Made by a program: the position numbers and the translations under genes
Assembly (NCBI GenBank): GCA_007125845.1
Contig: SLCK01000015.1
Span: 1-64,000, forward strand
Length of the DNA: 64,000 bases
Source of the DNA: Gemmatimonadota bacterium
GTDB taxonomy: Bacteria > Gemmatimonadota > Gemmatimonadetes > Longimicrobiales > Gaopeijiaceae
Direction: 5' to 3'
In this document: piece by piece, positions 1-64,000 of the stretch
Numbering within the stretch: the stretch's first letter is position 1
How the letters are laid out: each line of letters begins with the position of its first letter
The notes under the pieces: model-generated
What the model was told of the DNA's origin: nothing
The model's input: the letters and a program-made list of their open reading frames with translations, nothing else
Database searches by the model: none

Positions 1-1
1 G

Positions 2-85
2 CGGAGGCGGAGGGACTCGAACCCCCAAGGGCTTGCGCCCGCCGCATTTCGAGTGCGGTGCCTTACCAGTTAGGGCTACGCCTCC
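2..85 (-). tRNA. tRNA-Ser(CGA)
   Basis: A full cloverleaf reads on the minus strand, with acceptor GGAGGCG/CGCCTCC, discriminator G, anticodon loop CUCGAAA (anticodon CGA) and the long variable arm typical of tRNA-Ser. It is the last gene of the 16-tRNA run visible in the window. Sequence beyond its 3' end is outside the window, so CCA encoding cannot be checked here. Confidence 0.95.
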
Positions 86-188
86 GTGGACGCCCCGGTC
101 CTCCGCACTCGGAGGTCCGGGCCGTCGAATGTGCCGGTTCGACCGTCGGGTGCCGGTCTGGAGGACTGGGTCAGCCCCCCGTTCGTTA

Positions 189-262
189 TCGGGGCGCCCG
201 GATTCGAACCGGGGACCTCTGCGACCCGAACGCAGCGCTCTACCGGACTGAGCCACGCCCCG
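189..262 (-). tRNA. tRNA-Pro(CGG)
   Basis: Acceptor CGGGGCG/CGCCCCG, discriminator A, and anticodon loop UUCGGGU giving CGG. No 3' CCA is encoded. A second Pro tRNA (GGG) lies at 2591-2664 on the other strand. Confidence 0.96.
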
Positions 263-299
263 GAGTCGGCGGATGCTGCCGCGCCGATCGTGATACGAG

Positions 300-383
300 C
301 GGACGGGGTGGGATTCGAACCCACGCGGGTATTAACCCACACGATTTCCAATCGTGCGCCTTAAGCCACTCGGCCACCCGTCC
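300..383 (-). tRNA. tRNA-Ser(GGA)
   Basis: Acceptor GGACGGG/CCCGTCC, discriminator G, anticodon loop UUGGAAA (GGA) and a long variable arm. It lies 36 bp from the neighbouring tRNA-Ser(GCU), within the minus-strand tRNA run. Confidence 0.96.
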
Positions 384-419
384 CATGGGTATTCGGTGAA
401 TCCGCGATCCGGAAGGGAG

Positions 420-505
420 CGGAGGGGGTGGGATTCGAACCCACGCGGGTGTTTCCACCCAACGCCTTAGCAGGGCGCCGCCATAAGCCACTCGGCCACC
501 CCTCC
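420..505 (-). tRNA. tRNA-Ser(GCU)
   Basis: Acceptor GGAGGGG/CCCCTCC, discriminator G, anticodon loop CUGCUAA (GCU) and a class II variable arm. It is only 12 bp from tRNA-Gln, implying cotranscription and processing. Confidence 0.96.
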
Positions 506-517
506 CAAAGAACCACA

Positions 518-590
518 TTGCCCCTCCTGGGTTCGAACCAGGACTCTCCTGATCCAGAGTCAGGCGTGTTGCCAATTACACCAAGGGGCA
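518..590 (-). tRNA. tRNA-Gln(CUG)
   Basis: The gene begins with U (acceptor UGCCCCU/AGGGGCA), as glutamine tRNAs commonly do. Discriminator A and anticodon loop CUCUGGA give CUG. A 119-bp gap separates it from the upstream tRNA-Thr. I saw no convincing promoter in that gap. Confidence 0.95.
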
Positions 591-709
591 AGCCACAGTC
601 GCAAACCTGTCGATCCGACCTGGAGCGTCCAACAGCACCCAAACAATCGCTCGTCAGAGAGCGCGCCGCGCGGCGACTGCCCACGCCGAAGCGAGCTGCG
701 GACGGTAAG

Positions 710-782
710 AGCCACCAGTCGGACTTGAACCGACGACCCCGTCATTACGAGTGACGTGCTCTACCATCTGAGCTATGGTGGC
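710..782 (-). tRNA. tRNA-Thr(CGU)
   Basis: Acceptor GCCACCA/UGGUGGC, discriminator U, anticodon stem CGUCA/UGACG and loop CUCGUAA (CGU). It is 8 bp downstream of tRNA-Ala(CGC). Confidence 0.96.
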
Positions 783-790
783 GAAGGCGA

Positions 791-863
<73 letters not shown>

Positions 864-906
864 GCGTCCGATGGTGGGCCTCATGGCCGGACTGCCCGGC
901 CCGGCA

Positions 907-980
907 TGGGCGCGAGAGGATTCGAACCTCTGACCTCTACGATGTCAACGTAGCGCTCTAACCAACTGAGCTACGCGCCC
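907..980 (-). tRNA. tRNA-Val(GAC)
   Basis: Acceptor GGGCGCG/CGCGCCC, discriminator A, anticodon stem CUACG/CGUAG and loop UUGACAU (GAC). Confidence 0.96.
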
Positions 981-1020
981 CCACTCCCTTTCGGTCCGAC
1001 GAACGGGGTGACCGTCGAAG

Positions 1021-1094
1021 TGCGCCCGGGAGGACTCGAACCCCCAGCCTCTTGATCCGTAGTCAAACGCTCTATCCAATTGAGCTACGGGCGC
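1021..1094 (-). tRNA. tRNA-Arg(ACG)
   Basis: Acceptor GCGCCCG/CGGGCGC, discriminator A, and anticodon loop CUACGGA (ACG). A34 is expected to be deaminated to inosine by TadA, so this tRNA would read CGU, CGC and CGA. TadA itself is not in the window. Confidence 0.95.
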
Positions 1095-1133
1095 GTGGAT
1101 CCATCCTGAGAGTCCGCGAAAGGACAACCAGCA

Positions 1134-1217
1134 TGCCCACGACAGGACTCGAACCTGTACGCCGTTTCCGGCACTGGTCCCTCAAACCAGCCTGTCTACC
1201 AATTCCAGCACGTGGGC
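1134..1217 (-). tRNA. tRNA-Leu(GAG)
   Basis: Acceptor GCCCACG/CGUGGGC, discriminator A, anticodon stem CUGGU/ACCAG, loop UUGAGGG (GAG) and a long variable arm. Confidence 0.96.
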
Positions 1218-1273
1218 CTACCACGGCCACCAGCGATCGACGGACTTCCGCCGTTCGAGGGCCGGTCCCTTGA

Positions 1274-1357
1274 TGCTCGGGGAGGGACTCGAACCCTCAC
1301 AGGGTTTCCCCCACAGGATCCTGAATCCTGCGCGTCTACCAATTCCGCCACCCGAGC
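1274..1357 (-). tRNA. tRNA-Leu(CAG)
   Basis: Acceptor GCTCGGG/CCCGAGC, discriminator A, anticodon stem CAGGA/UCCUG, loop UUCAGGA (CAG) and a class II variable arm. It reads CTG, a very frequent codon in the neighbouring genes. Confidence 0.96.
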
Positions 1358-1374
1358 TCCAGTAAGTACTGGAG

Positions 1375-1447
1375 TGGAGCCGAGGGGAATCGAACCCCTG
1401 ACCTCCTGAATGCCATTCAGGCGCTCTCCCGACTGAGCTACGGCCCC
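1375..1447 (-). tRNA. tRNA-Ala(GGC)
   Basis: Acceptor GGGGCCG/CGGCUCC with G3:U70, discriminator A and anticodon loop AUGGCAU (GGC). It is nearly identical to the CGC alanine tRNA outside the anticodon stem. Confidence 0.97.
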
Positions 1448-1487
1448 CAACATCGACCGACACAACCGACGTTTTCAAATAACAGAG

Positions 1488-1561
1488 CGGGGCTGACGGG
1501 ACTCGAACCCGCGGCCTCCGGTGTGACAGACCGGCACTCTAACCAACTGAGCTACAGCCCC
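1488..1561 (-). tRNA. tRNA-Asp(GUC)
   Basis: Acceptor GGGGCUG/CAGCCCC, discriminator G as expected for aspartate, anticodon stem CCGGU/ACCGG and loop CUGUCAC (GUC). Confidence 0.96.
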
Positions 1562-1605
1562 TTTTCCTGCTTCCGGCGGAAATCTTCCGCACAGACTACC
1601 CACTA

Positions 1606-1677
1606 TGCCCCCACGGGGAATCGAACCCCGATCTCCACCTTGAAAGAGTGGTGTCCTAGCCGTTAGACGATGGGGGC
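1606..1677 (-). tRNA. tRNA-Glu(UUC)
   Basis: Acceptor GCCCCCA/UGGGGGC, discriminator A, and anticodon loop CUUUCAA (UUC). The 72-nt length and D-arm sequence match bacterial tRNA-Glu. Confidence 0.96.
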
Positions 1678-1755
1678 CCGGGCCACTCTCGATCCCCGGG
1701 GAGCCCGAGCCGCCTCGCCCCGGTCGACGGATGGCGGCCTGGCACCTCTCTCTGA

Positions 1756-1828
1756 CAGGCCCGGAGGGACTCGAACCCCCAACCGCCGGTTTTGGAGACC
1801 GGTGCTCTACCAATTGAGCTACGGACCT
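1756..1828 (-). tRNA. tRNA-Trp(CCA)
   Basis: Acceptor AGGTCCG/CGGGCCT, discriminator G, anticodon stem CCGGU/ACCGG and loop CUCCAAA (CCA). Confidence 0.96.
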
Positions 1829-1882
1829 CTATGTCTTCGGGCACCCTCTTCGCTGCCTCGGGCTAGGCGCCTCGCTGCTCAG

Positions 1883-1955
1883 TGGCCAGGGGCGGAATCG
1901 AACCGCCGACACCACGATTTTCAGTCGTGTGCTCTACCAACTGAGCTACCTGGCC
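1883..1955 (-). tRNA. tRNA-Phe(GAA)
   Basis: Acceptor GGCCAGG/CCUGGCC, discriminator A, anticodon stem CACGA/UCGUG and loop CUGAAAA (GAA). It is the first gene of the 16-tRNA run. Its 5' end sits 1 bp from the T-tract of an intrinsic terminator (1957-1987). Confidence 0.96.
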
Positions 1956-1956
1956 G

Positions 1957-1987
1957 AAAAAAACGCCCGAGCCGGTAGGCGCGGGCG
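1957..1987 (-). terminator. Intrinsic terminator directly upstream of tRNA-Phe
   Basis: Read on the minus strand, CGCCCG...CGGGCG closes a hairpin with an inner GCC/GGC extension across one mismatch and a 4-nt loop. Seven T residues follow. The mature tRNA-Phe begins 1 bp after the T-run, so any transcript entering the 16-tRNA run from upstream must pass this signal. Confidence 0.8.
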
Positions 1988-2225
1988 GATCCACATTCGA
2001 AAGAGTCGTTCTCGGCTCTAACGATGGGTCTCCCCCGCCGGGTGTCCCGGACTAGACCAGGAGTCGGCCAAGAGCCAGAGCGGCGCCCTGGATGCCGGAG
2101 CGCTCGCGCGCGCATGAGCGCTCATCTTGGACATCTGCATGTCTCCGAACCTTGACCTGGGGCGCACTGGTCCGAGGCGGCCTCCGTCTTGCGATCCGAG
2201 GGAGGCGGGTCGCCACCTAACGTGG
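1988..2225. other. Spacer between tRNA-Phe terminator and initiator tRNA
   Basis: No convincing gene is seen here. The stretch is GC-rich. It contains a perfect 12-bp palindrome at 2114-2125 (ATGAGCGCTCAT) and an additional GAGCGCTC copy just before it. I found no clear sigma70 hexamer pair pointing at tRNA-Phe. The promoter of the tRNA run presumably lies here but is not recognisable by eye. Confidence 0.5.
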
Positions 2226-2245
2226 AAACGCCGCCCAAGGCGGCG
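2226..2245 (-). terminator. Hairpin terminator after initiator tRNA
   Basis: Minus-strand hairpin CGCCGCC/GGCGGCG with a 3-nt loop, followed by only three T residues. It lies 18 nt beyond the 3' end of the initiator tRNA. The stem is strong and the U-tract weak, so termination may be partial. Confidence 0.55.
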
Positions 2246-2262
2246 CTCCAACTTCAAAATAA

Positions 2263-2336
<74 letters not shown>

Positions 2337-2348
2337 ACAAGGACACCA

Positions 2349-2377
2349 AGTATACCCCTGGCCACAGGGGGTGTCAA
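2349..2377 (-). promoter_or_regulatory. Sigma70-type promoter of initiator tRNA
   Basis: Minus-strand TTGACA (2372-2377), a 17-bp spacer and TATACT (2349-2354). Transcription would start a few bases before the tRNA 5' end at 2336. This is the closest match to consensus that I found in the window. Confidence 0.88.
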
Positions 2378-2552
2378 CCCTCCGACATCCCCTCCCCAGA
2401 GCGCCGACGAGACTGCCGATCGGTCAAGTAGAACAGGGGGTTTCGCCATGTGGACGCGAGGCTTCCAGGACCACTCCGGGACCGGGGCCGATCCCTCCGA
2501 CTCCTCTCGTTGTCGTACCGTGTCCGGGCGAGAAAAGATCCTCCTGACGACC

Positions 2553-2581
2553 TTGAGAGCCCTCCGGGCCACGGTTACATT
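2553..2581 (+). promoter_or_regulatory. Sigma70-type promoter of tRNA-Pro(GGG)
   Basis: TTGAGA (2553-2558), a 17-bp spacer and TACATT (2576-2581). The -10 hexamer ends 9 bp before the tRNA 5' end, which is the expected spacing for a tRNA promoter. Confidence 0.75.
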
Positions 2582-2590
2582 AGGCGGTCT

Positions 2591-2664
2591 CGGGACGTGG
2601 CGCAGTCCGGTAGCGCACTGCAATGGGGTTGCAGGGGTCGCCGGTTCGAATCCGGCCGTCCCGA
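2591..2664 (+). tRNA. tRNA-Pro(GGG)
   Basis: The only plus-strand tRNA in the window. Acceptor CGGGACG/CGTCCCG, discriminator A, anticodon stem CUGCA/UGCAG and loop AUGGGGU (GGG). No CCA is encoded. It is transcribed divergently from the initiator tRNA and has its own promoter. Confidence 0.96.
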
Positions 2665-2915
2665 CTGACCGACCGTTTGCTTGTCGGATGCATTGGGGAT
2701 CATCAGGGGCGCTCGACACGGAACGCTCACGCGCCGAGTCGTCCCGGTCGATCCGGTGAAATCAGATACCCGCCTGCGGAACTGGGGAGCATGAGTCGGG
2801 TGACCGGGCCGCTTCCCTTCGCCGGGTCGGGCACCATCTCCCTCCCGAAAGCTCGTCGCTGCAGTTCAGATCCCTCTGGCAAGCGACCGCGTCTTCGCCA
2901 TCTTCCCTCCGGACG

Positions 2916-4610
2916 ATGCACCTTCGGCGTCTCACCCCTTCCTGGAGCCTGCTCTTTGCTCTCCTCGCGGCGTGCGAGGGCACGCCCGGCGAACCCCTGC
3001 CGCTCCCTGAGAGCTGCGAGGAGGTGGAGAATCTCCGACTCCAGCCCGGGGAAGGGATCGCGCTTCACGGACACGCGGCGGGTCTTCTCTGCGTGGATCC
3101 GCCCGCAGAGGACGAGGAGTACCTGGCAGTGGTCGTTGCGGCGACACCCGACACGCTGCCCTTCACGGCGACGCCCCATAACATCGTTCGGCCTTCGGGA
3201 CCCGTCGCGGCCCCGGAGGCGCCACGGGATCCCATCCGCTCATCCGACGACCTCCACGACCGGATTCGAGAGATCGAGAGCGCGGAGCTCACCCCCCTGG
3301 TCGGCACCCCGAGCGACGCGAGGCAGCCCGCACGTGCGCCTCCGTCCCCGGCGGCACGGATCCCGGCGGTTGGCGACTTCCTCGAGTTGAATGCCCAGGC
3401 GGAAAGCGCTTGTGCGGACCCCCTTTATCGCACGGGACGCGTCGAGGCGGTATCCGATCGCGCGATCGTGGTCGCCGATACCGAGAATCCCGACAACGGG
3501 TTCACGGCCTCCGACTTCCGACACTTCGCGGCGACCTTCGACACTCTCGTCGCGCCTCTCGCCGAGCAGAGCTTCGGCGAGCCGACGGATCTGGACGGGA
3601 ACGGACGCACGATCATCTTCTTCACAATAGAAGTGAATCGATTGACAGCGCCCGGCTCCACCGGCTTTTCGGCGGGATTCTTCTTCGCCCGAGACCTCTT
3701 TCCGAGATCCGAACCCAGCGGCCGCCTGCAGCCCTGCGAGGGATCCAACGAGGCCGAGATCATCTACCTCCTCGTTCCCGACCCGGCGGGAAGCATCGCC
3801 GGCAATGCCCAGAGTCGCAGCTTCGTGGCCTGGATCACACCGGCCGTGATGATCCATGAGTACCAACACCTTCTCAACGCGGCAGTTCGACTGCACCACC
3901 GTCAGCTCACCGATTGGCAGGAGCGGCTCTGGTTGAATGAAGGGCTGTCACACATCGCCGAGGAACTCCTCTTCTACGCCGCGAGCGGACTGGCACCGGG
4001 CGGGCGGATTGACTTCGCCACCCTCCAGGCTCAAGGCCCGTCCGCGCTCGAAGCGATCGACCGCCATCAAAGGTTCAATCTGCTGCGCCTGCACGAGTTC
4101 CTGAACGATCCGGTGAGGAACTCACCGTTCAATCAGGCATCCCAGGGTACCCTGCCCACCCGTGGAGCCGCCTGGAGCTTCCTCCGCTATGCCGCCGACC
4201 GAAGGGGAGGTGATCCGGCAGAGTTCTTCCGTGGCCTGGTCAGCTCTCCGAATCGGGGGATCGACAACGTCGCCGGGGCCGTCGGAGGCCGGGAGACTCT
4301 GGACGAGTGGCTGGCCGATTGGAGCACGGCGAACTTCGCGAGCGACCGGATTCCGGGTGTGGCCGAACGCCACCGACACGCGAGTTGGAATTTCCGATCC
4401 GTGTTCCACGAGGGCCTCGCGCTCCCGGCGGATCCGGTGCCGATCTTCTCGCTGCGAACGGACGTTCCCTTCAGCCGGGAGCTCACCGGCGGTGGAGCCG
4501 CGTACCTCCGCTTCGGGGTCGCGGAGGGAATGGAGGGATCCGTGGCCTTCAGGAGCCGGGGCGGTATCCCCCCGACGTCCTTGCGGGTCACTCTCCTGAG
4601 AACTCGCTAG
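2916..4610 (+). CDS. Secreted zinc metallopeptidase lipoprotein (M30-like)
   Basis: The 564-aa protein starts with a lipoprotein signal whose lipobox LLAAC puts the lipidated cysteine at residue 20, so it should be membrane anchored outside the cytoplasm. The predicted zinc site is HEYQH (residues 314-318), followed by NEGLSH with Glu342 as a plausible third ligand. This spacing resembles the M30/hyicolysin-like gluzincins. Residues 100-160 are a proline/alanine-rich linker, and the C-terminal 100 residues look like a beta-rich accessory domain. The next gene, a barrel-like protein, starts 16 bp downstream, so the two are probably cotranscribed. The substrate is unknown. The metallopeptidase assignment rests on the motif; family placement is less certain. 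Confidence 0.8.
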   Translation: MHLRRLTPSWSLLFALLAACEGTPGEPLPLPESCEEVENLRLQPGEGIALHGHAAGLLCVDPPAEDEEYLAVVVAATPDTLPFTATPHNIVRPSGPVAAPEAPRDPIRSSDDLHDRIREIESAELTPLVGTPSDARQPARAPPSPAARIPAVGDFLELNAQAESACADPLYRTGRVEAVSDRAIVVADTENPDNGFTASDFRHFAATFDTLVAPLAEQSFGEPTDLDGNGRTIIFFTIEVNRLTAPGSTGFSAGFFFARDLFPRSEPSGRLQPCEGSNEAEIIYLLVPDPAGSIAGNAQSRSFVAWITPAVMIHEYQHLLNAAVRLHHRQLTDWQERLWLNEGLSHIAEELLFYAASGLAPGGRIDFATLQAQGPSALEAIDRHQRFNLLRLHEFLNDPVRNSPFNQASQGTLPTRGAAWSFLRYAADRRGGDPAEFFRGLVSSPNRGIDNVAGAVGGRETLDEWLADWSTANFASDRIPGVAERHRHASWNFRSVFHEGLALPADPVPIFSLRTDVPFSRELTGGGAAYLRFGVAEGMEGSVAFRSRGGIPPTSLRVTLLRTR

Positions 4611-4626
4611 GAGCCCGTCCGACCCG

Positions 4627-5232
4627 ATGCCTCGGACCCTTCCCGCGCTCGCCTCGCTCCTCCTCCTCACCCTGTGTCCGGCGACGATCCACGCTCAGGG
4701 ACCGGGACTGGGGAGTGAGAATCGCGTTGGGGCTGCCGTCTCGCTCCGCGCTGGAGCCACGTGGGTGGACGGTGGACCGACTCCAATCGGCTCGCTCTCC
4801 GCCACACTTCGCCTTTCGCGCCAGTTCGAGGTCGGGGGGGAGGCCGCGATGACGCTCCGGCCCACGCTCCTCGATTCGGAGGAGAGCTCCGACGCCCCGG
4901 AGCTCTCCCTGGGATACGGGGGCCTCCTCCTTCGCTGGACCTCGGAAGAGGGGACGCCTTCTCCCTCCTTCCGGTGGCGCGCCGGGCTGCTCCTCGGAGC
5001 CGGCTCGGCTCGACTCGAGTCGGTGGTCCTCGATCATGAAGTAGCTTCGGAGAACTTTCTCTTCGCGGAGCCCGAAATCGCCCTCCTACTGAGTCAGGAC
5101 CGCAACATCAGACTCTCGATCGAGGGTCGATACCGCCTCGCCTCGGCGACGGCAAGGCTCTCCGAGCTGGGCCCGCAGGGCGTCCGAGGGGCGAGTCTCA
5201 CCCTCGGCGTGCAATTCGTGCATGACCCCTGA
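4627..5232 (+). CDS. Predicted outer-membrane beta-barrel protein
   Basis: A 201-aa protein with a cleavable signal peptide (hydrophobic stretch about residues 5-18, cleavage near AxA-Q at 22-24). The body consists of alternating polar/hydrophobic strands rich in Gly, Ser and aromatic residues, and ends in GVQFVHDP. The size would suit an 8- to 10-stranded barrel. No catalytic motif is visible. It is 16 bp downstream of the metallopeptidase gene and likely in the same transcript. Barrel topology is inferred from composition, not from a recognised family. Confidence 0.6.
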   Translation: MPRTLPALASLLLLTLCPATIHAQGPGLGSENRVGAAVSLRAGATWVDGGPTPIGSLSATLRLSRQFEVGGEAAMTLRPTLLDSEESSDAPELSLGYGGLLLRWTSEEGTPSPSFRWRAGLLLGAGSARLESVVLDHEVASENFLFAEPEIALLLSQDRNIRLSIEGRYRLASATARLSELGPQGVRGASLTLGVQFVHDP

Positions 5233-5299
5233 GGCGAGCCGTCCGACGCCGCTGGAGAGCGAACGCGGAGCACGGCCTCCGACACCCTGAATGTTGTAA

Positions 5300-5328
5300 T
5301 TGACATTCGACAATCCTCAGCATTTATT
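5300..5328 (+). promoter_or_regulatory. Promoter of the 128-aa basic protein gene
   Basis: TTGACA (5300-5305), a 17-bp spacer and TTTATT (5323-5328) lie in an AT-rich island that stands out from the GC-rich surroundings. The leader of about 50 nt contains an inverted repeat TTGCC/GGCAA. The ribosome-binding site AAGGAG lies about 10 bp before the ATG. Confidence 0.65.
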
Positions 5329-5387
5329 TGATATTGCCGGGCAATTTCTCGGCACTGTAATTTCTATATCGTAAGGAGACCTGAGGG

Positions 5388-5774
5388 ATGGCGAAGAACG
5401 AAACGAAGGTTATGCGATTCGTGGAGAAGGAGCTGGCCAGCAACCCGCAGATCGAGACTTCCGCGCTGTACGAGAAGGCCAAGAACGTGGACTCGAGCGT
5501 GGCCGACCTGTCCCTCCGGCAGTTCAATGCCCGCTTCCCCCTCCAGGTTAAGCGCAAGAAGAGCCTCGCTCGGCCCCGGCCCAAGCGAGCGCGCCCGGCC
5601 CGCCGGAAGAGCGCGACCGCGAATCACCGGGATGCCGTTCGCGAAGCCTTCCTGCGATTCGCGGAGGACCTCACGAGCGCCGAGGAGAAGAAGGACCTCG
5701 TCCGAGTGTTGGCCGGAGTCGACAAGTACGTGGATCAGGTACTCCAGCAGACAAGCGCTAGCCGCGGGTCCTAG
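5388..5774 (+). CDS. Small basic two-segment protein, unknown function
   Basis: The 128-aa protein is not assigned to a family. Residues 1-55 look like a compact helical domain with a winged-helix-like pattern. Residues 54-75 form a Lys/Arg/Pro-rich linker (KRKK, RPRPKRARPARRK) like the tails of DNA- or RNA-binding proteins. Residues 80-120 form an amphipathic helix or short coiled coil. It has a strong SD (AAGGAG) and a near-consensus promoter, suggesting high expression. Its stop TAG lies inside a CTAG that also supplies the stop of the convergent gdh gene. A nucleoid- or nucleic-acid-associated role is inference only. Confidence 0.7.
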   Translation: MAKNETKVMRFVEKELASNPQIETSALYEKAKNVDSSVADLSLRQFNARFPLQVKRKKSLARPRPKRARPARRKSATANHRDAVREAFLRFAEDLTSAEEKKDLVRVLAGVDKYVDQVLQQTSASRGS

Positions 5775-5783
5775 TGTGGCGAG
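5771..5783. repeat. CTAGTGTGG-type element copy at shared stop codons
   Basis: CTAGTGTGGCGAG matches the first 13 bases of the palindromic element at 41872-41904. The CTAG tetranucleotide (5771-5774) carries the TAG stop of both convergent genes. Confidence 0.55.
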
Positions 5784-8700
5784 GAAGGGAAGTCAGCAAG
5801 CACCTTGAGTTCGCGCACAGCCACGGTCAACGCTGACAGGTCCGGTTCCGCCTCTCCGGCGAGCTCCTCCAGGAGATTCCAGTAGCGCTCCAGTCGAACG
5901 CGCTGACTCCCTGAGAACGCCTCCACTCTCGCTCCGGCGGCTTGCGGATCGTGCCTGGACGAGAGTGCCGAGGTGGTGAGCCGTTGATGCGCTCCGCCCA
6001 CGTCCTCCGCCAGGACGTGGGCGGCCCGCTGCTCCCATCCCCCTCCCTGAGCCGCAGCGTGGATCCGGTCCCGAAGCCACGGAATGCGGACGAGATCGGC
6101 CATCCCGTAGAATACGTGTGCCACCTCCAGGGGGTCGTCCCCGACGTTCCGGCTAATGCGGAGGACCTCCAGGAGCTGATCCAGAAAGCCGAGAGTGATC
6201 AGCTCCCGGGCCAATTCCTCTCCAGCCCCATCCGCACGCAGCGCCGCGACCAGACGTTCGAAGCTCCGAAGGTCCTCCCCGGTGGCCAGCCCGGGAAAGG
6301 CTTCCCGCAACCGCCTCAGCCCTTCCAGGTTCTCCTCGACCAGCCGTTCCGTGGACTTCGTCCGATCCCCATTGGCCAGGAACCAGCGAGTGGTTCGGTC
6401 GAGGACGGTCCCGAGCTCCAGAAGCCAACGGTAGGCGGCGTCCGGGGTGAGATCGGTTCGGAATCCCCGAAGTGCCTCAACCAGACCTCGCCTTCCGGTG
6501 AGCCTGGAGGAGATGAGCCATGCCCAGGCCACCGCCGACGGCGGGTGGCCGGTGTCGCGACTGACCCGGTACACGAACGCGGCACCCATGAGATCCACCA
6601 GATGGTTGGTCAGCTGACTTGCCACGATCTCGCGCCGGAGGCGGTGATGCTCCAGGACTCCTTCCCCTCCCGCGGCGAGGGCGTTCGGAGGGAAGTACGT
6701 CCCGAGGTAGCGCCGGCTCGCGGAATCGTCCGGGAGGTCACTGCGCAGGATCTCCCTGCCCAGGTACAACTTCGAGTACCCGAGGAGCACGCTGAGCTCG
6801 GGACGCGTGAAGCCTGCTCCCGTCTCTTCTCTTTCCGTCAACACCTCCCAGGTGGGAAGGCGTTCCGCAGCCCGGTCGAGAACGCCGAGACGTTCCAGGC
6901 CGGTCATGAGATCTCGATGATCGTCGATCCGCTCACGCGCCCGCAGCTCGTCGAGGGAGACGGCAAGGCTCTGGGACCGATTGTCCTCGAGGACCGACTC
7001 GCACACGGGCTCGGCCAACCGCCGCAGGAGGGGGTCGCGCTGTTCCAGGGCGAGGTGACCCGTGTCGTGCGCCAGGCTCAGGAGGATCTTCAGGTTCACC
7101 TCGCGGTCCGATAGATCGACTCCACCCGAGTTGTCGATCGCATCGGTATTGATGCGCCCACCCTCGAGGGCGTACTCGATCCGCGCTTTCTGGGTGAACC
7201 CGAGGTTTCCACCCTCCCCGACCACCCTGCAACGGAGCTCCCTCGCACCTACTCTGACCGGATCGTTTGCGCTGTCGCCCACCGACGCGTGGCCTTCGTC
7301 CGACGCCTTGACGTACGTACCGATTCCTCCGTTCCAGAGGAGCTCCACCGGCGCGCGAAGCACGCACCGCACCAACTCCTCCCCGTCCATCGAGGTCGCG
7401 TTGCCGGACTCGATGCCCAGGACTTCAGCCGCCTCGGGGGTGAGCTGAACCTCCTTGGCTCCACGCGACACGAGCATCGCCCCGCGCGAAAGCACCGCGG
7501 GATCGTAGTCCCTCCATGAAGAGCGCTCGAGCGCGTAGAGACGCTGCCGCTCCTGGAAGGAGGCCTCGGGGTCGGGATCCGGATCGATGAAGATGTCCCG
7601 GTGATCGAAGGCGGCGACGAGGCGGGTCCTCCTTGAGAGAAGCATGCCGTTTCCGAAGACGTCGCCACTCATGTCTCCGATCCCCACGACGGTGAACGGT
7701 TCGGCCTGAATGTCCTTTCCCATCTCGAAGAAGTGCCGGCGAACGCACTCCCACGCCCCCCTCGCCGTGATCCCGTGCTCCTTGTGGTCGTAGCCGCTCG
7801 ATCCGCCGGAGGCGAAGGCGTCGCCAAGCCAGAAGCCGTATTCCTCCGCCACGTCGTTCGCCATGTCCGAGAAGCGCGCGGTGCCCTTGTCCGCCGCGAC
7901 CACCAGATACGGATCGGGTTCGTCGTGGCAGACCACGCCTTCCAGTGTGACCGGGGCCCCTCCCACGAGGTTGTCGGTCAGGTCCAAGAGACCGCGGATC
8001 AGGGTGCGATACTGCCCCTCGATCTCTGAGGGCAGTTGGTCGGAGGGGAGTTGTCGAAGGGTGACGAAGCCGCCCTTGGCGCCCCCGGGGACGATCACGG
8101 CGTTCTTGACCATCTGCGTCCGCACCAATCCCAGGACCTCGGTGCGGAAGTCGTCCGGCCGATCCGAGTGCCGGATGCCGCCCCGCGCCACCCGGGCCGC
8201 GCGTAGATGCACCCCCTCCATCCGCGAGGATCGAACCCACACTTCGAACCGCACCCGGGTGGATAGGGACGTCTCGATAGCTTCGCAGTCGAGCTTGAGC
8301 GAGAGGTACGGAACACCCCCGGATCGCACGGTCGGATTCTCCGCACCGCAATGGAAGTAATTCGTGCGAAGCGTTGCTAGAATCAGATTCTGGAGCGCGC
8401 GGAGCGCCCGATCTTCCGAGAGGAGCTGGACCTCGCGAAGCGCGTCCTGCACCGCGCGAATGGCCTCTCTTTCGGCCTTCTCTCGCTCGTCTCCACGATC
8501 CGGATCGAACCGGCTCCGGAAGAGATCGAAGAGGAGGGCAGCGGCCCGGGGATGTCTGCGAAGAGCGTTCGGAAGGGCAAGGCGGCTGGGAAAGATCTGC
8601 GCCTGGAAGCCATAGGAGGCGTAGGTTCGCAACACTTCCACCTCCCTCCACGCGAGCCCGGCGGTGAGCGCGAGCTCGTTGAGGAGGTCGCTCGAGCTGC

Positions 8701-10717
8701 TGCCATCCCTCACCGCGAGGATCGCGGACGACAGCCGCCCGGCGACGCGGTCGATCTCGAGCGGGCGGCGCATCCCGTCCTGCACGGTGAAGACATACAG
8801 GAAGGCCTTCTGGACACCTCGGCCCTCGATCTCGTAAGGCGTCACCGAGATCACTCTGAGCCCGAAGTCTTCCAGGATCGGCATGAACTCCGAGAGGATC
8901 ATGCGATCCCCGCGGAGATACAGCCGCAGCTCCGTGACCAACCCACCCCCGGCCATCTCGGAGACCGCGACCGGATCGCTGAACTCCACGGCGATCGATC
9001 GTCCTCCGGCCTCCATCCGGTCGAGCACCCCGATGTCCTCGATTGCGGCCGCAGGGCCCCTGGCCACCTGATATTCGGGGCTGAATCCGTCCGCGTACCG
9101 GTGGATAAGGCGAAGCGCGTCCTTTGGCGGCCTAGCATCCGCTAGCGCCTCCCGCAGCCGATCGGACCAGGAACGGATCAACTTCCTCACGATCTCTTCG
9201 AGGTGGCTGGGCGCCACAAACGCGACCTGCTGCGGCGGTACAGTCAGGTGGAAGTGCAGGCGCGCCTGGTCTCCTTCACCCAGGGTCAGCCTGTAGTTGA
9301 GGACCTCCCCCTCCAGCTCCCGGACGAGGGCTTCCTCGATCCGCTGCCGCACCTCGCTGGAAAACCGTTCCTTCGGGAGGATCACCATCGCGGACACCCC
9401 TCTGCGTAGCGGATCCTCCCGGAGAGTCACCCGCACATCGTCCGATCCGTAGGTCGTGAGGATCGTGCGCACGTCGGCGGCGATCTCCTCGACGGGGGTG
9501 ACGAACAGCTCCTCCTTGGGGAGGGTGTTGAAGATCGTCTGGATCTCCTTGTAGTCGTGCGAGTTCTCCTGGACCCCGGCGTCTTCCAGGATCCACCCCA
9601 GCTTGCGACGGAGGATTGGGATCCGCTCCGCTTCCTCCGTGTAGGCCTTCGAGGTGAAGAGCCCGAGGAACCTGCGCTCCCCGGTCACTCTCCCCTCTGC
9701 GTCGAGCGTCTTCACCCCGATGTAGTCCATGCGGGCGCGTCGATGGACTGTAGAGCGAGCGTTGGTCTTCGAGATGATGAGGAGCGGACCGGTGTCGACG
9801 AGCCCCTGGAAGTCCTTGTTCAGCGATCGGAGCGGAACCGGATGGGCGAAGGACGAGTCTTCAGTGCGACGGAGGATGCCGAGACCGGAGCCTGGCTCCA
9901 CCTCTATGCACCGCTCGCCCTGGTGATCCCGGATCCGGTAGCCTCGATACCCCAGGAAGACGAAGGCCCCGTCGGTCAGCCAGCGGAGGAAGGACTGGAT
10001 CTCCCGAAGCTCGTCCAACCTCGTGGGCAGAGTCTGGGCCATCTCTCCGAGGACGGTGACAGTTCGTTCGAGCTCGCCCACCATGGCCGGAAAATCGTCC
10101 GTGGCTCGGACCACGTCTTCGAGCCGGCGGGACAGCTCTTCCCTGATGACCGGGAGCCAGTCGGCCTCGGGGACCTGCGTGACCTCGCAGTGCACCAGCG
10201 ACTCGCGGCTCTCTCCCTCGGAGGGGTGTGCGACAGTTTCGACCCGACCCTGGGCGTCCCGCTCCACGTGGAGAAGGGGGTAGATGTAGAGCTCGATCGA
10301 GAGGTCACGAGAGTGAAGGTACTCGCGGATCGTGTCGACGATGAACGGTCGCTCGGAGACGTGAGTCCGGATCACCGTGACGGGAGCGGACCAGCCCTCC
10401 CGTTCCACCTCCTCGTTCCTCACCTCCACATCGACCCGGTCGGTCCGACTTCGCTCCAGGAAGGCGAAGGCCTCGACCAACATGTCCGCCAGGTGCTTCG
10501 GATTACGCTCCTCCAGGAACCCCGGTGGCGCTTTGGCGAAGAAGAGGCGAGCGAAGTGAAGGAGCGCGTCCCCGGAGGCCACACGAGGCCGCCCGAGAAG
10601 CTCCTGCATGACTGCATCGAGAGCGGACCCTTCTCCTGCGGGTGACTTCGGGGACGGCCGATCTGCGCGATTCATGCGCGATCCCGGGAAGGACGTTGGG
10701 CAGAAATGGATCGACAT
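5771..10717 (-). CDS. gdhB: NAD-specific glutamate dehydrogenase (large type)
   Basis: A protein of about 1648 aa of the large bacterial NAD-GDH class (L-GDH180 type), which oxidatively deaminates glutamate to 2-oxoglutarate in the cytoplasm. The N-terminal third carries regulatory ACT-like segments. The catalytic core is near residues 840-1100, with the block RGGIRHSDR, the Lys-bearing GGAKGGFV near residue 880 and the dinucleotide-site motif GIGDMSGDVFGNGM. I chose the ATG at 10717 because GGAGGGG lies 5 nt before it. An ATG at 10675 (1634 aa) is the alternative, and the open frame further upstream is not needed. It is divergent from the yhaO-like gene. The product supplies 2-oxoglutarate, for which an E1 dehydrogenase is encoded at 21821-24679. 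Confidence 0.93.
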   Translation of the reverse strand: MSIHFCPTSFPGSRMNRADRPSPKSPAGEGSALDAVMQELLGRPRVASGDALLHFARLFFAKAPPGFLEERNPKHLADMLVEAFAFLERSRTDRVDVEVRNEEVEREGWSAPVTVIRTHVSERPFIVDTIREYLHSRDLSIELYIYPLLHVERDAQGRVETVAHPSEGESRESLVHCEVTQVPEADWLPVIREELSRRLEDVVRATDDFPAMVGELERTVTVLGEMAQTLPTRLDELREIQSFLRWLTDGAFVFLGYRGYRIRDHQGERCIEVEPGSGLGILRRTEDSSFAHPVPLRSLNKDFQGLVDTGPLLIISKTNARSTVHRRARMDYIGVKTLDAEGRVTGERRFLGLFTSKAYTEEAERIPILRRKLGWILEDAGVQENSHDYKEIQTIFNTLPKEELFVTPVEEIAADVRTILTTYGSDDVRVTLREDPLRRGVSAMVILPKERFSSEVRQRIEEALVRELEGEVLNYRLTLGEGDQARLHFHLTVPPQQVAFVAPSHLEEIVRKLIRSWSDRLREALADARPPKDALRLIHRYADGFSPEYQVARGPAAAIEDIGVLDRMEAGGRSIAVEFSDPVAVSEMAGGGLVTELRLYLRGDRMILSEFMPILEDFGLRVISVTPYEIEGRGVQKAFLYVFTVQDGMRRPLEIDRVAGRLSSAILAVRDGSSSSDLLNELALTAGLAWREVEVLRTYASYGFQAQIFPSRLALPNALRRHPRAAALLFDLFRSRFDPDRGDEREKAEREAIRAVQDALREVQLLSEDRALRALQNLILATLRTNYFHCGAENPTVRSGGVPYLSLKLDCEAIETSLSTRVRFEVWVRSSRMEGVHLRAARVARGGIRHSDRPDDFRTEVLGLVRTQMVKNAVIVPGGAKGGFVTLRQLPSDQLPSEIEGQYRTLIRGLLDLTDNLVGGAPVTLEGVVCHDEPDPYLVVAADKGTARFSDMANDVAEEYGFWLGDAFASGGSSGYDHKEHGITARGAWECVRRHFFEMGKDIQAEPFTVVGIGDMSGDVFGNGMLLSRRTRLVAAFDHRDIFIDPDPDPEASFQERQRLYALERSSWRDYDPAVLSRGAMLVSRGAKEVQLTPEAAEVLGIESGNATSMDGEELVRCVLRAPVELLWNGGIGTYVKASDEGHASVGDSANDPVRVGARELRCRVVGEGGNLGFTQKARIEYALEGGRINTDAIDNSGGVDLSDREVNLKILLSLAHDTGHLALEQRDPLLRRLAEPVCESVLEDNRSQSLAVSLDELRARERIDDHRDLMTGLERLGVLDRAAERLPTWEVLTEREETGAGFTRPELSVLLGYSKLYLGREILRSDLPDDSASRRYLGTYFPPNALAAGGEGVLEHHRLRREIVASQLTNHLVDLMGAAFVYRVSRDTGHPPSAVAWAWLISSRLTGRRGLVEALRGFRTDLTPDAAYRWLLELGTVLDRTTRWFLANGDRTKSTERLVEENLEGLRRLREAFPGLATGEDLRSFERLVAALRADGAGEELARELITLGFLDQLLEVLRISRNVGDDPLEVAHVFYGMADLVRIPWLRDRIHAAAQGGGWEQRAAHVLAEDVGGAHQRLTTSALSSRHDPQAAGARVEAFSGSQRVRLERYWNLLEELAGEAEPDLSALTVAVRELKVLADFPSSPH

Positions 10718-10847
10718 CGTACCCCTCCGAGCCCCCTCCGTAAACCCCCGAGGAGGCGCCGACGCGTGAGCGAGCGGTTGGCTTATCGAGGGACCGTCTT
10801 CTACCTTGTGCAGCAAGTCTTCCGGACATTTTCCTTCACCCTGGACC

Positions 10848-12107
10848 ATGCGCTTCATCCATCTCGCCGACCTGCATCTGGACACGGCGTTCCGGAGCCG
10901 ATCCCGTGAGATCCGCGAGGAGCTGCGCCACGCTTCCCGCCGTGCGCTGGAGAGTGCGGTGGATCGAGCGGTCAAGGAAGAGGTCGACGCCCTCCTGATC
11001 GCCGGCGACCTCTTCGACGGGGAGACGCTCACGCTCCAGACGGAGCGCTTTCTCGGGGACGCGCTCTCGCGGCTCGGCCAGGCGGGGATCCAGACGATAT
11101 ACGCCACAGGGAACCACGATCCCGGTTCTTCGTCGCTCCCCGGCGGCGAGATTTCCTGGCCCGAGGGCGTGTCGGTCTTGCGCGAGCCCCGCCCCGAACG
11201 GATCGAGATCCTCCGGGACGGTCGGCCCGTGGGAGCCGTGACCGGCGCGGGACACGCCACCCACCGCGAGCACCGCGACCTTTCCCGCTCCTTTCCGACG
11301 CCGACCCCGGGGCTTCCGGAAGTCGGCCTCCTGCACACGCAGGTCGGGGGCGCCCGCGGTGCGGACGCTCATCACCTCTATGCCCCCTCGGAGCTCTCCC
11401 ACCTCGAACGCTCGGGCTACGATTACTGGGCTCTCGGACACGTCCACGTTCGCCAGGCGCTGAGCGACGATCCCCCGATCCACTATCCGGGCAATACGCA
11501 AGGCCGAACTCCCCGGGAAACGGGCCCGAAGGGCGGCCTGCTCGTGGAGCTTCCTCCCGCAGGGAGTCCCCGGATTCGGTTCCTCGAGCTCGGCTCGATT
11601 CGCTGGGAACGCCTGATGCTGGACGGACTCGCCGAGGAGGAGCGTATCGAAGGCCTGTCCCGGAGAATCGAGGCGGCATGGCGGGAAGCCCGCGCCGACG
11701 ACCCCGGCACCGGTCGGACCCGCTGGATTCTCAGGGTCGAGCTCGCCGGAGCCTCGCTCCTGCATCGCGAGCTCGACCGCGAGGAGACGAGGGAGGAGCT
11801 GTGCAATGTCCTCGCGGCCTCACTCGGGCTGCTCGCCGTGGACCTGCGAACCGAGCGCCTGCGGCCCGCTCAGAACGTAGCCGACCACCTGAACCGCACC
11901 GATGTTCTGGGTGAGGCGCTTCGGCTGGCCCACCGGCTCGCGGGACCCGAGGGCCCTTCCCCTTCGGAGGCCCTGGAGCTCGACGAATCGGAGCTCGCCG
12001 GCTTCGACCTCGGCGGAGGCCGAAGCGTGGACGAGTATCTCCGTGGACTCCTCGAGGGCACCGATGCCGACCTCCTCGACCTCCTCCTGGACCGGGAGGC
12101 GCCGTGA
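10848..12107 (+). CDS. SbcD/YhaO-like metallophosphoesterase (DNA repair exonuclease)
   Basis: A 419-aa protein of the Mre11/SbcD class with every catalytic motif present: DLH (D8, H10), GDLFDG (D54), GNHD (N89, H90), LLHTQ (H163) and GHVH (H198, H200). These should bind two Mn ions for 3'-5' exonuclease and endonuclease activity on DNA. The C-terminal part would contact the partner ATPase. It ends in GTGA, overlapping the start of the YhaN-like gene, so the two are translationally coupled, like yhaO-yhaN of Bacillus. The start at 10848 aligns the first motif with the family. An ATG 14 codons upstream adds an unlikely extension. Confidence 0.9.
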   Translation: MRFIHLADLHLDTAFRSRSREIREELRHASRRALESAVDRAVKEEVDALLIAGDLFDGETLTLQTERFLGDALSRLGQAGIQTIYATGNHDPGSSSLPGGEISWPEGVSVLREPRPERIEILRDGRPVGAVTGAGHATHREHRDLSRSFPTPTPGLPEVGLLHTQVGGARGADAHHLYAPSELSHLERSGYDYWALGHVHVRQALSDDPPIHYPGNTQGRTPRETGPKGGLLVELPPAGSPRIRFLELGSIRWERLMLDGLAEEERIEGLSRRIEAAWREARADDPGTGRTRWILRVELAGASLLHRELDREETREELCNVLAASLGLLAVDLRTERLRPAQNVADHLNRTDVLGEALRLAHRLAGPEGPSPSEALELDESELAGFDLGGGRSVDEYLRGLLEGTDADLLDLLLDREAP

Positions 12108-14869
12108 GGTTCACTCGCATCCGAATTGAACGGTTCGGGCCCCTGATCGACCTCGATACCGGAGAGGGCGCCCCTCTTCCCCGCATCGTCGCCGTCCTGG
12201 GACCCAACGAGGCGGGAAAGTCGGCGTTCCACCAGGCGCTCACGGCGCTCCTCTTCGGGTTCTATCCCGCAAATCGAGATCAGAATCCCTTCACCCCGTG
12301 GGACGGGGGCTCTGCGGAGATCGCGGCGGAGATCGAGCTCGCGGAGGGAGGAAGCTGGGAGGTGAATCGCCGGCTCCTGGCGACGCCCCGCGGGGAGCTG
12401 ATTCGCAATGGCACCGTCGACAATCTTGACAACCGCAATCTCCCGGTGAGCCCGCACGTGGACCGTCACCTCTATCCGCAGCTCTACGGGATCACCCTGT
12501 CTGAGCTGGCGGAGCTGGATCAAGCCGGCTGGGAGTCGGTCCAGGACCACCTGGTCGTGGGGATGGGCAGCCAGGATCTGCGCGCACCGAGAGGGGTGGT
12601 CGAGCGATTGACGAGGGAGGCGAACCAGCTCTGGCGTGCGGATCGCCGCACGTCGCGCTACCGGGAGCTGCGCGACCAGGTCGCCCAGTGGAGGGAACTG
12701 CGCAAGGAGGCCGAGGACCGCGACCGCAGAGGTAGGGAGCTCCTTCGACGACGAGTGGAGCTCAGCGCCGGGCTGGAAGATCTCAGGCGAAAGCGCCGCG
12801 CGGCCGATCGACGGTTGGCGAGGCTTCGGGAGCTCCTTCCGCTTCGCGGAATGCTCGCCCGGATCGAGGAGCTCGAGGCGACGGTTGGTGAACCCTCCGA
12901 GCTCGAGGCTCTCCCCGGGGATCCGCGTGCGCGGCTGGAGGAGCTCGACGAGCGCCTGCGGGAGGTCGACGAACAGGGGGAGCGGCTCCGGGCTTCATTG
13001 GACGAAGCGCGGGAGACTGTCGAGGCCTTCTCCGCCGAGGACCGAGCCCTCGTCGAGATCGCTTCCGAGGTGGAAGCCCTGACCGACCGTGCTCCCCTCT
13101 TCCAGGAGAAGGCCGCGCGCGGCGGAGCGCTCGAGCACGAGCTACGGCAGCTCGAACGGCGCATTCGGGAATCGGCGGGCAGCGTCCTCGAAGATGTCCC
13201 GGAGACGGGCGCCGACCTGGAACGCCTCCAGGCTCGCTTCGCCGCGCTTCCTCTCACCGATCTCCGGGAAAAGGTCGAGGCGCTGGAGGACGCGAGGCGA
13301 CGGCAGGAGGGTCTCGAGGATCGACTGGACTCGATCCGACGGAACCCTCCACCCCCTCCCCCCCGACTTCCCCTCTGGGCCTTCGCCCTCGGAATCGCGG
13401 GGCTGGCAGCCCTGATCGGCGGGCTCGCCGGCATGGGCACCGCCGTGACGGTGATTGGGCTGGTTCTCCTGCTTGCGGGTGGCGGAGGTCTCGCAAGAGG
13501 GTGGGCACGGCTCACGGCCGCTCGAGAGGTCGGGGAGGCCCGGCGCCGGGATGCGGAAGAGTTGGAGCTGCGGCGCGCGGAGCTGTCTGCGAGAACGGAT
13601 CGGATCGGGACGGAAGTGACCGAACTCCTCGCTCCCCTCGGGGTGCGGGACAGCGCGCTGTCTCGCACCCCGAGCTCCATGGCGAGGGCACTGGAAGAGC
13701 TCGGCTCCTTTCTCCGGGAGCACGAGGATCGGGGGCGGACGTTCGCGGCGCTAACGGAGGAGGAGCGCCGGCTCACCGAGGAAACGGCCTCCCTGGGCGA
13801 TCGCCTGGGGCTCGACCTGCCCCAGGACCTCCACCTGGCCCTCCCCGTTCTCGCCCGCCGCCTCCGAGACGCCCGCGAGGTGGCCTCAGGCGCGGAAGCG
13901 AGCCGGAGGGAGATCGAACGGCTCGAAGGGGAGCTCGCGCGGGTCGGGAAGACCCGATCCCGACTCGACGGGGAGCGGGAACACCTGGTTCGGGCGATCC
14001 GACGGGCAGGAGGGGACACGGACGAACCCTCCCTGCAACGGGTGGAGGAACGCCTCCGCAGCCGGGAGCTGCGGGAGCGGCTCGTGGAGGAGCTGGAGCG
14101 GGAGTCCGGATCGCTCCGTGAGCTGAGACAACGAATCGAGGAGGCGGAGCTCGAAGGAGAGGACTGGAGCGATCCCCGGGCCCGGCTCCACGAAGGCGAG
14201 GACACCCTCGCCGAGCTGGACGACGAGCTGGAGGGGCTCCGCGACGAGCTGAGCAAACTGGAACGGGAGGAGGGCACGCTCCAGAATCAGGACACGGTCG
14301 ACGTCGTGGAAGGCCGGATACAGGTGATCGAGGAGGAAATCGAGGCGGTCCGCAGGAAGAGAGACCGGCTCCTCGTGCTGGCCCGGCTCCTCGATCGGGC
14401 AGAGCACCGATTCCGCACCGAGCACCAACCCGATCTGGTGCGCCGTGCGGAGGCCCATATGGAACGAATCACCGCGGGCCGTTACCGACGGCTCCTCCTT
14501 GGAAGCGACGGTGAGACGCGAGCCTTTCAACTGGACGCAGGCCACCTGCCCCACCCCTTCCCTCTCATCCCGCCCCTCTCCACCGGCACCCGGGAGCAGG
14601 TCTACTTCGCGCTGAGGCTGGCGATCGTGGACCACCTGGACGGATCCGGCGAGCCGCTCCCCCTCCTCCTGGACGAGATCCTGGTGAACTGGGACCCCGA
14701 GAGGAGGAGCAGGGCCCTGGACGTCCTCCGGGACATCTCCAAGAGACGTCAGGTCTTCCTCTTCACATGCCACCCCCACATCGCCCGGGAGGCGGCAGGC
14801 GCCGAAGGGCGGGTTCTCGACCTCGGCTCGGCCCCTCTTCCCCCGGCTGGAACGGAGGACCCCGCGTGA
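12104..14869 (+). CDS. YhaN-like coiled-coil ATPase (SbcC/Rad50 relative) with membrane segment
   Basis: The 921-aa partner of the preceding nuclease. Walker A GPNEAGKS is at residues 33-40. Long charged heptad coils fill about 160-400 and 480-800. The ABC signature region STGTREQVYFAL and Walker B LPLLLDEILVNWDPER are near residues 825-865. There is no CxxC zinc hook. Instead residues 420-460 contain two hydrophobic segments (starting LPLWAFALGIAGLAALIGG), as in YhaN, suggesting membrane association. The GTG start overlaps the upstream TGA, and the stop overlaps the next GTG. Together with the upstream protein it probably forms an Mre11-Rad50-like nuclease complex. The biological substrate is unknown. 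Confidence 0.87.
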   Translation: MRFTRIRIERFGPLIDLDTGEGAPLPRIVAVLGPNEAGKSAFHQALTALLFGFYPANRDQNPFTPWDGGSAEIAAEIELAEGGSWEVNRRLLATPRGELIRNGTVDNLDNRNLPVSPHVDRHLYPQLYGITLSELAELDQAGWESVQDHLVVGMGSQDLRAPRGVVERLTREANQLWRADRRTSRYRELRDQVAQWRELRKEAEDRDRRGRELLRRRVELSAGLEDLRRKRRAADRRLARLRELLPLRGMLARIEELEATVGEPSELEALPGDPRARLEELDERLREVDEQGERLRASLDEARETVEAFSAEDRALVEIASEVEALTDRAPLFQEKAARGGALEHELRQLERRIRESAGSVLEDVPETGADLERLQARFAALPLTDLREKVEALEDARRRQEGLEDRLDSIRRNPPPPPPRLPLWAFALGIAGLAALIGGLAGMGTAVTVIGLVLLLAGGGGLARGWARLTAAREVGEARRRDAEELELRRAELSARTDRIGTEVTELLAPLGVRDSALSRTPSSMARALEELGSFLREHEDRGRTFAALTEEERRLTEETASLGDRLGLDLPQDLHLALPVLARRLRDAREVASGAEASRREIERLEGELARVGKTRSRLDGEREHLVRAIRRAGGDTDEPSLQRVEERLRSRELRERLVEELERESGSLRELRQRIEEAELEGEDWSDPRARLHEGEDTLAELDDELEGLRDELSKLEREEGTLQNQDTVDVVEGRIQVIEEEIEAVRRKRDRLLVLARLLDRAEHRFRTEHQPDLVRRAEAHMERITAGRYRRLLLGSDGETRAFQLDAGHLPHPFPLIPPLSTGTREQVYFALRLAIVDHLDGSGEPLPLLLDEILVNWDPERRSRALDVLRDISKRRQVFLFTCHPHIAREAAGAEGRVLDLGSAPLPPAGTEDPA

Positions 14870-15717
14870 GGCTGCTCCACCCCTCCCCCCTCCACCTCGA
14901 GAGCTGCGGCGCGGGCGATCCACCGCTGGTGCTCGTGCATGGCTTCGGAGCGCACGGGCACTTCTGGAGGAAATGGGTCCCGACCCTTTCACAGAGCCAC
15001 GAGACCCACGTCGTCGACCTGATGGGGTTCGGCAAGGCCGACACGCCGCCCTGGGCGGACTACTCCCCCTTCGCACAGGCGCGTCACCTCGTCGAGCTCA
15101 TTCGACGCATCGATGGTGCGCCCCCGGTGCTCATCGGTCACTCGCTGGGCGCCGGAGTGTCCCTCGCGGCCGCTCTCCTTCTGCGCGACGAAGGACGGGC
15201 GGTGCCATTGGGGGGGCTCGTCCTGGTGAGCGCCGCCGTCTACCCGCAGAAGTTCCCCTTCTACCTCACCCTCGCTCGAACGCCTCTCCTGGGGCTCCTC
15301 TTTCTGCTGGGCCGTCCCCCGGAATGGCTCCTCCGCAAGGGCATCCGCGGGATCGTCGACGATCCCGCGACCGTCGACTCCGAGCAGGTGCGCGGGTACC
15401 TCGAGCCACTCGGTACGCTCGCCCGGAGACGCGCCATCCTGCGCGCCGCGAGACAGCTCGACCTGGATCAGGCTCGCACGCTGGCGGAGCGCCTCCCCGA
15501 GCTCGATCTCCCGTCGCTCCTCATGTGGGGAGAAAACGATCGGATCGTACCCACCGAGCTGGGCGTCCGCCTCTCGCGTGCCCTCCGTCACTCCGAGCTC
15601 GTGGTCCTCCCGGGCGTGGGGCACCTCCCCCCCGAAGAGGCACCGGAGCGCTCCCTTCGCCCGGTCATGGACTTCCTCGGGAAGCTACGCGAGACGGGCG
15701 GTGGAACCTCTCCCTGA
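14866..15717 (+). CDS. Alpha/beta hydrolase
   Basis: A 283-aa alpha/beta-hydrolase-fold protein. The oxyanion HGFGAHG region is near residue 25, the nucleophile elbow GHSLGAG has Ser93, the acid GENDRIV lies near residue 225 and the catalytic His is in GVGHLPPEE near residue 250. The GTG start overlaps the TGA of the YhaN-like gene (GTGA) with GGAGGAC as SD, so it is translationally coupled to the nuclease operon. The substrate cannot be read from sequence. Its last 53 bp overlap the 3' end of the convergent glycosyltransferase gene. Confidence 0.88.
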   Translation: MRLLHPSPLHLESCGAGDPPLVLVHGFGAHGHFWRKWVPTLSQSHETHVVDLMGFGKADTPPWADYSPFAQARHLVELIRRIDGAPPVLIGHSLGAGVSLAAALLLRDEGRAVPLGGLVLVSAAVYPQKFPFYLTLARTPLLGLLFLLGRPPEWLLRKGIRGIVDDPATVDSEQVRGYLEPLGTLARRRAILRAARQLDLDQARTLAERLPELDLPSLLMWGENDRIVPTELGVRLSRALRHSELVVLPGVGHLPPEEAPERSLRPVMDFLGKLRETGGGTSP

Positions 15718-16408
15718 CCAGGGTCAGGAGCATCTTTCCGCCCGCTCCCAGGGTTCCACGGACGGTGCCCGAGATCTTCGAGCGCCCTGCGGCGCGCGGT
15801 CGATGGGGCACCTCCACCTCCGCCGTGCGCAGCCCGAAGTGGTGTGCGCGGAGCTGCATCTGCAGCGTCCAGCCCCAGTTGCGGTCGTCCATCCCAAGCG
15901 CGAGGAGCGAAGGGAATCGGATCGCCCGAAACGGGCCGAGATCCCTGAAGCGCGCACCGTGGATGAGAAGCGCACCCAGGCGCACGAGCCGGTTCCCGAG
16001 TCGCGCGTGCACCGGCACCGCGCTCCGGCCTTCGGGAGCGGGAGCGGTGCGCACTCCCACCACGAAATCGGCCCTCCCGCCGCGGATGGGTTCGAGGAGA
16101 TCCGCGATCGCCGCCGGATCGTCGCTCTGATCGCCGTCCAGAAAGACGAGGATGTCCGGGGGATCCGCCTTCAGATGGTGGATTCCGGCGAGGCACGCGG
16201 CTCCGTAGCCTCGCTCCGGCTCATGGACCACCTCCGCACCGCCCTCCCGCGCCACCCGGGCAGTCCCGTCGGTGGACCTGTTGTCCACGACGACCACCCG
16301 GTCCACTCCCCAGCCCGCGATCTGCCCGAGAACCCCGGGGAGAGAGGCCTCCTCATTCAGGGCGGGAATGAGGACGGCGACCCGGTCAGGAGGTCGCGAC
16401 GGGATCAT
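15665..16408 (-). CDS. Family 2 glycosyltransferase (DPM1-like)
   Basis: A 247-aa GT2 enzyme: LIPALNEE (13-20), DNRSTDGT (42-49) and a DGD metal/nucleotide motif (91-93). Near the C terminus lies a GRSKISGTVRG segment characteristic of polyprenyl-phosphate glycosyltransferases. It should transfer a sugar from a nucleotide sugar to a lipid carrier or envelope glycan. The ATG at 16408 lies inside the end of the upstream glycosyltransferase gene (23-bp overlap), so the two are coupled. The reading frame continues upstream, but those residues lack homology to the fold. The 3' end overlaps the hydrolase gene on the other strand. Confidence 0.85.
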   Translation of the reverse strand: MIPSRPPDRVAVLIPALNEEASLPGVLGQIAGWGVDRVVVVDNRSTDGTARVAREGGAEVVHEPERGYGAACLAGIHHLKADPPDILVFLDGDQSDDPAAIADLLEPIRGGRADFVVGVRTAPAPEGRSAVPVHARLGNRLVRLGALLIHGARFRDLGPFRAIRFPSLLALGMDDRNWGWTLQMQLRAHHFGLRTAEVEVPHRPRAAGRSKISGTVRGTLGAGGKMLLTLVRERFHRPSRVASRGSP

Positions 16409-17897
16409 AATCAGGGAGGGTGCCCCTCGGCTGAAGCTCCCGGGTGGAGGGCGGCTCATCCGCGGCTCTCTCACCGAGAAGCTCGCCCAGGCCGAGCCAC
16501 GTGTACCCCGCTCCGAACAGGACGAGAAAGGGCAGCGTACCGAAGAGGCCGTGGTGGATCGCAACGACGGTCGAGAGGGCCATCCAGCCCGCGAGCACAA
16601 GCTTCAGGGTCGTGTCGCGGGGTGCACCCGGACTCGCGTACAGGGAGATCCCGCCTCCTCGCTTGGGCGTTCGATGGAAGGGATCGCGTACGTCCCGTCG
16701 GAGGCCGCGAAGCACCGCGCCCGAGACCGTGGCTGTGAGTCCGATCCCCAGCGCCAGCGCACCCACGGCCGTAGGGACGAGGCGGCGCCAGGGACGGCCC
16801 CGACATCGGCCCGCCGCACAGAAGAATACCAGGAACGAGAGCGTCGCCGCCGCAAAGACGACGAGGTCCGCGACCAGGAGACCGTCCAGCCCAAGGGCCC
16901 GGCGGGCGAAGGCCGAGGGCAGGAGGAGGAGTCCCAGGAAGAGGGTCAGCGGGTAGGCGAGGTGACCGAGAAGGTGAACCACGGCCTCCCGCTTGATCCC
17001 CGGCGACCACCTCCCTCGCAGGAGGCGTGGAAGGAGCTTGCGCGCCGTCTGTATCCCGCCCTGCGACCATCGCTTCTGCTGCACCTCGAGGGAACGGACG
17101 TCCTCGGGCAGCTCCGAAGGCACGCCCACCGCCGGCCGGAAGACGAAGCGCCAACCGGCCATCTGGGACCGGTAGCTCACGTCGAGATCTTCGGTGAGGG
17201 TGTCGGCCGACCACCCCCCCGCGTCTTCCAGGGCGCGCCGGCGCCACATCCCCGCAGTACCATTGAAGTTCATGAAGCGGTCGGCCGACCAGCGCCCGCC
17301 CTGCTCCATGAAGAAGTGGGCATCGAGCAGGAGGGCCTGACAGCGGGTCAGCGTCGAGGCGGATTCGTTCAGGTAGTCCCAGCGGGCCTGGACCATCCCC
17401 ACTCCGGGATCCCGAAACGGAGGGAGGAGGTCCGAGATGAGGCCTGGCTGGGGAATGAAGTCGGCGTCCAGGATGAGGAGAAAGTCCCCGCGAGCCTCCT
17501 CCAGTCCCCTCGCCAGGGCCCCGGCCTTGAATCCCTCCCGCACTTCCCTGCGCACATGGCGGATATCCACTCCTCGATCCCGCCAGTATGCAACCCGGCC
17601 AGCGGCACGCTCGGAGGTCGCATCGGTGGAGTCGTCGAGGAGTTGTATCTCGAGCCGGTCCCGGGGATAGTCGAGTTGCGCGGCGGCGTCGACGAGACGC
17701 TCCACCACCCCGGCTTCGTTGTACACGGGAAGCTGAACGGTCACGGTCGGAAACGGCCCCTCCCATCGCTCGCACTCTGGCCGCCCCCTGCCGGCGAGGC
17801 GTACGAGATGGGTGCGATGGAGCGCGAAAGGGATGAGGAGCGTCAGGCATCCTGCGGTGAGAAACAGAATCGCCCATGCGAGCCCGGGGGGCATCAT
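16386..17897 (-). CDS. Membrane glycosyltransferase, cellulose-synthase-like GT2
   Basis: A 503-aa membrane enzyme. An N-terminal TM helix (about 6-26) is followed by a cytoplasmic GT domain with the full processive-type signature: DDS (88-90), DAD (144-146), TED (235-237) and QQKRW (273-277). Four or more TM helices follow (about 295-315, 320-345, 355-380, 425-470). This is the architecture of beta-glycan synthases and of ceramide glucosyltransferase-like enzymes. It forms an operon with the downstream GT2 gene. It probably makes an envelope or exopolysaccharide glycan; the sugar is unknown. Confidence 0.85.
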   Translation of the reverse strand: MMPPGLAWAILFLTAGCLTLLIPFALHRTHLVRLAGRGRPECERWEGPFPTVTVQLPVYNEAGVVERLVDAAAQLDYPRDRLEIQLLDDSTDATSERAAGRVAYWRDRGVDIRHVRREVREGFKAGALARGLEEARGDFLLILDADFIPQPGLISDLLPPFRDPGVGMVQARWDYLNESASTLTRCQALLLDAHFFMEQGGRWSADRFMNFNGTAGMWRRRALEDAGGWSADTLTEDLDVSYRSQMAGWRFVFRPAVGVPSELPEDVRSLEVQQKRWSQGGIQTARKLLPRLLRGRWSPGIKREAVVHLLGHLAYPLTLFLGLLLLPSAFARRALGLDGLLVADLVVFAAATLSFLVFFCAAGRCRGRPWRRLVPTAVGALALGIGLTATVSGAVLRGLRRDVRDPFHRTPKRGGGISLYASPGAPRDTTLKLVLAGWMALSTVVAIHHGLFGTLPFLVLFGAGYTWLGLGELLGERAADEPPSTRELQPRGTLPDYDPVATS

Positions 17898-18046
17898 CGC
17901 GTGTCCCCGCCCCCGCCTCCCACCGACCGGGCCGGGCCCAGAGGGCTCTGGTCCAGCGAAGGCCTCTTGTTCAATGATGCCGCACCGCGCATGGCAACCC
18001 CGATGAGGTGGACTGAATCAGGAAAGTTGAAAACGGACGCTACGGC

Positions 18047-18886
18047 TCACCGAGCTGCCAGCGGTCTCACTCCCAGGTAGGCCACCTGGCGACCGGGATC
18101 TCCCCCCCGGTGGGAAAAGAATCCACCGTCCTCCATGGTGCAATACGCCGAGACGCCGAGGCGTTCCGAACGCACACCCGCCGCCTCCGCCCGCTCGGCC
18201 AGGTGCCCGCGCAGGTCCAGGAGCCCGGGTCGCCTCGATTCCGGCAGCCCAAGAGCCGCGTGGACCTCGGGCCCGACCTCGTAGCAGTCGCCGCAGACGG
18301 ACGGGCCGAGGTGGACCCACAGCTCGCTCGGATGCACTCCGAATCGATCCTCGAAAGCGTCGATCCCCGCCTCCAGCACACCGGCGGCGATGCCGCGCCA
18401 GCCCGCGTGGAGGAGCGCCACCACCCGGCTCTCCGGTGTCACGAGGAACACGGGCACGCAATCCGCCACCGTAACCGCCACGAGGAGCCCAGCTGCGCCC
18501 GTGATGTGACCGTCGCAGTCCGGGGCGAGGAGGAACCCGGGAGAGGAAATTCGGTGCGAGCGGACGGTGGCTCCGTGCACCTGGCGAGAAACCACGACCG
18601 TGTCCATCCCGACGAGGTCGCGGAGCCCCGTCCACCGGCGCAGGCCGACGCCCAAGGAGCCTTCGCCGGACAGGCCGAAGTCGAAGTCGCTCCCGGAGGC
18701 GTCTCGGAGGGTGACCCCCTGCACCAACCACGGAAAGCGCTCCCTCCAGTCCTCCACCTCGATCACCCGGGATAGCCCGAAGCCGGGGTCGGCCTTCACC
18801 CGCACCTCACGCCCGGGGTCGGGTCGCCGGGCGGCCATCGACGAATGTAGATCTCCCCGGGACCCCTTCGAGGCGGATGGTTTCAT
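18047..18886 (-). CDS. pgeF: YfiH/PgeF-type laccase-domain protein
   Basis: A 279-aa member of the YfiH/YlmD/LACC1 family, whose members act on purine nucleosides or peptidoglycan edit intermediates. Visible motifs are QVHG, VADCVPV, HAGWRG, a CGDCYEVG segment and SHR near the C terminus, which together supply the His/Cys metal site. The canonical T before ADC is V here. The start is uncertain: ATG 18886 gives 279 aa, and an internal ATG at residue 17 gives a length closer to the family. The gene stands alone, 149 bp upstream of the glycosyltransferase operon. Confidence 0.87.
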   Translation of the reverse strand: MKPSASKGSRGDLHSSMAARRPDPGREVRVKADPGFGLSRVIEVEDWRERFPWLVQGVTLRDASGSDFDFGLSGEGSLGVGLRRWTGLRDLVGMDTVVVSRQVHGATVRSHRISSPGFLLAPDCDGHITGAAGLLVAVTVADCVPVFLVTPESRVVALLHAGWRGIAAGVLEAGIDAFEDRFGVHPSELWVHLGPSVCGDCYEVGPEVHAALGLPESRRPGLLDLRGHLAERAEAAGVRSERLGVSAYCTMEDGGFFSHRGGDPGRQVAYLGVRPLAAR

Positions 18887-18944
18887 GGATGGAGTGAGGC
18901 CGAGGTGAACGGGGGTGCAGGGACCGTTGCTCCCCGCACGCAGC

Positions 18945-21494
18945 TCACCGGGATATCCGCACCCCCGTGAGAAAGGTCCGAGGAAGCCCCGGGCGAGCCC
19001 CCGCCGGCCTGCGACTCACAACGTAGCGTTCGTCGGTGAGGTTCTGGACGGAGGCATAGGCCGTGGCAAGCTCGCCAAAGCGACGCTCGGCCGAGAGGTT
19101 GAAGACGAGGAACCGATCCACCCGGGAGCTCTGCTCGATCGAGCCGGTGCCGGCGGTCGTCCGCATCGCAGAGGCCGCGTTCCAGGCAAAGCCCACCTGC
19201 CAGCCCGGTTGCTCGACGCCCAGGCTCCCCGACGCGGTGTGCTCGGGAAGGTACGGCAGCCGATCGCCACGATCCACCGTGCCCCAGGGTCCGTACTCGC
19301 TCGTGAACGAACTCCGGAAGAGGCCCCGGGTGAAGGTGTAGGCTGCCCGCACCGGCAAGCCCACGTCCAGATCGAGATAGGTCGACAGGTCCGCGTCCAC
19401 CGCGGCCTCCAGTCCCCAGACGTGGACCGCACCCCCGTTGTACAGCTCGCCCACGCCGGATTCTCCGGTCGCGAGAGTGGCCTGTCCCAGGATGTTCGTG
19501 TAGTCCGAGAAGTAGGCCGTCAGATCACCGCCAACGCCGCGACGCCGCATCCGCAGCCCGGCCTCGTAGTTCGTCGACTCCTCGACGCGCGTCTCCGAGC
19601 TGGCCCCTGGACCCGGAGGCCCGAACCCCTTGTGCACCCCGACGAAGAGCTCGGTCCACGGACTCCAATCGTAGCTAGCCCCGACTCCCGGGATGAAGGC
19701 AGACACCGAATTCTCCCTTCCCGTGAGCTCACCTCCCCGATGAGGGTCGTCCGAGGCCCAATCCGAGCGACTGAACTCTATCGACTCGAACCGGACGCCC
19801 GGCACGAATGCCCAGCGCCCCGCCCGGATCTCGTTCTGGGCGTAAGCGGCGAGCGCTCGAGCCTCGCTGAGCCGATTTGCCTGGCTCCCCGGAGTGCCGG
19901 CCGACGTGGGGACCAACGTCCCACCCGACATTCGGTATCCGTCCTCCCACTGGAGCCGATCTTCGTCATCGCGGTGGAAGCGGACCCCCACTTCTGCGTC
20001 GTGCGATCCCGCGCGAGTGTCGTCGAGTCGCCACCCCAAAGCGGCCTGTACCCCCTGGCTCACGTACTCGCGATTGTTCGCCCTGAGACGAAGAACGTCA
20101 TCCCCCGAGTCGGCGCCGCGGAGGACCTCGAGACGGGAGGCATGGCTGTCGGGGTCCTCCATGACCGCGCCGATCGACACGCCGTCCACACTCTGGAGCT
20201 TGTACCAATTGCGGGCGAACTCGTTGCGGTAGGCCGTGACCACCAGGTCCGTGCGCTCTCCGGGTCGAAAGAAGTACCTGAGCTGCAGCTGCCGATGCTC
20301 CGCGTCCATCACATCCGCGGCGGACGCGGCATACCGGAAGGTCCCGTTTGCCCTGAAGTCGGACTCGGTCAGACCCAGGTAGGTCTCGTCGGAAACGTGG
20401 TCGGTGTAGGCCACCTTGAGCTCGAGCTCTTGGTAGCGCTCGCTCGACCGGTCCCGATTCACCCGGAGCTTCGCCATGACGTCCCGGGTGTCGAAGCCTG
20501 TGTCCCCTCCCCCCTGCAGCTCCTTGTACCCGTCGGTTCGAAGCGAGTAGCCCTCGAGGAGCCACCCGACGTGCTGAGACGAATCCCCAACTCTCGCGTG
20601 CCCCTTCATGAGGCCGTCCTGACCGCCCGAGAGATCGACTTCCCAGGCCTGTCGGTCCGGGATGGGTGCCGTGAGGAGGTTCACCGCTCCGGCGAGGGTG
20701 CGGGGTCCGTAGCGGATCTGACTGGCTCCCTTCCTGACCTCGATCCCGTCCATCCGGCCCGCCGTCGGGAAATAGTAGGCCGCGGGCGCGGCGTAGGGAG
20801 CCGGGGCCATCAGGACTCCGTCCTCCATGATCGTCACGTTGGAGGACCGCTCCGCCCCGGCTCCACGCATCCCGATATGGGGACGAAGGCCGTACCCCTC
20901 CTCGTCCTGAACATTCACCCCCGGGATCTGCCGCAGGATGTCGTGTACGTTGTCGAAAGCGAGGCGCTCCGTTCCCAGATCGTCTCGTCCGAGATAGAAA
21001 GCCGAGCCCGGACCGGCCGAGCCCCGGAGGGGATCTCCCACCATCCGCGTCCTCTCCAGCAGGACGGCGATCGGATCCAGGGCGATCGCCTCCTGCGCCC
21101 CGAGTCGGACCTCCAGGCGAACGGTCGCGGCCGAAGCGGGCTCGACGACTTCCAGGTGCGGGGTGAATCCGATCCGGGTGAATCGAATCACGACCTCACC
21201 AGAGTCAGCCGGGAGGGAAGAGAGATCGAATCGCCCTCGGGATCCGGTGGTCGTCCGAGCGAACCCACCTTCGACCTCGACCGTGACCCCGGGAATGGGC
21301 ACCCCGGTCGACGCGGTGAGCACCACCCCGGTCACGCGGAAAGCGCCGTCCGTCGAGTCGTTCGAACCATCGAGGTGCCCCGCCTGCAACCCGGGTGGTC
21401 CCGAGGCGAGTGTGAGGCCGGCGAGGAGAACTGACGCAAAGAAGACACGGAGGATCGAGGATTGCATCCGCGGGGATGCGGAATCTATGGCCAT
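18945..21494 (-). CDS. TonB-dependent outer-membrane receptor, FecA-like
   Basis: An 849-aa receptor. A signal peptide (VFFASVLLAGLTLASG region) is followed by a carboxypeptidase-like beta domain at about 45-120. The plug domain near 150-290 contains the blocks GMRGAGAERSSNVTIMEDG, APYAAPAAYYFP and KGASQIRYGP, the last two closely resembling FecA-class plugs. A 22-strand barrel follows. It should take up a ferric chelate with energy from TonB. A perfect inverted repeat matching a Fur box lies 96 bp upstream of the chosen ATG at 21494. The frame is open further upstream, but that sequence is not signal-like and runs over the Fur box. Confidence 0.9.
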   Translation of the reverse strand: MAIDSASPRMQSSILRVFFASVLLAGLTLASGPPGLQAGHLDGSNDSTDGAFRVTGVVLTASTGVPIPGVTVEVEGGFARTTTGSRGRFDLSSLPADSGEVVIRFTRIGFTPHLEVVEPASAATVRLEVRLGAQEAIALDPIAVLLERTRMVGDPLRGSAGPGSAFYLGRDDLGTERLAFDNVHDILRQIPGVNVQDEEGYGLRPHIGMRGAGAERSSNVTIMEDGVLMAPAPYAAPAAYYFPTAGRMDGIEVRKGASQIRYGPRTLAGAVNLLTAPIPDRQAWEVDLSGGQDGLMKGHARVGDSSQHVGWLLEGYSLRTDGYKELQGGGDTGFDTRDVMAKLRVNRDRSSERYQELELKVAYTDHVSDETYLGLTESDFRANGTFRYAASAADVMDAEHRQLQLRYFFRPGERTDLVVTAYRNEFARNWYKLQSVDGVSIGAVMEDPDSHASRLEVLRGADSGDDVLRLRANNREYVSQGVQAALGWRLDDTRAGSHDAEVGVRFHRDDEDRLQWEDGYRMSGGTLVPTSAGTPGSQANRLSEARALAAYAQNEIRAGRWAFVPGVRFESIEFSRSDWASDDPHRGGELTGRENSVSAFIPGVGASYDWSPWTELFVGVHKGFGPPGPGASSETRVEESTNYEAGLRMRRRGVGGDLTAYFSDYTNILGQATLATGESGVGELYNGGAVHVWGLEAAVDADLSTYLDLDVGLPVRAAYTFTRGLFRSSFTSEYGPWGTVDRGDRLPYLPEHTASGSLGVEQPGWQVGFAWNAASAMRTTAGTGSIEQSSRVDRFLVFNLSAERRFGELATAYASVQNLTDERYVVSRRPAGARPGLPRTFLTGVRISR

Positions 21495-21820
21495 GAGCTC
21501 TCGTCTGCCTTCACTTGAGTGACGTCCGATCCTTCGAGGAGGTCCGCCCCCGCTCGACCTGTGTCGGGTGTCGGCGCCCCGGGCGGGCAGTTGAGAACGA
21601 TTCTCAACCACATCGGCTCCAACGTAGATCCGGAACCTCAGCCCGTCAAGACAATATGGCGTGTGGCGCCAGGCGGAGGCCGCCGCCCTGGGTGGAGCAG
21701 TCACCTCGGAGAGGGCTCTGCAGGGAGCGTGAAATTCTATAGTTTACGTATCCGCATCCGAGCCGCCTGCTCGGAGTACCTGAAGACCCGGACGCCATCG
21801 ACGCCTCCAAGGCCGGAACG
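21495..21820. other. Divergent regulatory region between fecA-like gene and odhA
   Basis: No gene is seen. The stretch contains the Fur-type box (21590-21608). Nearer odhA there is an AT-rich patch with TATAGT at 21738-21743, a possible plus-strand -10 hexamer without a good -35. Confidence 0.5.
21590..21608. promoter_or_regulatory. Fur-box-like 19-bp inverted repeat
   Basis: GTTGAGAA-CGA-TTCTCAAC is a perfect 8-3-8 palindrome. Its core TGAGAAnnnTTCTCA fits the 7-1-7 Fur consensus layout (TGATAATnATTATCA) with G/C substitutions often seen in GC-rich genomes. It lies upstream of the iron-receptor gene and is the obvious candidate for iron-dependent repression. It is also about 210 bp upstream of odhA. 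Confidence 0.75.
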
Positions 21821-24679
21821 ATGTCCATTTCCAAGCTCTTCGACGGCTACAACGCCGGCTACGCACAGGAACTCTACGAGCGATACGCCAGGAATCCCGA
21901 GTCCGTGTCGGATCAGTGGCGGGAGATCTTCGCTCGAAACCTGGAGGACTTGGTGTCCGAGGGGCTCATCACCCCGGACGCCTTCCAGCGGAACGGCCAC
22001 CTGGTGGCGCGTGTCCCGTCCGACGACGGTGACGGGACGATGGTCCCCTCGCCTGGCGCGGATGTGGGAAGCGGAACCCGGCTGGGGGCCCAGGGACGCC
22101 TCCTCCCACGAATTGCCAGGGCATCTGCCCTCATTCAGGCGTTCCGCGACCATGGGCACCAGTTGGCTCGGATCGATCCTCTCGGATCCGATCCTCCGGG
22201 GCACCCCCAGCTCGCTCCGGGTTTCTTCGGCACCTCGATCGAAGATCTCGAGGCGATCCCGACTTCCCTCGTCCTCGAAGACGGGGGCGACCAACCCTTG
22301 TCGGAGACTCTACAGCGACTGCGGGAAATCTACTGCGGTTCGATCGGGTATCAGTTCGAGCACCTCGAAGACCCCGTCAAGGTTCGCTGGCTTTGGAACG
22401 AAGTGGAGTCGGGCCGCCACTCCCAGCCGCTGGAATCCGAGGCCAAGATCCGGCTCCTGAAGCGCCTGCTCCAGGTCGAGGGGATGGAGAAGTTCCTCCA
22501 CCGCGCCTATCTCGGGCAGAAGCGGTTCTCGGTCGAGGGGAACGATATGCTCGTGCCCATGCTCGACCTCGCGATCGAAGAGGCCGCGAAGGCTGGCGGC
22601 CGGAAGGTCGTCCTGGGCATGGCCCATCGGGGACGCCTCAACGTCCTGACCCACATCCTGGGCATTCGCTACTCGGCGCTGCTGAGGGAGTTCGAAGGGG
22701 CTCCGCAGGAAGACGGTGCGCTCGCGTTGGCGTTCCCGGGAACGGGTGACGTGAAGTATCACCACGGCGCTCAGGGCAGCTACCCTGTCGCAGACGGTCT
22801 CGAGGTCGAAGTGACCCTCGCCCCGAATCCCAGCCACCTCGAGTTCGTCAATCCGATCGTCGGGGGAATGGCACGGACCCTCCAGTTCGCAGGACACAAG
22901 CGGTCCAACATTCAGGAGCAGGCGTCGGTCGTTCCCATCCTGATGCACGGTGACGCGGCGTTCGCGGCGCAGGGCGTCGTCGCGGAGTCGCTAAACCTCG
23001 CCCGCCTCCGTGGATACTCGGTTGGAGGTACGGTGCACATCATCGTAAACAACCAGGTGGGGTTCACGACGGATCCGCAGGAAGGACGTTCCACCAGGTA
23101 CGCATCGGACCTCGCCAAGGGCTACGACATCCCGATCCTTCACGTGAACGCCGACGACCCCGAGGCCTGCCTGGCCGCGACCCGGCTGGCCCTCGCGTAT
23201 CGGGCCACATTCCACGACGACGTGGTCATCGACCTGGTCGGATACCGGCGCTACGGCCACAACGAGGGAGACGAGCCGACGTACACGCAGCCCCTCTTCT
23301 ACGAGAAGATCGCCGAGCATCCCTCGGTCCTCACGCAGTGGATCGATCGGGTCCTCGAGGATGGGATCATCACCGAGGACGAAGTCCGCGCACTCGATGA
23401 CGAGTTCGTCGCGACGCTCCGCGCGGCTCAAGAAGAGGTGCAGGAACAAGCGGAGGAGAACGGCCAGGACCCGTTTCCTCCCCCACCCCCGGAGCCAGAG
23501 CCGGTGGAGGTCCACACATCGGTCCCCTTCGATCGACTCAAGGCGGCCAACGACGGCGCTCTCGACGTTCCGGCAGACTTCAACATCCATCCGAAGCTCA
23601 AACGCCAACTCCAGCGGCGGAAGAACGACTTCGGACCCGAAAGTCGACTGGACTGGGCCCATGCGGAGAGCCTCGCCTTCGGATCGATCCTGCAGGAGGG
23701 CGTGCCCGTGCGGTTGAGCGGACAGGACTCCCAGAGAGGGACGTTCTCGCAGCGGCACCTCGTCCTCCACGACCACAAGACCGGCGAGTCCTTGATCCCC
23801 CTGAGGGAGATGGATCCCACCCGATTCGAAGTCTACAACTCGCCCCTCTCCGAGATCGCGGTGATGGGCTTCGAGTACGGCTACTCGGTGCTGTCCGAGA
23901 AGACGCTCGTGCTCTGGGAGGGTCAGTTCGGCGACTTCGTGAATGCGGCTCAGGTGATCGTGGATCAGTTCATCTCCTCCGGCCGGGCGAAGTGGGGTCA
24001 GCTTTCGCGGCTGACCCTCCTCCTCCCGCACGGGCACGAAGGGCAGGGGCCCGAGCATTCCTCGGCCCGGCTCGAGCGGTTCCTACAGCTCTGCGCCGAG
24101 GACAACATGCGGGTGGTCTACCCCACCACTCCCGCACAGTATTTCCACCTGCTCAGACGCCAGGCGCTCGGGACCCCCATCCGTCCACTCGTGGCGATGA
24201 CGCCGAAAAGCCTCCTCCGACACCCTCGCGCCTCCTCGGGCGTGGACGAGCTGGCCGACGGTCGATTCCGGCCGGTCCTCTCCGATCCGGACGCCCCCGG
24301 GTCGCCCGACGGAGTGACCCGGCTCATCCTCTGCTCTGGAAAGATCTACTACGATCTGCTCACTCACGAGTCCAGGGAGGATTTGACCCATGTGGCGATC
24401 GGTCGGGTCGAAGAGCTCTATCCATTCCCGGCTCGGGAGATAGAGGAGTTGATCTCGACCCATCCGAGTCTCGAGGAGGTCGTCTGGACCCAGGAGGAGC
24501 CCCGCAATATGGGAGCCCTGTCCTACATCGGCCCCCGGCTCCGCGCCGTAGTCCCACGCGAGATCCAGCTCAAGCACGTGTCCCGTCCCGAACGCGCGAG
24601 CCCGGCTGAAGGAAAGACATCGAACCACAACGCCTCACAGGCCAGGATCCTCCGGGAAGCGCTGCTCGGGCAGGAGTGA
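21821..24679 (+). CDS. sucA: 2-oxoglutarate dehydrogenase E1 component
   Basis: A 952-aa thiamine-diphosphate E1 enzyme of the TCA cycle that decarboxylates 2-oxoglutarate and passes the succinyl group to the E2 lipoyl domain. The N-terminal E2-binding segment LFDGYNAGYAQELYERY is present. So are the MAHRGRLNVL active-site block, the ThDP/Mg region (NADDPEA to GYRRYGHNEGDEP) and a normal transketolase-type C-terminal half. Length matches the family. No sucB/odhB or lpd gene follows. The next gene is on the opposite strand, so the complex is encoded at more than one locus. Confidence 0.96.
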   Translation: MSISKLFDGYNAGYAQELYERYARNPESVSDQWREIFARNLEDLVSEGLITPDAFQRNGHLVARVPSDDGDGTMVPSPGADVGSGTRLGAQGRLLPRIARASALIQAFRDHGHQLARIDPLGSDPPGHPQLAPGFFGTSIEDLEAIPTSLVLEDGGDQPLSETLQRLREIYCGSIGYQFEHLEDPVKVRWLWNEVESGRHSQPLESEAKIRLLKRLLQVEGMEKFLHRAYLGQKRFSVEGNDMLVPMLDLAIEEAAKAGGRKVVLGMAHRGRLNVLTHILGIRYSALLREFEGAPQEDGALALAFPGTGDVKYHHGAQGSYPVADGLEVEVTLAPNPSHLEFVNPIVGGMARTLQFAGHKRSNIQEQASVVPILMHGDAAFAAQGVVAESLNLARLRGYSVGGTVHIIVNNQVGFTTDPQEGRSTRYASDLAKGYDIPILHVNADDPEACLAATRLALAYRATFHDDVVIDLVGYRRYGHNEGDEPTYTQPLFYEKIAEHPSVLTQWIDRVLEDGIITEDEVRALDDEFVATLRAAQEEVQEQAEENGQDPFPPPPPEPEPVEVHTSVPFDRLKAANDGALDVPADFNIHPKLKRQLQRRKNDFGPESRLDWAHAESLAFGSILQEGVPVRLSGQDSQRGTFSQRHLVLHDHKTGESLIPLREMDPTRFEVYNSPLSEIAVMGFEYGYSVLSEKTLVLWEGQFGDFVNAAQVIVDQFISSGRAKWGQLSRLTLLLPHGHEGQGPEHSSARLERFLQLCAEDNMRVVYPTTPAQYFHLLRRQALGTPIRPLVAMTPKSLLRHPRASSGVDELADGRFRPVLSDPDAPGSPDGVTRLILCSGKIYYDLLTHESREDLTHVAIGRVEELYPFPAREIEELISTHPSLEEVVWTQEEPRNMGALSYIGPRLRAVVPREIQLKHVSRPERASPAEGKTSNHNASQARILREALLGQE

Positions 24680-24692
24680 GGGATCGGACGTT

Positions 24693-25691
24693 TCAGCCGT
24701 CGGACTCGCCCCACTGAAGTAGGAGCTTGCCGAAGCTGCGGTTCTCCTCCATCTCCCGGTGAGCCTCACGGACCGAAGCCACCGGGAGAACTCGATCGAT
24801 CACTGGCCGTAACCGACCGGCTTCGAAGAGGGGTACCACGACCCGCTCGAACGCCCGTGCGAGGACTGCTTTTTCCTCCGGTGGGCGGGCGCGGAGCACG
24901 GTCCCCCGGATCGAGGCCCGCTTGGCCATCAACCGTCCGAGATCCACCTCTCCCCTCGCTCCCCCCGGAACGCCGACGACGACCCAGCGCCCTCCCTCGG
25001 CAAGGATCGCCTGATTTCCCTCGAGATAGCTGGCACCGACCAGGTCGAGCACCACATCCACGCCCCTCCCATCGAGGCACTCCCGGACGCCTTCGGTCCA
25101 GTCGCGGCCGGAATCGGCGAGGACGCCATGGTCGAGGCCCAGGTCGACCGCCCGGTTCACTTTGTCGGGTGACCGGGACGTTCCCACGGTCATCGCGCCA
25201 GCGGCGCGGGCGAGTTGGAGTGCAGCGGTTCCGACTCCGCTCCCTGCAGCGTGGATCAGCACCGTTTCCCCGGCTCGAAGATTCGCCTGGAGGAAGAGGG
25301 CGTCCCAGGCCGTGATGAAGACCTCGGGAATCGCCCCCGCCTCCTCCGACGTAAGCCCATCGGGGACACGGATCGTCTCCCGTTCTGAAGCTACCACCCA
25401 CTCGGCATATCCCCCGCCCCCCACGATCCCCATGACACGATCTCCCAGCGCTCGAAGCCGGCAGCCCGCGCCGAGTTGATCCACCTCGCCGCTGAACTCG
25501 AGCCCCGGGACGTTCTCAGGCGAGCCAGGCGATGGGGGGTACCGACCTCGCCGTTGAAGAAGATCCGCTCGGTTCACGCCGGACACCTGCACGCGGACCC
25601 GCACTTCACCCGGCCCCGGAACGGGGCGTGCACCTTCGGTGAGGAGCAGCACGTCCGGTCCCCCGGGCTCCACGATCTCCACGACTCCCAT
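24693..25691 (-). CDS. NAD(P)H quinone oxidoreductase (zinc-free MDR family)
   Basis: A 332-aa medium-chain reductase of the quinone oxidoreductase/PIG3 type. The opening pattern MGVVEIVEPGGPDVL is the standard family start, which is why ATG 25691 is chosen over ATG 25739 or 25823. The segment VSGVNRADLLQRRGRYP and the nucleotide-binding turn AAGSGVGTAALQLA are present, and the catalytic-zinc cysteines of alcohol dehydrogenases are absent. It should reduce quinones or enones with NADPH in the cytoplasm. It is convergent with sucA, 13 bp away. Confidence 0.88.
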   Translation of the reverse strand: MGVVEIVEPGGPDVLLLTEGARPVPGPGEVRVRVQVSGVNRADLLQRRGRYPPSPGSPENVPGLEFSGEVDQLGAGCRLRALGDRVMGIVGGGGYAEWVVASERETIRVPDGLTSEEAGAIPEVFITAWDALFLQANLRAGETVLIHAAGSGVGTAALQLARAAGAMTVGTSRSPDKVNRAVDLGLDHGVLADSGRDWTEGVRECLDGRGVDVVLDLVGASYLEGNQAILAEGGRWVVVGVPGGARGEVDLGRLMAKRASIRGTVLRARPPEEKAVLARAFERVVVPLFEAGRLRPVIDRVLPVASVREAHREMEENRSFGKLLLQWGESDG

Positions 25692-25870
25692 GGATTCGCC
25701 CTGATGGCCCTCTCGCCGTCGATCCCGGTCACCTTTCATCGTCTCATCCCCCTTCGTTCGTCGGGCCGCCTGCCCTCGCCTCCTCTTTGCCGACCACTCG
25801 CCGGGCTCTAGGTTGAGGGCCACCGTCGACGCGCCGCATCTCCGAGACCTCTCGTGAACCCCGTTTCGCC

Positions 25871-26668
25871 ATGGCCGATCCCCTCCCCTTTCCGATCCGC
25901 CTGGAGCGTCCTCTCGTCTTTCTGGATCTCGAAACCACGGGCCTGAGGGTCGCCAAGGACCGGGTCATCGAGCTCGCTGTGGTACGCCTGGCCCCGAACG
26001 GAGACGTGACGGAGCGAGTGCGGCGCTTCAATCCTGGAGTGCCGATTCCGGCCGAGGCCACTGCGGTTCACGGAATCACCGACGAGGACGTGGCCGAAGA
26101 GCCGCCTTTCGCCGCCCGTGCCCGCAGCCTGGCCGAGCTTCTCGATCCGTGCGACCTGGGCGGCTTCAACCTCAGGCGCTTCGACCTTCCGATGCTCCTC
26201 GCCGAGTTCGAGCGCGCCGGGATTCCGTTCAACGTGGATGAGCGGCGCTTGATCGATGTCCAGCAGATCTTTCACAGAGAGGAGCCCAGAGACCTCTCGG
26301 CGGCCGTGAAGTTCTACCTGGAGCGGGAGCTCGAGGACGCCCATTCGGCGCTCGCAGACACCCGGGCCACCGCACAGGTGCTGGCCGCCCAGCTCGAGCG
26401 CTACCCGCACCTCCCCAGGGAGCTCGAAGCCCTTGACCGCTACTGCGACGAGGTGAGCCCCTTCGAAACCGAAGCGGATCGCTGGTTCCATGATCCGCGG
26501 GGCGACGCGCCGGTCTTCCGGAGAGGCAAGCACCGTGACCGACCCCTCCAGGTCGTCGCTCGAGCTGAGCCCGACTACCTCCGCTGGATGCTGTCCGCCG
26601 AGGACATGGACTCCGGCGTAAAGGAGGTCGTGAGGCGCGCCCTCGAAAGCGCCGACCCGGCGGTCTAG
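25871..26668 (+). CDS. DnaQ-like 3'-5' exonuclease
   Basis: A 265-aa DEDDh exonuclease: motif I FLDLETTG (near residues 17-24), motif II around GFNLRRFD, and motif III HSALADTRAT supplying His and Asp. HGITDEDV is also typical. The last about 50 residues (RGKHRDRPL...PDYLRWML) form a small extra domain found in some standalone epsilon-like nucleases. It is separate from a polymerase, so it may proofread or act in repair or RNA turnover. It is convergent with pabC. Confidence 0.87.
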   Translation: MADPLPFPIRLERPLVFLDLETTGLRVAKDRVIELAVVRLAPNGDVTERVRRFNPGVPIPAEATAVHGITDEDVAEEPPFAARARSLAELLDPCDLGGFNLRRFDLPMLLAEFERAGIPFNVDERRLIDVQQIFHREEPRDLSAAVKFYLERELEDAHSALADTRATAQVLAAQLERYPHLPRELEALDRYCDEVSPFETEADRWFHDPRGDAPVFRRGKHRDRPLQVVARAEPDYLRWMLSAEDMDSGVKEVVRRALESADPAV

Positions 26669-26684
26669 GTCCGGAGTCGGGCCT

Positions 26685-27509
26685 TTATTCCGGGACTTCC
26701 CGGGCGACCCGCTCCTCCAAACCTCGCTGCAACTTCAGGAGGACCGGGCCCGGCGAACCGGAGCCGACCGGGTGCCCATCCAGCTCCGTCACCGCGACGA
26801 CCCCCCGGATCGACGAGGAGAGAAAGATCTCGGTGAGCCCTGCGACCTCCTCGACCTCGACACCACGCTCCTCTACGCTCAGTCGGAGCTCTGCGGCCAA
26901 CTCGAGCAGCAGCTCCCGCGTGATCCCCGCAAGAGCTCCTTCCTCGGGGCCCGGCGCGAGAAGTACGCCTTCCCGGGTCACTGCGTAGAGGTTCGACGCG
27001 GCCCCCTCCACCAATCGATCTCGACTGTTCCGCAGGAGGGCCTCGTCGGCCCCGTGCGAGCGGGCCAACCGTATGGCCTGGATCCGCTCGGGATAGGCCG
27101 TCACCTTGAGGGCGGTCACGAGAGCCTTCTCGTCCAGCCGGCCGAGCACACGCGCGGAGAGCCCGCGGCGGGCATGCTCCGGATCGCTCTCGGTCTCCTG
27201 GACCGTGACAATCAGCCGGGGCCGAGGATCCGTCGGGGGGGCGACTCCGGCGCCAGCGCCTCTCGTCAGCGTGATCCGGAGGGCTCCATCCACCCCTTCC
27301 CACCCCAGGAGCGCTTGCGACACGCGCTGGCCGAGCTCCCCGGGGACGGGAATCCCGAGCAGACGGGCGCTGGATTCCAGTCGCAAGAGGTGCCGATCGA
27401 GTCGAAACGGTCGCCCCCGGCGGAGGCGGACGGTCTCGAAGAGGCCGTCCCCGAGCAGGAGCCCCCGGTCATCCGCCGGCACGAGGTCTGGGATGGACCG
27501 ACTCCTCAC
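26685..27509 (-). CDS. pabC: Aminotransferase class IV, probable aminodeoxychorismate lyase
   Basis: A 274-aa fold-type IV PLP enzyme. LLLGDGLFETVR (17-28) is the usual N-terminal block, Lys135 in TALKVTAY is the predicted PLP lysine, and EGAASNLYAV is the cofactor-phosphate region. D-amino-acid and branched-chain aminotransferases share this fold, but position after pabB and pabA argues for release of 4-aminobenzoate and pyruvate from 4-amino-4-deoxychorismate, feeding folate synthesis. The GTG start overlaps the pabA stop (GTGA), so it is translationally coupled. Confidence 0.87.
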   Translation of the reverse strand: MRSRSIPDLVPADDRGLLLGDGLFETVRLRRGRPFRLDRHLLRLESSARLLGIPVPGELGQRVSQALLGWEGVDGALRITLTRGAGAGVAPPTDPRPRLIVTVQETESDPEHARRGLSARVLGRLDEKALVTALKVTAYPERIQAIRLARSHGADEALLRNSRDRLVEGAASNLYAVTREGVLLAPGPEEGALAGITRELLLELAAELRLSVEERGVEVEEVAGLTEIFLSSSIRGVVAVTELDGHPVGSGSPGPVLLKLQRGLEERVAREVPE

Positions 27510-28132
27510 GGCACCTTCGCGATCGCCAGCCGGGAACGTGCGGCCGGCCGGTCGGCCGGTCGGCGTCGGACGAGGTGCAGAAAGTTTTCGAAGATCTTGG
27601 CCCCGGACGGGGTGAGAACGGACTCCGGGTGGAACTGGATGCCCCATACCGGATCGTCCCGGTGCCGGACCGCCATGAGCTCTCCGCGGGCCGTCCACGC
27701 CGCTGGCTCGAGCTCCCTCGGAAGAGATCTCTCGTCCACGGAAAGGGAGTGATACCGCCCTGCCGGGAAGGGTGATGGGATTCCCGCGAACAAGTCGCCC
27801 CCCCGGTGGTATACGGCGCTCTCCCGCCCATGGGTCGGAGCGGGAGAGCTCCCTACCCCGGCTCCGTACGCAGCGGCAACGGCCTGATGTCCCAGGCAGA
27901 TCCCCAGGACGGGAACACGCCCACCGAGCTCCCTCACAAGCTCGACGCTGATCCCGGCTTCGTCGGGTGTACCAGGACCTGGGGAGATCACGACTCCGGA
28001 AGCTTCTCGGACGATCGCCTCGGAGACGGTCAGCCGATCGCTTCGAACCACCTCCACCTCGGCGCCAAGCTCCCGGAGAGCCCTCGCCACGTTGTGCACG
28101 AAGGAATCGTAATTGTCGAGAAGGAGGATCAT
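27506..28132 (-). CDS. pabA: Aminodeoxychorismate synthase glutamine amidotransferase
   Basis: A 208-aa class I glutamine amidotransferase. The opening DNYDSFVHN block, the oxyanion segment PGPGTPDEAG, the nucleophile Cys79 in GICLGHQ, and the His168/Glu170 pair in FHPES are all intact. It supplies ammonia to PabB. Because trpE lies 14 kb away without a partner, this subunit may serve both enzymes, as the amphibolic PabA/TrpG does in Bacillus. The ATG overlaps the pabB stop (ATGA), and the 3' end overlaps pabC. Confidence 0.93.
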   Translation of the reverse strand: MILLLDNYDSFVHNVARALRELGAEVEVVRSDRLTVSEAIVREASGVVISPGPGTPDEAGISVELVRELGGRVPVLGICLGHQAVAAAYGAGVGSSPAPTHGRESAVYHRGGDLFAGIPSPFPAGRYHSLSVDERSLPRELEPAAWTARGELMAVRHRDDPVWGIQFHPESVLTPSGAKIFENFLHLVRRRPADRPAARSRLAIAKVP

Positions 28133-29568
28133 CGTTCCTCTCCCACGCCGAGGGCCCGAAGGAAGGCCGTCGCCTTGTCGCGTGACTCCTGCCACTCCGC
28201 CTCGGGGTCTGAGGCCAGGGTGATGCCGCCTCCAGTCCCGTATCGCACCCACCCGTCCCTCAGCACCGCGGTCCTGATGGCGATGGAAAGGTCCAGGTCG
28301 CCGTGGAACCCGAGTATGCCCAGGGCTCCCGTGTACACTCCCCGGCGCACGGGTTCCAGCTCGCGAAGGATCTCCATGGCCCGAATCTTCGGTGCGCCGG
28401 AGATGCTTCCACCGGGGAAGGTTGCCTTGAGAAGGTCCATCCGCCCACGGTCGGGCATCAACCGACCCTCCACTGTCGACACCAGGTGATGGACGGTGGG
28501 GTGGGTCTCTAGCTCGGCGAGCTCCGGGACGACGACCGAGCCTGGCTGGGCGACGCGGGAGAGGTCGTTTCGCAGGAGGTCGACGATCATCACGTTCTCC
28601 GCCCGATCCTTGGCGCTCGCAGCGAGCTCGTCGCGAAGGGCCCGATCACGTTTCTCGGACGGATCCCTGCGGGCCGTCCCCTTGATCGGCCGGGTTCGGA
28701 CCCGGTCTCCCCGCAACGAGAGGAACAGCTCCGGCGAGATGGACGCCACCTCTCCGTCCCCCACATCGAGAAACGCCCCGAATGCCGCCGGACTCTGTCG
28801 CGCCAGGGCATCGTAGAGGGCCCTGCCTGAGAGCCCCTTGCAGTACGCCGATATCCGCCGGGTGAGATTGGCCTGGAAGAGGTCACCGGCGCGGATGTAT
28901 TCCCGGATCCGCTCCACGCCCTGTCGGTATTCAGTCCGCGATAGCGACGACGTGATACGGGTTGCGGTGCCTCCCCAGACCTCCGGAGTGCGGGGCCCGC
29001 CCCGCATCAGATCGAGGAGGGCTCGCACCCGGCTGCTCGCGTCGCGCCCGGAGCCCCCCGGGAGCTCGGTCGCCACGGCCCGGCAGCGCCCGGAAGGATG
29101 ATCCCACACGAGGCCGCCGTCGTACACCCCAAACCAGGCGTCCGGCATTCGCACGTCGTCCGCGGGTGGCGCGGGCAGCCGCTCGAGAAGGTCGGCGAGC
29201 TCGTAGGCAAGGTAGCCCACGATTCCCCCGGCGAAGGGGATGCCCGGAGGGGGGGACGGGCCCCGCAAGTCGTTCAGGAGCGTCCCCAGGAGCAAGAAGG
29301 GATCGTGGGAGCCGGCCCTGGAGGGAGAGTTGGTGAGCTCGAGGTTTCCCGCAAGGCTCGCCCGCCCCCCCTTTACTCGCAGGACGAGGATGGGGTCGCA
29401 GCCGAGGAAGGAGTAGCTTCCGCGCCCGCCCGCGCTTTCGAGCAGAACACGCCCGGGAAGTCCGGCACAGCGCGCGAGGGCGTCTCTGGGCTCGGGGGGA
29501 TCATCAAGCTCCCCCACCACTACGTCGGACCGGGAGCCGGATGGTCGCGGGGATCGTCCGGCCCTCAC
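28129..29568 (-). CDS. pabB: Aminodeoxychorismate synthase component I
   Basis: A 479-aa chorismate-utilising enzyme. The C-terminal half carries the PIKGTARR segment, RAENVMIVDLLRNDL, and SGAPKIRAMEI, all family signatures. The PIKGT Lys is typical of PabB, whereas anthranilate synthase has PIAGT, as in the trpE of this window. The product is 4-amino-4-deoxychorismate, given ammonia from PabA. The GTG start at 29568 is preceded by GGGAGGG 9 nt upstream. It is the first gene of pabB-pabA-pabC. Confidence 0.93.
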   Translation of the reverse strand: MRAGRSPRPSGSRSDVVVGELDDPPEPRDALARCAGLPGRVLLESAGGRGSYSFLGCDPILVLRVKGGRASLAGNLELTNSPSRAGSHDPFLLLGTLLNDLRGPSPPPGIPFAGGIVGYLAYELADLLERLPAPPADDVRMPDAWFGVYDGGLVWDHPSGRCRAVATELPGGSGRDASSRVRALLDLMRGGPRTPEVWGGTATRITSSLSRTEYRQGVERIREYIRAGDLFQANLTRRISAYCKGLSGRALYDALARQSPAAFGAFLDVGDGEVASISPELFLSLRGDRVRTRPIKGTARRDPSEKRDRALRDELAASAKDRAENVMIVDLLRNDLSRVAQPGSVVVPELAELETHPTVHHLVSTVEGRLMPDRGRMDLLKATFPGGSISGAPKIRAMEILRELEPVRRGVYTGALGILGFHGDLDLSIAIRTAVLRDGWVRYGTGGGITLASDPEAEWQESRDKATAFLRALGVGEER

Positions 29569-29702
29569 CGAGTGCGCCCTCCCGGTCGGGACCCGCGACC
29601 AGCGGGGGGGATGCCTCGAGCTCTTCCCTCTGGTATCCTGTTGAACCCCCGGGGGACTTCCCCGGAAACCGTCTCGCCTTCAACGGCTCCGAAAGGAAAC
29701 TC

Positions 29703-30104
29703 ATGGCCACCGGACTTCTTCACGCCCATTCCGGACTCCGCTACCTCGTCCTCCTGGCCGGGGTCGCCGTGGTCTGCTACTCTCTCTACGGACTCATCAC
29801 CGGGCGCGCCTACGACCGAGCGATGCGTGCCACAGCGGCCTCCTTCGCGGGCCTCCTCCACCTCCAGGTCCTGCTCGGATTCTTCCTGCTGGTCTCGGGC
29901 CGCTTCTATCCCCAACTCATTGGCCACATCTTTCTGATGCTCGCTGCCGCGGTCGCCGCCCAGGTGCCCCTCTCCGTATTCCGACGTCGGCCGCCGGAGG
30001 AACGCACGTACGCACCGCACCTGGTCTCCTCCGTCGTCGCCCTCCTCTTGATATGGTTCGGGGTGCTCGCGATCAACCGCACCCTTCTCGGCGCCGGCTT
30101 CTGA
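29703..30104 (+). CDS. Small four-helix integral membrane protein
   Basis: A 133-aa protein with four hydrophobic segments (about 12-30, 45-65, 70-90, 105-125). It begins with LLHAHSGLRYLVLL, a pattern seen in small uncharacterised membrane proteins of several phyla. Conserved-looking histidines in HAHSGLRY and the second helix (LLHLQ) could bind a ligand such as heme, but this is speculation. The start at 29703 has AAGGAA as SD; the upstream open frame lacks signal character. Confidence 0.72.
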   Translation: MATGLLHAHSGLRYLVLLAGVAVVCYSLYGLITGRAYDRAMRATAASFAGLLHLQVLLGFFLLVSGRFYPQLIGHIFLMLAAAVAAQVPLSVFRRRPPEERTYAPHLVSSVVALLLIWFGVLAINRTLLGAGF

Positions 30105-30158
30105 GGCACCGGCACCGGATTCCCTTCGATCCAGACGGCGAATCGCTGGAGCGCACGA

Positions 30159-31442
30159 ATGCCCGACCACCCTCCCGAACCGCACACGCCCCGGCCTCCC
30201 TCGGGGAAGGGAGAGCTGGCCCTCGTGATGGGGGGAGGGGGAGCCCGGGCCGCGTATCAGGTCGGCTTCCTCAGAGCGCTGGCCCGCTTCGAACCGAATC
30301 TGGAGATCCCGATCATCACCGGCGTCTCGGCGGGAGCGATCAACGCAGTCCACCTGGCTTCCCACGGAGGAAGCTTCCGCGAAGCGGTCGAGGACCTTGC
30401 GGAGCTCTGGGAGTCGCTGACGGTGGACCAGGTCTTCAACGTCGATCCGCGCTTCCTGCTTTCGAATGCGATGAGATGGGGCCTTCAACTCGCCTCCGGA
30501 GGCCTGGGACACCCCCCCGCCATTCAGAGCCTGGTGGACACGGCGCCGCTGCGACGGTTCCTGGAGCGGGCTCTCGAGGAGCGCGAGGGTGAGATCCCGG
30601 GGATCCGGGAGAAGATCGATTCGGGACGGCTCAAAGCGCTCGCGATCAGCACCTCCTCGTACACCACCGGGCAGTCGGTGACCTGGATCCAGGGACGCGA
30701 GATCAGGGAATGGACCCGACCGCAGCGTCAGGCCAGGCTGACCTCGATAGGGTTGGATCATGTGATGGCCTCCGCAGCGCTGCCACTCTTCTTTCCGGCG
30801 GTTCGGATCGGGGACCACTGGTACGGCGACGGCGGCATCCGACTCACCGCTCCTCTCTCACCGGCGCTCCATCTCGGAGCCCACCGGCTGCTCGCAATCT
30901 CCACACGGTTCGCTCGTCTCGAAAAGGAGTGCGACCGCTCGCTCATCGAGGGATACCCTCCGCCGGCGCAGGTGATCGGCTCGCTGATGAATTCGATCTT
31001 CCTGGACTTGCTCGATCAGGACGCCCTGAGGGCGGAAGCGATGAACGACCTGCTTCGAAGAATCCCGCCGGAGGGACGCGGAGGCATGCGCATCGTGAAG
31101 TTGCTCACCATGAGGCCTTCGCGAGACCTGGGCCAGCTCGCCGACGATTTCGAGCTTCGGCTTCCCCGACTTTTCCGCTTCCTGATGCGCGGGTTGGGTA
31201 CGAAGGAAACGCGAAGCCCCGATCTTCTGTCCTTCCTGCTCTTCGAACCCGGATACCTTCGGCTCATGATGGAGATCGGAGAATTGGACGCCGACGCCCG
31301 CATGGGGGAGGTTCGAGAGCTGCTCCACCCCAGGTCCCGAACGCGAGCGCCTCTGGATCCCGAGGTGAATCGCGCACCATCCCCTGGAAGGTTGTCGAAG
31401 GAGAAGCGTGGCCGCCCCCCTCCTTCGAAAACCTTCGAGTAA
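30159..31442 (+). CDS. Patatin-like phospholipase
   Basis: A 427-aa serine hydrolase with the patatin Ser-Asp dyad. The oxyanion loop GGGGARAAYQVG (25-36) and the nucleophile elbow GVSAG with Ser57 are present, and Asp lies in the DGG motif of YGDGGIRLTAP. There is no signal peptide, so it probably acts on phospholipids at the cytoplasmic face. The C-terminal about 150 residues are helical and less conserved. It lies 84 bp upstream of an acyl-CoA dehydrogenase on the same strand, consistent with lipid turnover. Confidence 0.9.
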   Translation: MPDHPPEPHTPRPPSGKGELALVMGGGGARAAYQVGFLRALARFEPNLEIPIITGVSAGAINAVHLASHGGSFREAVEDLAELWESLTVDQVFNVDPRFLLSNAMRWGLQLASGGLGHPPAIQSLVDTAPLRRFLERALEEREGEIPGIREKIDSGRLKALAISTSSYTTGQSVTWIQGREIREWTRPQRQARLTSIGLDHVMASAALPLFFPAVRIGDHWYGDGGIRLTAPLSPALHLGAHRLLAISTRFARLEKECDRSLIEGYPPPAQVIGSLMNSIFLDLLDQDALRAEAMNDLLRRIPPEGRGGMRIVKLLTMRPSRDLGQLADDFELRLPRLFRFLMRGLGTKETRSPDLLSFLLFEPGYLRLMMEIGELDADARMGEVRELLHPRSRTRAPLDPEVNRAPSPGRLSKEKRGRPPPSKTFE

Positions 31443-31526
31443 GCGAAAGCCCTCAGAACCCCGGGATTCAGAGGGGGTAGTAGCATGGTGACCCCACTCC
31501 CCCGGCATGAAGAGAGGTGAACCGCC

Positions 31527-33497
31527 ATGGCCACTGAGACGGAACGGAAGGGTGCGGCCGAACGGGAGGCCGAGTCCCGGCGGGTCGCAGAAGGGGCCCG
31601 GGAGGCGAAGTGGGTCGGCGAGAGCTTCATGCGACACCTCTTCGAAGGCCGGTTTCGGCTGGATCTCATCCATCCGTACCCGGAGCCAGACCCGGAGGAA
31701 GAGGCGCGGGGCAGGCAATTCCTCGACGAACTGCGGGCATTCTCCCTCGCCCACATCGATGGAGACCGCATCGACCGGGAAGGTCATGTGCCCGAGGAGG
31801 TGCTGGACGGGCTCCGGGAGCTCGGAGCCTTCGGGATTCAGATTCCCAGGGAATACGGGGGTCTTGGATTCTCCCAACTGACCTACAACCGGGCGCTCAG
31901 CATCGTCTCTGCACGATGCGGGGCCACTGGTGCATTCCTCTCGGCCCATCAATCGATCGGGGTGCCGAAGCCGCTTTCCCTGTTCGGCACCGGGGAGCAG
32001 AAGAAGAAGTACCTGCCCCGTCTCGCGGCGGGAGCCCTTTCCGCCTTCGCGCTGACGGAAGCCGAGGTCGGATCCGATCCAGCGAACATGTCGACCACAG
32101 CGACCCCCTCCGAGGACGGAGAGAGTTGGATCCTGAACGGCGAGAAGCTCTGGTGCACAAACGGCCCCCGGGCCGAGATCATGGTCGTCATGGCCCGCAC
32201 CCCGCCTCGCGAAGGCATCGCGTCGGAGCGGCCGATCACGGCATTCATCGTCGAAACGGCCTGGGATGGGGTGGAGGTCGTGCACGAATCCCGCTTCATG
32301 GGAATCCGGGGAATCTCGAACGGGGTCATTCGCTTCAACGACGTGCGGGTGCCCGCAGAGAACGTGATCTGGGGTGAGGGTCAGGGGTTGAAGCTCGCCC
32401 TGATCACCCTGAACACGGGCCGCCTTTCCCTTCCCGCCTTCTGCACTGCTTCGGGCAAGGGCGCCCTGGAGCTCACTCGCCGGTGGGCGGCCGAGCGGGT
32501 CCAGTGGGGCCAGGCGATCGGAAAGCACGATGCGGTGGCGCAGAAGCTGGGACGGATCGCCACCCACACCTTCGCGATGGAAGCCGGTGCGGAGCTCGCA
32601 TGTGCCCTCGCCGATCGAGGAGTGCTGGATATCCGGCTGGAAGCGGCGCTCGTGAAGTTGTGGCACACCGAAACCGCATGGGAGCTGGCCAATGACGCGC
32701 TCCAGATCCGCGGCGGGCGCGGCTACGAAACGGCCGACTCCCTTCGCGAGCGGGGCGAGACCCCCTACCCCGTCGAGCGCAATCTCAGGGACCTCCGCAT
32801 CAATCTGATCTTCGAGGGGTCGTCCGAGATCATGCGTCTCTTCATCGCCCGTGAGGCCGTGGACACCCACTTGAAGATCGCCGGAGATCTCGTGGATTCG
32901 AAGGCTCCGACGGGCAAGAGGGTCGCGGCGGCGGTCCGGAGCGGCCTCCACTACGCATGGTGGTATCCCACCCGCTGGGTGGGCTGGAGCTATCCACCCA
33001 GGTACGCGGAATTCGATCGATTGGCCCGTCACCTCCGGTACGTGGATCGAACCTCCCGGCGGCTCGCTCGTGGCCTCTTCCACTCCATGGTGCGATTCGG
33101 CCCACGCCTGGAGAAGAAGCAGGCCGTCCTCGGGCGCCTCGTCGACATCGGGGCGGAGTGCTTCCTGATCACGGCCTCGTGCGTATTGGCTCACCGCCTG
33201 GTCCAAGCAAATCCCGACGACCGCTCCGCGGAGGAGTTGGCGGACGCCTTCAGCCGCCAAGCCAGACGCAGGATCGAGGCCCGGTTCTCGGCGCTATTCC
33301 GGAACGACGACGAGGTGACGTACGGCATCGCGAGGGGGGCGATGGACGGGAGATACGCCTGGCTCTCAGAGGAGTTCGCCGAGTTCGTCGCCAACCCGCC
33401 TACCGAGCCGGGGGGGTCGGGCACTCGGACCGGCTCAGGAGCCGGTGCCGGACATTCCGCGGGCGAGGGCCGCGGCGCCGGCGCCCTCTCCGGCTGA
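31527..33497 (+). CDS. Acyl-CoA dehydrogenase, long form
   Basis: A 656-aa FAD enzyme of beta-oxidation, longer than the usual 380-400 aa and resembling the VLCAD/ACAD9-like type with a C-terminal helical extension. Visible features are the FAD/substrate segment ALTEAEVGSDPANMST, the WCTNGP region and the C-terminal core block FEGSSEIMRLF with the likely catalytic Glu. About 35 residues at the N terminus are charged. The last about 25 residues are Gly/Ala/Ser-rich and lie in a 63-bp region that also encodes the end of the convergent ABC transporter gene. Confidence 0.9.
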   Translation: MATETERKGAAEREAESRRVAEGAREAKWVGESFMRHLFEGRFRLDLIHPYPEPDPEEEARGRQFLDELRAFSLAHIDGDRIDREGHVPEEVLDGLRELGAFGIQIPREYGGLGFSQLTYNRALSIVSARCGATGAFLSAHQSIGVPKPLSLFGTGEQKKKYLPRLAAGALSAFALTEAEVGSDPANMSTTATPSEDGESWILNGEKLWCTNGPRAEIMVVMARTPPREGIASERPITAFIVETAWDGVEVVHESRFMGIRGISNGVIRFNDVRVPAENVIWGEGQGLKLALITLNTGRLSLPAFCTASGKGALELTRRWAAERVQWGQAIGKHDAVAQKLGRIATHTFAMEAGAELACALADRGVLDIRLEAALVKLWHTETAWELANDALQIRGGRGYETADSLRERGETPYPVERNLRDLRINLIFEGSSEIMRLFIAREAVDTHLKIAGDLVDSKAPTGKRVAAAVRSGLHYAWWYPTRWVGWSYPPRYAEFDRLARHLRYVDRTSRRLARGLFHSMVRFGPRLEKKQAVLGRLVDIGAECFLITASCVLAHRLVQANPDDRSAEELADAFSRQARRRIEARFSALFRNDDEVTYGIARGAMDGRYAWLSEEFAEFVANPPTEPGGSGTRTGSGAGAGHSAGEGRGAGALSG

Positions 33498-35249
33498 GGC
33501 CATCGCCTCTTCGAACTGCCTTCGGTAGAGGCGCGCGTACAGATCGCTTTCCTCCAGAAGCCGATGGTGTTTCCCTTCGGCTACGATTTCCCCCTGGTCG
33601 AGCACGAGAATGCGGTCGGCCCGGAGGATGGTGGAGAGCCGGTGGGCGATCACCAGGGTCGTGCGCCCCTCCATGAGGCGATCCAGGGCGTCCTGGACCA
33701 ACCGCTCGCTTTCGGCGTCGAGGGCCGACGAGGCCTCATCCAGGATCAGGATCGCCGGCGCCTTCAGCATCACCCTGGCGATGGCCACCCGCTGGCGCTG
33801 CCCCGCGCTGAGCGTCACCCCCCGCTCGCCAATCTCCTGGTCGTATCCTTCGGGAAATTTCGCGATGAATTCGTGAGCGTGTGCGGCGCGGGCCGCGCTG
33901 CGGACCTCCCCGTCGCCGGCATCCTCCCTGCCGTAGCGGAGGTTCTCCCACACCGACCCCGCGAACAGCATTGGCTCCTGCGGCACGACGCCGATGGCCT
34001 GCCTGAGCTCGGCGAGACGGACGTCGCGCACATCGACGCCGTCGACGGTCACGCGCCCCCCCGTCACATTGTAGAAACGGGGAAGGAGGCCGGCCAGCGT
34101 GCTCTTTCCCGCTCCGGAGGCTCCCACGAGAGCCACCGTCTCCCCGGGCAAGAGCTCCAGGTCGATTCCGTGCAGGACCTCGGGAAGTCCCTCCCCGTAG
34201 CGGAAGCGCACGCCTTCGTAGCTGACCAGGCCCCTGGGAGGCTTTGGAAGGTGCCCGGGCCGGTCCGGTTCCTTCAGCTCGATCCGGTGGTCGAGGAGAT
34301 CGAAAATCCTCCGTGCCGCACCCGAAGCCTCCTGGAAGTTGCTCCAGAAGCCTGCCAGCGAGGTCACCGCTCCAGCAATCGTGACGGCGTAGAGGAGGAA
34401 GGCAACCAGGGTGCCCGGCGTCAGGGCTCCTTCGAGGACCAGCCTTCCCCCCTCCCACAGCACGAGGGCAATCGCCCCGAAGGCCGTGAAGGTCACGATG
34501 CCGGTGAGGAGGGCACGGGCTACGGCGCGGCGCAGTCCTTCGTCCCGCGTCGCTTCGATCTCCTCCGCGAACGCCCTTCTTTCCCATTCTTCCCGGGTGA
34601 AGCTCTGCACCGTGGTGATCTGTGTGAAGACCTGCTCCGCCCGCGACACCGCGGCTGCGAGGCGGTCCTGGATTCCAGTGCTGATCCCCCGCACTTTCCG
34701 ACCCAGAATCCACGCCGCGGCCACCGTGGGCGGGATCGCCACGAGCGTGACCACGGTGAGCCGGGGGTGCGTGACCGTGACGAGGACGACCGCTCCCACC
34801 AGGAAGAGACCCTGACGAACCAGCTCGGGAACCCCGAATCGGAGGATCCCCTGGATGAGCCCGGCGTCTGAGGCAACTCGGGAGGATAGCTCCCCGACGC
34901 GCCTCCGCTCGAAGAATCCCGGAGGTTGTGTCACGAGGTGACCGAAGAGGTCCGTCCGGAGCCGCGCCACGACCCTCTCGGAAACGGATGCCGTCAGGTA
35001 GCTCTGCCCGAAGTTGACCACGGCCTGCACGAAGAAGAGCCCGACCAGGAGAAGTGCGACCCGGTCGAGCAGCCCCCTGTCTTCGGCCAGGAAAGCCGCG
35101 TCCAGGAGTTCCCGGACCAGGAGGGGGAAGGCCAGGCCGATCGCCGTTCCCACCAGGATGAGGACCGAGGCCAGGGCGAGAGCGGCCCGATGCGGTCGGA
35201 GCCTCGGAGCCAGCCGCGAGAGAAACCCGTACGCCGGTTGGGAGTTCAT
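33435..35249 (-). CDS. ABC exporter, fused membrane and ATPase domains
   Basis: A 604-aa half-transporter of the MsbA/LmrA-like type. Six TM helices lie within residues 20-310. The ATPase domain follows with Walker A GASGAGKST, Q-loop VVPQEP, signature LSAGQRQRVAIA and Walker B ILILDEASSALD, plus the H-loop in VIAHRLST. It should act as a homodimer or with a distant partner, exporting lipids or drugs. The ATG at 35249 begins about 20 residues before the first helix; the longer open frame upstream has no such features. The C-terminal tail is low-complexity Gly/Ala and overlaps the acyl-CoA dehydrogenase gene. Confidence 0.9.
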   Translation of the reverse strand: MNSQPAYGFLSRLAPRLRPHRAALALASVLILVGTAIGLAFPLLVRELLDAAFLAEDRGLLDRVALLLVGLFFVQAVVNFGQSYLTASVSERVVARLRTDLFGHLVTQPPGFFERRRVGELSSRVASDAGLIQGILRFGVPELVRQGLFLVGAVVLVTVTHPRLTVVTLVAIPPTVAAAWILGRKVRGISTGIQDRLAAAVSRAEQVFTQITTVQSFTREEWERRAFAEEIEATRDEGLRRAVARALLTGIVTFTAFGAIALVLWEGGRLVLEGALTPGTLVAFLLYAVTIAGAVTSLAGFWSNFQEASGAARRIFDLLDHRIELKEPDRPGHLPKPPRGLVSYEGVRFRYGEGLPEVLHGIDLELLPGETVALVGASGAGKSTLAGLLPRFYNVTGGRVTVDGVDVRDVRLAELRQAIGVVPQEPMLFAGSVWENLRYGREDAGDGEVRSAARAAHAHEFIAKFPEGYDQEIGERGVTLSAGQRQRVAIARVMLKAPAILILDEASSALDAESERLVQDALDRLMEGRTTLVIAHRLSTILRADRILVLDQGEIVAEGKHHRLLEESDLYARLYRRQFEEAMASAGEGAGAAALARGMSGTGS

Positions 35250-35353
35250 CGTTACGTTGACGCGTCGGATTCGAAACCACCGGTGTCCGTCTCCGGGAAC
35301 GCGAGCTGTCCCGGCCGATCGACATTCTCCGGAATGTAAGGGGAGAGCCAGAG

Positions 35354-36289
35354 TTGGAGCACCCATCCCAGGGGAACGGTCGCGCCACGGCCATCGCCTA
35401 TCTCCAGGTCCTGCTGGCCGGAATCCTCTGGGCTACCTCCGGCCCCTTCTCGATCGCGCTGCACAGGCTCGGACTTCCACCGACGAGCGTGGCGTTGCTG
35501 CGTCCGGCGACTGGCGGGCTCCTGCTCGGCCTGATCCTTCTGTTCTGGCACGGCCGCCGGATCCGCCCCACACCCGGAGCCCTCCTGTGGATGCTTCTCG
35601 GGGGAGGAGTGATCGTCGGCGTGTTCCAACTTGCCTATCAGATGTCGACCGCCGCGGTCGGCGTGCCCGCCACGGTGGCTCTTCTCTACCTCGCCCCCGC
35701 CCTCGTGATCCTCGGGTCGAGGGTGATCTTCGGTGAGCCGATCACTCCGGTAAAGGGGACGCTCGCGATCGTCTCGGTGGTCGGAGTCTGGCTCACCGTC
35801 ATGGGAGCGGAGGGCCTGGACGTGGAGTTGACCCCGGCCGGGATCCTCTGGGGGTGCCTCTGCGGCATATCCTACGCGAGCTATACGATCTTCGGGAAGG
35901 GGTTCGGTGCCCGTCACGGTGCCCTGGCTCCCCTCTTCTGGAGCACGCTCGGAGGCTCCGTGCTCCTCGGGGCCGTCTGGCTCCTGTCGGGCGAGCCCGT
36001 AATCCTGCCTGACGACGCCCTTACCTGGGCCACGCTCCTCCTGTTCGGTTTCCTGACCATCGGGGGAGCCCCGCTGCTCCTCTTCCACGCCATGCGCACG
36101 ATACAGGCCGGGAGGGCCGCCATTGGCACCACCATCGAACCGCTGGTGGCGACCCTCCTTGCGGTGGCCCTGCTCGACCAGGTCCTCACACCCGGGGGAT
36201 GGCTGGGGATGGGGCTGCTTCTCGTGGGCGTCACCGGCGCCTACGCCACCCGCACGCGGCGTCCGGAGGACGACCGATCCCGACCCTGA
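35354..36289 (+). CDS. EamA-family drug/metabolite transporter
   Basis: A 311-aa protein with ten hydrophobic helices arranged as two EamA repeats (residues about 12-140 and 160-300), the usual plan for DMT exporters of amino acids, metabolites or drugs. The start is TTG at 35354, supported by AGGGGAG about 7 nt upstream and by the position of the first helix. It is divergent from the ABC exporter gene with about 104 bp between starts. The substrate cannot be inferred. Confidence 0.85.
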   Translation: MEHPSQGNGRATAIAYLQVLLAGILWATSGPFSIALHRLGLPPTSVALLRPATGGLLLGLILLFWHGRRIRPTPGALLWMLLGGGVIVGVFQLAYQMSTAAVGVPATVALLYLAPALVILGSRVIFGEPITPVKGTLAIVSVVGVWLTVMGAEGLDVELTPAGILWGCLCGISYASYTIFGKGFGARHGALAPLFWSTLGGSVLLGAVWLLSGEPVILPDDALTWATLLLFGFLTIGGAPLLLFHAMRTIQAGRAAIGTTIEPLVATLLAVALLDQVLTPGGWLGMGLLLVGVTGAYATRTRRPEDDRSRP

Positions 36290-36297
36290 CACGACGA

Positions 36298-37128
36298 TCA
36301 ATCGCTTCGGGGCAAGGAGATGGACGCCTCCGCACCGCCCTCTCCGTCGCCCCGGTTGCCTACGGCGAGCCGGGCCCCGGAAAGGGAGAGGAGCTTCCGC
36401 GCCTGGGTCAGACCCAGCCCGAGGGCGTCGCTCTCAGTGCTCCAGAAGGGTTCGAAGGCTCGCTCCAGAGCTTCCGGCTCGAATCCGGGGCCCCGATCCA
36501 ACACCCGCACTCGAACCTCGCCTCCCTCCAGCTCGGTGACCACGTCCACCGTGCGTCCCCCCCCGAAATGGCCGGCGTTGGCCAACAGCAGGTACAACGC
36601 GTCCTTGAACCCCTCCGACGCAACTTGCACCGGAAGCGCACCCCCAGGACTCCGAAACTTCACCGGAACCCCCGTCTGCAGGGCGTACTCGCGCGTGACC
36701 GACTGGATCACCGAGACCAGGTTGTCCCGGCGGAGCGCTTCGTCCTCCCGGGTCTCCGAGTACGCCTCCAGGTCTTCCAATGCGGCGAGCGCGTCAGCCA
36801 GGGAGTCTTCGGCGCCTCCCCTCTCCAGGGCTTCCCTCAGGGGCATCGCCACGGCCTCCCGAGCGTACCGCACGAGGGCCCTCAGAGCCTGCTCGGTCGG
36901 AACGTCACCGCCTCCGTGAGACGCCGCCAGCGCCCGGGCGATCGCCTCTCTGAGATCCCGGACTTCGGGGGGATCGTCTGGAGCCGGATCTCCCGGGCCG
37001 TCGTCGCTCAGGACTTCCCTCACCAACCGTCGCACCGCGTCCGGATAGGGATCCTCCTCCTTCCGCAACGCGAGGTACGCGGAGAGAGCACCCAGCAACA
37101 GCACCAGCGCCCACGCTACGATCTCCAT
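36298..37128 (-). CDS. Degenerate histidine-kinase-like protein
   Basis: A 276-aa protein with one N-terminal TM helix (3-20), a DHp-like helical pair (about 80-130) and a HATPase_c domain (about 165-274). The ATP site is intact: N box LLLANAGHF with Asn184, G1 DRGPGFEPE (211-219), F box FEPFWST and G2 GLGLTQA. In the helix where a phosphoacceptor His would sit (HExxxPL pattern), the sequence reads AREAVAMPL (89-97), with no His. No response regulator is adjacent. It may be an ATP-binding sensor or partner rather than an autokinase. Confidence 0.78.
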   Translation of the reverse strand: MEIVAWALVLLLGALSAYLALRKEEDPYPDAVRRLVREVLSDDGPGDPAPDDPPEVRDLREAIARALAASHGGGDVPTEQALRALVRYAREAVAMPLREALERGGAEDSLADALAALEDLEAYSETREDEALRRDNLVSVIQSVTREYALQTGVPVKFRSPGGALPVQVASEGFKDALYLLLANAGHFGGGRTVDVVTELEGGEVRVRVLDRGPGFEPEALERAFEPFWSTESDALGLGLTQARKLLSLSGARLAVGNRGDGEGGAEASISLPRSD

Positions 37129-37198
37129 GGATTCCTCACTCCTTGCCCCTCACTTGGACGATCGTCGACCCGCACAATCGACGGGGAACCGGCATGCC

Positions 37199-37675
37199 TC
37201 AACTCCCCTGGTGGAGCTCGGCTCGGAGGTGCTCGGAGACCTGATCCGCGTGGCCCTTCGGCTTCACCCGGCGCCAGATCTTCCGGACCTTTCCTTCCCC
37301 ATCGATCACGAAGGTCGAGCGCTCCACTCCCCAGAACTTTCGCCCGAACATCGACTTCTCCTTCCAGACGCCATAGGCTGAGGCGACCTCGTTCGATTCG
37401 TCCGAAAGAAGTGGGAAGTTCAGCTCATGCTTCCGTTTGAACTTCACGTGCGAGTCGACGGGATCCGGCGACACTCCCAGGACCGCGACCCCCAGCTTCT
37501 CGAAATCGCCGAGCTGGTCCCGGAACTCGCACGCCTCGGTGGTGCAACCGGGAGTGTCGTTCTTCGGATAGAAGTAGAGAACTACCGTGCGGCCCCGCTG
37601 ATCGGACAACGACACCGTGGTGCCGTCGTCCGCCGGAAGTCTGAAGTCCGGCGCCTGGTCTCCCTCCTCGAGCAT
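37199..37675 (-). CDS. bcp: Thiol peroxidase, Bcp/PrxQ type
   Basis: A 158-aa peroxiredoxin. YPKNDTPGCTTEACEF contains the peroxidatic Cys44 and the resolving Cys49 five residues later, the arrangement typical of atypical two-Cys PrxQ. It reduces hydroperoxides in the cytoplasm using thioredoxin-like donors. GGGAGGGG precedes the ATG. The full length matches the family. Confidence 0.95.
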   Translation of the reverse strand: MLEEGDQAPDFRLPADDGTTVSLSDQRGRTVVLYFYPKNDTPGCTTEACEFRDQLGDFEKLGVAVLGVSPDPVDSHVKFKRKHELNFPLLSDESNEVASAYGVWKEKSMFGRKFWGVERSTFVIDGEGKVRKIWRRVKPKGHADQVSEHLRAELHQGS

Positions 37676-37746
37676 GCTGACCCCTCCCGTCGGGATGTTC
37701 GTTCCGGAGGCTCCCCCTGTGTCTGGGGGAGCTCCCCGGCAAATCT

Positions 37747-38388
37747 TCAGTCGCCCGCCGTCCAGAGACAGCGCGTGTCACCCCGGGCGCGGCACTCGGA
37801 GTGGAGCACATCGGGCGACTCGATACCGTAGGCCTCGAGAACGCTTCTGGAAAGCCCGACCACGAGCTGACAGGCGTCGCCGCCCGGATCGGCCGTGATG
37901 AGGAGGTCCTGTACATCCTCCACCTGGAAGGGTGAGCCCACGGATCGCACGAGTCGCCCGCCAAAGAGCGTTCTGAGACGGCGGCTGGCCATCCGCCTGG
38001 CCAGCGCGAACTGCGCTCGCCGAGGGAGCACCCTCCTCCATCCAGGGGTCCGCTCGCCGCCCAGTAGCGCGCGACCGCTGGCGAGGAATACCTCGTCGGC
38101 ATCCGGACGCCGCACGACGAAGCGCACGAGATCCACGAACTCCGATTCCGGGATCCGGCCCCGACGCCCGGCCTGCTCTCGATACCGGCGAATCTGGACG
38201 TCGACGACTCCGGACAGCCCGAACCTGCGGGGAATGGTCACCGACACGTTCTCGTCGTCGAGGAGCTCCGGAGGCAGGTCCTGGGTCCGAATCGTCTCCA
38301 TGAGCGCGAGCGCTACGCGCGCGTGTACGCGGCGGGGACGCCGGGCGGGGGGAGAGGCCGGAAGGGAAGGGTTCGGCTCGAGAGTCAT
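37747..38388 (-). CDS. Protein with C-terminal V4R-like small-molecule-binding domain
   Basis: A 213-aa protein. The last about 45 residues (LVVGLSRSVLEAYGI...HSECRARGDTRCLW) match the V4R end pattern C-x3-G-x3-C followed by an aromatic (C199, G203, C207, W209). V4R domains bind hydrocarbons or other small molecules and often regulate transcription factors. The N-terminal two thirds are rich in arginine and not recognised; no DNA-binding domain is visible. It is transcribed divergently from the ECF sigma leader region. The family call is tentative. Confidence 0.55.
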   Translation of the reverse strand: MTLEPNPSLPASPPARRPRRVHARVALALMETIRTQDLPPELLDDENVSVTIPRRFGLSGVVDVQIRRYREQAGRRGRIPESEFVDLVRFVVRRPDADEVFLASGRALLGGERTPGWRRVLPRRAQFALARRMASRRLRTLFGGRLVRSVGSPFQVEDVQDLLITADPGGDACQLVVGLSRSVLEAYGIESPDVLHSECRARGDTRCLWTAGD

Positions 38389-38544
38389 GGACGCGCGGGA
38401 AGGGATTGCGAGACCGAAGAGGTCAATCTCGCTCGCGGCCAGCGAGCAGGCAACGCCTTGACAAGCGACCCATCCTCGGATTCCCGGTCGGCGCAGGGGC
38501 CCCGATCAGCGGATCGGGGATTCGCCGGGAGACGGTTGTGCGCC

Positions 38545-38573
38545 TTGAAATCCAGGGCGCATTGAATCATATT
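38545..38573 (+). promoter_or_regulatory. Promoter upstream of ECF sigma leader
   Basis: TTGAAA (38545-38550), a 17-bp spacer and CATATT (38568-38573). Predicted transcription start is about 38580, which gives a leader of roughly 130 nt before the sigma gene ATG. Confidence 0.6.
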
Positions 38574-38579
38574 GGGTAG

Positions 38580-38666
38580 CAGATGAACATCAGGTGACTC
38601 CCTACCGAAAGTGGGATCGCTTATGCAGCGGAGGGCCCGTGTCCACGAGGTACGGAGCCCTTTTTT
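38580..38666 (+). ncRNA. Candidate structured leader RNA or small RNA
   Basis: Downstream of the promoter the RNA can form CTCC/GGAG (38598-38601 with 38630-38633). This helix encloses two hairpins: a stem capped by CGAAA (38601-38614) and CGC/GCG (38618-38630). The resulting three-way junction is followed by the terminator hairpin. No known riboswitch consensus fits convincingly. It could be an attenuator of the ECF sigma gene or an independent small RNA. The fold was drawn by hand. Confidence 0.4.
38633..38666 (+). terminator. Intrinsic terminator inside the ECF sigma leader
   Basis: GGGCCCGT (38633-38640) pairs with ACGG-GCCC (38652-38660) with one bulged A, followed by six T residues (38661-38666). 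It lies about 46 bp before the sigma gene start, and no promoter is evident between the two. Confidence 0.75.
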
Positions 38667-38712
38667 GTCCTCTCCAGTTCGGCGTGACTTGAACCAGGGA
38701 AACCAGAGGGAC

Positions 38713-39357
38713 ATGCCAGATATTTCAGGCCGTCAGGACCATAGATCCATCACCAACCCAGCCCTTCATCGGCGCGAGCTCGACGAGTTGAGCGACGAGG
38801 AGTTGGTCACCGCTCACCTCGAAGGACGTCCCGGCGCCTTCCAGGAGCTGTTCGATCGGTACAAGGACCGACTGGTCCACTTCATTACCCGCAAGACCGG
38901 TGACGGGGACCGGGCGCAGGACCTCGTCCAGGAGGCGTTCATCCGGGTCACCCGACATCTCCATCGGTTCGACACGAGCAAGAAGTTCTCGACCTGGGTC
39001 TATACGATCGCAAGCAACCTCTCCAAGAATGAATTGCGCAACCGCTCCAGGAGTCCGCTGGTCCTCTTTCAGAAGCTGACCAGCAACTGGGACGACGACC
39101 ACCGGCCGCTGCAGTTCGAGGACGTGAGCATGCAGCCCGACGACCTCTACCGGAAGCGCTTTCTCCAGCGGCTCGTGGAGGACACGGTGGAGGAGCTCCC
39201 GGAACATCACCGGCTGGTCTTCCGTCTCCGAGAGCTGGAAGGGAAGAGCTACGAGGAGATCTCCGAGATCACCGGGGTCAATCTGGGCACCGTGAAGAGC
39301 CGACTTCACCGCGCCCGGAACTCGTTCGCCCAGCGGATCGAGCACCTGCTGAACTGA
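38713..39357 (+). CDS. ECF-family RNA polymerase sigma factor
   Basis: A 214-aa sigma factor with region 2 (residues about 45-110: YKDRLVHFI, DLVQEAFIRV, KFSTWVYTIASN) and region 4 (about 160-205: ELPEHHRLVFRLRELEGKSY, then a helix-turn-helix through GTVKSRLHRAR). Regions 1.1 and 3 are missing, as in ECF sigmas. No anti-sigma gene is adjacent; the next gene encodes a PspA-like coil 20 bp downstream and may be cotranscribed, hinting at an envelope-stress role. I chose ATG 38713 over an ATG 34 codons upstream, which lies within the leader hairpin region. Its leader contains a terminator. Confidence 0.9.
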   Translation: MPDISGRQDHRSITNPALHRRELDELSDEELVTAHLEGRPGAFQELFDRYKDRLVHFITRKTGDGDRAQDLVQEAFIRVTRHLHRFDTSKKFSTWVYTIASNLSKNELRNRSRSPLVLFQKLTSNWDDDHRPLQFEDVSMQPDDLYRKRFLQRLVEDTVEELPEHHRLVFRLRELEGKSYEEISEITGVNLGTVKSRLHRARNSFAQRIEHLLN

Positions 39358-39377
39358 CCCTCCCCGCTGGACCGGCC

Positions 39378-40028
39378 ATGTTCGAATCGCTCCGGGACGC
39401 CTTCCGGCAGGCCATCGACAACTTCAAGACGGAGCTGCACCGAGACGACGTCCCCGAGGCGGCCGATCGGCTCCTCCGGGCGATGCGCAGGGAATTGGCG
39501 GTCGCGCAGGAGACGCTCGACACCCTGAAGGCCGAGGTGAGCGAGCTCAGGCGAGAAGCCTCCGAGGAGGGTCAGCATGTCCGGACCTGTCTTCGGAGGG
39601 AGGAGATGGCCCTCCGCATCGGCGACGAGGAGACGGCCCGGCTCGCACGGGAATACGCCGGCCGACACCTGCGCAAGCACGACCTCTTGATCCGAAAGGC
39701 CGAGGTCGCCTCTCAGGAGCTCGACGAGCGAGCTCTCGAAATGAGTGAGATGAGGAGCCGGTTCCGGAGCGCTCGGGCACGTCGCAGCGCCCTACTGGCC
39801 GAGGCGGTTCGCAGCGACGTCCGGGAAACGCTCCGAAGCGCCGACGCCCTCATGGCCGAAGTCGACCGGATGGAAGCGCGTGTCGCGGACGCCGAGCTCG
39901 AGCTCGACGCGGCTCGGGAGGTCGAGGAATCGCTCGGTGGCTCGCGGGCCCCGCGAGCCGGTGATTCCCCCGACCGGGACCTGGATCGGAGGTTGGACCA
40001 GCTCAAACGTCAGCTCATGGAAGAGTAG
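39378..40028 (+). CDS. PspA/IM30-like coiled-coil protein
   Basis: A 216-aa almost wholly helical, charged protein. The segment around residues 35-110 (RAMRRELAVAQETLDTLKAEV...RREEMALRIGDEETARLAREY) follows the PspA/IM30 pattern of a long hairpin coil with a conserved-looking GDEETARLA turn. Such proteins polymerise on the inner membrane and respond to envelope stress. It lies directly behind the ECF sigma gene, which fits a stress operon. The PspA assignment is inferred from pattern and length. Confidence 0.65.
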   Translation: MFESLRDAFRQAIDNFKTELHRDDVPEAADRLLRAMRRELAVAQETLDTLKAEVSELRREASEEGQHVRTCLRREEMALRIGDEETARLAREYAGRHLRKHDLLIRKAEVASQELDERALEMSEMRSRFRSARARRSALLAEAVRSDVRETLRSADALMAEVDRMEARVADAELELDAAREVEESLGGSRAPRAGDSPDRDLDRRLDQLKRQLMEE

Positions 40029-40029
40029 C

Positions 40030-40038
40030 TAGTGTGGG
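40030..40038 (+). repeat. CTAGTGTGG element, left copy
   Basis: CTAGTGTGG begins 2 bp after the stop of the PspA-like gene and is inverted relative to the copy ending at 40514. The two bracket the small membrane protein gene. Confidence 0.5.
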
Positions 40039-40195
40039 GACTGGCCACCGCAATAGGGGTCTTGCGGGAGGGTAGCCGGATCGAACTTCCCGACATAGAT
40101 TCTCGGGGCCGTTCAGACCCTGTGCATACATGTGACCCGTCTCGCCGACTCCCCCGGTGGGGAGGCGGCGTGCGACGCAACCCCGCGGTAACCGA

Positions 40196-40474
40196 ATGGA
40201 AAACTGGATCGGAGTTGGAGTCTGGATCGTCCTGGGTGCAATCGTCGGGCTCGTCATGAGGCTCGTGATCCGTCGACCGGACGAGCAGCCCGGGCATGGG
40301 GCGCTCATCGCGGTCTTCGGAGCGTTCGGGGCGGTCATCGGTGGAATGCTGGGCGTTGGGATGTTTCACTTCCAGGAGCCCAGCGCGTTGAGCCTCGGGG
40401 GAATGGCGGGTGCGTTGGCGCTCGCGGTGTTCATGTCGTGGCTTTACCGTTGGGGAAGCACCGAGTGGGTGTGA
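40196..40474 (+). CDS. Small GlsB/YeaQ-like membrane protein
   Basis: A 92-aa protein with three predicted TM helices (about 4-24, 34-55, 68-86) and the glycine-rich pattern VLGAIVGLVMRLV...GAFGAVIGGMLG typical of the transglycosylase-associated (GlsB/YeaQ/YmgE) family, small stress-linked inner-membrane proteins of unknown mechanism. The start at ATG 40196 places the first helix at the N terminus. The gene lies within a 485-bp segment flanked by inverted CTAGTGTGG motifs. Confidence 0.72.
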   Translation: MENWIGVGVWIVLGAIVGLVMRLVIRRPDEQPGHGALIAVFGAFGAVIGGMLGVGMFHFQEPSALSLGGMAGALALAVFMSWLYRWGSTEWV

Positions 40475-40490
40475 TCGGGGCCCCTGTCCC

Positions 40491-40514
40491 CGAATCTCTG
40501 ACTCACCACACTAG
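40491..40514 (-). repeat. CTAGTGTGG element, right copy
   Basis: Read on the minus strand, these 24 bases match the left arm and loop of the palindrome at 41872-41895 at 23 of 24 positions. The single difference is T for C at position 10. The right arm of the palindrome is missing here. Confidence 0.7.
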
Positions 40515-40516
40515 GC

Positions 40517-41875
40517 GTGCCCTCCGTTTCTGACCTGACCCGAGCGGAACTCGAGCGCTTTCGGAACGAGCTCTTCGAGTTCCTCTCCATTCCGTCGGTC
40601 AGCGCTCGCTCCGAGTTCCAGGACGACACCCGGAAGGCGGCCTCCTGGGTGGTCGAGACCCTTTTGTCAAGCGGGCTCGAGGCGCAACTGTTCGAGACAC
40701 CTGGGCATCCCATCGCCCTGGGAGAGTGGCGCGGCGCGGGGCCCGAGGCCCCCACGCTTCTCGTGTACGGGCACTACGACGTCCAGCCACCTGAGCCGCT
40801 CGAACGTTGGACTTCCCCCCCCTTCGAGCCAGCGATCCGGAATGGGAGGATCTACGCTCGAGGCGCCGCGGACAACAAAGGTCAGCTCTTCCTCCACCTG
40901 AAGGCGCTCGAGCTCCTCCTGGCCCGAGACGGTGAGCTCCCTGTCAACGTCGTGCTCCTCGCGGAGGGAGAGGAAGAGGTGGGCTCCACCAATCTCCGTC
41001 CGTTCCTCGAGGCCCATGGCGACCGACTGCGGGCCGACGCCGTGGTGATCTCGGACTCGGCGATGTTCGGGCCCGGTCTGCCGTCGCTCCTGTTCTCCCT
41101 GCGGGGCCTGTCCTACTTCGAGCTACGAGCTCGAACCGCGCGCACTGACCTCCACTCGGGCATGTACGGTGGAGCCGCTCCGAACGCCGCGACCGCTCTG
41201 GCCCGCCTCCTCGCGAGCCTCCACGACGCAGAGGGACGGGTGGCGATCAGGGGCTTCTACGACGACGTCGTGGAATGGGACGAGGAAACCCTCAGGGGGA
41301 TCCGGGAGCTCCCCTTCCGGGAAGGGTCGCTACTGGAGGAAACGGGGGCACGCGGACTCGTGGGGGAAAAGGGGTACTCGGTGCTCGAACGGCTGTGGCT
41401 CCGTCCGAGCGCGGACGTGAATGGGATCCTCTCCGGTTACGTGGAGGAAGGGGCCAAGACGGTGATCCCTGCGGAGGCGATGGCCAAGGTCAGCTTCCGT
41501 CTCGTACCGGATCAGGATCCAGACGAGATTGCCCGACTCTTGAGCGAGCACGTCGAACGGATCGCTCCCCCCGAAGTCGAGGTCGAGGTGAGGGAACTCC
41601 ACCGGGGGCGGCCATGGCGAGCGCGCCCCGAAGGACCCTACTTCGAAGCCGCCCGGGCAGCGTTACGAAGTGCTTTCGGGAGAGATCCGGTGCTCGTCGG
41701 CGAAGGGGCGTCGATTCCGGTGGTGGCCGATTTCGAGCGCCACCTGGGCGCCCAGGTGCTGCTCGTGGGGTTCGCGCTCCCGGGTGCGAACATGCACGCT
41801 CCCGACGAGTGGTTTCCACTGGATCACATCGAGAAGGGCATCCTCACCTTGCTGAACTTCTACTCTGCGCTCTAG
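40517..41875 (+). CDS. M20-family metallodipeptidase
   Basis: A 452-aa zinc exopeptidase of the M20 clan (carnosine/Xaa-dipeptidase type). Metal ligands are in GHYDVQP (His, Asp) and AADNKGQ (bridging Asp), with the catalytic Glu pair in AEGEEEVGS and a C-terminal His in GANMHAPDEW. The dimerisation domain lies between about 190 and 310, with DLHSGMYGG at its border. It is cytoplasmic and releases amino acids from dipeptides. The start is GTG at 40517, only 2 bp after a CTAGTGTGG element. The TAG stop lies inside the next element copy. Confidence 0.93.
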   Translation: MPSVSDLTRAELERFRNELFEFLSIPSVSARSEFQDDTRKAASWVVETLLSSGLEAQLFETPGHPIALGEWRGAGPEAPTLLVYGHYDVQPPEPLERWTSPPFEPAIRNGRIYARGAADNKGQLFLHLKALELLLARDGELPVNVVLLAEGEEEVGSTNLRPFLEAHGDRLRADAVVISDSAMFGPGLPSLLFSLRGLSYFELRARTARTDLHSGMYGGAAPNAATALARLLASLHDAEGRVAIRGFYDDVVEWDEETLRGIRELPFREGSLLEETGARGLVGEKGYSVLERLWLRPSADVNGILSGYVEEGAKTVIPAEAMAKVSFRLVPDQDPDEIARLLSEHVERIAPPEVEVEVRELHRGRPWRARPEGPYFEAARAALRSAFGRDPVLVGEGASIPVVADFERHLGAQVLLVGFALPGANMHAPDEWFPLDHIEKGILTLLNFYSAL

Positions 41876-41904
41876 TGTGGCGAGTCAGAGATTCGCCACA
41901 CTAG
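41872..41904. repeat. CTAGTGTGG palindromic element, complete copy
   Basis: A perfect 12-bp inverted repeat, CTAGTGTGGCGA (41872-41883) and TCGCCACACTAG (41893-41904), around a 9-nt loop GTCAGAGAT. It supplies the TAG stop of the M20 peptidase gene and lies 10 bp from the stop of the convergent trpE gene. No T-tract follows on either strand, so it looks like a repetitive extragenic palindrome rather than a standard terminator. Confidence 0.75.
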
Positions 41905-41913
41905 CAAGCCTCC

Positions 41914-43413
41914 TCACGGAGGGGGCGCCAGCATGACGCCCGCTCGCAGGAGTGCCCTGGCCTTGTTGAGCGTCTCCTCGTATTCGCGACCCGGATCCGA
42001 GTCCGCCACCACACCGGCGCCGGCCTGCACGAACGCCTGATCCTCGTGTACCATGACCGTCCGGATGGCGATCGCGGTATCCATGGACATGCCTCCGTAT
42101 CCAAGGTAGCCGACCGCCCCCGCATACGGCCCCCGGCGCACGGGCTCGAGCTCCTCGATGATCTCCATCGCCCGGATCTTGGGGGCACCCGAGACCGTAC
42201 CTGCCGGGAAGCAGGCGCGCAGGACGTCCAATGCGCTGAGCCCCTCCCGGAGCTCGCCCTCGACCTGGGAGCAGAGGTGCATCACGTGGGAGTAGCGCTC
42301 CACCACCATCAGCTCCGGAACCCGGATGGTTCCGAAGCGGGCCACCCGTCCGACGTCGTTCCTCCCGAGGTCGACCAACATCCGATGCTCCGCCAGCTCC
42401 TTTTCGTCCGCGAGCAGGTCGGCCGCGTGTCGCTCATCCTCGGAGGCATCGGCCCCCCTCGGGCGGGTGCCGGCGATGGGACGAACCGTGATCGTCCCTT
42501 CCTCGACGCGCGCAAGCACTTCGGGGGAGGACCCGACGAGCGTCACATCGTCCGCCTCGAGGTAGAAAAGGTAGGGAGAGGGATTGAGCGAGCGCAGAGC
42601 CCGGTAGAGATCGAAGGGAGACCCGTCGAGCGACATCCCCAGCCGCTGGCTGAGGACGACCTGGAAGACATCCCCCGCCAGGATGTACTCCCGTATCCGT
42701 CGAACGGCCGCCTCGTACTCGGTGCGGCTCATCGTGCTCTCGAACGGTGGATCGCCGGGAGGCTCGGCTCGCAGGGAAAGTGGAGCGGGGCCGGGTTCGG
42801 AGCGCAGGCGATCCACCATCGAACCGATCGCCCGATGCGCATCGTCGTAGGCGGCTCGCAGCTCCTCCCGCGTCGACTCCGGCTCTACGGGAACGGCCCG
42901 GATCGCCATCGCCCGCCCGCGGAGATTGTCGATCGCCAGGACCACGTCCGTGAAGACCACGAGCGCTTCGGGAAGTCCAAGGTCGTCCCGTGCGAGCTCG
43001 GGGAGCCGCTCGATCTGGCGCACCACATCGTACGAGAAGTACCCTACGGCACCCCCCCAGAACCTGGGCAGCCCGGAGACTCTTGCCGGCCGGCGAGCGC
43101 GGAGGCGGTCGTCGAGGTCAGAGAGGGGATCGTCGGCCTCGACGGGAGTCCACCCTCCTTCGGGCGTCCAGGTGGACACCCGACCGGATCGAAGCCTCCA
43201 GGCAGAAGCGGGCTCCGTCCCGAGAAAGGTGTATCGCGCCCAGGTCTCGCCGCCGACCACGGATTCGAGCAAGAACCCGAAAGGGGGCCGAGCCAGCTTG
43301 TGGTACGCCGTGACCGCAGTCTCGGTGTCGAAGAGGAACTCGGATCGCACGGGAACCACCTGGGAATCCCGAGCGAGCTCCGCGAAGTCCTCGAAAGAGG
43401 GAATCAGAACCAT
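41914..43413 (-). CDS. trpE: Anthranilate synthase component I
   Basis: A 499-aa enzyme that makes anthranilate from chorismate for tryptophan synthesis. The N-terminal LLESVVGGE is the tryptophan-feedback LLES site. The catalytic half has PIAGTRPRG, HRMLVDLGRNDVGRV and SGAPKIRAMEI. The PIAGT sequence separates it from the PabB at 28129-29568. No trpG or trpD is next to it, so the amidotransferase subunit may come from the pab operon or elsewhere. The ATG at 43413 fits the family start. It is divergent from hyuA with a very short intergenic gap. Confidence 0.95.
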   Translation of the reverse strand: MVLIPSFEDFAELARDSQVVPVRSEFLFDTETAVTAYHKLARPPFGFLLESVVGGETWARYTFLGTEPASAWRLRSGRVSTWTPEGGWTPVEADDPLSDLDDRLRARRPARVSGLPRFWGGAVGYFSYDVVRQIERLPELARDDLGLPEALVVFTDVVLAIDNLRGRAMAIRAVPVEPESTREELRAAYDDAHRAIGSMVDRLRSEPGPAPLSLRAEPPGDPPFESTMSRTEYEAAVRRIREYILAGDVFQVVLSQRLGMSLDGSPFDLYRALRSLNPSPYLFYLEADDVTLVGSSPEVLARVEEGTITVRPIAGTRPRGADASEDERHAADLLADEKELAEHRMLVDLGRNDVGRVARFGTIRVPELMVVERYSHVMHLCSQVEGELREGLSALDVLRACFPAGTVSGAPKIRAMEIIEELEPVRRGPYAGAVGYLGYGGMSMDTAIAIRTVMVHEDQAFVQAGAGVVADSDPGREYEETLNKARALLRAGVMLAPPP

Positions 43414-43454
43414 GGAGCCTGCCGATGGTGAACGATGACGCTGGTGGGCCGGCA

Positions 43455-45449
43455 ATGTCCGGAGCCCAAGGAGGAAAGTCAACGCCCGTGGTCGCGGTCG
43501 ACACCGGCGGCACCTTCACCGACCTCATACTCCTGTATGAGGGATCGGTCACGGCGCTCAAGGTTCCCTCGACGCCCGCCGACCCCGCGGTGGCCGTGCT
43601 CGAGGGACTGAACAAGCTCCTGGCGCCGCTACCGTCCCCCAGGTACGTCCTGGTCCACGGCTCCACCGTGGCCACCAACGCGATCCTGGAGCGGAAGGGA
43701 TCCCGGGTGGGACTCATCACCAATGCCGGGTTCGAGGACGTGATCGAGATCGGCCGCCAGAACCGTCCGCAGCTCTATGCTCTCACCGGAACACGACCGC
43801 CGCCACTGGTCTCGCGCGACGACCGGATCGGGATCGAGGGGCGCACCGATGCGGATGGAACGGAGCACCGTCCAACCGAGCCCGAGGAGCTGGCCTCACT
43901 GCCCCAGCGCCTGCGGGGCGTCGAAGCCGTCGCCGTGGTCCTCCTTCACAGCTACCTGGATCCGTCCGGCGAGGAGGAAGTCGCTCGGGCACTCGCCGAG
44001 CTCGACACCCCGATCTCCGTTTCCTCCCGAATCCTCCCAGAATTCCGGGAGTTCGAGCGAACGTCCACCACGGTCGCGAACGCCTACGTCGCTCCGAGGA
44101 TGGCCGGATACCTGGAGCGGATCCGGAAGGGCGCGAAGGCCGACCGCATTCGGATCATGGGATCGAATGGCGGATCCCTGCCCATCGAACGAGCAGCCGA
44201 CGAACCGGTGCACACCGTCCTCTCGGGGCCGGCGGGAGGGGTGGTGGCGGCGCTGGAGTGGGGCCGGCGGGGGTGCACCGACAGGGTCCTATCCTTCGAC
44301 ATGGGGGGCACCTCCACTGACGTCAGCCTGGTCCCCGGTACCCTCCTTCAGACCCGGGAAGGAGAAGTCGGCGGCGTTCCGATCGCGATTCCTCTCCTCG
44401 ATATCCACACCGTAGGCGCGGGAGGGGGATCGATCGCTCGGGTGGACCCGGGAGGGGCGCTGCGCGTGGGCCCGGAGAGCGCCGGCGCGGACCCGGGGCC
44501 GATCTCCTACGGCCGCGGGGGGAATGACGTCACCGTAACCGACGCCCACGTCTGGCTCGGCCGCCTGCCCCCCGACGGTTTTCTGGGTGGGGAGCTTGGG
44601 CTGAGCCGGGAACGGATCGGAGGTCCGATGCAGGCCCTCGCGACTGCGGCCGGAACGTCCCCCGACGCGGTGGCCGAAGGGGTGCTCGAAGTGGTGAACA
44701 CGACGATGGAGTCGGCTCTCCGCGTGATTTCGGTCGAGCGGGGTGTGGATCCCTCCGGCTACGACCTGGTGGCCTTCGGGGGAGCCGGAGGGCTACATGC
44801 GGCCGAGCTCGTAGAGCGTTTGGGCCTGAAGAGCGCCCTGATCCCGCCCGATCCGGGCCTGCTCTCGGCCCACGGCATGCTTCTCGCCCCCATCGTTCGG
44901 GAGCGCTCGCTCACCGTGCTCGCCTCCACCGACGACCACGAGGCCCTGCATCTCGTGACGGCCGGCCTCGGAGAGCTGGAAGAGGAGGCACGAGCCGAGA
45001 TGATGAGTGAAGGCTTCTCGCCTGACCGACTCGATGCCACCCGTTGGGTCGACGCCCGCTATGAAGGGCAGAGCTATGAGCTGAGGGTGCCCGCCCGGGA
45101 CTGGATCGAGGCGTTCCACGTCGCCCACCGGGAGCGCTACGGGTACGAAGCCCGCTCGAGCCCGGTCGAAGCGGTGACTCTCCGGGTTCGCCTCGAGACG
45201 CCCGGGGAGCCGGTGCCGCTCTCGCCGCAAGAAAGCTCCCCGTCCGATCCCACGACCCGTAGCACCCCCGTGGTCGTGGGCGGCAGGACAACGGACGCTC
45301 AGCTCATCACCCGCTCCGCAGTGACCGCCCGCGGAGGTATCGAAGGTCCGGCGGTCGTGCTCGAGTACAGCTCCACGATCTGGTGTCCGCCGGGATGGAG
45401 GCTGGACTCCGGAAACGGTGGCATTCTCCGGTTGCGGCAGGGGGCCTAG
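43455..45449 (+). CDS. Hydantoinase/5-oxoprolinase A subunit
   Basis: A 664-aa HyuA-type protein. An ASKHA-like ATP-binding domain opens with VAVDTGGTFTDL, followed by VLVHGSTVATNAILERKG, and the middle has SFDMGGTSTDVSLV and GAGGGSIARVDPGGAL. These are hallmarks of N-methylhydantoinase A, acetone carboxylase beta and 5-oxoprolinase N-terminal halves. ATP-dependent ring opening or carboxylation would need a B subunit, which is not adjacent. The start is ATG 43455; ATG 43425 is possible but leaves only 11 bp to the trpE start. The substrate is undecided. Confidence 0.88.
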   Translation: MSGAQGGKSTPVVAVDTGGTFTDLILLYEGSVTALKVPSTPADPAVAVLEGLNKLLAPLPSPRYVLVHGSTVATNAILERKGSRVGLITNAGFEDVIEIGRQNRPQLYALTGTRPPPLVSRDDRIGIEGRTDADGTEHRPTEPEELASLPQRLRGVEAVAVVLLHSYLDPSGEEEVARALAELDTPISVSSRILPEFREFERTSTTVANAYVAPRMAGYLERIRKGAKADRIRIMGSNGGSLPIERAADEPVHTVLSGPAGGVVAALEWGRRGCTDRVLSFDMGGTSTDVSLVPGTLLQTREGEVGGVPIAIPLLDIHTVGAGGGSIARVDPGGALRVGPESAGADPGPISYGRGGNDVTVTDAHVWLGRLPPDGFLGGELGLSRERIGGPMQALATAAGTSPDAVAEGVLEVVNTTMESALRVISVERGVDPSGYDLVAFGGAGGLHAAELVERLGLKSALIPPDPGLLSAHGMLLAPIVRERSLTVLASTDDHEALHLVTAGLGELEEEARAEMMSEGFSPDRLDATRWVDARYEGQSYELRVPARDWIEAFHVAHRERYGYEARSSPVEAVTLRVRLETPGEPVPLSPQESSPSDPTTRSTPVVVGGRTTDAQLITRSAVTARGGIEGPAVVLEYSSTIWCPPGWRLDSGNGGILRLRQGA

Positions 45450-45457
45450 GAGGTTGT

Positions 45458-47764
45458 TCAACCCCCGAGCCCTTCCAACCGAAAGCCGGCAAAGCCTCCC
45501 TGCCTCCAGACCACCCGCCGTCCGCCGAGGGCCTGCGGACGCCATTCCACGATCAGGCGAGGACATTCCACCATCCCTTCGGACACCGAAGGGGGAACCA
45601 GCAGGAGGACCCTCGCGCCAGTGGGCGCGGAGATCCGCGTAGAGAGGAGTTGGAGGGCGGGAAGCGCCAGCTCCTCGCTGCCCGAGCCCCGGAGCTGCCA
45701 GAGAAAGAGCCCGCCAAGCCCGTGGGCGCGCACCCGCGCCGTCTCCCAGAGCGCGAGATGAACGGCGAAGTGGAGTGCCGACGCCTCCGGCCCCTCCGGG
45801 TCCACCTCTCGTCCGCGGGCCTCGACCGCCGTCAGCCGCTCCCGGCGCGGTCGGATGGCGACCAGCCGTCCCCGCGTCAATCTCTGCAGGATGCCGCCGG
45901 CTCTCCTGAGAACCGGGCGGATCCCCGTCAAGCGCTCGAGGCTCTCTACCGGAGCGGCCGTCGAGCGGCTGGCGGCCCCGGCCGAGGGACTCCTGCCGAG
46001 AGAACCGGCACTCGATCCCTCCGCACGCGCGCGCTCTCGCTCGACCCGCTCACTGGTGTCGGCGACCCGGGACTGAAGCACAAGCACCCTCCTCTCGAGC
46101 TCTCGAAGCCTCTCCGGCTTGATGTCGAGCTGCTCCCGCCTGCGCTTCCACCATTTCCCGTCCTGGACCACTTCCTCCCACTCCTCCTCCAGCGTTCGCA
46201 ACAGTCCGGGAAAGGCCTCACCCAGCTCGCGTTCGCATGTGGGGCAGCGACCCGAGGAACCCTCCTCCCGGATCTCTCGAAGGCGCCCAGAAAGCTCCCG
46301 CGCTCGGTCCCGGTACGCGCTGAGCCGCGAGTCCGCTTCCTGCCGGTCTCGGGCCCACTCCATGGTCAGGGCTTCGAGGTCGCCGGAGGCCTCCACATGG
46401 TCTTCTCGCATGCGGCGGAGAGAGGCCTCCAGCCTCTCGAGCACTTCGTCGCTCTCCCTGGGTCCGGCTGACTCGGGGCTCGAGGGTGAGTCCTCGACCT
46501 CTCCCCCGATCCCGGGTCCTCCCAGAACCGCTCGCAGGAGCTCCTCCGGAGTCCCTTCGCCTCCCCAGATCGCCCTGGACACCGGGTCGGCGGGAACGTC
46601 AGGGGCCACGGTGAGACCATTGAGGAGATCGGAGTCGGTGCCGAACCCCTCAAGCCATGGACGCTGGAGCCTCCCTGCCAGTCGGACGCGGGACTCGTCG
46701 GTCGGGGAGGTGATGACGGTCACCCCATCCGGAAGCTCGAGCCCGCGGCGTCCGCGAACGCTCCGCGAGGGAAGGAAGAGTCGCTCAGGACGCCACTCAT
46801 CCACCGCGGCCGGGGGTAGCTCGTCGTCCGAGAGGTGCAGCTCCACGTATGCGGAGCGCCGCCGAATGGCGGACACGAGACCCTGGGGAACGCCTTCCTG
46901 GGGCGTCAGGAGATCCCCTCTCAGCCGGGCCCGTACCACCTTCCCTTCGATTCCACCGGGAATCCCTTCCACGAGCTCTCTCAGCCTTCGCCCGCCGGCT
47001 TCGGGATCGCCCACCTCGGTACGTACGGGAGCCAGGTCGACTACCGGACGCACGGGAATCGGATGGAATTCGCCCTGCCCGCTGTCGAGATCGAAGCTGA
47101 AGAACCCCTTGTCCTCGGCAGCGTCGGCCCAGGGGTCCCAGCCGGGCCGCTCGAGGGAGCCTGCTCGGTGCACGTGGGGAGCCCAGCTTCGCCGCGTGTG
47201 ATCTCCCCCTATGGCAACGTAGCTCCAGTCCTCCGCGTGGATTCCGACGCCGCCCGAGGGACTCGGTTCTCCCCGGATGAGGAGGAGATTCCAACGCGCC
47301 TCAGAGTGGGGAACGAGACGAGGGGGCTCGGCTCCTCGGAGGGCGCGGTGGGGCACGAGGAGAGCATGAACACCCACCCGCTCCAAGTGAATCGCGCGTG
47401 GCTTGGACGTGGCCGCTTCCACTCCGGGAAGCGCCCCGAGCACCGCAAGTGGCCCGGGTTCCGCCGGATTCGCGGGAGAATCCCGCTCCCCCGCGGTCAG
47501 GAGCACGGAGACCGAGGGAAGGCGATCTCTCAATCTGCGCAACCCTCGACTCGCCACATGGAAGGCGGTGCTCGGCGGATCGGGTCGATCGAAAAGATCG
47601 CCAGTAACGAGCACGAGATCCGGCCGCAGATGAACGATCTCGTGCAGGCAGCGGAGGAAGGCCTCTTCGAGATCCCTCTCGCACCGATGCCTGCCCCGCT
47701 CCATGCCCGGGAGGCCCCGAAAGCCCAGATGCACGTCGGAAAGGTGGACCAGTCGCACGGTCAC
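45458..47764 (-). CDS. SbcD-SbcC-like fusion with decayed active sites and intact CxxC hook
   Basis: A 768-aa protein that reads as an Mre11/SbcD-like phosphoesterase (residues 1-330) joined to a shortened Rad50/SbcC-like ATPase (331-768). In the nuclease half SDVH (9-12) and GDLFDR (55-60) are kept. GNHD has become GERD (92-95), the next His position is Arg (LLLIRGE, 161-167), and GHxH is GGDH (186-189). In the ATPase half the expected P-loop after LPDGVTVIT reads SPTDESRV (353-360), without GK(S/T). The signature region is PEGPEASAL (656-664), and Walker B is LFLWQ (686-690) without Asp/Glu. The coiled coil (about 435-580) still has a CPTC zinc-hook motif (507-510). The GTG start has AGGGG upstream. 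The gene lies 65 bp behind the flavin reductase gene. It is probably a structural pseudoenzyme. Confidence 0.75.
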   Translation of the reverse strand: MTVRLVHLSDVHLGFRGLPGMERGRHRCERDLEEAFLRCLHEIVHLRPDLVLVTGDLFDRPDPPSTAFHVASRGLRRLRDRLPSVSVLLTAGERDSPANPAEPGPLAVLGALPGVEAATSKPRAIHLERVGVHALLVPHRALRGAEPPRLVPHSEARWNLLLIRGEPSPSGGVGIHAEDWSYVAIGGDHTRRSWAPHVHRAGSLERPGWDPWADAAEDKGFFSFDLDSGQGEFHPIPVRPVVDLAPVRTEVGDPEAGGRRLRELVEGIPGGIEGKVVRARLRGDLLTPQEGVPQGLVSAIRRRSAYVELHLSDDELPPAAVDEWRPERLFLPSRSVRGRRGLELPDGVTVITSPTDESRVRLAGRLQRPWLEGFGTDSDLLNGLTVAPDVPADPVSRAIWGGEGTPEELLRAVLGGPGIGGEVEDSPSSPESAGPRESDEVLERLEASLRRMREDHVEASGDLEALTMEWARDRQEADSRLSAYRDRARELSGRLREIREEGSSGRCPTCERELGEAFPGLLRTLEEEWEEVVQDGKWWKRRREQLDIKPERLRELERRVLVLQSRVADTSERVERERARAEGSSAGSLGRSPSAGAASRSTAAPVESLERLTGIRPVLRRAGGILQRLTRGRLVAIRPRRERLTAVEARGREVDPEGPEASALHFAVHLALWETARVRAHGLGGLFLWQLRGSGSEELALPALQLLSTRISAPTGARVLLLVPPSVSEGMVECPRLIVEWRPQALGGRRVVWRQGGFAGFRLEGLGG

Positions 47765-47828
47765 CTGTGCCCCTGCAAGCAGGCGTCCCCGTCTCGCATT
47801 CCTCCGGACCAGCCCGCAACGCGGGGCA

Positions 47829-48308
47829 TCACGAACCGAGAGTCCCGTATCCGCCCTGGAAGAAGACGAGGGGCCGGCCGCCCTCTCCCACCCCGCAATC
47901 CAGCACCTCCCCGAAGAGGACCGAATGGTCGCCGGCATCCACCGCGCGCCAGAGTTCGCACTCGATCCATGCCAGCGCATTGGCCAGAAAGGGGAGTCCG
48001 GACTTCGACCAGCGTAGCCCGACGCCCACAAATCGCTCTTCCGGCTCCTCCCGGGCAAATCTCGCGGCGAGCGACTGGTCCTCGACCCGGAGTATCGAGA
48101 TCCCGAATCGCCCCGTCTCGAGAAAGACCGACCGCGAATCGGACTCGCGGTCCGCACAGACGAGCACCAGCCGGGGCTCGAGCGAGACGGAGGTCACCGA
48201 GTTCACCGTCAGGCCCACGGCCTCTCCGCCCGGGGCAAGGCCCGTCACGACCGTCACCCCGGTCGCAAAGTGTCCCATCACGCGCCGGAATGCGGTTGCA
48301 CTCGCCAT
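47829..48308 (-). CDS. Flavin reductase-like FMN-binding protein
   Basis: A 159-aa member of the flavin reductase domain family: RRVMGHFATGVTVVT at the N terminus, GLTVNSVTSVSLEPRLVLVC for flavin binding, and a typical GDHSVLFGEV segment near residue 130. It would bind FMN/FAD and reduce it with NAD(P)H, usually for a partner monooxygenase, but none is adjacent. ATG 48308 follows GGGAGAG. The decayed SbcCD-like gene is 65 bp downstream on the same strand. Confidence 0.88.
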   Translation of the reverse strand: MASATAFRRVMGHFATGVTVVTGLAPGGEAVGLTVNSVTSVSLEPRLVLVCADRESDSRSVFLETGRFGISILRVEDQSLAARFAREEPEERFVGVGLRWSKSGLPFLANALAWIECELWRAVDAGDHSVLFGEVLDCGVGEGGRPLVFFQGGYGTLGS

Positions 48309-48359
48309 CGCCCACTCTCCCTCCCGATGCGTCCTCTGTCTGTGCCTTCGGACCCTTAC

Positions 48360-48389
48360 ATTCTCCCGGCTTCCCGGGTAGCTTTTCAA
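48360..48389 (-). promoter_or_regulatory. Possible promoter of flavin reductase gene
   Basis: Minus-strand TTGAAA (48384-48389), an 18-bp spacer and GAGAAT (48360-48365), about 50 bp before the ATG. The spacer contains an inverted CCCGG/CCGGG motif. The match is moderate. Confidence 0.4.
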
Positions 48390-48460
48390 TCCTCAAGGGT
48401 CCGGCCTGGTCACGTCTGTACGTGAACGGTCGACCGATCCCTGAAAACACCAGAAACGTC

Positions 48461-49477
48461 ATGCACCCCAAGGCATTCCCCCGGCTGCTCAGCGTTGTGA
48501 TGATAATCGCGGCGTCGGGGTGCGACAACGCGGCCTGGGAGGGAATAGACGTGGAAGTGCGTCCTCCTCCCCCCAATCCCGGGGCCGCCGCGGAGTTCGA
48601 CGGCGCCGATCAAACCGGACCACTGGAGTTGGAAACGGTCCTCTACCTCGTGGAGCGCCAGGAGGGCTCGCGTGCGACTGCGATCCCGGTCGCCCAGATC
48701 TCCGGGGACAACTACGTTCCCCTCCCCGAAGAGTGGGAGGTGAATGAATTCCTCGAACGGTTCCCCCTGGAGAGATGGGAAGGCGGTTCCGAGCTTCGCC
48801 TCCTGGTAGACGACCAGGAGATCGGAAGGTTCCTGGTGCAGAGCACGCTCGAACCGGACGCCTCCACCTGTCGGCTGCGACCGCAGGCAGTTGGTTTCCT
48901 GGAGACCCGGGACGAAATGCGAGACCGAGCCCGATTCCTGGCGGTGGCCCGAACGGAGCGGCCCGGAGCCAGGTTCCCGGCGGAGGTCCCGCCCCCCCTG
49001 GAGGACGCCGCCCTCGAAGCCAGGGCAACGAACATGGTGGAACGGGTGCTTCTCGATCTCGGGGCGCCATGGCCAGCTTCCATACCCGAAGCTCGGGGCG
49101 CCTTCCGCTCCTTCCCGCTCGGCTCCTCGGGCCTGCCTGCCGTGGCCATGACGCTGGCAGTCGAGGACGATCTCACCGTCGGCCCTTCCCCTCCGTCCGC
49201 TTACGGGCTCTTCATCCTGGGAACGGACGTGAACGGGACCTACGATCCCCTCTTCTCCTGGTATCAGCAAAGTGACGAGGGCGGAAAGGCCGTAGCCGCG
49301 GTCGTGGACTTCTACGACCTCCGTTCCCGGGGAACCCCGGATTTCCTTCTGGAGGTCTTCGGGCAAGAGGATCGTTGGTTCGCTGTGCTGGGCAGTGGGG
49401 AAGAGGGCTGGGAGCTCCTGCATCAGGACTCCTGCGGAGTCGCTGCCGAGGCGGAGGCGGTCCGATCGTACCCTTGA
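48461..49477 (+). CDS. Lipoprotein of unknown function, first gene of importer operon
   Basis: A 338-aa protein with a clear lipoprotein signal (hydrophobic 9-19, lipobox ASGC with Cys21). The mature part has a Pro-rich stretch (35-43), and no known domain is recognised. A central region contains short beta-type repeats and the C-terminal part contains GTDVNGTYDPLFSWY. Its stop overlaps the start of the substrate-binding lipoprotein (TTGA), so it is translationally coupled to a BtuFCD/FecBCD-type system and may take part in uptake. The function is not known. Confidence 0.72.
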   Translation: MHPKAFPRLLSVVMIIAASGCDNAAWEGIDVEVRPPPPNPGAAAEFDGADQTGPLELETVLYLVERQEGSRATAIPVAQISGDNYVPLPEEWEVNEFLERFPLERWEGGSELRLLVDDQEIGRFLVQSTLEPDASTCRLRPQAVGFLETRDEMRDRARFLAVARTERPGARFPAEVPPPLEDAALEARATNMVERVLLDLGAPWPASIPEARGAFRSFPLGSSGLPAVAMTLAVEDDLTVGPSPPSAYGLFILGTDVNGTYDPLFSWYQQSDEGGKAVAAVVDFYDLRSRGTPDFLLEVFGQEDRWFAVLGSGEEGWELLHQDSCGVAAEAEAVRSYP

Positions 49478-50406
49478 GCGAACCGGCGTGGCGCGGGAGA
49501 ACCGTCCACCATCTCGTTGCGGCGGCCCTGATCTTCGTCTCTGCCTGCGGGGAACCTCCGGGGACGGCCGATGAGAGTCACCTCGATCCACCGGCGATCG
49601 GTGTCGAGGGCGCCACCCCGGGGACGGACCCGTTCCCCACCGAAGTGGTGGATCAGGCCGATCGGGTCGTCCGGTTCGAGGAGCCGCCGCTCCGGATCGT
49701 CTCCCTCGTCCCGTCTGCCACTGAGATCCTCGTCGCGTTGGGGCAGACTTACCGCCTTGTGGGCCGCACCGACCACGACCGCACCGGGGAGCTGGCTCAC
49801 CTGCCCTCGGTCGGAGGAGGCCTCGAACCTTCCCTTGAACGACTGGTGGCGCTCGAGCCCGACCTCGTGATCAGGTTCCACGGCCCGTCCGATCCGGTCA
49901 CCCCGAGCAGCCTCGACGCCCGGGGAGTGCCGCACCTCGCGGTCCGCCCCGATCGTATCGACGACGTCCGCCGGCTCGTGAGCTCGCTGGGACGGGTGGT
50001 CGGAGTCCCCGAGCGCGCGGATTCTCTCCTGACCCGAATGGACCGCGAGCTCGACGCGGTCGCTCGCGACGTGGAGGGTCTCCCGCAGCCCACGGTGGCG
50101 TTCCTCCTCGGAGGAAATCCCCCGCTCGTGGCCGGAGCCGGGACCTTCGTGCACGAGCTCCTCGAGTTGGCAGGGGGCACGAATATTCTCGCCGACGCAG
50201 GGGAACTCTACGCCCCGGTCAGCGTCGAGGAGATCATCCTCCGGGAACCCGACCTCCTCCTCGTCTCCGAGGGCGGATCGATCCCTCCGGCTCTCGGCGG
50301 AATCCCCTCCCGAACCGTCTCCTCCGAAGTGGAGATACCGGGAGTGCACATGTCGCACTCCGCCGCCGAGCTGGCTCGAGCTCTGCACCCGGAACGAGCG
50401 CCTTGA
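49474..50406 (+). CDS. ABC importer substrate-binding lipoprotein, BtuF/FecB type
   Basis: A 310-aa periplasmic binding lipoprotein, lipobox VSAC with Cys25. The block RIVSLVPSATEILVALG followed by VGRTDHD is typical of cobalamin- and siderophore-binding proteins of the class III fold, as are LEPDLVI and the PVSVEEIILREPDLLLV segment. The TTG start overlaps the stop of the preceding gene. The next gene's start overlaps its own stop in the same way. Cobalamin, heme or ferric siderophore are all possible; no cobalamin riboswitch is visible upstream. Confidence 0.87.
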   Translation: MSEPAWRGRTVHHLVAAALIFVSACGEPPGTADESHLDPPAIGVEGATPGTDPFPTEVVDQADRVVRFEEPPLRIVSLVPSATEILVALGQTYRLVGRTDHDRTGELAHLPSVGGGLEPSLERLVALEPDLVIRFHGPSDPVTPSSLDARGVPHLAVRPDRIDDVRRLVSSLGRVVGVPERADSLLTRMDRELDAVARDVEGLPQPTVAFLLGGNPPLVAGAGTFVHELLELAGGTNILADAGELYAPVSVEEIILREPDLLLVSEGGSIPPALGGIPSRTVSSEVEIPGVHMSHSAAELARALHPERAP

Positions 50407-51407
50407 GTCGCTCACTGACATCCCACCTCTCCGCCTGGGTCCTCCTGGTCCTGGCGGTCGTCGGAGCGTCCTGCCTCAGCATCCGCTTTGGCGCTGCGTC
50501 GCTGGGCACACTGGAGGTGATCGACGCTCTCCTTGGAGGTGGATCCCCCACGGACCGCTTCATCGTCCGAGAGCTGCGCCTGCCCAGGACCTTGCTGGGG
50601 ATACTCGTGGGCGGTGGCCTGGCTCTGGCAGGCGGCGTATTCCAGGCTCTCCTCAGGAATCCCCTGGCCGAGCCCTACATCCTGGGGATCTCGGGAGGGT
50701 CGGCCGCCGGCGCCGTGCTCCTCCTCTCGCTCGGATGGGTGACGGCGACGTCCTGGGCCCTCCCGCTCGGTGCCTTCGCGGGAGCTGGCCTTGCCATCCT
50801 GCTGGTCTTCGGCGTGGCCCTCTCCGCCGACCGCCGGCTGGACGTCAGGGTTCTTCTTCTGGCGGGAGTCGTCGTCGGAGCGTTCTTTTCGGCCTGCATC
50901 GCGGTCATCCTCACCCTCTCGGACGCTCCCACCGTGCGGTCGGCGGTGCTCTGGATGATGGGGAGCCTCTCGGGCGCGTCCTGGCGCAGTGTTGGCGTGG
51001 TCGCCTCGTACACTCTGCCGACGGCCCTGGTGCTGGTCGCGCTGGCGCGCCCGCTGAACCTGATGGCGATCGGAGAGGAGACCGCAAGCCACCTGGGAAC
51101 AGAGGTGGAGCGGGTGAAGCGGATCGCCTACGCGGTCGCTTCCCTGATTGCGGCTGCAGGTGTCGCCTTTTCGGGAATCATCGGCTTCGTGGGACTCATC
51201 GTTCCGCACGCCGTGCGCCTGGTCGTCGGTTCGGACCACCGCCAGCTGCTTCCCCTCTCCTTCCTGGCGGGGGCAACGTTTCTCGTGCTCGCCGACCTGC
51301 TCGCCCGCCTGGTCCTGGCCCCGGTCGAGATTCCTGTGGGGGCGATCACGGCCCTCCTCGGCGTGCCCTTCTTCCTCCTCCTCCTGAGGCGGAGCCTGAG
51401 AGCATGA
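50403..51407 (+). CDS. ABC importer permease, BtuC/FecCD family
   Basis: A 334-aa permease with about ten TM helices. The family blocks RLPRTLLGILVGGGLALAG, FQALLRNPLAEPYILGISGG and GFVGLIVPHAVRL are all present. It forms the channel that works with the binding protein and ATPase on each side. TTG start within TTGA, stop within ATGA: fully coupled translation. Confidence 0.94.
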   Translation: MSRSLTSHLSAWVLLVLAVVGASCLSIRFGAASLGTLEVIDALLGGGSPTDRFIVRELRLPRTLLGILVGGGLALAGGVFQALLRNPLAEPYILGISGGSAAGAVLLLSLGWVTATSWALPLGAFAGAGLAILLVFGVALSADRRLDVRVLLLAGVVVGAFFSACIAVILTLSDAPTVRSAVLWMMGSLSGASWRSVGVVASYTLPTALVLVALARPLNLMAIGEETASHLGTEVERVKRIAYAVASLIAAAGVAFSGIIGFVGLIVPHAVRLVVGSDHRQLLPLSFLAGATFLVLADLLARLVLAPVEIPVGAITALLGVPFFLLLLRRSLRA

Positions 51408-52180
51408 ACTTCCGCACCCGCGACCTGGTCGTCCGGTACCGGAAGGGAGCGCCGGCAGCCCTGAGCAGAGTCGCGATGGCGGCGGAGCCCGGAAGTGTCT
51501 TCGCCGTGCTTGGACCGAACGGCTCCGGGAAATCGACCCTCATGCGGGCGCTGCTCCGCACCGTCGTCCGGGACTCCGGAGAGATCCATGTGGGCGGGAG
51601 ATCGATCGACGACTGGAGCAGGCGGGAGCTCTCGCGAACGATCGGGGCCGTCGCGCAGACCGAGGTGATCTCGTTCCCCCTGTCCGTTCGTGAGCTGGTC
51701 TCGATGGGCCGATACCCTCACTTGAGCCCGCTTCGCTCCGAGGGCCCCGCCGACCGGGAAGCGGTCGAGCGAGCACTGGAGCGGTGCGAGGCGGAGGAGC
51801 TCTCGGCGAGGGAGGTTGGAACCCTCTCCGGAGGGGAGCTGCAACGGGTTCGGATCGCTCGTGCGCTCGCGCAGGAACCTCGGGCGCTCATCCTGGACGA
51901 ACCCACCGCGAGCCTGGACATCCACCACGAGATGGCCATTCTCCGGCTCCTCCGCCGCTCGGCGGACGACGGGATGACGGTCGTCCTGATCACGCACGAG
52001 CTGAACCTTGCCGCCCGATTTGCGGACCGGCTCCTCCTTCTCGACCGCGGCCGGGTGGCCGCGACCGGCTCGCCGGCGGAGGTCCTGAGGGAAGAGGTCC
52101 TGGAGGAGGTGTACCGCTGGCGACTCCGGGTGCGCGAGGACCCGGAAGTCGGCCGGCTGACCGTGACCCCTCTCGACTGA
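51404..52180 (+). CDS. ABC importer ATPase, BtuD/FepC family
   Basis: A 258-aa ATPase: Walker A GPNGSGKST (about 38-46), Q-loop VAQTE, signature LSGGELQRVRIA, Walker B ALILDEPTASLD and H-loop LITHELNLA. It energises the class II (BtuCD-type) importer encoded by the previous two genes. ATG start in an ATGA overlap. No outer-membrane receptor is adjacent; the nearest is the FecA-like gene 30 kb away. Confidence 0.94.
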   Translation: MNFRTRDLVVRYRKGAPAALSRVAMAAEPGSVFAVLGPNGSGKSTLMRALLRTVVRDSGEIHVGGRSIDDWSRRELSRTIGAVAQTEVISFPLSVRELVSMGRYPHLSPLRSEGPADREAVERALERCEAEELSAREVGTLSGGELQRVRIARALAQEPRALILDEPTASLDIHHEMAILRLLRRSADDGMTVVLITHELNLAARFADRLLLLDRGRVAATGSPAEVLREEVLEEVYRWRLRVREDPEVGRLTVTPLD

Positions 52181-52195
52181 CGGCGAGCAGGACGA

Positions 52196-53131
52196 TCAGC
52201 CTTCGCTTGCTCCCGAGATCCCGAGGTAGCTTTCGTATCGCTCCACCGGCACCTGCCCGTCGCGGACTGCTCGCTTGACCCCGCAACCGGGCTCGTGCAC
52301 ATGGGTGCAGCCCCGGAAGCGACACTCCTCGCCCGGCCCGGAGAACTCCGGGAAGGCCTCCGCCACACGGTCGGGATCGACTCCCCAGAGAGACACTTCC
52401 GAGAACCCGGGTGTATCGACGACCCACCCCTTCTGGAACGGGAGCAGGCGAGCGCTGACCGTCGTATGCCGGCCGCGTCCCTTCCGGCGGCTGACCGGAG
52501 CCGTCCGCAATTCCAGCCCCGGATCGAGGGCATTGAGAAGGGAAGATTTTCCCACCCCGGAAGGCCCGATCAGTGCGGACGTGCCCCGGCCGAGGCGCTC
52601 GCCGAGCGCTTCGAGACCCTCGCCCGAGACTGCGGAGGTGAGCAGCACCGGGTACCCGACCGAGCGGTAGAGCTCAGCCGGCTCGGTCGCCACATCGCGT
52701 CCTTCGGGAAGCTCCACCTTGTTGAGTACCAGCACGGGTGGGATGCCGCAGCTCTCCGCGAGCACGAGGAATCGGTCCGCGACTTCGGTGCTAAACGGAG
52801 GCTCGACGACCGACATCACGATGACCGCCCGGTCGAGGTTCGCGGCGACCACCTTCGGCCGGCGCCCCCCAGGACCTGCTCTGATCAGGACGTTCTCGCG
52901 GGACTGGACCGCTTCCACCACCCCTCGATCCTCCTCCGGGCCGGGACCCGAAACCTCGACGAGGTCCCCTGCCACGATCCGCTCCTGCGGACGATCCCCC
53001 TGCTTCAGGCGACCCCGGACGAAGGCCTCCAGCTCGCCTCCGTCCCCAAGGCGAACGCGGTAGACTCCGCCGACCGACTCCAGCACTCGCCCCTCTCGGA
53101 GCTCGTCCTGCTTCGAGCCTCTCCGGGTCAT
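52196..53131 (-). CDS. rsgA: Ribosome small-subunit biogenesis GTPase RsgA
   Basis: A 311-aa circularly permuted GTPase: G4 NKVE (137-140) comes before G1 GPSGVGKSS (189-197) and G3 DTPG (239-242). An OB-fold precedes them, and a C-terminal zinc motif follows with C270, C275, H277 and C283. It assists late 30S maturation and is stimulated by the ribosome. It lies downstream of the rpoD-like gene, separated by a strong terminator. Confidence 0.95.
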   Translation of the reverse strand: MTRRGSKQDELREGRVLESVGGVYRVRLGDGGELEAFVRGRLKQGDRPQERIVAGDLVEVSGPGPEEDRGVVEAVQSRENVLIRAGPGGRRPKVVAANLDRAVIVMSVVEPPFSTEVADRFLVLAESCGIPPVLVLNKVELPEGRDVATEPAELYRSVGYPVLLTSAVSGEGLEALGERLGRGTSALIGPSGVGKSSLLNALDPGLELRTAPVSRRKGRGRHTTVSARLLPFQKGWVVDTPGFSEVSLWGVDPDRVAEAFPEFSGPGEECRFRGCTHVHEPGCGVKRAVRDGQVPVERYESYLGISGASEG

Positions 53132-53175
53132 CGCCGGGACTCCGGACCTTCGAGGGATCGGGGGGGGAAGAACAG

Positions 53176-53222
53176 AAAAGTCCCGCCCCCCGATTCGTCG
53201 CGAACGAATCGGGGGGCGGGAC
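53176..53222 (-). terminator. Strong intrinsic terminator after sigma factor gene
   Basis: A perfect 18-bp inverted repeat (53180-53197 with 53205-53222) with a 7-nt loop, followed on the minus strand by TTTTCTGTTCTT. It ends transcription of the RpoD-type gene. It lies about 45 bp upstream of the rsgA start, so rsgA must have its own promoter or depend on readthrough. Confidence 0.85.
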
Positions 53223-53280
53223 CATGAGCTCGTCTCAAGCGCACGACCTTGAGGAATCGAGCCACTTCATCATGGCGGCG

Positions 53281-54192
53281 TCAGGCGGCGAACGACTCCA
53301 GAGCAGAACCCTTGCCACCCTCTCGCAACCTGCGGAGCGCGCGGTCGCGGAGCTGGCGAATTCGCTCGCGGGTGACCCCGAGCATGTTGCCGATCTCCTC
53401 GAGGGTGTGCTCGCGCTCGCCGTCCAGGCCGAAGTAGAGCCGGAGCACCTTGGCATCCCGGGCCTCGAGTGTGTCGAGCGCACCGGAGACGGCTTCGGTG
53501 AGCAGTCGCGTCTCGACGTCCTGCTCTGGCTCGGCGGCCTCCTCGTTGATGAAGCGCTCGACGAGCTGGGAATCCTCGCTGTCGCCGATCGGGGCATCGA
53601 GGCGAATCTCGGCCGCGTTCAGGGTCTGCAGGGACTCGATCAGTTCGGGAGTCAAGTCCGTCGCTGCGCTCAGCTCCTCCGGATTGGGGTCCCGACCCAG
53701 CTCCTGCTTGAGCCGTTCCTTCTCCCGGAAGATCCGCGCGAGATCCGACGCCCGGTTGAGTGGCACCCGCACCGAACGCCCGTGGTTGGCGAGGGCCGCC
53801 AGGATCGCCTGCCGGATCCACCATACCGCGTAGGAGATGAACTTCACTCCCTGCTCGGGATCAAACTTCCTCGCCGCAGTGACCAGTCCGACATTCCCCT
53901 CCTGGATGAGATCCGTCAGGGAAACGCCTCTATTCTGGTACTTCTTCGCGACGCTGATGACGAATCGGAGATTCGCGCGCGCCAACTCCTGAACGGCGTC
54001 CTCGTCACCGGCCTGAGCCCGCGCACCGAGCTCCTTCTCCCGTTCGGGCGTGATGAGCTCGTGCCGGCTCACGTCGCGGAGGTACTGATCCAGCGCGGTC
54101 TGCTCATCGAGGGATGCGTCGAATCCGCCGAGCGACCCCTTGGATCGTCCCTTCCGCTTCTTTCCGCGATTCTTTGTGGCAGTGCTGGCCAT
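53281..54192 (-). CDS. RNA polymerase sigma factor, RpoD/group 2 type
   Basis: A 303-aa sigma70-family protein. After a basic N-terminal tail (1-20), region 1.2 (DQYLRDVSRHELITPERE), region 2 (ARANLRFVISVAKKYQNRG...YAVWWIRQAI), region 3 and region 4 (TLEEIGNMLGVTRERIRQL) are complete, but region 1.1 is missing. The size fits a primary sigma of a lineage lacking 1.1 or a group 2 sigma; which one cannot be decided here. The SD AAGGAGATA is strong. It is followed by a very stable terminator. Confidence 0.92.
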   Translation of the reverse strand: MASTATKNRGKKRKGRSKGSLGGFDASLDEQTALDQYLRDVSRHELITPEREKELGARAQAGDEDAVQELARANLRFVISVAKKYQNRGVSLTDLIQEGNVGLVTAARKFDPEQGVKFISYAVWWIRQAILAALANHGRSVRVPLNRASDLARIFREKERLKQELGRDPNPEELSAATDLTPELIESLQTLNAAEIRLDAPIGDSEDSQLVERFINEEAAEPEQDVETRLLTEAVSGALDTLEARDAKVLRLYFGLDGEREHTLEEIGNMLGVTRERIRQLRDRALRRLREGGKGSALESFAA

Positions 54193-54441
54193 GTCGATCT
54201 ATCTCCTTCTGATCCCTTGTGGGATCCTGCTCTTAATTGGGGAACGCCCCTATCGAACCGTCGAGAGCCGGTGAGGGTCGGATCGCGCCGTACCTTGGTG
54301 CGTCCGGGTTGCACACCAACCCTGGTGAGAACCCTTTACCCTGAGGGGAAACGAAGGATCCATAGCCTTTCAATCTAGGCAAGTACCTCCGTGCCGTCCA
54401 CCCTTCTTGGTAGACTCAGACCCCGCCCGACATGCGCCCTG

Positions 54442-55779
54442 CTAACCCGGCTGCGAGTCGGTGTTCCCGGGAATCTCATCTCCTGGAGATCCCTCCCCGG
54501 ACCCGAGGAGCTCCAGCGCCTCATGGGATTCGATGCGGCGAGGTTCGAAGGTGAAGATCCGCAGCACCCGGGTCGTCCGGTAGAGTTCCTCCGCGACTCG
54601 CGGAAGATCGATCAGCCCCCGTAGCCCTTCCTCCCGCAATCGCTCCACCTTCCCGCTCCGCCTTTCCACGAGAAGGTCCAGGTCCAGCATGCGCCGCTTG
54701 GCAGGATAGTCGATCAAGACCTCCCCCGGAGCAAGTCCGAGACGATCCGCGAGGCGATCTTCCACTCGCCTCCGGCCCGGGGAGTCCTGGGAGACCCAAC
54801 GCGGGAGCTCGATTCCCTCGAGCTCCGCCGCCGTGATCTCGCATGCTCGCTTGGGGAGCCGGCGGTGGCGAATCGCTTCCACCCAACGGCTTCCGATGCG
54901 GCGCACGGAAGGCTCGGAGGACTCCTCAGCCCGAGTGCTTATCCAATAGAGGAGCTCCTCGTCCGTGGGACCCACCAGCTCCTCCGATCCCACGAGACCC
55001 ACCCGAACGGCCTCGTCCACGATGCGCCGGTAGAGCGCGGTGGCGCTGCGAACCGCATGATGCCAGTAGACGTTCCTGAACATCTGGTACTTCGCGAAGA
55101 GCAAGGATTCCAGCGCGCTGATTCCCTTCTCCTGCACTCCGACCTCCACATCACCGCTCTCCGGGTCCGGGAGCAACACCAGTGCCTGCAGAAGCCGGTC
55201 CACGTCGACCTCCCCGTACGGCACCCCGCAGAAGAAGGAGTCGCGGCGAAGGTATTCCATCTTGTCGAGATCGAGGCTTCCGCTCACAAGCCCGGCAAGA
55301 GGATGGGAGCTCTCGCCCCGGATCACGGCATGAATCCGGTCGGCCGCGCCCTCACCGAGGGGTAGGAGAGCCTGTTCCAATTCCGGAGATTCGAAGAACC
55401 GCGCGCTGAGCGCCTCATGGTCACCCGGCAGGCGCTCGGCTTCGAGCTCCTCCATGGCATGGGAGAAAGCGTAGTGCCCGATGTCGTGGAGGAGCGCGGC
55501 ATAGGGGATGAGCTCGGCCCCTTCCCACACGCCGCGATCCACGCCCCCGCGATCCCGGAGCAGCCGGAGCGCAGTCCCGGTCAGGTGGTAGACACCGATC
55601 GCGTGACCGAACCGGGTGTGGGTCGCACCCGGGTAGACGAGATGGGCGAACCCGAGTTGCCGGATATAACGGAGCCGCTGGAACGCAGCGGTGTCCACGA
55701 TCGTCATCGCGATCGGGTCCACTCGGATCGTGTTCCACAGCGGATCGCGGATGATCCGGATGCGGGAGCGTCGAGTCAT
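54442..55779 (-). CDS. HD-domain phosphohydrolase (dGTPase-like)
   Basis: A 445-aa protein of the COG1078/dGTPase-like HD class. The metal site uses HTRFGH (first His), LLHDIGHYAFSH (HD pair) and a later D in LDLDKMEYLRRDS. These enzymes hydrolyse nucleotides such as dNTPs. The C-terminal about 150 residues form a less conserved region. The ATG at 55779 gives a full-length N terminus beginning RIRDP, as in relatives. It is alone on the minus strand. Confidence 0.9.
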   Translation of the reverse strand: MTRRSRIRIIRDPLWNTIRVDPIAMTIVDTAAFQRLRYIRQLGFAHLVYPGATHTRFGHAIGVYHLTGTALRLLRDRGGVDRGVWEGAELIPYAALLHDIGHYAFSHAMEELEAERLPGDHEALSARFFESPELEQALLPLGEGAADRIHAVIRGESSHPLAGLVSGSLDLDKMEYLRRDSFFCGVPYGEVDVDRLLQALVLLPDPESGDVEVGVQEKGISALESLLFAKYQMFRNVYWHHAVRSATALYRRIVDEAVRVGLVGSEELVGPTDEELLYWISTRAEESSEPSVRRIGSRWVEAIRHRRLPKRACEITAAELEGIELPRWVSQDSPGRRRVEDRLADRLGLAPGEVLIDYPAKRRMLDLDLLVERRSGKVERLREEGLRGLIDLPRVAEELYRTTRVLRIFTFEPRRIESHEALELLGSGEGSPGDEIPGNTDSQPG

Positions 55780-55848
55780 GCCCTCAGCCTGGAGACGTTT
55801 CCGGGGCGAGAGGATGGGGGCACGAGTGACTCGTCGACACGGCTTCGC

Positions 55849-56658
55849 TCAGGAAGTCGGGGGATCGAACGCGCCCTCCGGAGGTTCGGTCTCCACCCGC
55901 AGGTGGGGAAAGTGAATCCTCGGATCCGCCTCGACACCCTCCGGCCTCCGGTTCTCCGCGAGCTCGATCGGCCCGACCCTCTGCCAATCCGTCCAGTACG
56001 ATGGGGAGGGATCGGCGTCCGCCGTGGAGTAATAGTGCCAGAGCTCCATGCGACCCGTCTCCGGATTGATGAAGGCGTGGTAGCGGTTCTGCGGCGTCAG
56101 GCCGGTGCCGTCGTCGAAGGCAAGCTCCACCACCTCCCACTCGCGGCCTTCCTCATCCACCTCCTCCCCCAGATACCGGGCGGACACGCCCGGATCGTTC
56201 CACTTGAAGGGCATGAGGAGCCAATAGGCATCATTGATGTGGTTTCGGTAGGCCTGCTGCAATCGCTCCTCCGCATCCTCGCCTGTCAGCTCCGCACCGT
56301 CCAACCAGACGCGCCCCCCCGCAGGGTTCGAGGTGTTGAAGATGGCCACCATCCGCTGGCCGTCGACGGGCGCTTCCACGCGCGCGACCCCCTCCCATCG
56401 ATCCCAGTGATGCCGGCGAGACGTCCCGCCGACGACCGCCCATTCGAACTCGAGGTAGCGAGCCCGTTCCCAACCCCCGTCGGGGGCGATCACGGACATC
56501 ATGCGATCGTGGATGCGAGCGACCTCCGGGTCGTCAAAGGAGGCCCCGGCCTCCTGCGCCCGAAGGCCCTCCTGGGAGGGCTGATCCTCCGACACCGCTT
56601 CCCCGCAGGCCACGAGCAGGAACCCGAGGGAAACCGCGATGGTGATCCGTGTACTCAT
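55849..56658 (-). CDS. Lipoprotein, DUF6503/LolA-like
   Basis: A 269-aa lipoprotein: signal ITIAVSLGFLLVAC with Cys at residue 18. The mature part begins with RIHDRMMSVIAPDGGWERARYLEFEW and continues as a half-barrel-like beta protein. This resembles periplasmic LolA-fold proteins of the DUF6503 group seen in Bacteroidota and relatives. A role in binding lipids is plausible but unproven. ATG 56658 has AAGGGGG upstream. Confidence 0.68.
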   Translation of the reverse strand: MSTRITIAVSLGFLLVACGEAVSEDQPSQEGLRAQEAGASFDDPEVARIHDRMMSVIAPDGGWERARYLEFEWAVVGGTSRRHHWDRWEGVARVEAPVDGQRMVAIFNTSNPAGGRVWLDGAELTGEDAEERLQQAYRNHINDAYWLLMPFKWNDPGVSARYLGEEVDEEGREWEVVELAFDDGTGLTPQNRYHAFINPETGRMELWHYYSTADADPSPSYWTDWQRVGPIELAENRRPEGVEADPRIHFPHLRVETEPPEGAFDPPTS

Positions 56659-56790
56659 ACCCACCCCCTTGTGGTCGGTGCGCTCCGGCCCAACCGGGCT
56701 GGACAAATTGCAATGTAGGTCCACGCCACCGGTCGGAAAACGACTTTCCCGAGCCCATTACCCGAACACGACCTGAAGGATCGAATCGCC

Positions 56791-57639
56791 GTGAAGTCTT
56801 CCAGCTCCTCCCCCCGTCGGAAGTTCGCACTGGAGGTGAACCGCGCCGACCCCGAGATCGATCTCGCCCGTGCGGCGCTCCTGGTCGCACAGGAGGAGTA
56901 CCCGCAGCTTCCGGTTGAGCACTACCTGGCCCGGTTGGACGGGATGGCGGAGGAGGTCCGTGATCGCCTGGCGAACGAGACGGCTCCGGTGGTCGTCCTG
57001 CAGGAGTTGATTCGAACCCTCTACGAAAGGCATCGGCTCCGGGGAAACCGGAAAGCCTACTACGACCCCCGGAACTCCTTTCTGTCCGACGTGCTGGACC
57101 GTCGAAAGGGAATCCCCCTCACACTCGGAATCATACTGCTGGAGGTGGGCTGGCGACTCGACCTGCCCCTGGAGGGGGTCAACTTCCCCGGCCACTTCCT
57201 GGTTCGATTCCCCGGACAGGAGGTTCGCCTCCTCGTCGACCCGTTCGACAGCGGACGGGTTCGCTTCGAGGACCAGGCCCAGGAGCTACTCGACCGGGTC
57301 TACGGGGGCATGGTGAGAGTCCGCCCGGAGTTCCTCAAGTCGGCCGCCCGGAGGGAGATGCTCGTGCGTCTGCTCACGAACCTGAAGGGGGTCTACCTGA
57401 ACGTTCACGACGACCGGAGAGCGCTTTCGGCCGTCGAGCGGATTCTCGTGATTCACCCGACCACCACCACCGAGATCAGGGACCGCGGTACGATCCTGGC
57501 GCGCTTGGGACGAACCGAGGAGGCGCTCGCTCAGCTCCAGTGGTACCTGGATTACGCTCCCGAGGCGACGGATGCGAGTCGGATCCGGGCCCTCGTCGAG
57601 GAGCTGAAGGGCGCGGGGACCGGAGGGGACGAGGAATGA
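56791..57639 (+). CDS. SirB1-family protein, transglutaminase-like with TPR
   Basis: A 282-aa SirB1 family protein: YYDPRNSFLSDVLDRRKGIPLTLGIILLEV is the family signature, followed by GVNFPGHFLVR with a conserved His, then a TPR-like region (about 205-275). The transglutaminase-like fold lacks the usual catalytic Cys at the expected place, as is common in this family. The start is GTG 56791. The next gene, ygfZ-like, overlaps its stop (ATGA). Confidence 0.87.
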   Translation: MKSSSSSPRRKFALEVNRADPEIDLARAALLVAQEEYPQLPVEHYLARLDGMAEEVRDRLANETAPVVVLQELIRTLYERHRLRGNRKAYYDPRNSFLSDVLDRRKGIPLTLGIILLEVGWRLDLPLEGVNFPGHFLVRFPGQEVRLLVDPFDSGRVRFEDQAQELLDRVYGGMVRVRPEFLKSAARREMLVRLLTNLKGVYLNVHDDRRALSAVERILVIHPTTTTEIRDRGTILARLGRTEEALAQLQWYLDYAPEATDASRIRALVEELKGAGTGGDEE

Positions 57640-58766
57640 CCGATGCGAGAGTTGGATACGAAGAGGACCCGGGCGCTTCGCGCCGAGGCGAGGAGCCAGA
57701 CGAGGGATACCGTGCGGCCGTGACGGCGGCGGCGATCGTCGATCGTCCGCCGCGGACGCTGCTCACCGTTTCCGGACGGGCACCCGGTCGGATGCTGCAG
57801 GGCGTTGTGACCGGGACGTTGCCGCCGGAGCCGGAAGAGGGGGAGGGAGGCCTCCTCCGGGGGCGGATGCACTACTCGGCAATCCTCACCCCCAAGGGAC
57901 GGCTGGTGAGCGACTTGCGCCTGGCCCGCCTGGGGAACGGAGAGCAGGGGGCGCTGCTCATGGATCTTCCCGGGGAGGGCACCGACAGCGCGCTCGAGCA
58001 CCTTCGGAAATACCTCCCACCCCGCTTCGCCCAGGTGGAGTCACCCGATCCCCGCTTCGAATTGCTCTCCGTGGTCGGCCCCCGGGCGCCCGAGCTCATC
58101 GCCCGGGAGGTGCTGGGCGAGCGGATGGATCCGGAGCTCCTGGAAGCACTTGCCGAGGGAGAGGAGCGCGTGCTGTCGGGTGAGGAGGGGCCGGGAGTCC
58201 GCGTGGTGCGAAACCGGGACGTCCGCCCTCCCGCCTTCGACGTGATCGCCCCGTCTCCGACCCTCGAACCTATTCGAACACGGCTGGAGCTTGCGGGAGC
58301 CCGTCCTGCGGGAGCGCCCGTCTGGGAAACGCTTCGGCTCGAGAAGGGCCGCCCCGCTTACGGGTACGAGTTGGACGAGGCCACGCTTCCGCCGGAGGCC
58401 GGGATCGTGGATCGAGCCGTCGACCACATGAAGGGGTGCTACACTGGACAGGAGGTCATCGTCCGCATTCGGGACCGCGGCCGGGTGAACCGGAGGCTGC
58501 GCGGGATTCTCCTGGGCGAAGTGCCACCCCCCGAAGCGGGCACTCCGCTCTTCCACCCCTCGCGGGAGGCTTCGGCCGGCGAGACCCGAAGCACGGCCGA
58601 GTCCCCTCGCTTCGGACAAGCTATCGCGCTCGCCTACCTCCGTCGGGAGGTGGATCCCCCGGCCCGGGTCCGCATCGGATCGCCGACCGGTCCGGAGGTC
58701 GAGGTGCGCGCCCTGGACGACGAGGCGGGATGGATTCTGGAAGAAGGCGACCCCGGTCGCAATTGA
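57636..58766 (+). CDS. ygfZ: YgfZ/GcvT-like folate-binding protein
   Basis: A 376-aa protein of the GcvT fold with the diagnostic motif KGCYTGQEVI, whose Cys is needed in YgfZ for tetrahydrofolate-dependent maintenance or assembly of iron-sulfur clusters. The N-terminal about 30 residues are charged and variable. It is coupled to the SirB1 gene by an ATGA overlap. It is convergent with the YpdA-like gene, 32 bp away. Confidence 0.9.
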   Translation: MTDARVGYEEDPGASRRGEEPDEGYRAAVTAAAIVDRPPRTLLTVSGRAPGRMLQGVVTGTLPPEPEEGEGGLLRGRMHYSAILTPKGRLVSDLRLARLGNGEQGALLMDLPGEGTDSALEHLRKYLPPRFAQVESPDPRFELLSVVGPRAPELIAREVLGERMDPELLEALAEGEERVLSGEEGPGVRVVRNRDVRPPAFDVIAPSPTLEPIRTRLELAGARPAGAPVWETLRLEKGRPAYGYELDEATLPPEAGIVDRAVDHMKGCYTGQEVIVRIRDRGRVNRRLRGILLGEVPPPEAGTPLFHPSREASAGETRSTAESPRFGQAIALAYLRREVDPPARVRIGSPTGPEVEVRALDDEAGWILEEGDPGRN

Positions 58767-58798
58767 GCAGGGAGGGAATGCGGCGAGGTGGCCGCCCT

Positions 58799-59791
58799 TC
58801 ACACTCCCCGCCTGATCGCCTCCACGATGCGATGCCCGTGGAGGCGGCCCGTCTCGATGAAGATCCGATTGGCGTCCAGGCCCGCCGCCAGCACCCCTGC
58901 GACGAAGACCCCGTCCACCGGAGTCTCCATCGTCTCCGGGTCGTGTTCGGGAACCCCGGTCCCCGCGTCCACGGGAACCCCGATGGATTGCAGGAGCCTG
59001 GGTTCGGGCCGCCATCCGGTGAGCGCGAGCACCCAGTCGTTCGCGAGCTCCTCCACGCCTCCCCATTCTTCTTCGCGGAGCACCACCGATCCGGGGCGGA
59101 TCTCGGCCACCCTCGTCCGCCAACGGACCGCGATTTCGCCTGCGGAGACCCGGTTCCGGATATCGGGCAGGAGCCACGGCTTCACCCCCGAGTCGAAGTC
59201 CGAGGCGAAGTGGACGAGGGTGACCCGGGCCTCGGTGCGGAAGAGCTCGAGCGCCGCCTCCACCGCCGAGTTCCCTCCACCGACGACGACGACCTTCTGT
59301 CTCCAGTAGGGATGCGCCTCGCGGTACTGATGGGAGACGTTGGGGAGATCCTCTCCGGGCACGCCGAGGAGGTTCGGCTCGTGGAATCCTCCGGTAGCGA
59401 CGACCACAGACCGCGCCGTCCACGCCTCATGGGCCCCCGCGTGCGTCCGGGTCCGCAGCACGAACGCCTCCGCCCCGGCGTCGACGGCCAGCGTCTCCTG
59501 ATACTGACGGACGTCCAGCTCGAAGTAGCGAGCCACTCCCCGGTAGTAGGCGAGCGCCTCCCTTCGAGTGGGGTTTGCATCCGAGGTCACGAAGGGCACG
59601 CCTTCGATCTCCAGCTTCTCCGGGGTCGAGAAGAACTTCATGTAGGGTGGGTAGTCCACGAGGGAAGCACAGAGGGGGCCTCGATCGAAGACAACCGAGG
59701 TGAGACCGGCCTTCTGCGCGGCCGCACCGACCGCCAGGCCGCAGGGCCCTGCCCCGATGATCGCGAGATCCACTTCCCGAATGCTTCCCAT
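58799..59791 (-). CDS. ypdA: YpdA-like bacillithiol disulfide reductase
   Basis: A 330-aa FAD/NAD(P)-binding oxidoreductase. The FAD motif GAGPCGLAVG (about 11-20) has a Cys in the dinucleotide turn, a hallmark of YpdA. PYMKFFSTPEKLEIE follows, and the NAD(P) motif VVVGGGNSAVEAALE is near residue 165. YpdA reduces oxidised bacillithiol in Firmicutes and others, so the gene suggests a bacillithiol redox system here. ATG 59791 gives the family length; the upstream open frame is discarded. Confidence 0.9.
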   Translation of the reverse strand: MGSIREVDLAIIGAGPCGLAVGAAAQKAGLTSVVFDRGPLCASLVDYPPYMKFFSTPEKLEIEGVPFVTSDANPTRREALAYYRGVARYFELDVRQYQETLAVDAGAEAFVLRTRTHAGAHEAWTARSVVVATGGFHEPNLLGVPGEDLPNVSHQYREAHPYWRQKVVVVGGGNSAVEAALELFRTEARVTLVHFASDFDSGVKPWLLPDIRNRVSAGEIAVRWRTRVAEIRPGSVVLREEEWGGVEELANDWVLALTGWRPEPRLLQSIGVPVDAGTGVPEHDPETMETPVDGVFVAGVLAAGLDANRIFIETGRLHGHRIVEAIRRGV

Positions 59792-60012
59792 CCGCCGGCT
59801 CCTGACCGTTCGCTCTGGCGCGCCCGCTCCCCGGCCACGCGTGCCTCGCCTCACCCCGGACGGCGATCCCGGTTCCCGCTTCCCGGCCCGTTGCCCGGAG
59901 CCGGCATTGCCCCGGGCGAACGGATCCGTCACCGTTCAGTTCGCTACGGTGCGCCGACCCCCGGCGGCGCGCTGCTCCCGTCCTTCCACCCTCTGCACCC
60001 GGTAGAGCGACG

Positions 60013-60279
60013 ATGACCGAGCTCGAATCGGCAGCCCGTAGGGCACTGAACCGCCTTCGGCGAGCCCTGGAAAAGAGTCGAAGGGAGTTGGACTCCCTCG
60101 CCGCCACGATTCGGCACGCGGAAGGACGGGACTTTCCGGAGAGCGAGTACCGCCAGGCCGAGGAGAGGCTGGAGGCGCTCCTGTCGTTCGCCGAGGAGGA
60201 AGGTCGGCGCCTCCAGGAGAAGATTCTCGCCGCCGGAGGCCTGGAGCCGGGAAGGGTCCGGCGTTCCTCCGACGGCTGA
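60013..60279 (+). CDS. Short coiled-coil protein
   Basis: An 88-aa protein, nearly all helix, with heptad-like Leu/Ala spacing (LESAARRALNRLRRALEKSRRELDSL, then RLEALLSFAEEEGRRLQEKI). No family is recognised. It starts 10 bp before the LuxE-like gene, so it may be cotranscribed with luxE-luxC. The start at 60013 lacks a strong SD. It could be an accessory or oligomerisation subunit; this is inference. Confidence 0.6.
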   Translation: MTELESAARRALNRLRRALEKSRRELDSLAATIRHAEGRDFPESEYRQAEERLEALLSFAEEEGRRLQEKILAAGGLEPGRVRRSSDG

Positions 60280-60289
60280 AGCGATCCTT

Positions 60290-61456
60290 ATGAGAGGGAT
60301 GCGCGAGCCCACCGGGACCGACGAATCGACGCGGCGGGACCTTCGCCGCGAGCTCCTGGCGGCGATGTCGGAAGGAGTTCAGGTGCCCTGGTCCGAGGAA
60401 CGATTCGACGACCTGGCCCTGCGAATCTTCCGATACCAGGCGGAGTTCAATCCGGTCTACCGAGCACTCGTGGAGGCTCGAGGAATGGATCCCGCTGGAG
60501 TCTCGGGTTGGCGGCAGATCCCGCCCATCCCCACCCGAGCCTTCAAGGAATTTTCGGTCGCGGGCTCCTCGCCGGAGCCTCCACAGGCTCGCTTCCGGAC
60601 GAGCGGAACGACGGGAGGCCGCGAGCGCCGCGGGGAGCATCCCATCCGCGACCTCTCCCTCTACCGCGCCTCCCTCCTCGCGAGCGCCACTGGCTTCCTG
60701 CGTCCTGAAGCGGAGCTGCGAGGGCCGGACTGGGCGGACCGCTCACTGCGTGTGCTGGCCCTCCTGCCCGACCCGCAGGAGCGGACCGACTCGTCCCTGG
60801 CACACATGGCGGGCGTCCTGGCAGAAGCATGGGACGACGGGAAGGGTGGATTCTTCCTCGACACGGAGTGGCGGATCGATCATCTCGGATTCCAACGGGC
60901 GCTCGACCAGTCTGCCGGCCTGGGCGCACCAGTCCTCCTGCTGGGCACGGCCTTCGCCTTCGTTCGCTGGCTCGACGGCGGGCCCACCCGTACCCCGCTT
61001 CCTCCCGGCTCGCGGATCATGGAGACCGGTGGCTTCAAGGGCCGTAGCCGCGAAGTAACCCGGGTCCACCTCTATGCAGCCCTCTCGGATTCGTTCGCGG
61101 TCCCCGTCGAGCGGATCGTCAACGAGTATGGGATGACCGAGCTCCTTTCCCAGTTCTATGAGCCCGTCATCTCGGAAGGCGTCGACCCGGGTCCGCAGGC
61201 ACGGCGCCACGTCGGCCCGCCGTGGATTCGCACCCGCGTTCTGGATCCCGAAACCCTCGAGCCCGTCCAACCCGGCCGCACCGGGCTCCTGAGTCATCTG
61301 GACCTGGCCAATCTCGACTCGGTTTCGGGAGTGCTCACGGAAGACCTGGGCATCCAGCTCCCGGACGGCTTCCGTGTCCTGGGACGGGTGGCCGGCGCCG
61401 AGCCGAGGGGGTGCTCGCTCGCGATGGAGGAGCTCCTGTCATCGACCGGTCGATGA
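60290..61456 (+). CDS. LuxE-family acyl-protein synthetase
   Basis: A 388-aa member of the LuxE group, ATP-dependent ligases of the ANL-like fold that activate fatty acids as acyl-AMP and load them on a partner Cys. The conserved FRTSGTTGGRERRG (102-115) is the nucleotide loop, PPIPTRAFKEF is a LuxE N-terminal block, and ETGGFKGRSREVTR and NEYGMTELLSQFY are present downstream. Its stop overlaps the luxC-like start (ATGA), so the two proteins are made together. Together they should reduce a fatty acid or acyl-CoA to an aldehyde. Confidence 0.88.
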   Translation: MRGMREPTGTDESTRRDLRRELLAAMSEGVQVPWSEERFDDLALRIFRYQAEFNPVYRALVEARGMDPAGVSGWRQIPPIPTRAFKEFSVAGSSPEPPQARFRTSGTTGGRERRGEHPIRDLSLYRASLLASATGFLRPEAELRGPDWADRSLRVLALLPDPQERTDSSLAHMAGVLAEAWDDGKGGFFLDTEWRIDHLGFQRALDQSAGLGAPVLLLGTAFAFVRWLDGGPTRTPLPPGSRIMETGGFKGRSREVTRVHLYAALSDSFAVPVERIVNEYGMTELLSQFYEPVISEGVDPGPQARRHVGPPWIRTRVLDPETLEPVQPGRTGLLSHLDLANLDSVSGVLTEDLGIQLPDGFRVLGRVAGAEPRGCSLAMEELLSSTGR

Positions 61457-62814
61457 CCACCCCCTCCAACGGTCCGCGCGCCCACCACACCCGGGAGAGT
61501 GCGGAGAGCTTTCTCGCCGAGCTGAGAGCCAGCGCCGCCGACCTCTCCTCCCGGTCGATTCGGGATCTGGTCCGGGTTCTCGGCTCCGTGGGCACCCGAT
61601 TTCTGGACCCCGACGATCCGTTGCGGAAGGCCGCCGAAGAGCGGATTCCCGAAGAGGCGGGCCTGACCCCACAGATGACGCGCGCCGTGATCGAAGGAAT
61701 GGCGCGCGACTGGACTCCGACGCGCCTCACGAAGCTCGTCGAAGCGGACTTTCCCGACCCCGGGGTGTTGGACGGGTTTCGACCGGGGCCGAATGGGGAT
61801 CTCCTCAGAGCCGTGGGCGGCTCGCTCGCCTTCCACGTCGGTGCGGGGAGCGTCCCGGGGGTGGGTGCCACCTCCCTGCTCCGGTCGCTCCTGGTGAAGT
61901 GCCCGGTCCTTCTCAAGCCGGGCCGGGCCGACATCGCCCTCGCAACCCTCTGGGTGCGCGGGCTGGCGGAGAGAGATCCCGACCTTGCCCGCGCCTGTGC
62001 CGTCGAGTACTGGCCCGGCCACGCCGGCGGCCACCTGGAAGCTGCGGCCCTGCGCTCGGCCGATCGCGTGGTCGTCTACGGAGGAAGCGACACGGTGAGG
62101 GAGTTGCGCTCCAGGGTTCCTCCGACCACGCCTTTCCTGGCCTACCACCATCGCTGGTCGATGGGTGCCATCGGCAGGGAGCGCCTCGCAGCCTCGACGG
62201 AGGCCAGACGCATCGCGGCAGCCGCCGCCACGGCCGTGGCGACCTTTGACCAACGCGGCTGCGTCTCGCCCCAGGTGATCTGGGTGGAGGAGGGCGGACG
62301 GACGACCGCGGGGGAGTGGGCTCGCGCCCTGGCGGAGGAGCTCGAGGCGCTCGAGACCTCGCTGCCTCCGGGACCGGTGGATGCCGCTACGGCAGCGACG
62401 GTCCAGCAACTCCGGGGAACGGCCGAGCTTCGCGCCGCCACCGGCACAGGGGATCGCGTCTTCGCGGGAAGCGGAGTGGGGTGGACCGTGCTCTACGAGA
62501 CCGACCCCCGACCTGCGCCGAGCTGCCTTTCACGAACTGTGCGCGTGAAGCCGATCGAGCGTCTCGAGCACCTCTCCGAGCTCCTCGAGCCCCACGCCGC
62601 GACCCTCCAGTCCTTTGCCCTCGAAGCCTCCGACGAGCGCCGACGAACCGTGGGGGAGGCTCTCGGGCGAGCCGGTGTGACCCGGATCACGAGCTTTCGG
62701 CGCCAGCCGTGGCCACCGGCGTGGTGGCGGCACGACGGGAGCGGCCCCCTTCAAGCCCTCGTGCGCTGGATCTCTCTGGAAGAGCCGGAGGAACCGCGCA
62801 GAGAGAACCCGTGA
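61453..62814 (+). CDS. LuxC-family acyl-CoA reductase
   Basis: A 453-aa acyl-CoA/fatty-acid reductase of the LuxC family in the aldehyde dehydrogenase superfamily. GSVPGVGATSLLRSLLVKCPVLLKPGRAD (132-160) is the NADPH-binding region, and Cys270 in QRGCVSPQ is the predicted acyl-enzyme nucleophile. It converts activated acyl groups to aldehydes. The ATG is inside the luxE-like stop. No luxAB luciferase or other aldehyde user is visible in the window, so the end product is unknown. Confidence 0.87.
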   Translation: MTTPSNGPRAHHTRESAESFLAELRASAADLSSRSIRDLVRVLGSVGTRFLDPDDPLRKAAEERIPEEAGLTPQMTRAVIEGMARDWTPTRLTKLVEADFPDPGVLDGFRPGPNGDLLRAVGGSLAFHVGAGSVPGVGATSLLRSLLVKCPVLLKPGRADIALATLWVRGLAERDPDLARACAVEYWPGHAGGHLEAAALRSADRVVVYGGSDTVRELRSRVPPTTPFLAYHHRWSMGAIGRERLAASTEARRIAAAAATAVATFDQRGCVSPQVIWVEEGGRTTAGEWARALAEELEALETSLPPGPVDAATAATVQQLRGTAELRAATGTGDRVFAGSGVGWTVLYETDPRPAPSCLSRTVRVKPIERLEHLSELLEPHAATLQSFALEASDERRRTVGEALGRAGVTRITSFRRQPWPPAWWRHDGSGPLQALVRWISLEEPEEPRRENP

Positions 62815-62843
62815 GCGCTCGGGGCCGGGGCCCCGAGCGCTCA
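62812..62843. terminator. Bidirectional hairpin between convergent genes
   Basis: TGAGCGCTCGGGGCC (62812-62826) and its complement (62829-62843) form a perfect 15-bp stem with a 2-nt centre. Its two ends are the stop codons of the LuxC-like and AbrB-like genes. There is no T-run, so termination strength is uncertain. Confidence 0.6.
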
Positions 62844-63032
62844 GTCCTCCGCCTGCTGCTCCGAGCGCCAGATCACCATCTGCCTTGTTCCGGAAGCGTT
62901 CTCCTCGACCCGAACCGTGAGCACATCTCCCTCTTCGATCCCCAGGTCGTCGCGCATGTCCTGCGGGATCGTGATCCTTCCTCCGACACCAACGGTCACG
63001 TCGCTATAGTAGCGAGTCCGGTAGATGGCCAT
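62841..63032 (-). CDS. AbrB/MazE-like swapped-hairpin transcription factor
   Basis: A 63-aa protein with the SpoVT/AbrB pattern: VTVGVGGRITIPQDMRDDLGIEEGDVLTVRVEE. It should dimerise and bind DNA through the paired beta hairpins. Such proteins are often antitoxins, but no toxin gene is adjacent: the neighbour downstream is convergent and the upstream 136 bp are empty. GAGGAG precedes the ATG. It may autoregulate or act as a small global regulator. Confidence 0.82.
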   Translation of the reverse strand: MAIYRTRYYSDVTVGVGGRITIPQDMRDDLGIEEGDVLTVRVEENASGTRQMVIWRSEQQAED

Positions 63033-63168
63033 CCGGTCTCCTCTCGGATTTCACTGTGGGGTCTGCCGTTCCTGTAAACCACATCGAAACAGGCACCAAC
63101 CCTTTAGAACCCCCGACCCCCTACCCAGGATCCCGGCCCGAAGGAAGTCGTTGAATGACCTGCGGATT

Positions 63169-63465
63169 TCACTCGGGAAGCAGGGAGCGGAGAAAGGCAA
63201 CCAGCTGGTGATCCTCCAGCGCCCGCGCCCTTCTGACCGCCTCCTCGTAGGAGGGCTCGATGATCACGGGAATCGTGCGCAGCGGCCTTTCCCCCTCGTT
63301 TCGGTCGGCGGGAGAATAGCTCAGCGCCGCCCTGTAGGAGTCCGGCCGCCTGGGGTCGTCTTCGAACTCGAGGTACACGTCCCAGAGTCGCCCCGAATGG
63401 CCGATCGTGGCGAGATGTCGCCCCGGGGAAGGGGGAACCTGGGCCGCGCCTTCACGATCCGTCAT
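63169..63465 (-). CDS. Small protein of unknown function behind mscS
   Basis: A 98-aa protein. A central beta-like region (LWDVYLEFEDDPRRPDSYRAALSYSP) is followed by a C-terminal helix (YEEAVRRARALEDHQLVAFLRSLL). No family is recognised. Its ATG lies within the end of the mscS-like gene (14-bp overlap), so it is cotranslated with the channel. Confidence 0.6.
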   Translation of the reverse strand: MTDREGAAQVPPSPGRHLATIGHSGRLWDVYLEFEDDPRRPDSYRAALSYSPADRNEGERPLRTIPVIIEPSYEEAVRRARALEDHQLVAFLRSLLPE

Positions 63466-64000
63466 CCAATGAGTCTCCTTCCTGTCGAGGCCTTTCCTTC
63501 ACTACCCGCACGGGGAAGGGATCGGTCTCGAGCCCGGTGTAGAGGGTGCGGTGCGGGAATGGGATTTCGATCCCTTCCTCGTCGAACCTCGCCTTCACCT
63601 CTTCGAGGAGCGAGTTCTTCAGGGAGATGAAATTCTCCCTCACGGCCCACACGGCCAGACGCAACTCCAGGGCCGAGTCTCCGTAGCCGTCGAAGAGGAC
63701 CCTGGGCTCCGGCTCCATCAGTGCCATCGAGTTCTTCGTGACGACGTCGATGAGAACCTTCCGAACGTGAGCGACGTCCTCCTTGTAGGCCACGCCGATG
63801 TTCAGGTCGAGTCGGCGGATCGGAAACCGGGTGATCGTGGTCACCTGGCTCTTCACGATCGTCTCGTTGGGGATGCGGACGAACCGATTGTCGAAGGTCC
63901 GCAGCTTCACCGAGAGGGTGTCGATGGAGGAAACCCGGCCCACCGTCTCGCCTACCTGGATGATGTCGTCCACCTGGAAGGGCTGCTCCCCGAGCAGGAA
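63452..64000 (-). CDS. MscS-like mechanosensitive channel (5' end beyond window)
   Basis: Only the C-terminal about 180 residues are visible. PFQVDDIIQVGETVG, IDTLSVKLRTFDNRFVRIPNETIV and the later beta/alpha domain are characteristic of the MscS cytoplasmic vestibule. The channel releases solutes upon hypo-osmotic shock. The TM helices lie beyond base 64000. A small gene overlaps the stop. Confidence 0.9.
   Translation of the reverse strand, partial: FLLGEQPFQVDDIIQVGETVGRVSSIDTLSVKLRTFDNRFVRIPNETIVKSQVTTITRFPIRRLDLNIGVAYKEDVAHVRKVLIDVVTKNSMALMEPEPRVLFDGYGDSALELRLAVWAVRENFISLKNSLLEEVKARFDEEGIEIPFPHRTLYTGLETDPFPVRVVKERPRQEGDSLDDGS

Follow-up and report, generated by a model that had tools for sequence, protein, structure and literature searches.

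Sequence comparison indicates that the ancestor of a single Gemmatimonadota family (f1) lost catalysis in its compact Mre11/Rad50 pair: the ATPase motifs, the nuclease histidine and at least two metal ligands are gone. Both halves have nevertheless been kept, in shortened form, fused in many lineages and held by purifying selection. The member described here is a single fused gene within the 64,000-nucleotide stretch of DNA that was analyzed (the window). Our tentative reading, held at a little under even confidence, is that this bacterial family maintains an Mre11-Rad50 without ATPase and nuclease solely to serve as a tether or scaffold paired by its zinc hook. The gene, its parts and its direct neighbors are as follows.

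45458..47764, minus strand: fused, catalytically dead Mre11/Rad50-like coding sequence, 768 aa from GTG 47764 or 766 aa from GTG 47758
47075..47758, minus strand: Mre11/SbcD-like phosphoesterase core, residues 3-230, with D10, H12, D56, D95 and H189 kept
46829..47074, minus strand: region that takes the position of the Mre11 capping domain (domain assigned by analogy), residues 231-312
46667..46783, minus strand: what is left of the Rad50 N-terminal lobe, residues 328-366
46253..46462, minus strand: ascending helix of the coiled coil, residues 435-504, pLDDT mostly about 88-94
46235..46246, minus strand: zinc hook CPTC, residues 507-510, both cysteines invariant in 66 of 66 dead homologues
46016..46222, minus strand: descending coiled-coil helices, residues 515-583, from structure prediction
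46127..46165, minus strand: hook-proximal motif QDGKWWKRRREQL, residues 534-546, common to active Rad50s of sister families
45530..45922, minus strand: what is left of the Rad50 C-terminal lobe, residues 615-745, lacking signature, Walker B and H-loop
47829..48389, minus strand: flavin reductase-like gene, upstream neighbor, 64 nt before GTG 47764
43425..45449, plus strand: hydantoinase A-like gene, downstream convergent neighbor

The gene is one unbroken open frame of 768 aa, as proposed in an earlier sequence-only reading, with the Mre11/SbcD-like half N-terminal and a short Rad50/SbcC-like half C-terminal. Translation possibly starts at GTG 47758, the third codon, because the relatives begin with 'MRLVHLSD' and this N terminus aligns there; the product would then be 766 aa. 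Every motif change quoted in that reading is present, namely GERD (residues 92-95), LLIRG (161-165), GGDH (186-189), LFLWQ (685-689), a degraded signature and the absence of G-x4-GK(S/T), together with the retained CPTC at 507-510. Within the Mre11-like core (3-230), the substitutions are N to E93, H to R94, H to R164 and H to G187. Residues 231-312 contain a conserved PGGI(E/D)GK(I/V)VR, and a clear helix-loop-helix was not seen in them. The N-terminal lobe remnant consists of a strand, VTVITS, followed by PTDESRVRL in the P-loop position. A frameshift or assembly error was rejected, as independent assemblies carry the same reduced open frames.

Domain searches match Pfam Metallophos to residues 4-68 (E 5e-6) and give a subthreshold match to the Pfam Rad50 zinc hook (E 0.016). 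The NCBIfam sbcd model (TIGR00619) matches with an E value of 1.4e-10, but at 41 bits against a cutoff of 77.65. Mean pLDDT of the AlphaFold model was 65.6 with 5 sequences and 76.2 with 9. An Mre11-like domain, a high-confidence coiled-coil hairpin (residues 435-583) and degenerate lobes are predicted; the pTM values are low (0.38 and 0.44), so the predicted domain arrangement is not reliable. When this model was searched with Foldseek, Mre11 crystal structures headed the list (E 1e-10). A profile of the dead family compared with solved structures resembles Mre11 at its N terminus and the Rad50 ATPase lobes at its C terminus, the latter with E values of 6e-7 to 2e-5. Pfam, Foldseek and the tree described below place the N-terminal half in the Mre11-type calcineurin-like phosphoesterase fold, with sbcd below its cutoff. 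The invariant CxxC lies at the apex of the predicted antiparallel coiled coil, and the order of the halves in one frame is that of an Mre11/Rad50 fusion. The catalytic GNHD, GHxH and two-metal site of Mre11/SbcD are not intact across the 66 homologues. Among the dead homologues examined, Walker A and Walker B of Rad50/SbcC are absent and the signature is degenerate.

To delimit these losses, the 73 columns of the Mre11-like half with a conservation of 90% or more among 28 active proteins were compared with the 66 dead homologues, in which 35 columns remain at or above 90% and 15 drop below 10%. D10 (98%), H12 (97%), D56 (95%) and H189 (94%) are kept. We take these to be D8, H10, D49 and H208 in Pyrococcus furiosus Mre11 numbering and the ligands of one of the two Mre11 metals; by analogy, they would form a single-metal site. 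In GNHD, the Asn and the His (presumably N84 and the catalytic H85) are both at 0%, with Arg replacing the His in 95%, while the Asp stands at 97%. The first His of GHxH, presumably H206, persists in 3%. The earlier statement that most catalytic motifs were lost holds for the Walker motifs and for the Asn and His of GNHD, and needs refining for the first metal cluster. Similarly, the change of LLHTQ to LLIRG is real in the window's clade, which has Arg there, whereas 55% of the dead homologues retain this His (presumably H173). The other columns that were lost group just behind GDxF and also near residues 65-74 and 102-108, in regions that we take to lie near the dimer helices of known Mre11. 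Residues conserved in the dead clade only are G74, R94, P103, G104, A107 and G283, of which G74, P103, G104 and A107 sit in this diverged putative dimer-helix region.

In the Rad50-like half, neither the Walker A Lys nor the Walker B Asp is found in any of the 66 dead homologues. Conservation is concentrated at the hook, where 8 of the 18 columns that are near-invariant in active Rad50 stay at or above 90%, compared to 1 of 124 outside it, the latter a rough figure given the uncertain lobe alignment. Hooks of the form CGxC or CSxC, instead of CPTC, were observed in the clade of G023, G025 and G026 (loci L056, L070, L071 and L122-L126), and these three genomes also carry ordinary SbcCD; because this is a single clade, the combination counts as one event.

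Dead homologues, fused or as adjacent genes, are present in 98 of the 121 genomes of the window's own family (109 genomes gave a match, and 11 weak ones with E > 1e-7 were removed), far more often than chance would give. The fused form occurs in most genera of the family and adjacent or overlapping genes in others, with open frames in more than 30 genera. In a sample of 395 genomes from across the phylum, full-length high-scoring matches were confined to this family. Other phyla were covered only by a scan for close relatives, which gave eight hits, all in Gemmatimonadota, and by phage and plasmid collections. A mobile or phage origin of the fusion was rejected: there was no phage match, plasmids gave only SbcD-type N-terminal matches, and the locus is partly syntenic with that of active relatives. 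The loci read from other families carry active motifs, with one partial exception. This sister-family pair (L078 3502-7084, genome G054, family f3) combines an SbcD with damaged nuclease motifs (GDRD and GHHP) and an SbcC that retains GPNGAGKS and LLVLDE, apparently, from its sequence, a case in which the nuclease was lost independently and the ATPase retained.

A tree of 102 Mre11-like domains groups all 66 dead ones in a single clade (100/94), whose sister group comprises 29 compact domains (98/86), nearly all with active motifs. The active sister pairs occur across the class. A compact Mre11/Rad50 pair of about 390 and 815 aa is found in most other families sampled within the class, with the motifs GNHD, GHYH, GPNGAGKS, LLILDE and CPTC; the best NCBIfam model for its Rad50 half is the archaeal-type Rad50 PRK03918. 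The dead family has in common with this pair the Mre11 core, the coiled coil, the hook, the hook-proximal QDGxWW motif and, in part, the locus. Gene order around the locus is partly common to dead and active families and includes clusters with an RsgA-like GTPase, anthranilate synthase, a large membrane protein and a conserved short protein. The dead gene therefore most simply occupies the same locus and is not a transferred copy. The deepest dead clade holds both split and fused forms, so at least some fusions probably came after inactivation.

The sequence-only reading had used another pair in the window as the intact counterpart of the fusion:

10848..14869, plus strand: YhaO/YhaN-like pair P0002/P0003, a separate lineage, given for comparison

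This pair belongs to the YhaO/YhaN lineage, and the proper comparison is the compact pair of the sister families. It does resemble the dead fusion in being a pair of Mre11-type nuclease and Rad50-like ATPase homologues in the same genome. However, its catalytic motifs are intact, and P0003 has a long hydrophobic stretch near residues 420-465 in the position of the hook. P0003 also matches Pfam AAA_27 (E 1.8e-16), which is absent from the fused protein, and P0002 forms a very long separate branch in the Mre11-like tree. Tree and domains rule out descent of the fusion from this pair.

Selection on the fused genes was assessed by pairwise Nei-Gojobori dN/dS between closely related genes with usable dS. 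Whole-gene values were 0.04-0.19. By part, the Mre11-like domain ranged from 0.01 to 0.12 and was lowest in most pairs, the coil plus hook ranged from 0.02 to 0.37, and the linker was usually highest; constraint therefore reaches beyond the hook. The nearest relative of the window's gene is 56% identical, too distant for dS, and these values describe the family and not this gene alone. That the gene is slowly decaying, or is a selfish relic, could be argued from the motif losses themselves, from relatives that carry no copy, small genomes among them, and from the stop codon between or near the two halves in a few assemblies. These dN/dS values, far below 1, refute decay for the family and uphold the earlier view that this is no ordinary decaying gene. 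The other two outcomes that the sequence-only reading had named as refuting it were likewise not observed: Walker and GNHD motifs are not intact in the relatives, and independent assemblies agree. Together with the open frames, the invariant hook cysteines and the newly conserved residues, they leave such a relic barely credible. The protein is not essential to the lineage, as some members of the family (e.g., G008, G015, G017 and G033) have neither the dead protein nor ordinary SbcCD.

Fusion of Mre11 and Rad50 is itself already known. Such fusions, including Mimivirus R555 and those of a Clostridium kluyveri plasmid and a Deferribacter megaplasmid, among others, were described in 2011 (PMC3175470) and are sporadic. 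As in the dead fusion, the Mre11-like half precedes the Rad50-like half. R555, with 1,351 aa, retains the Walker motifs and most nuclease residues, and one P-loop segment was not detected in the fusions of Anaerostipes and Bacillus phage 0305phi8-36; Gemmatimonadota and zinc are unmentioned (PMC3175470). Relative to active Mre11-Rad50, the dead family lacks Walker A, signature, Walker B, H-loop, the nuclease His and part of the metal site, has a much shorter coiled coil and is usually one polypeptide. A parallel in architecture is offered by the SMC hinge and Rad50 zinc hook modules, in which the tip of a coiled-coil hairpin likewise pairs two chains and of which the Rad50 hook is able to act as a constitutive dimerization module (PMC6969161). 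In the dead family, by contrast, the ATPase heads normally attached to such modules are dead. No description of a lineage-wide, doubly dead Mre11-Rad50 was found in the open-licence literature, preprints not covered, and the same search gave nothing on SbcC/SbcD or Mre11 in Gemmatimonadota or on an Mre11-Rad50 pseudoenzyme.

It has long been asked, mainly through engineered mutants, how far the work of Mre11-Rad50 is structural (tethering, signaling) and how far it depends on ATP and cutting. For the dead family, we somewhat favor, without great confidence, a dimeric scaffold or tether independent of ATP and nuclease activity. Its two chains would be joined by their CxxC zinc hooks, each at the apex of a short coiled coil with arms of about 70 residues. 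A second pairing would probably run through the Mre11-like domain, where the likely dimer helices appear, by analogy, to be rebuilt with new conserved residues. D10, H12, D56 and H189 may bind a single structural metal ion where active Mre11 has its catalytic pair; both assignments are made by comparison with P. furiosus Mre11. The paired protein would bridge DNA, or a DNA-bound repair or chromosome complex, and leave cutting to other enzymes, DNA or such a complex being the likely cargo because of the protein's descent.

The kept first metal cluster (94-98%) and the Asp of GNHD (97%) also invite a different reading, in which the Mre11-like half binds one metal ion and acts as a weak or altered phosphoesterase. 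Calcineurin-like phosphoesterases normally require two metals, however, and here 95% of the homologues have Arg for the catalytic His, none has the metal-binding Asn and 97% lack the first GHxH His. Some members (L050, L055, L094 and L095) have lost more, and we consider such an enzyme quite improbable. The same His-to-Arg change at residue 94, as expected of a residue with a new job, would fit a regulatory subunit that pairs with the YhaO/YhaN-like pair, an AddAB-like nuclease or SMC and controls or positions its partner. YhaO-like genes (weak sbcd matches, frames of about 420-500 aa) are found in most family genomes and lie on the contig of the dead gene, 27-42 kb away, in the window, G010, G016, G019, G025 and G030; the window's genome also has AddAB-like genes. 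But this distance may reflect only general conservation of gene order, YhaO-like matches occur without the dead protein in G008, G017 and G033, and the dimer region of the Mre11-like domain is strongly diverged compared with that of active Mre11. A regulatory subunit is on balance unlikely, yet it deserves consideration.

A role at the membrane would follow if the protein acted with the product of the gene that, in some relatives, stands between the flavin reductase-like gene and the dead gene. This upstream gene abuts or overlaps the dead-gene start in about a dozen family loci examined (e.g., L040 3529-4989, L041 3520-5001, L060 7437-8792 and L065 8068-9444). It encodes a membrane half and a diverged or missing spermidine-synthase-like domain, and Pfam gives only weak SpeE or methyltransferase matches. 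All its invariant columns fall in the N-terminal membrane half, to which two examples are shortened (L059 5824-6462 and L066 9301-10041). Because many relatives have this gene, a role away from DNA would also be conceivable, which counts against a DNA tether. Nonetheless, in the window and its close relatives G030 and G032, the flavin reductase is directly upstream and the membrane gene is absent there. It is also found near active pairs in sister families, so the neighborhood predates the catalytic loss. A membrane-associated scaffold seems improbable to us.

That the dead protein is kept under strong selection with its hook intact suggests that the holding or scaffolding role of Mre11-Rad50 is of value alone; if this is true, the structural role of the complex is selectable without the rest. 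Here, a natural lineage with a clear active sister group has given up catalysis and retained the hook and Mre11-like fold, in about a hundred genomes. The dead family is in this sense a ready-made separation-of-function protein, and its ancestral and derived forms at one locus offer a means to test which surfaces carry the structural role.

Ordinary SbcCD is missing in most carriers of the dead protein examined. Among 34 family genomes besides that of the window, an SbcD above the TIGR00619 cutoff with strong two-ended SbcC matches was found in G009, G012, G023, G025 and G026, and in G009 and G012 the dead protein is absent. SbcCD is likely absent from the window's genome (assembly 94.8% complete), which has the YhaO/YhaN-like pair and a probable SMC (1,318-aa frame). 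Replacement by Ku-based end joining was rejected, as only about half of the relatives have Ku and its occurrence does not track the dead protein. In the window's genome, two adjacent Ku genes lie at G000:C15:842-2144, and two adjacent PDDEXK_1 genes at G000:C77:283-4321 suggest AddAB. Two similar copies of the dead gene were seen in G010 (C183:5674-7893, L051, and C209:11567-12541, L052); the second ends at a contig end and perhaps reflects a strain mixture.
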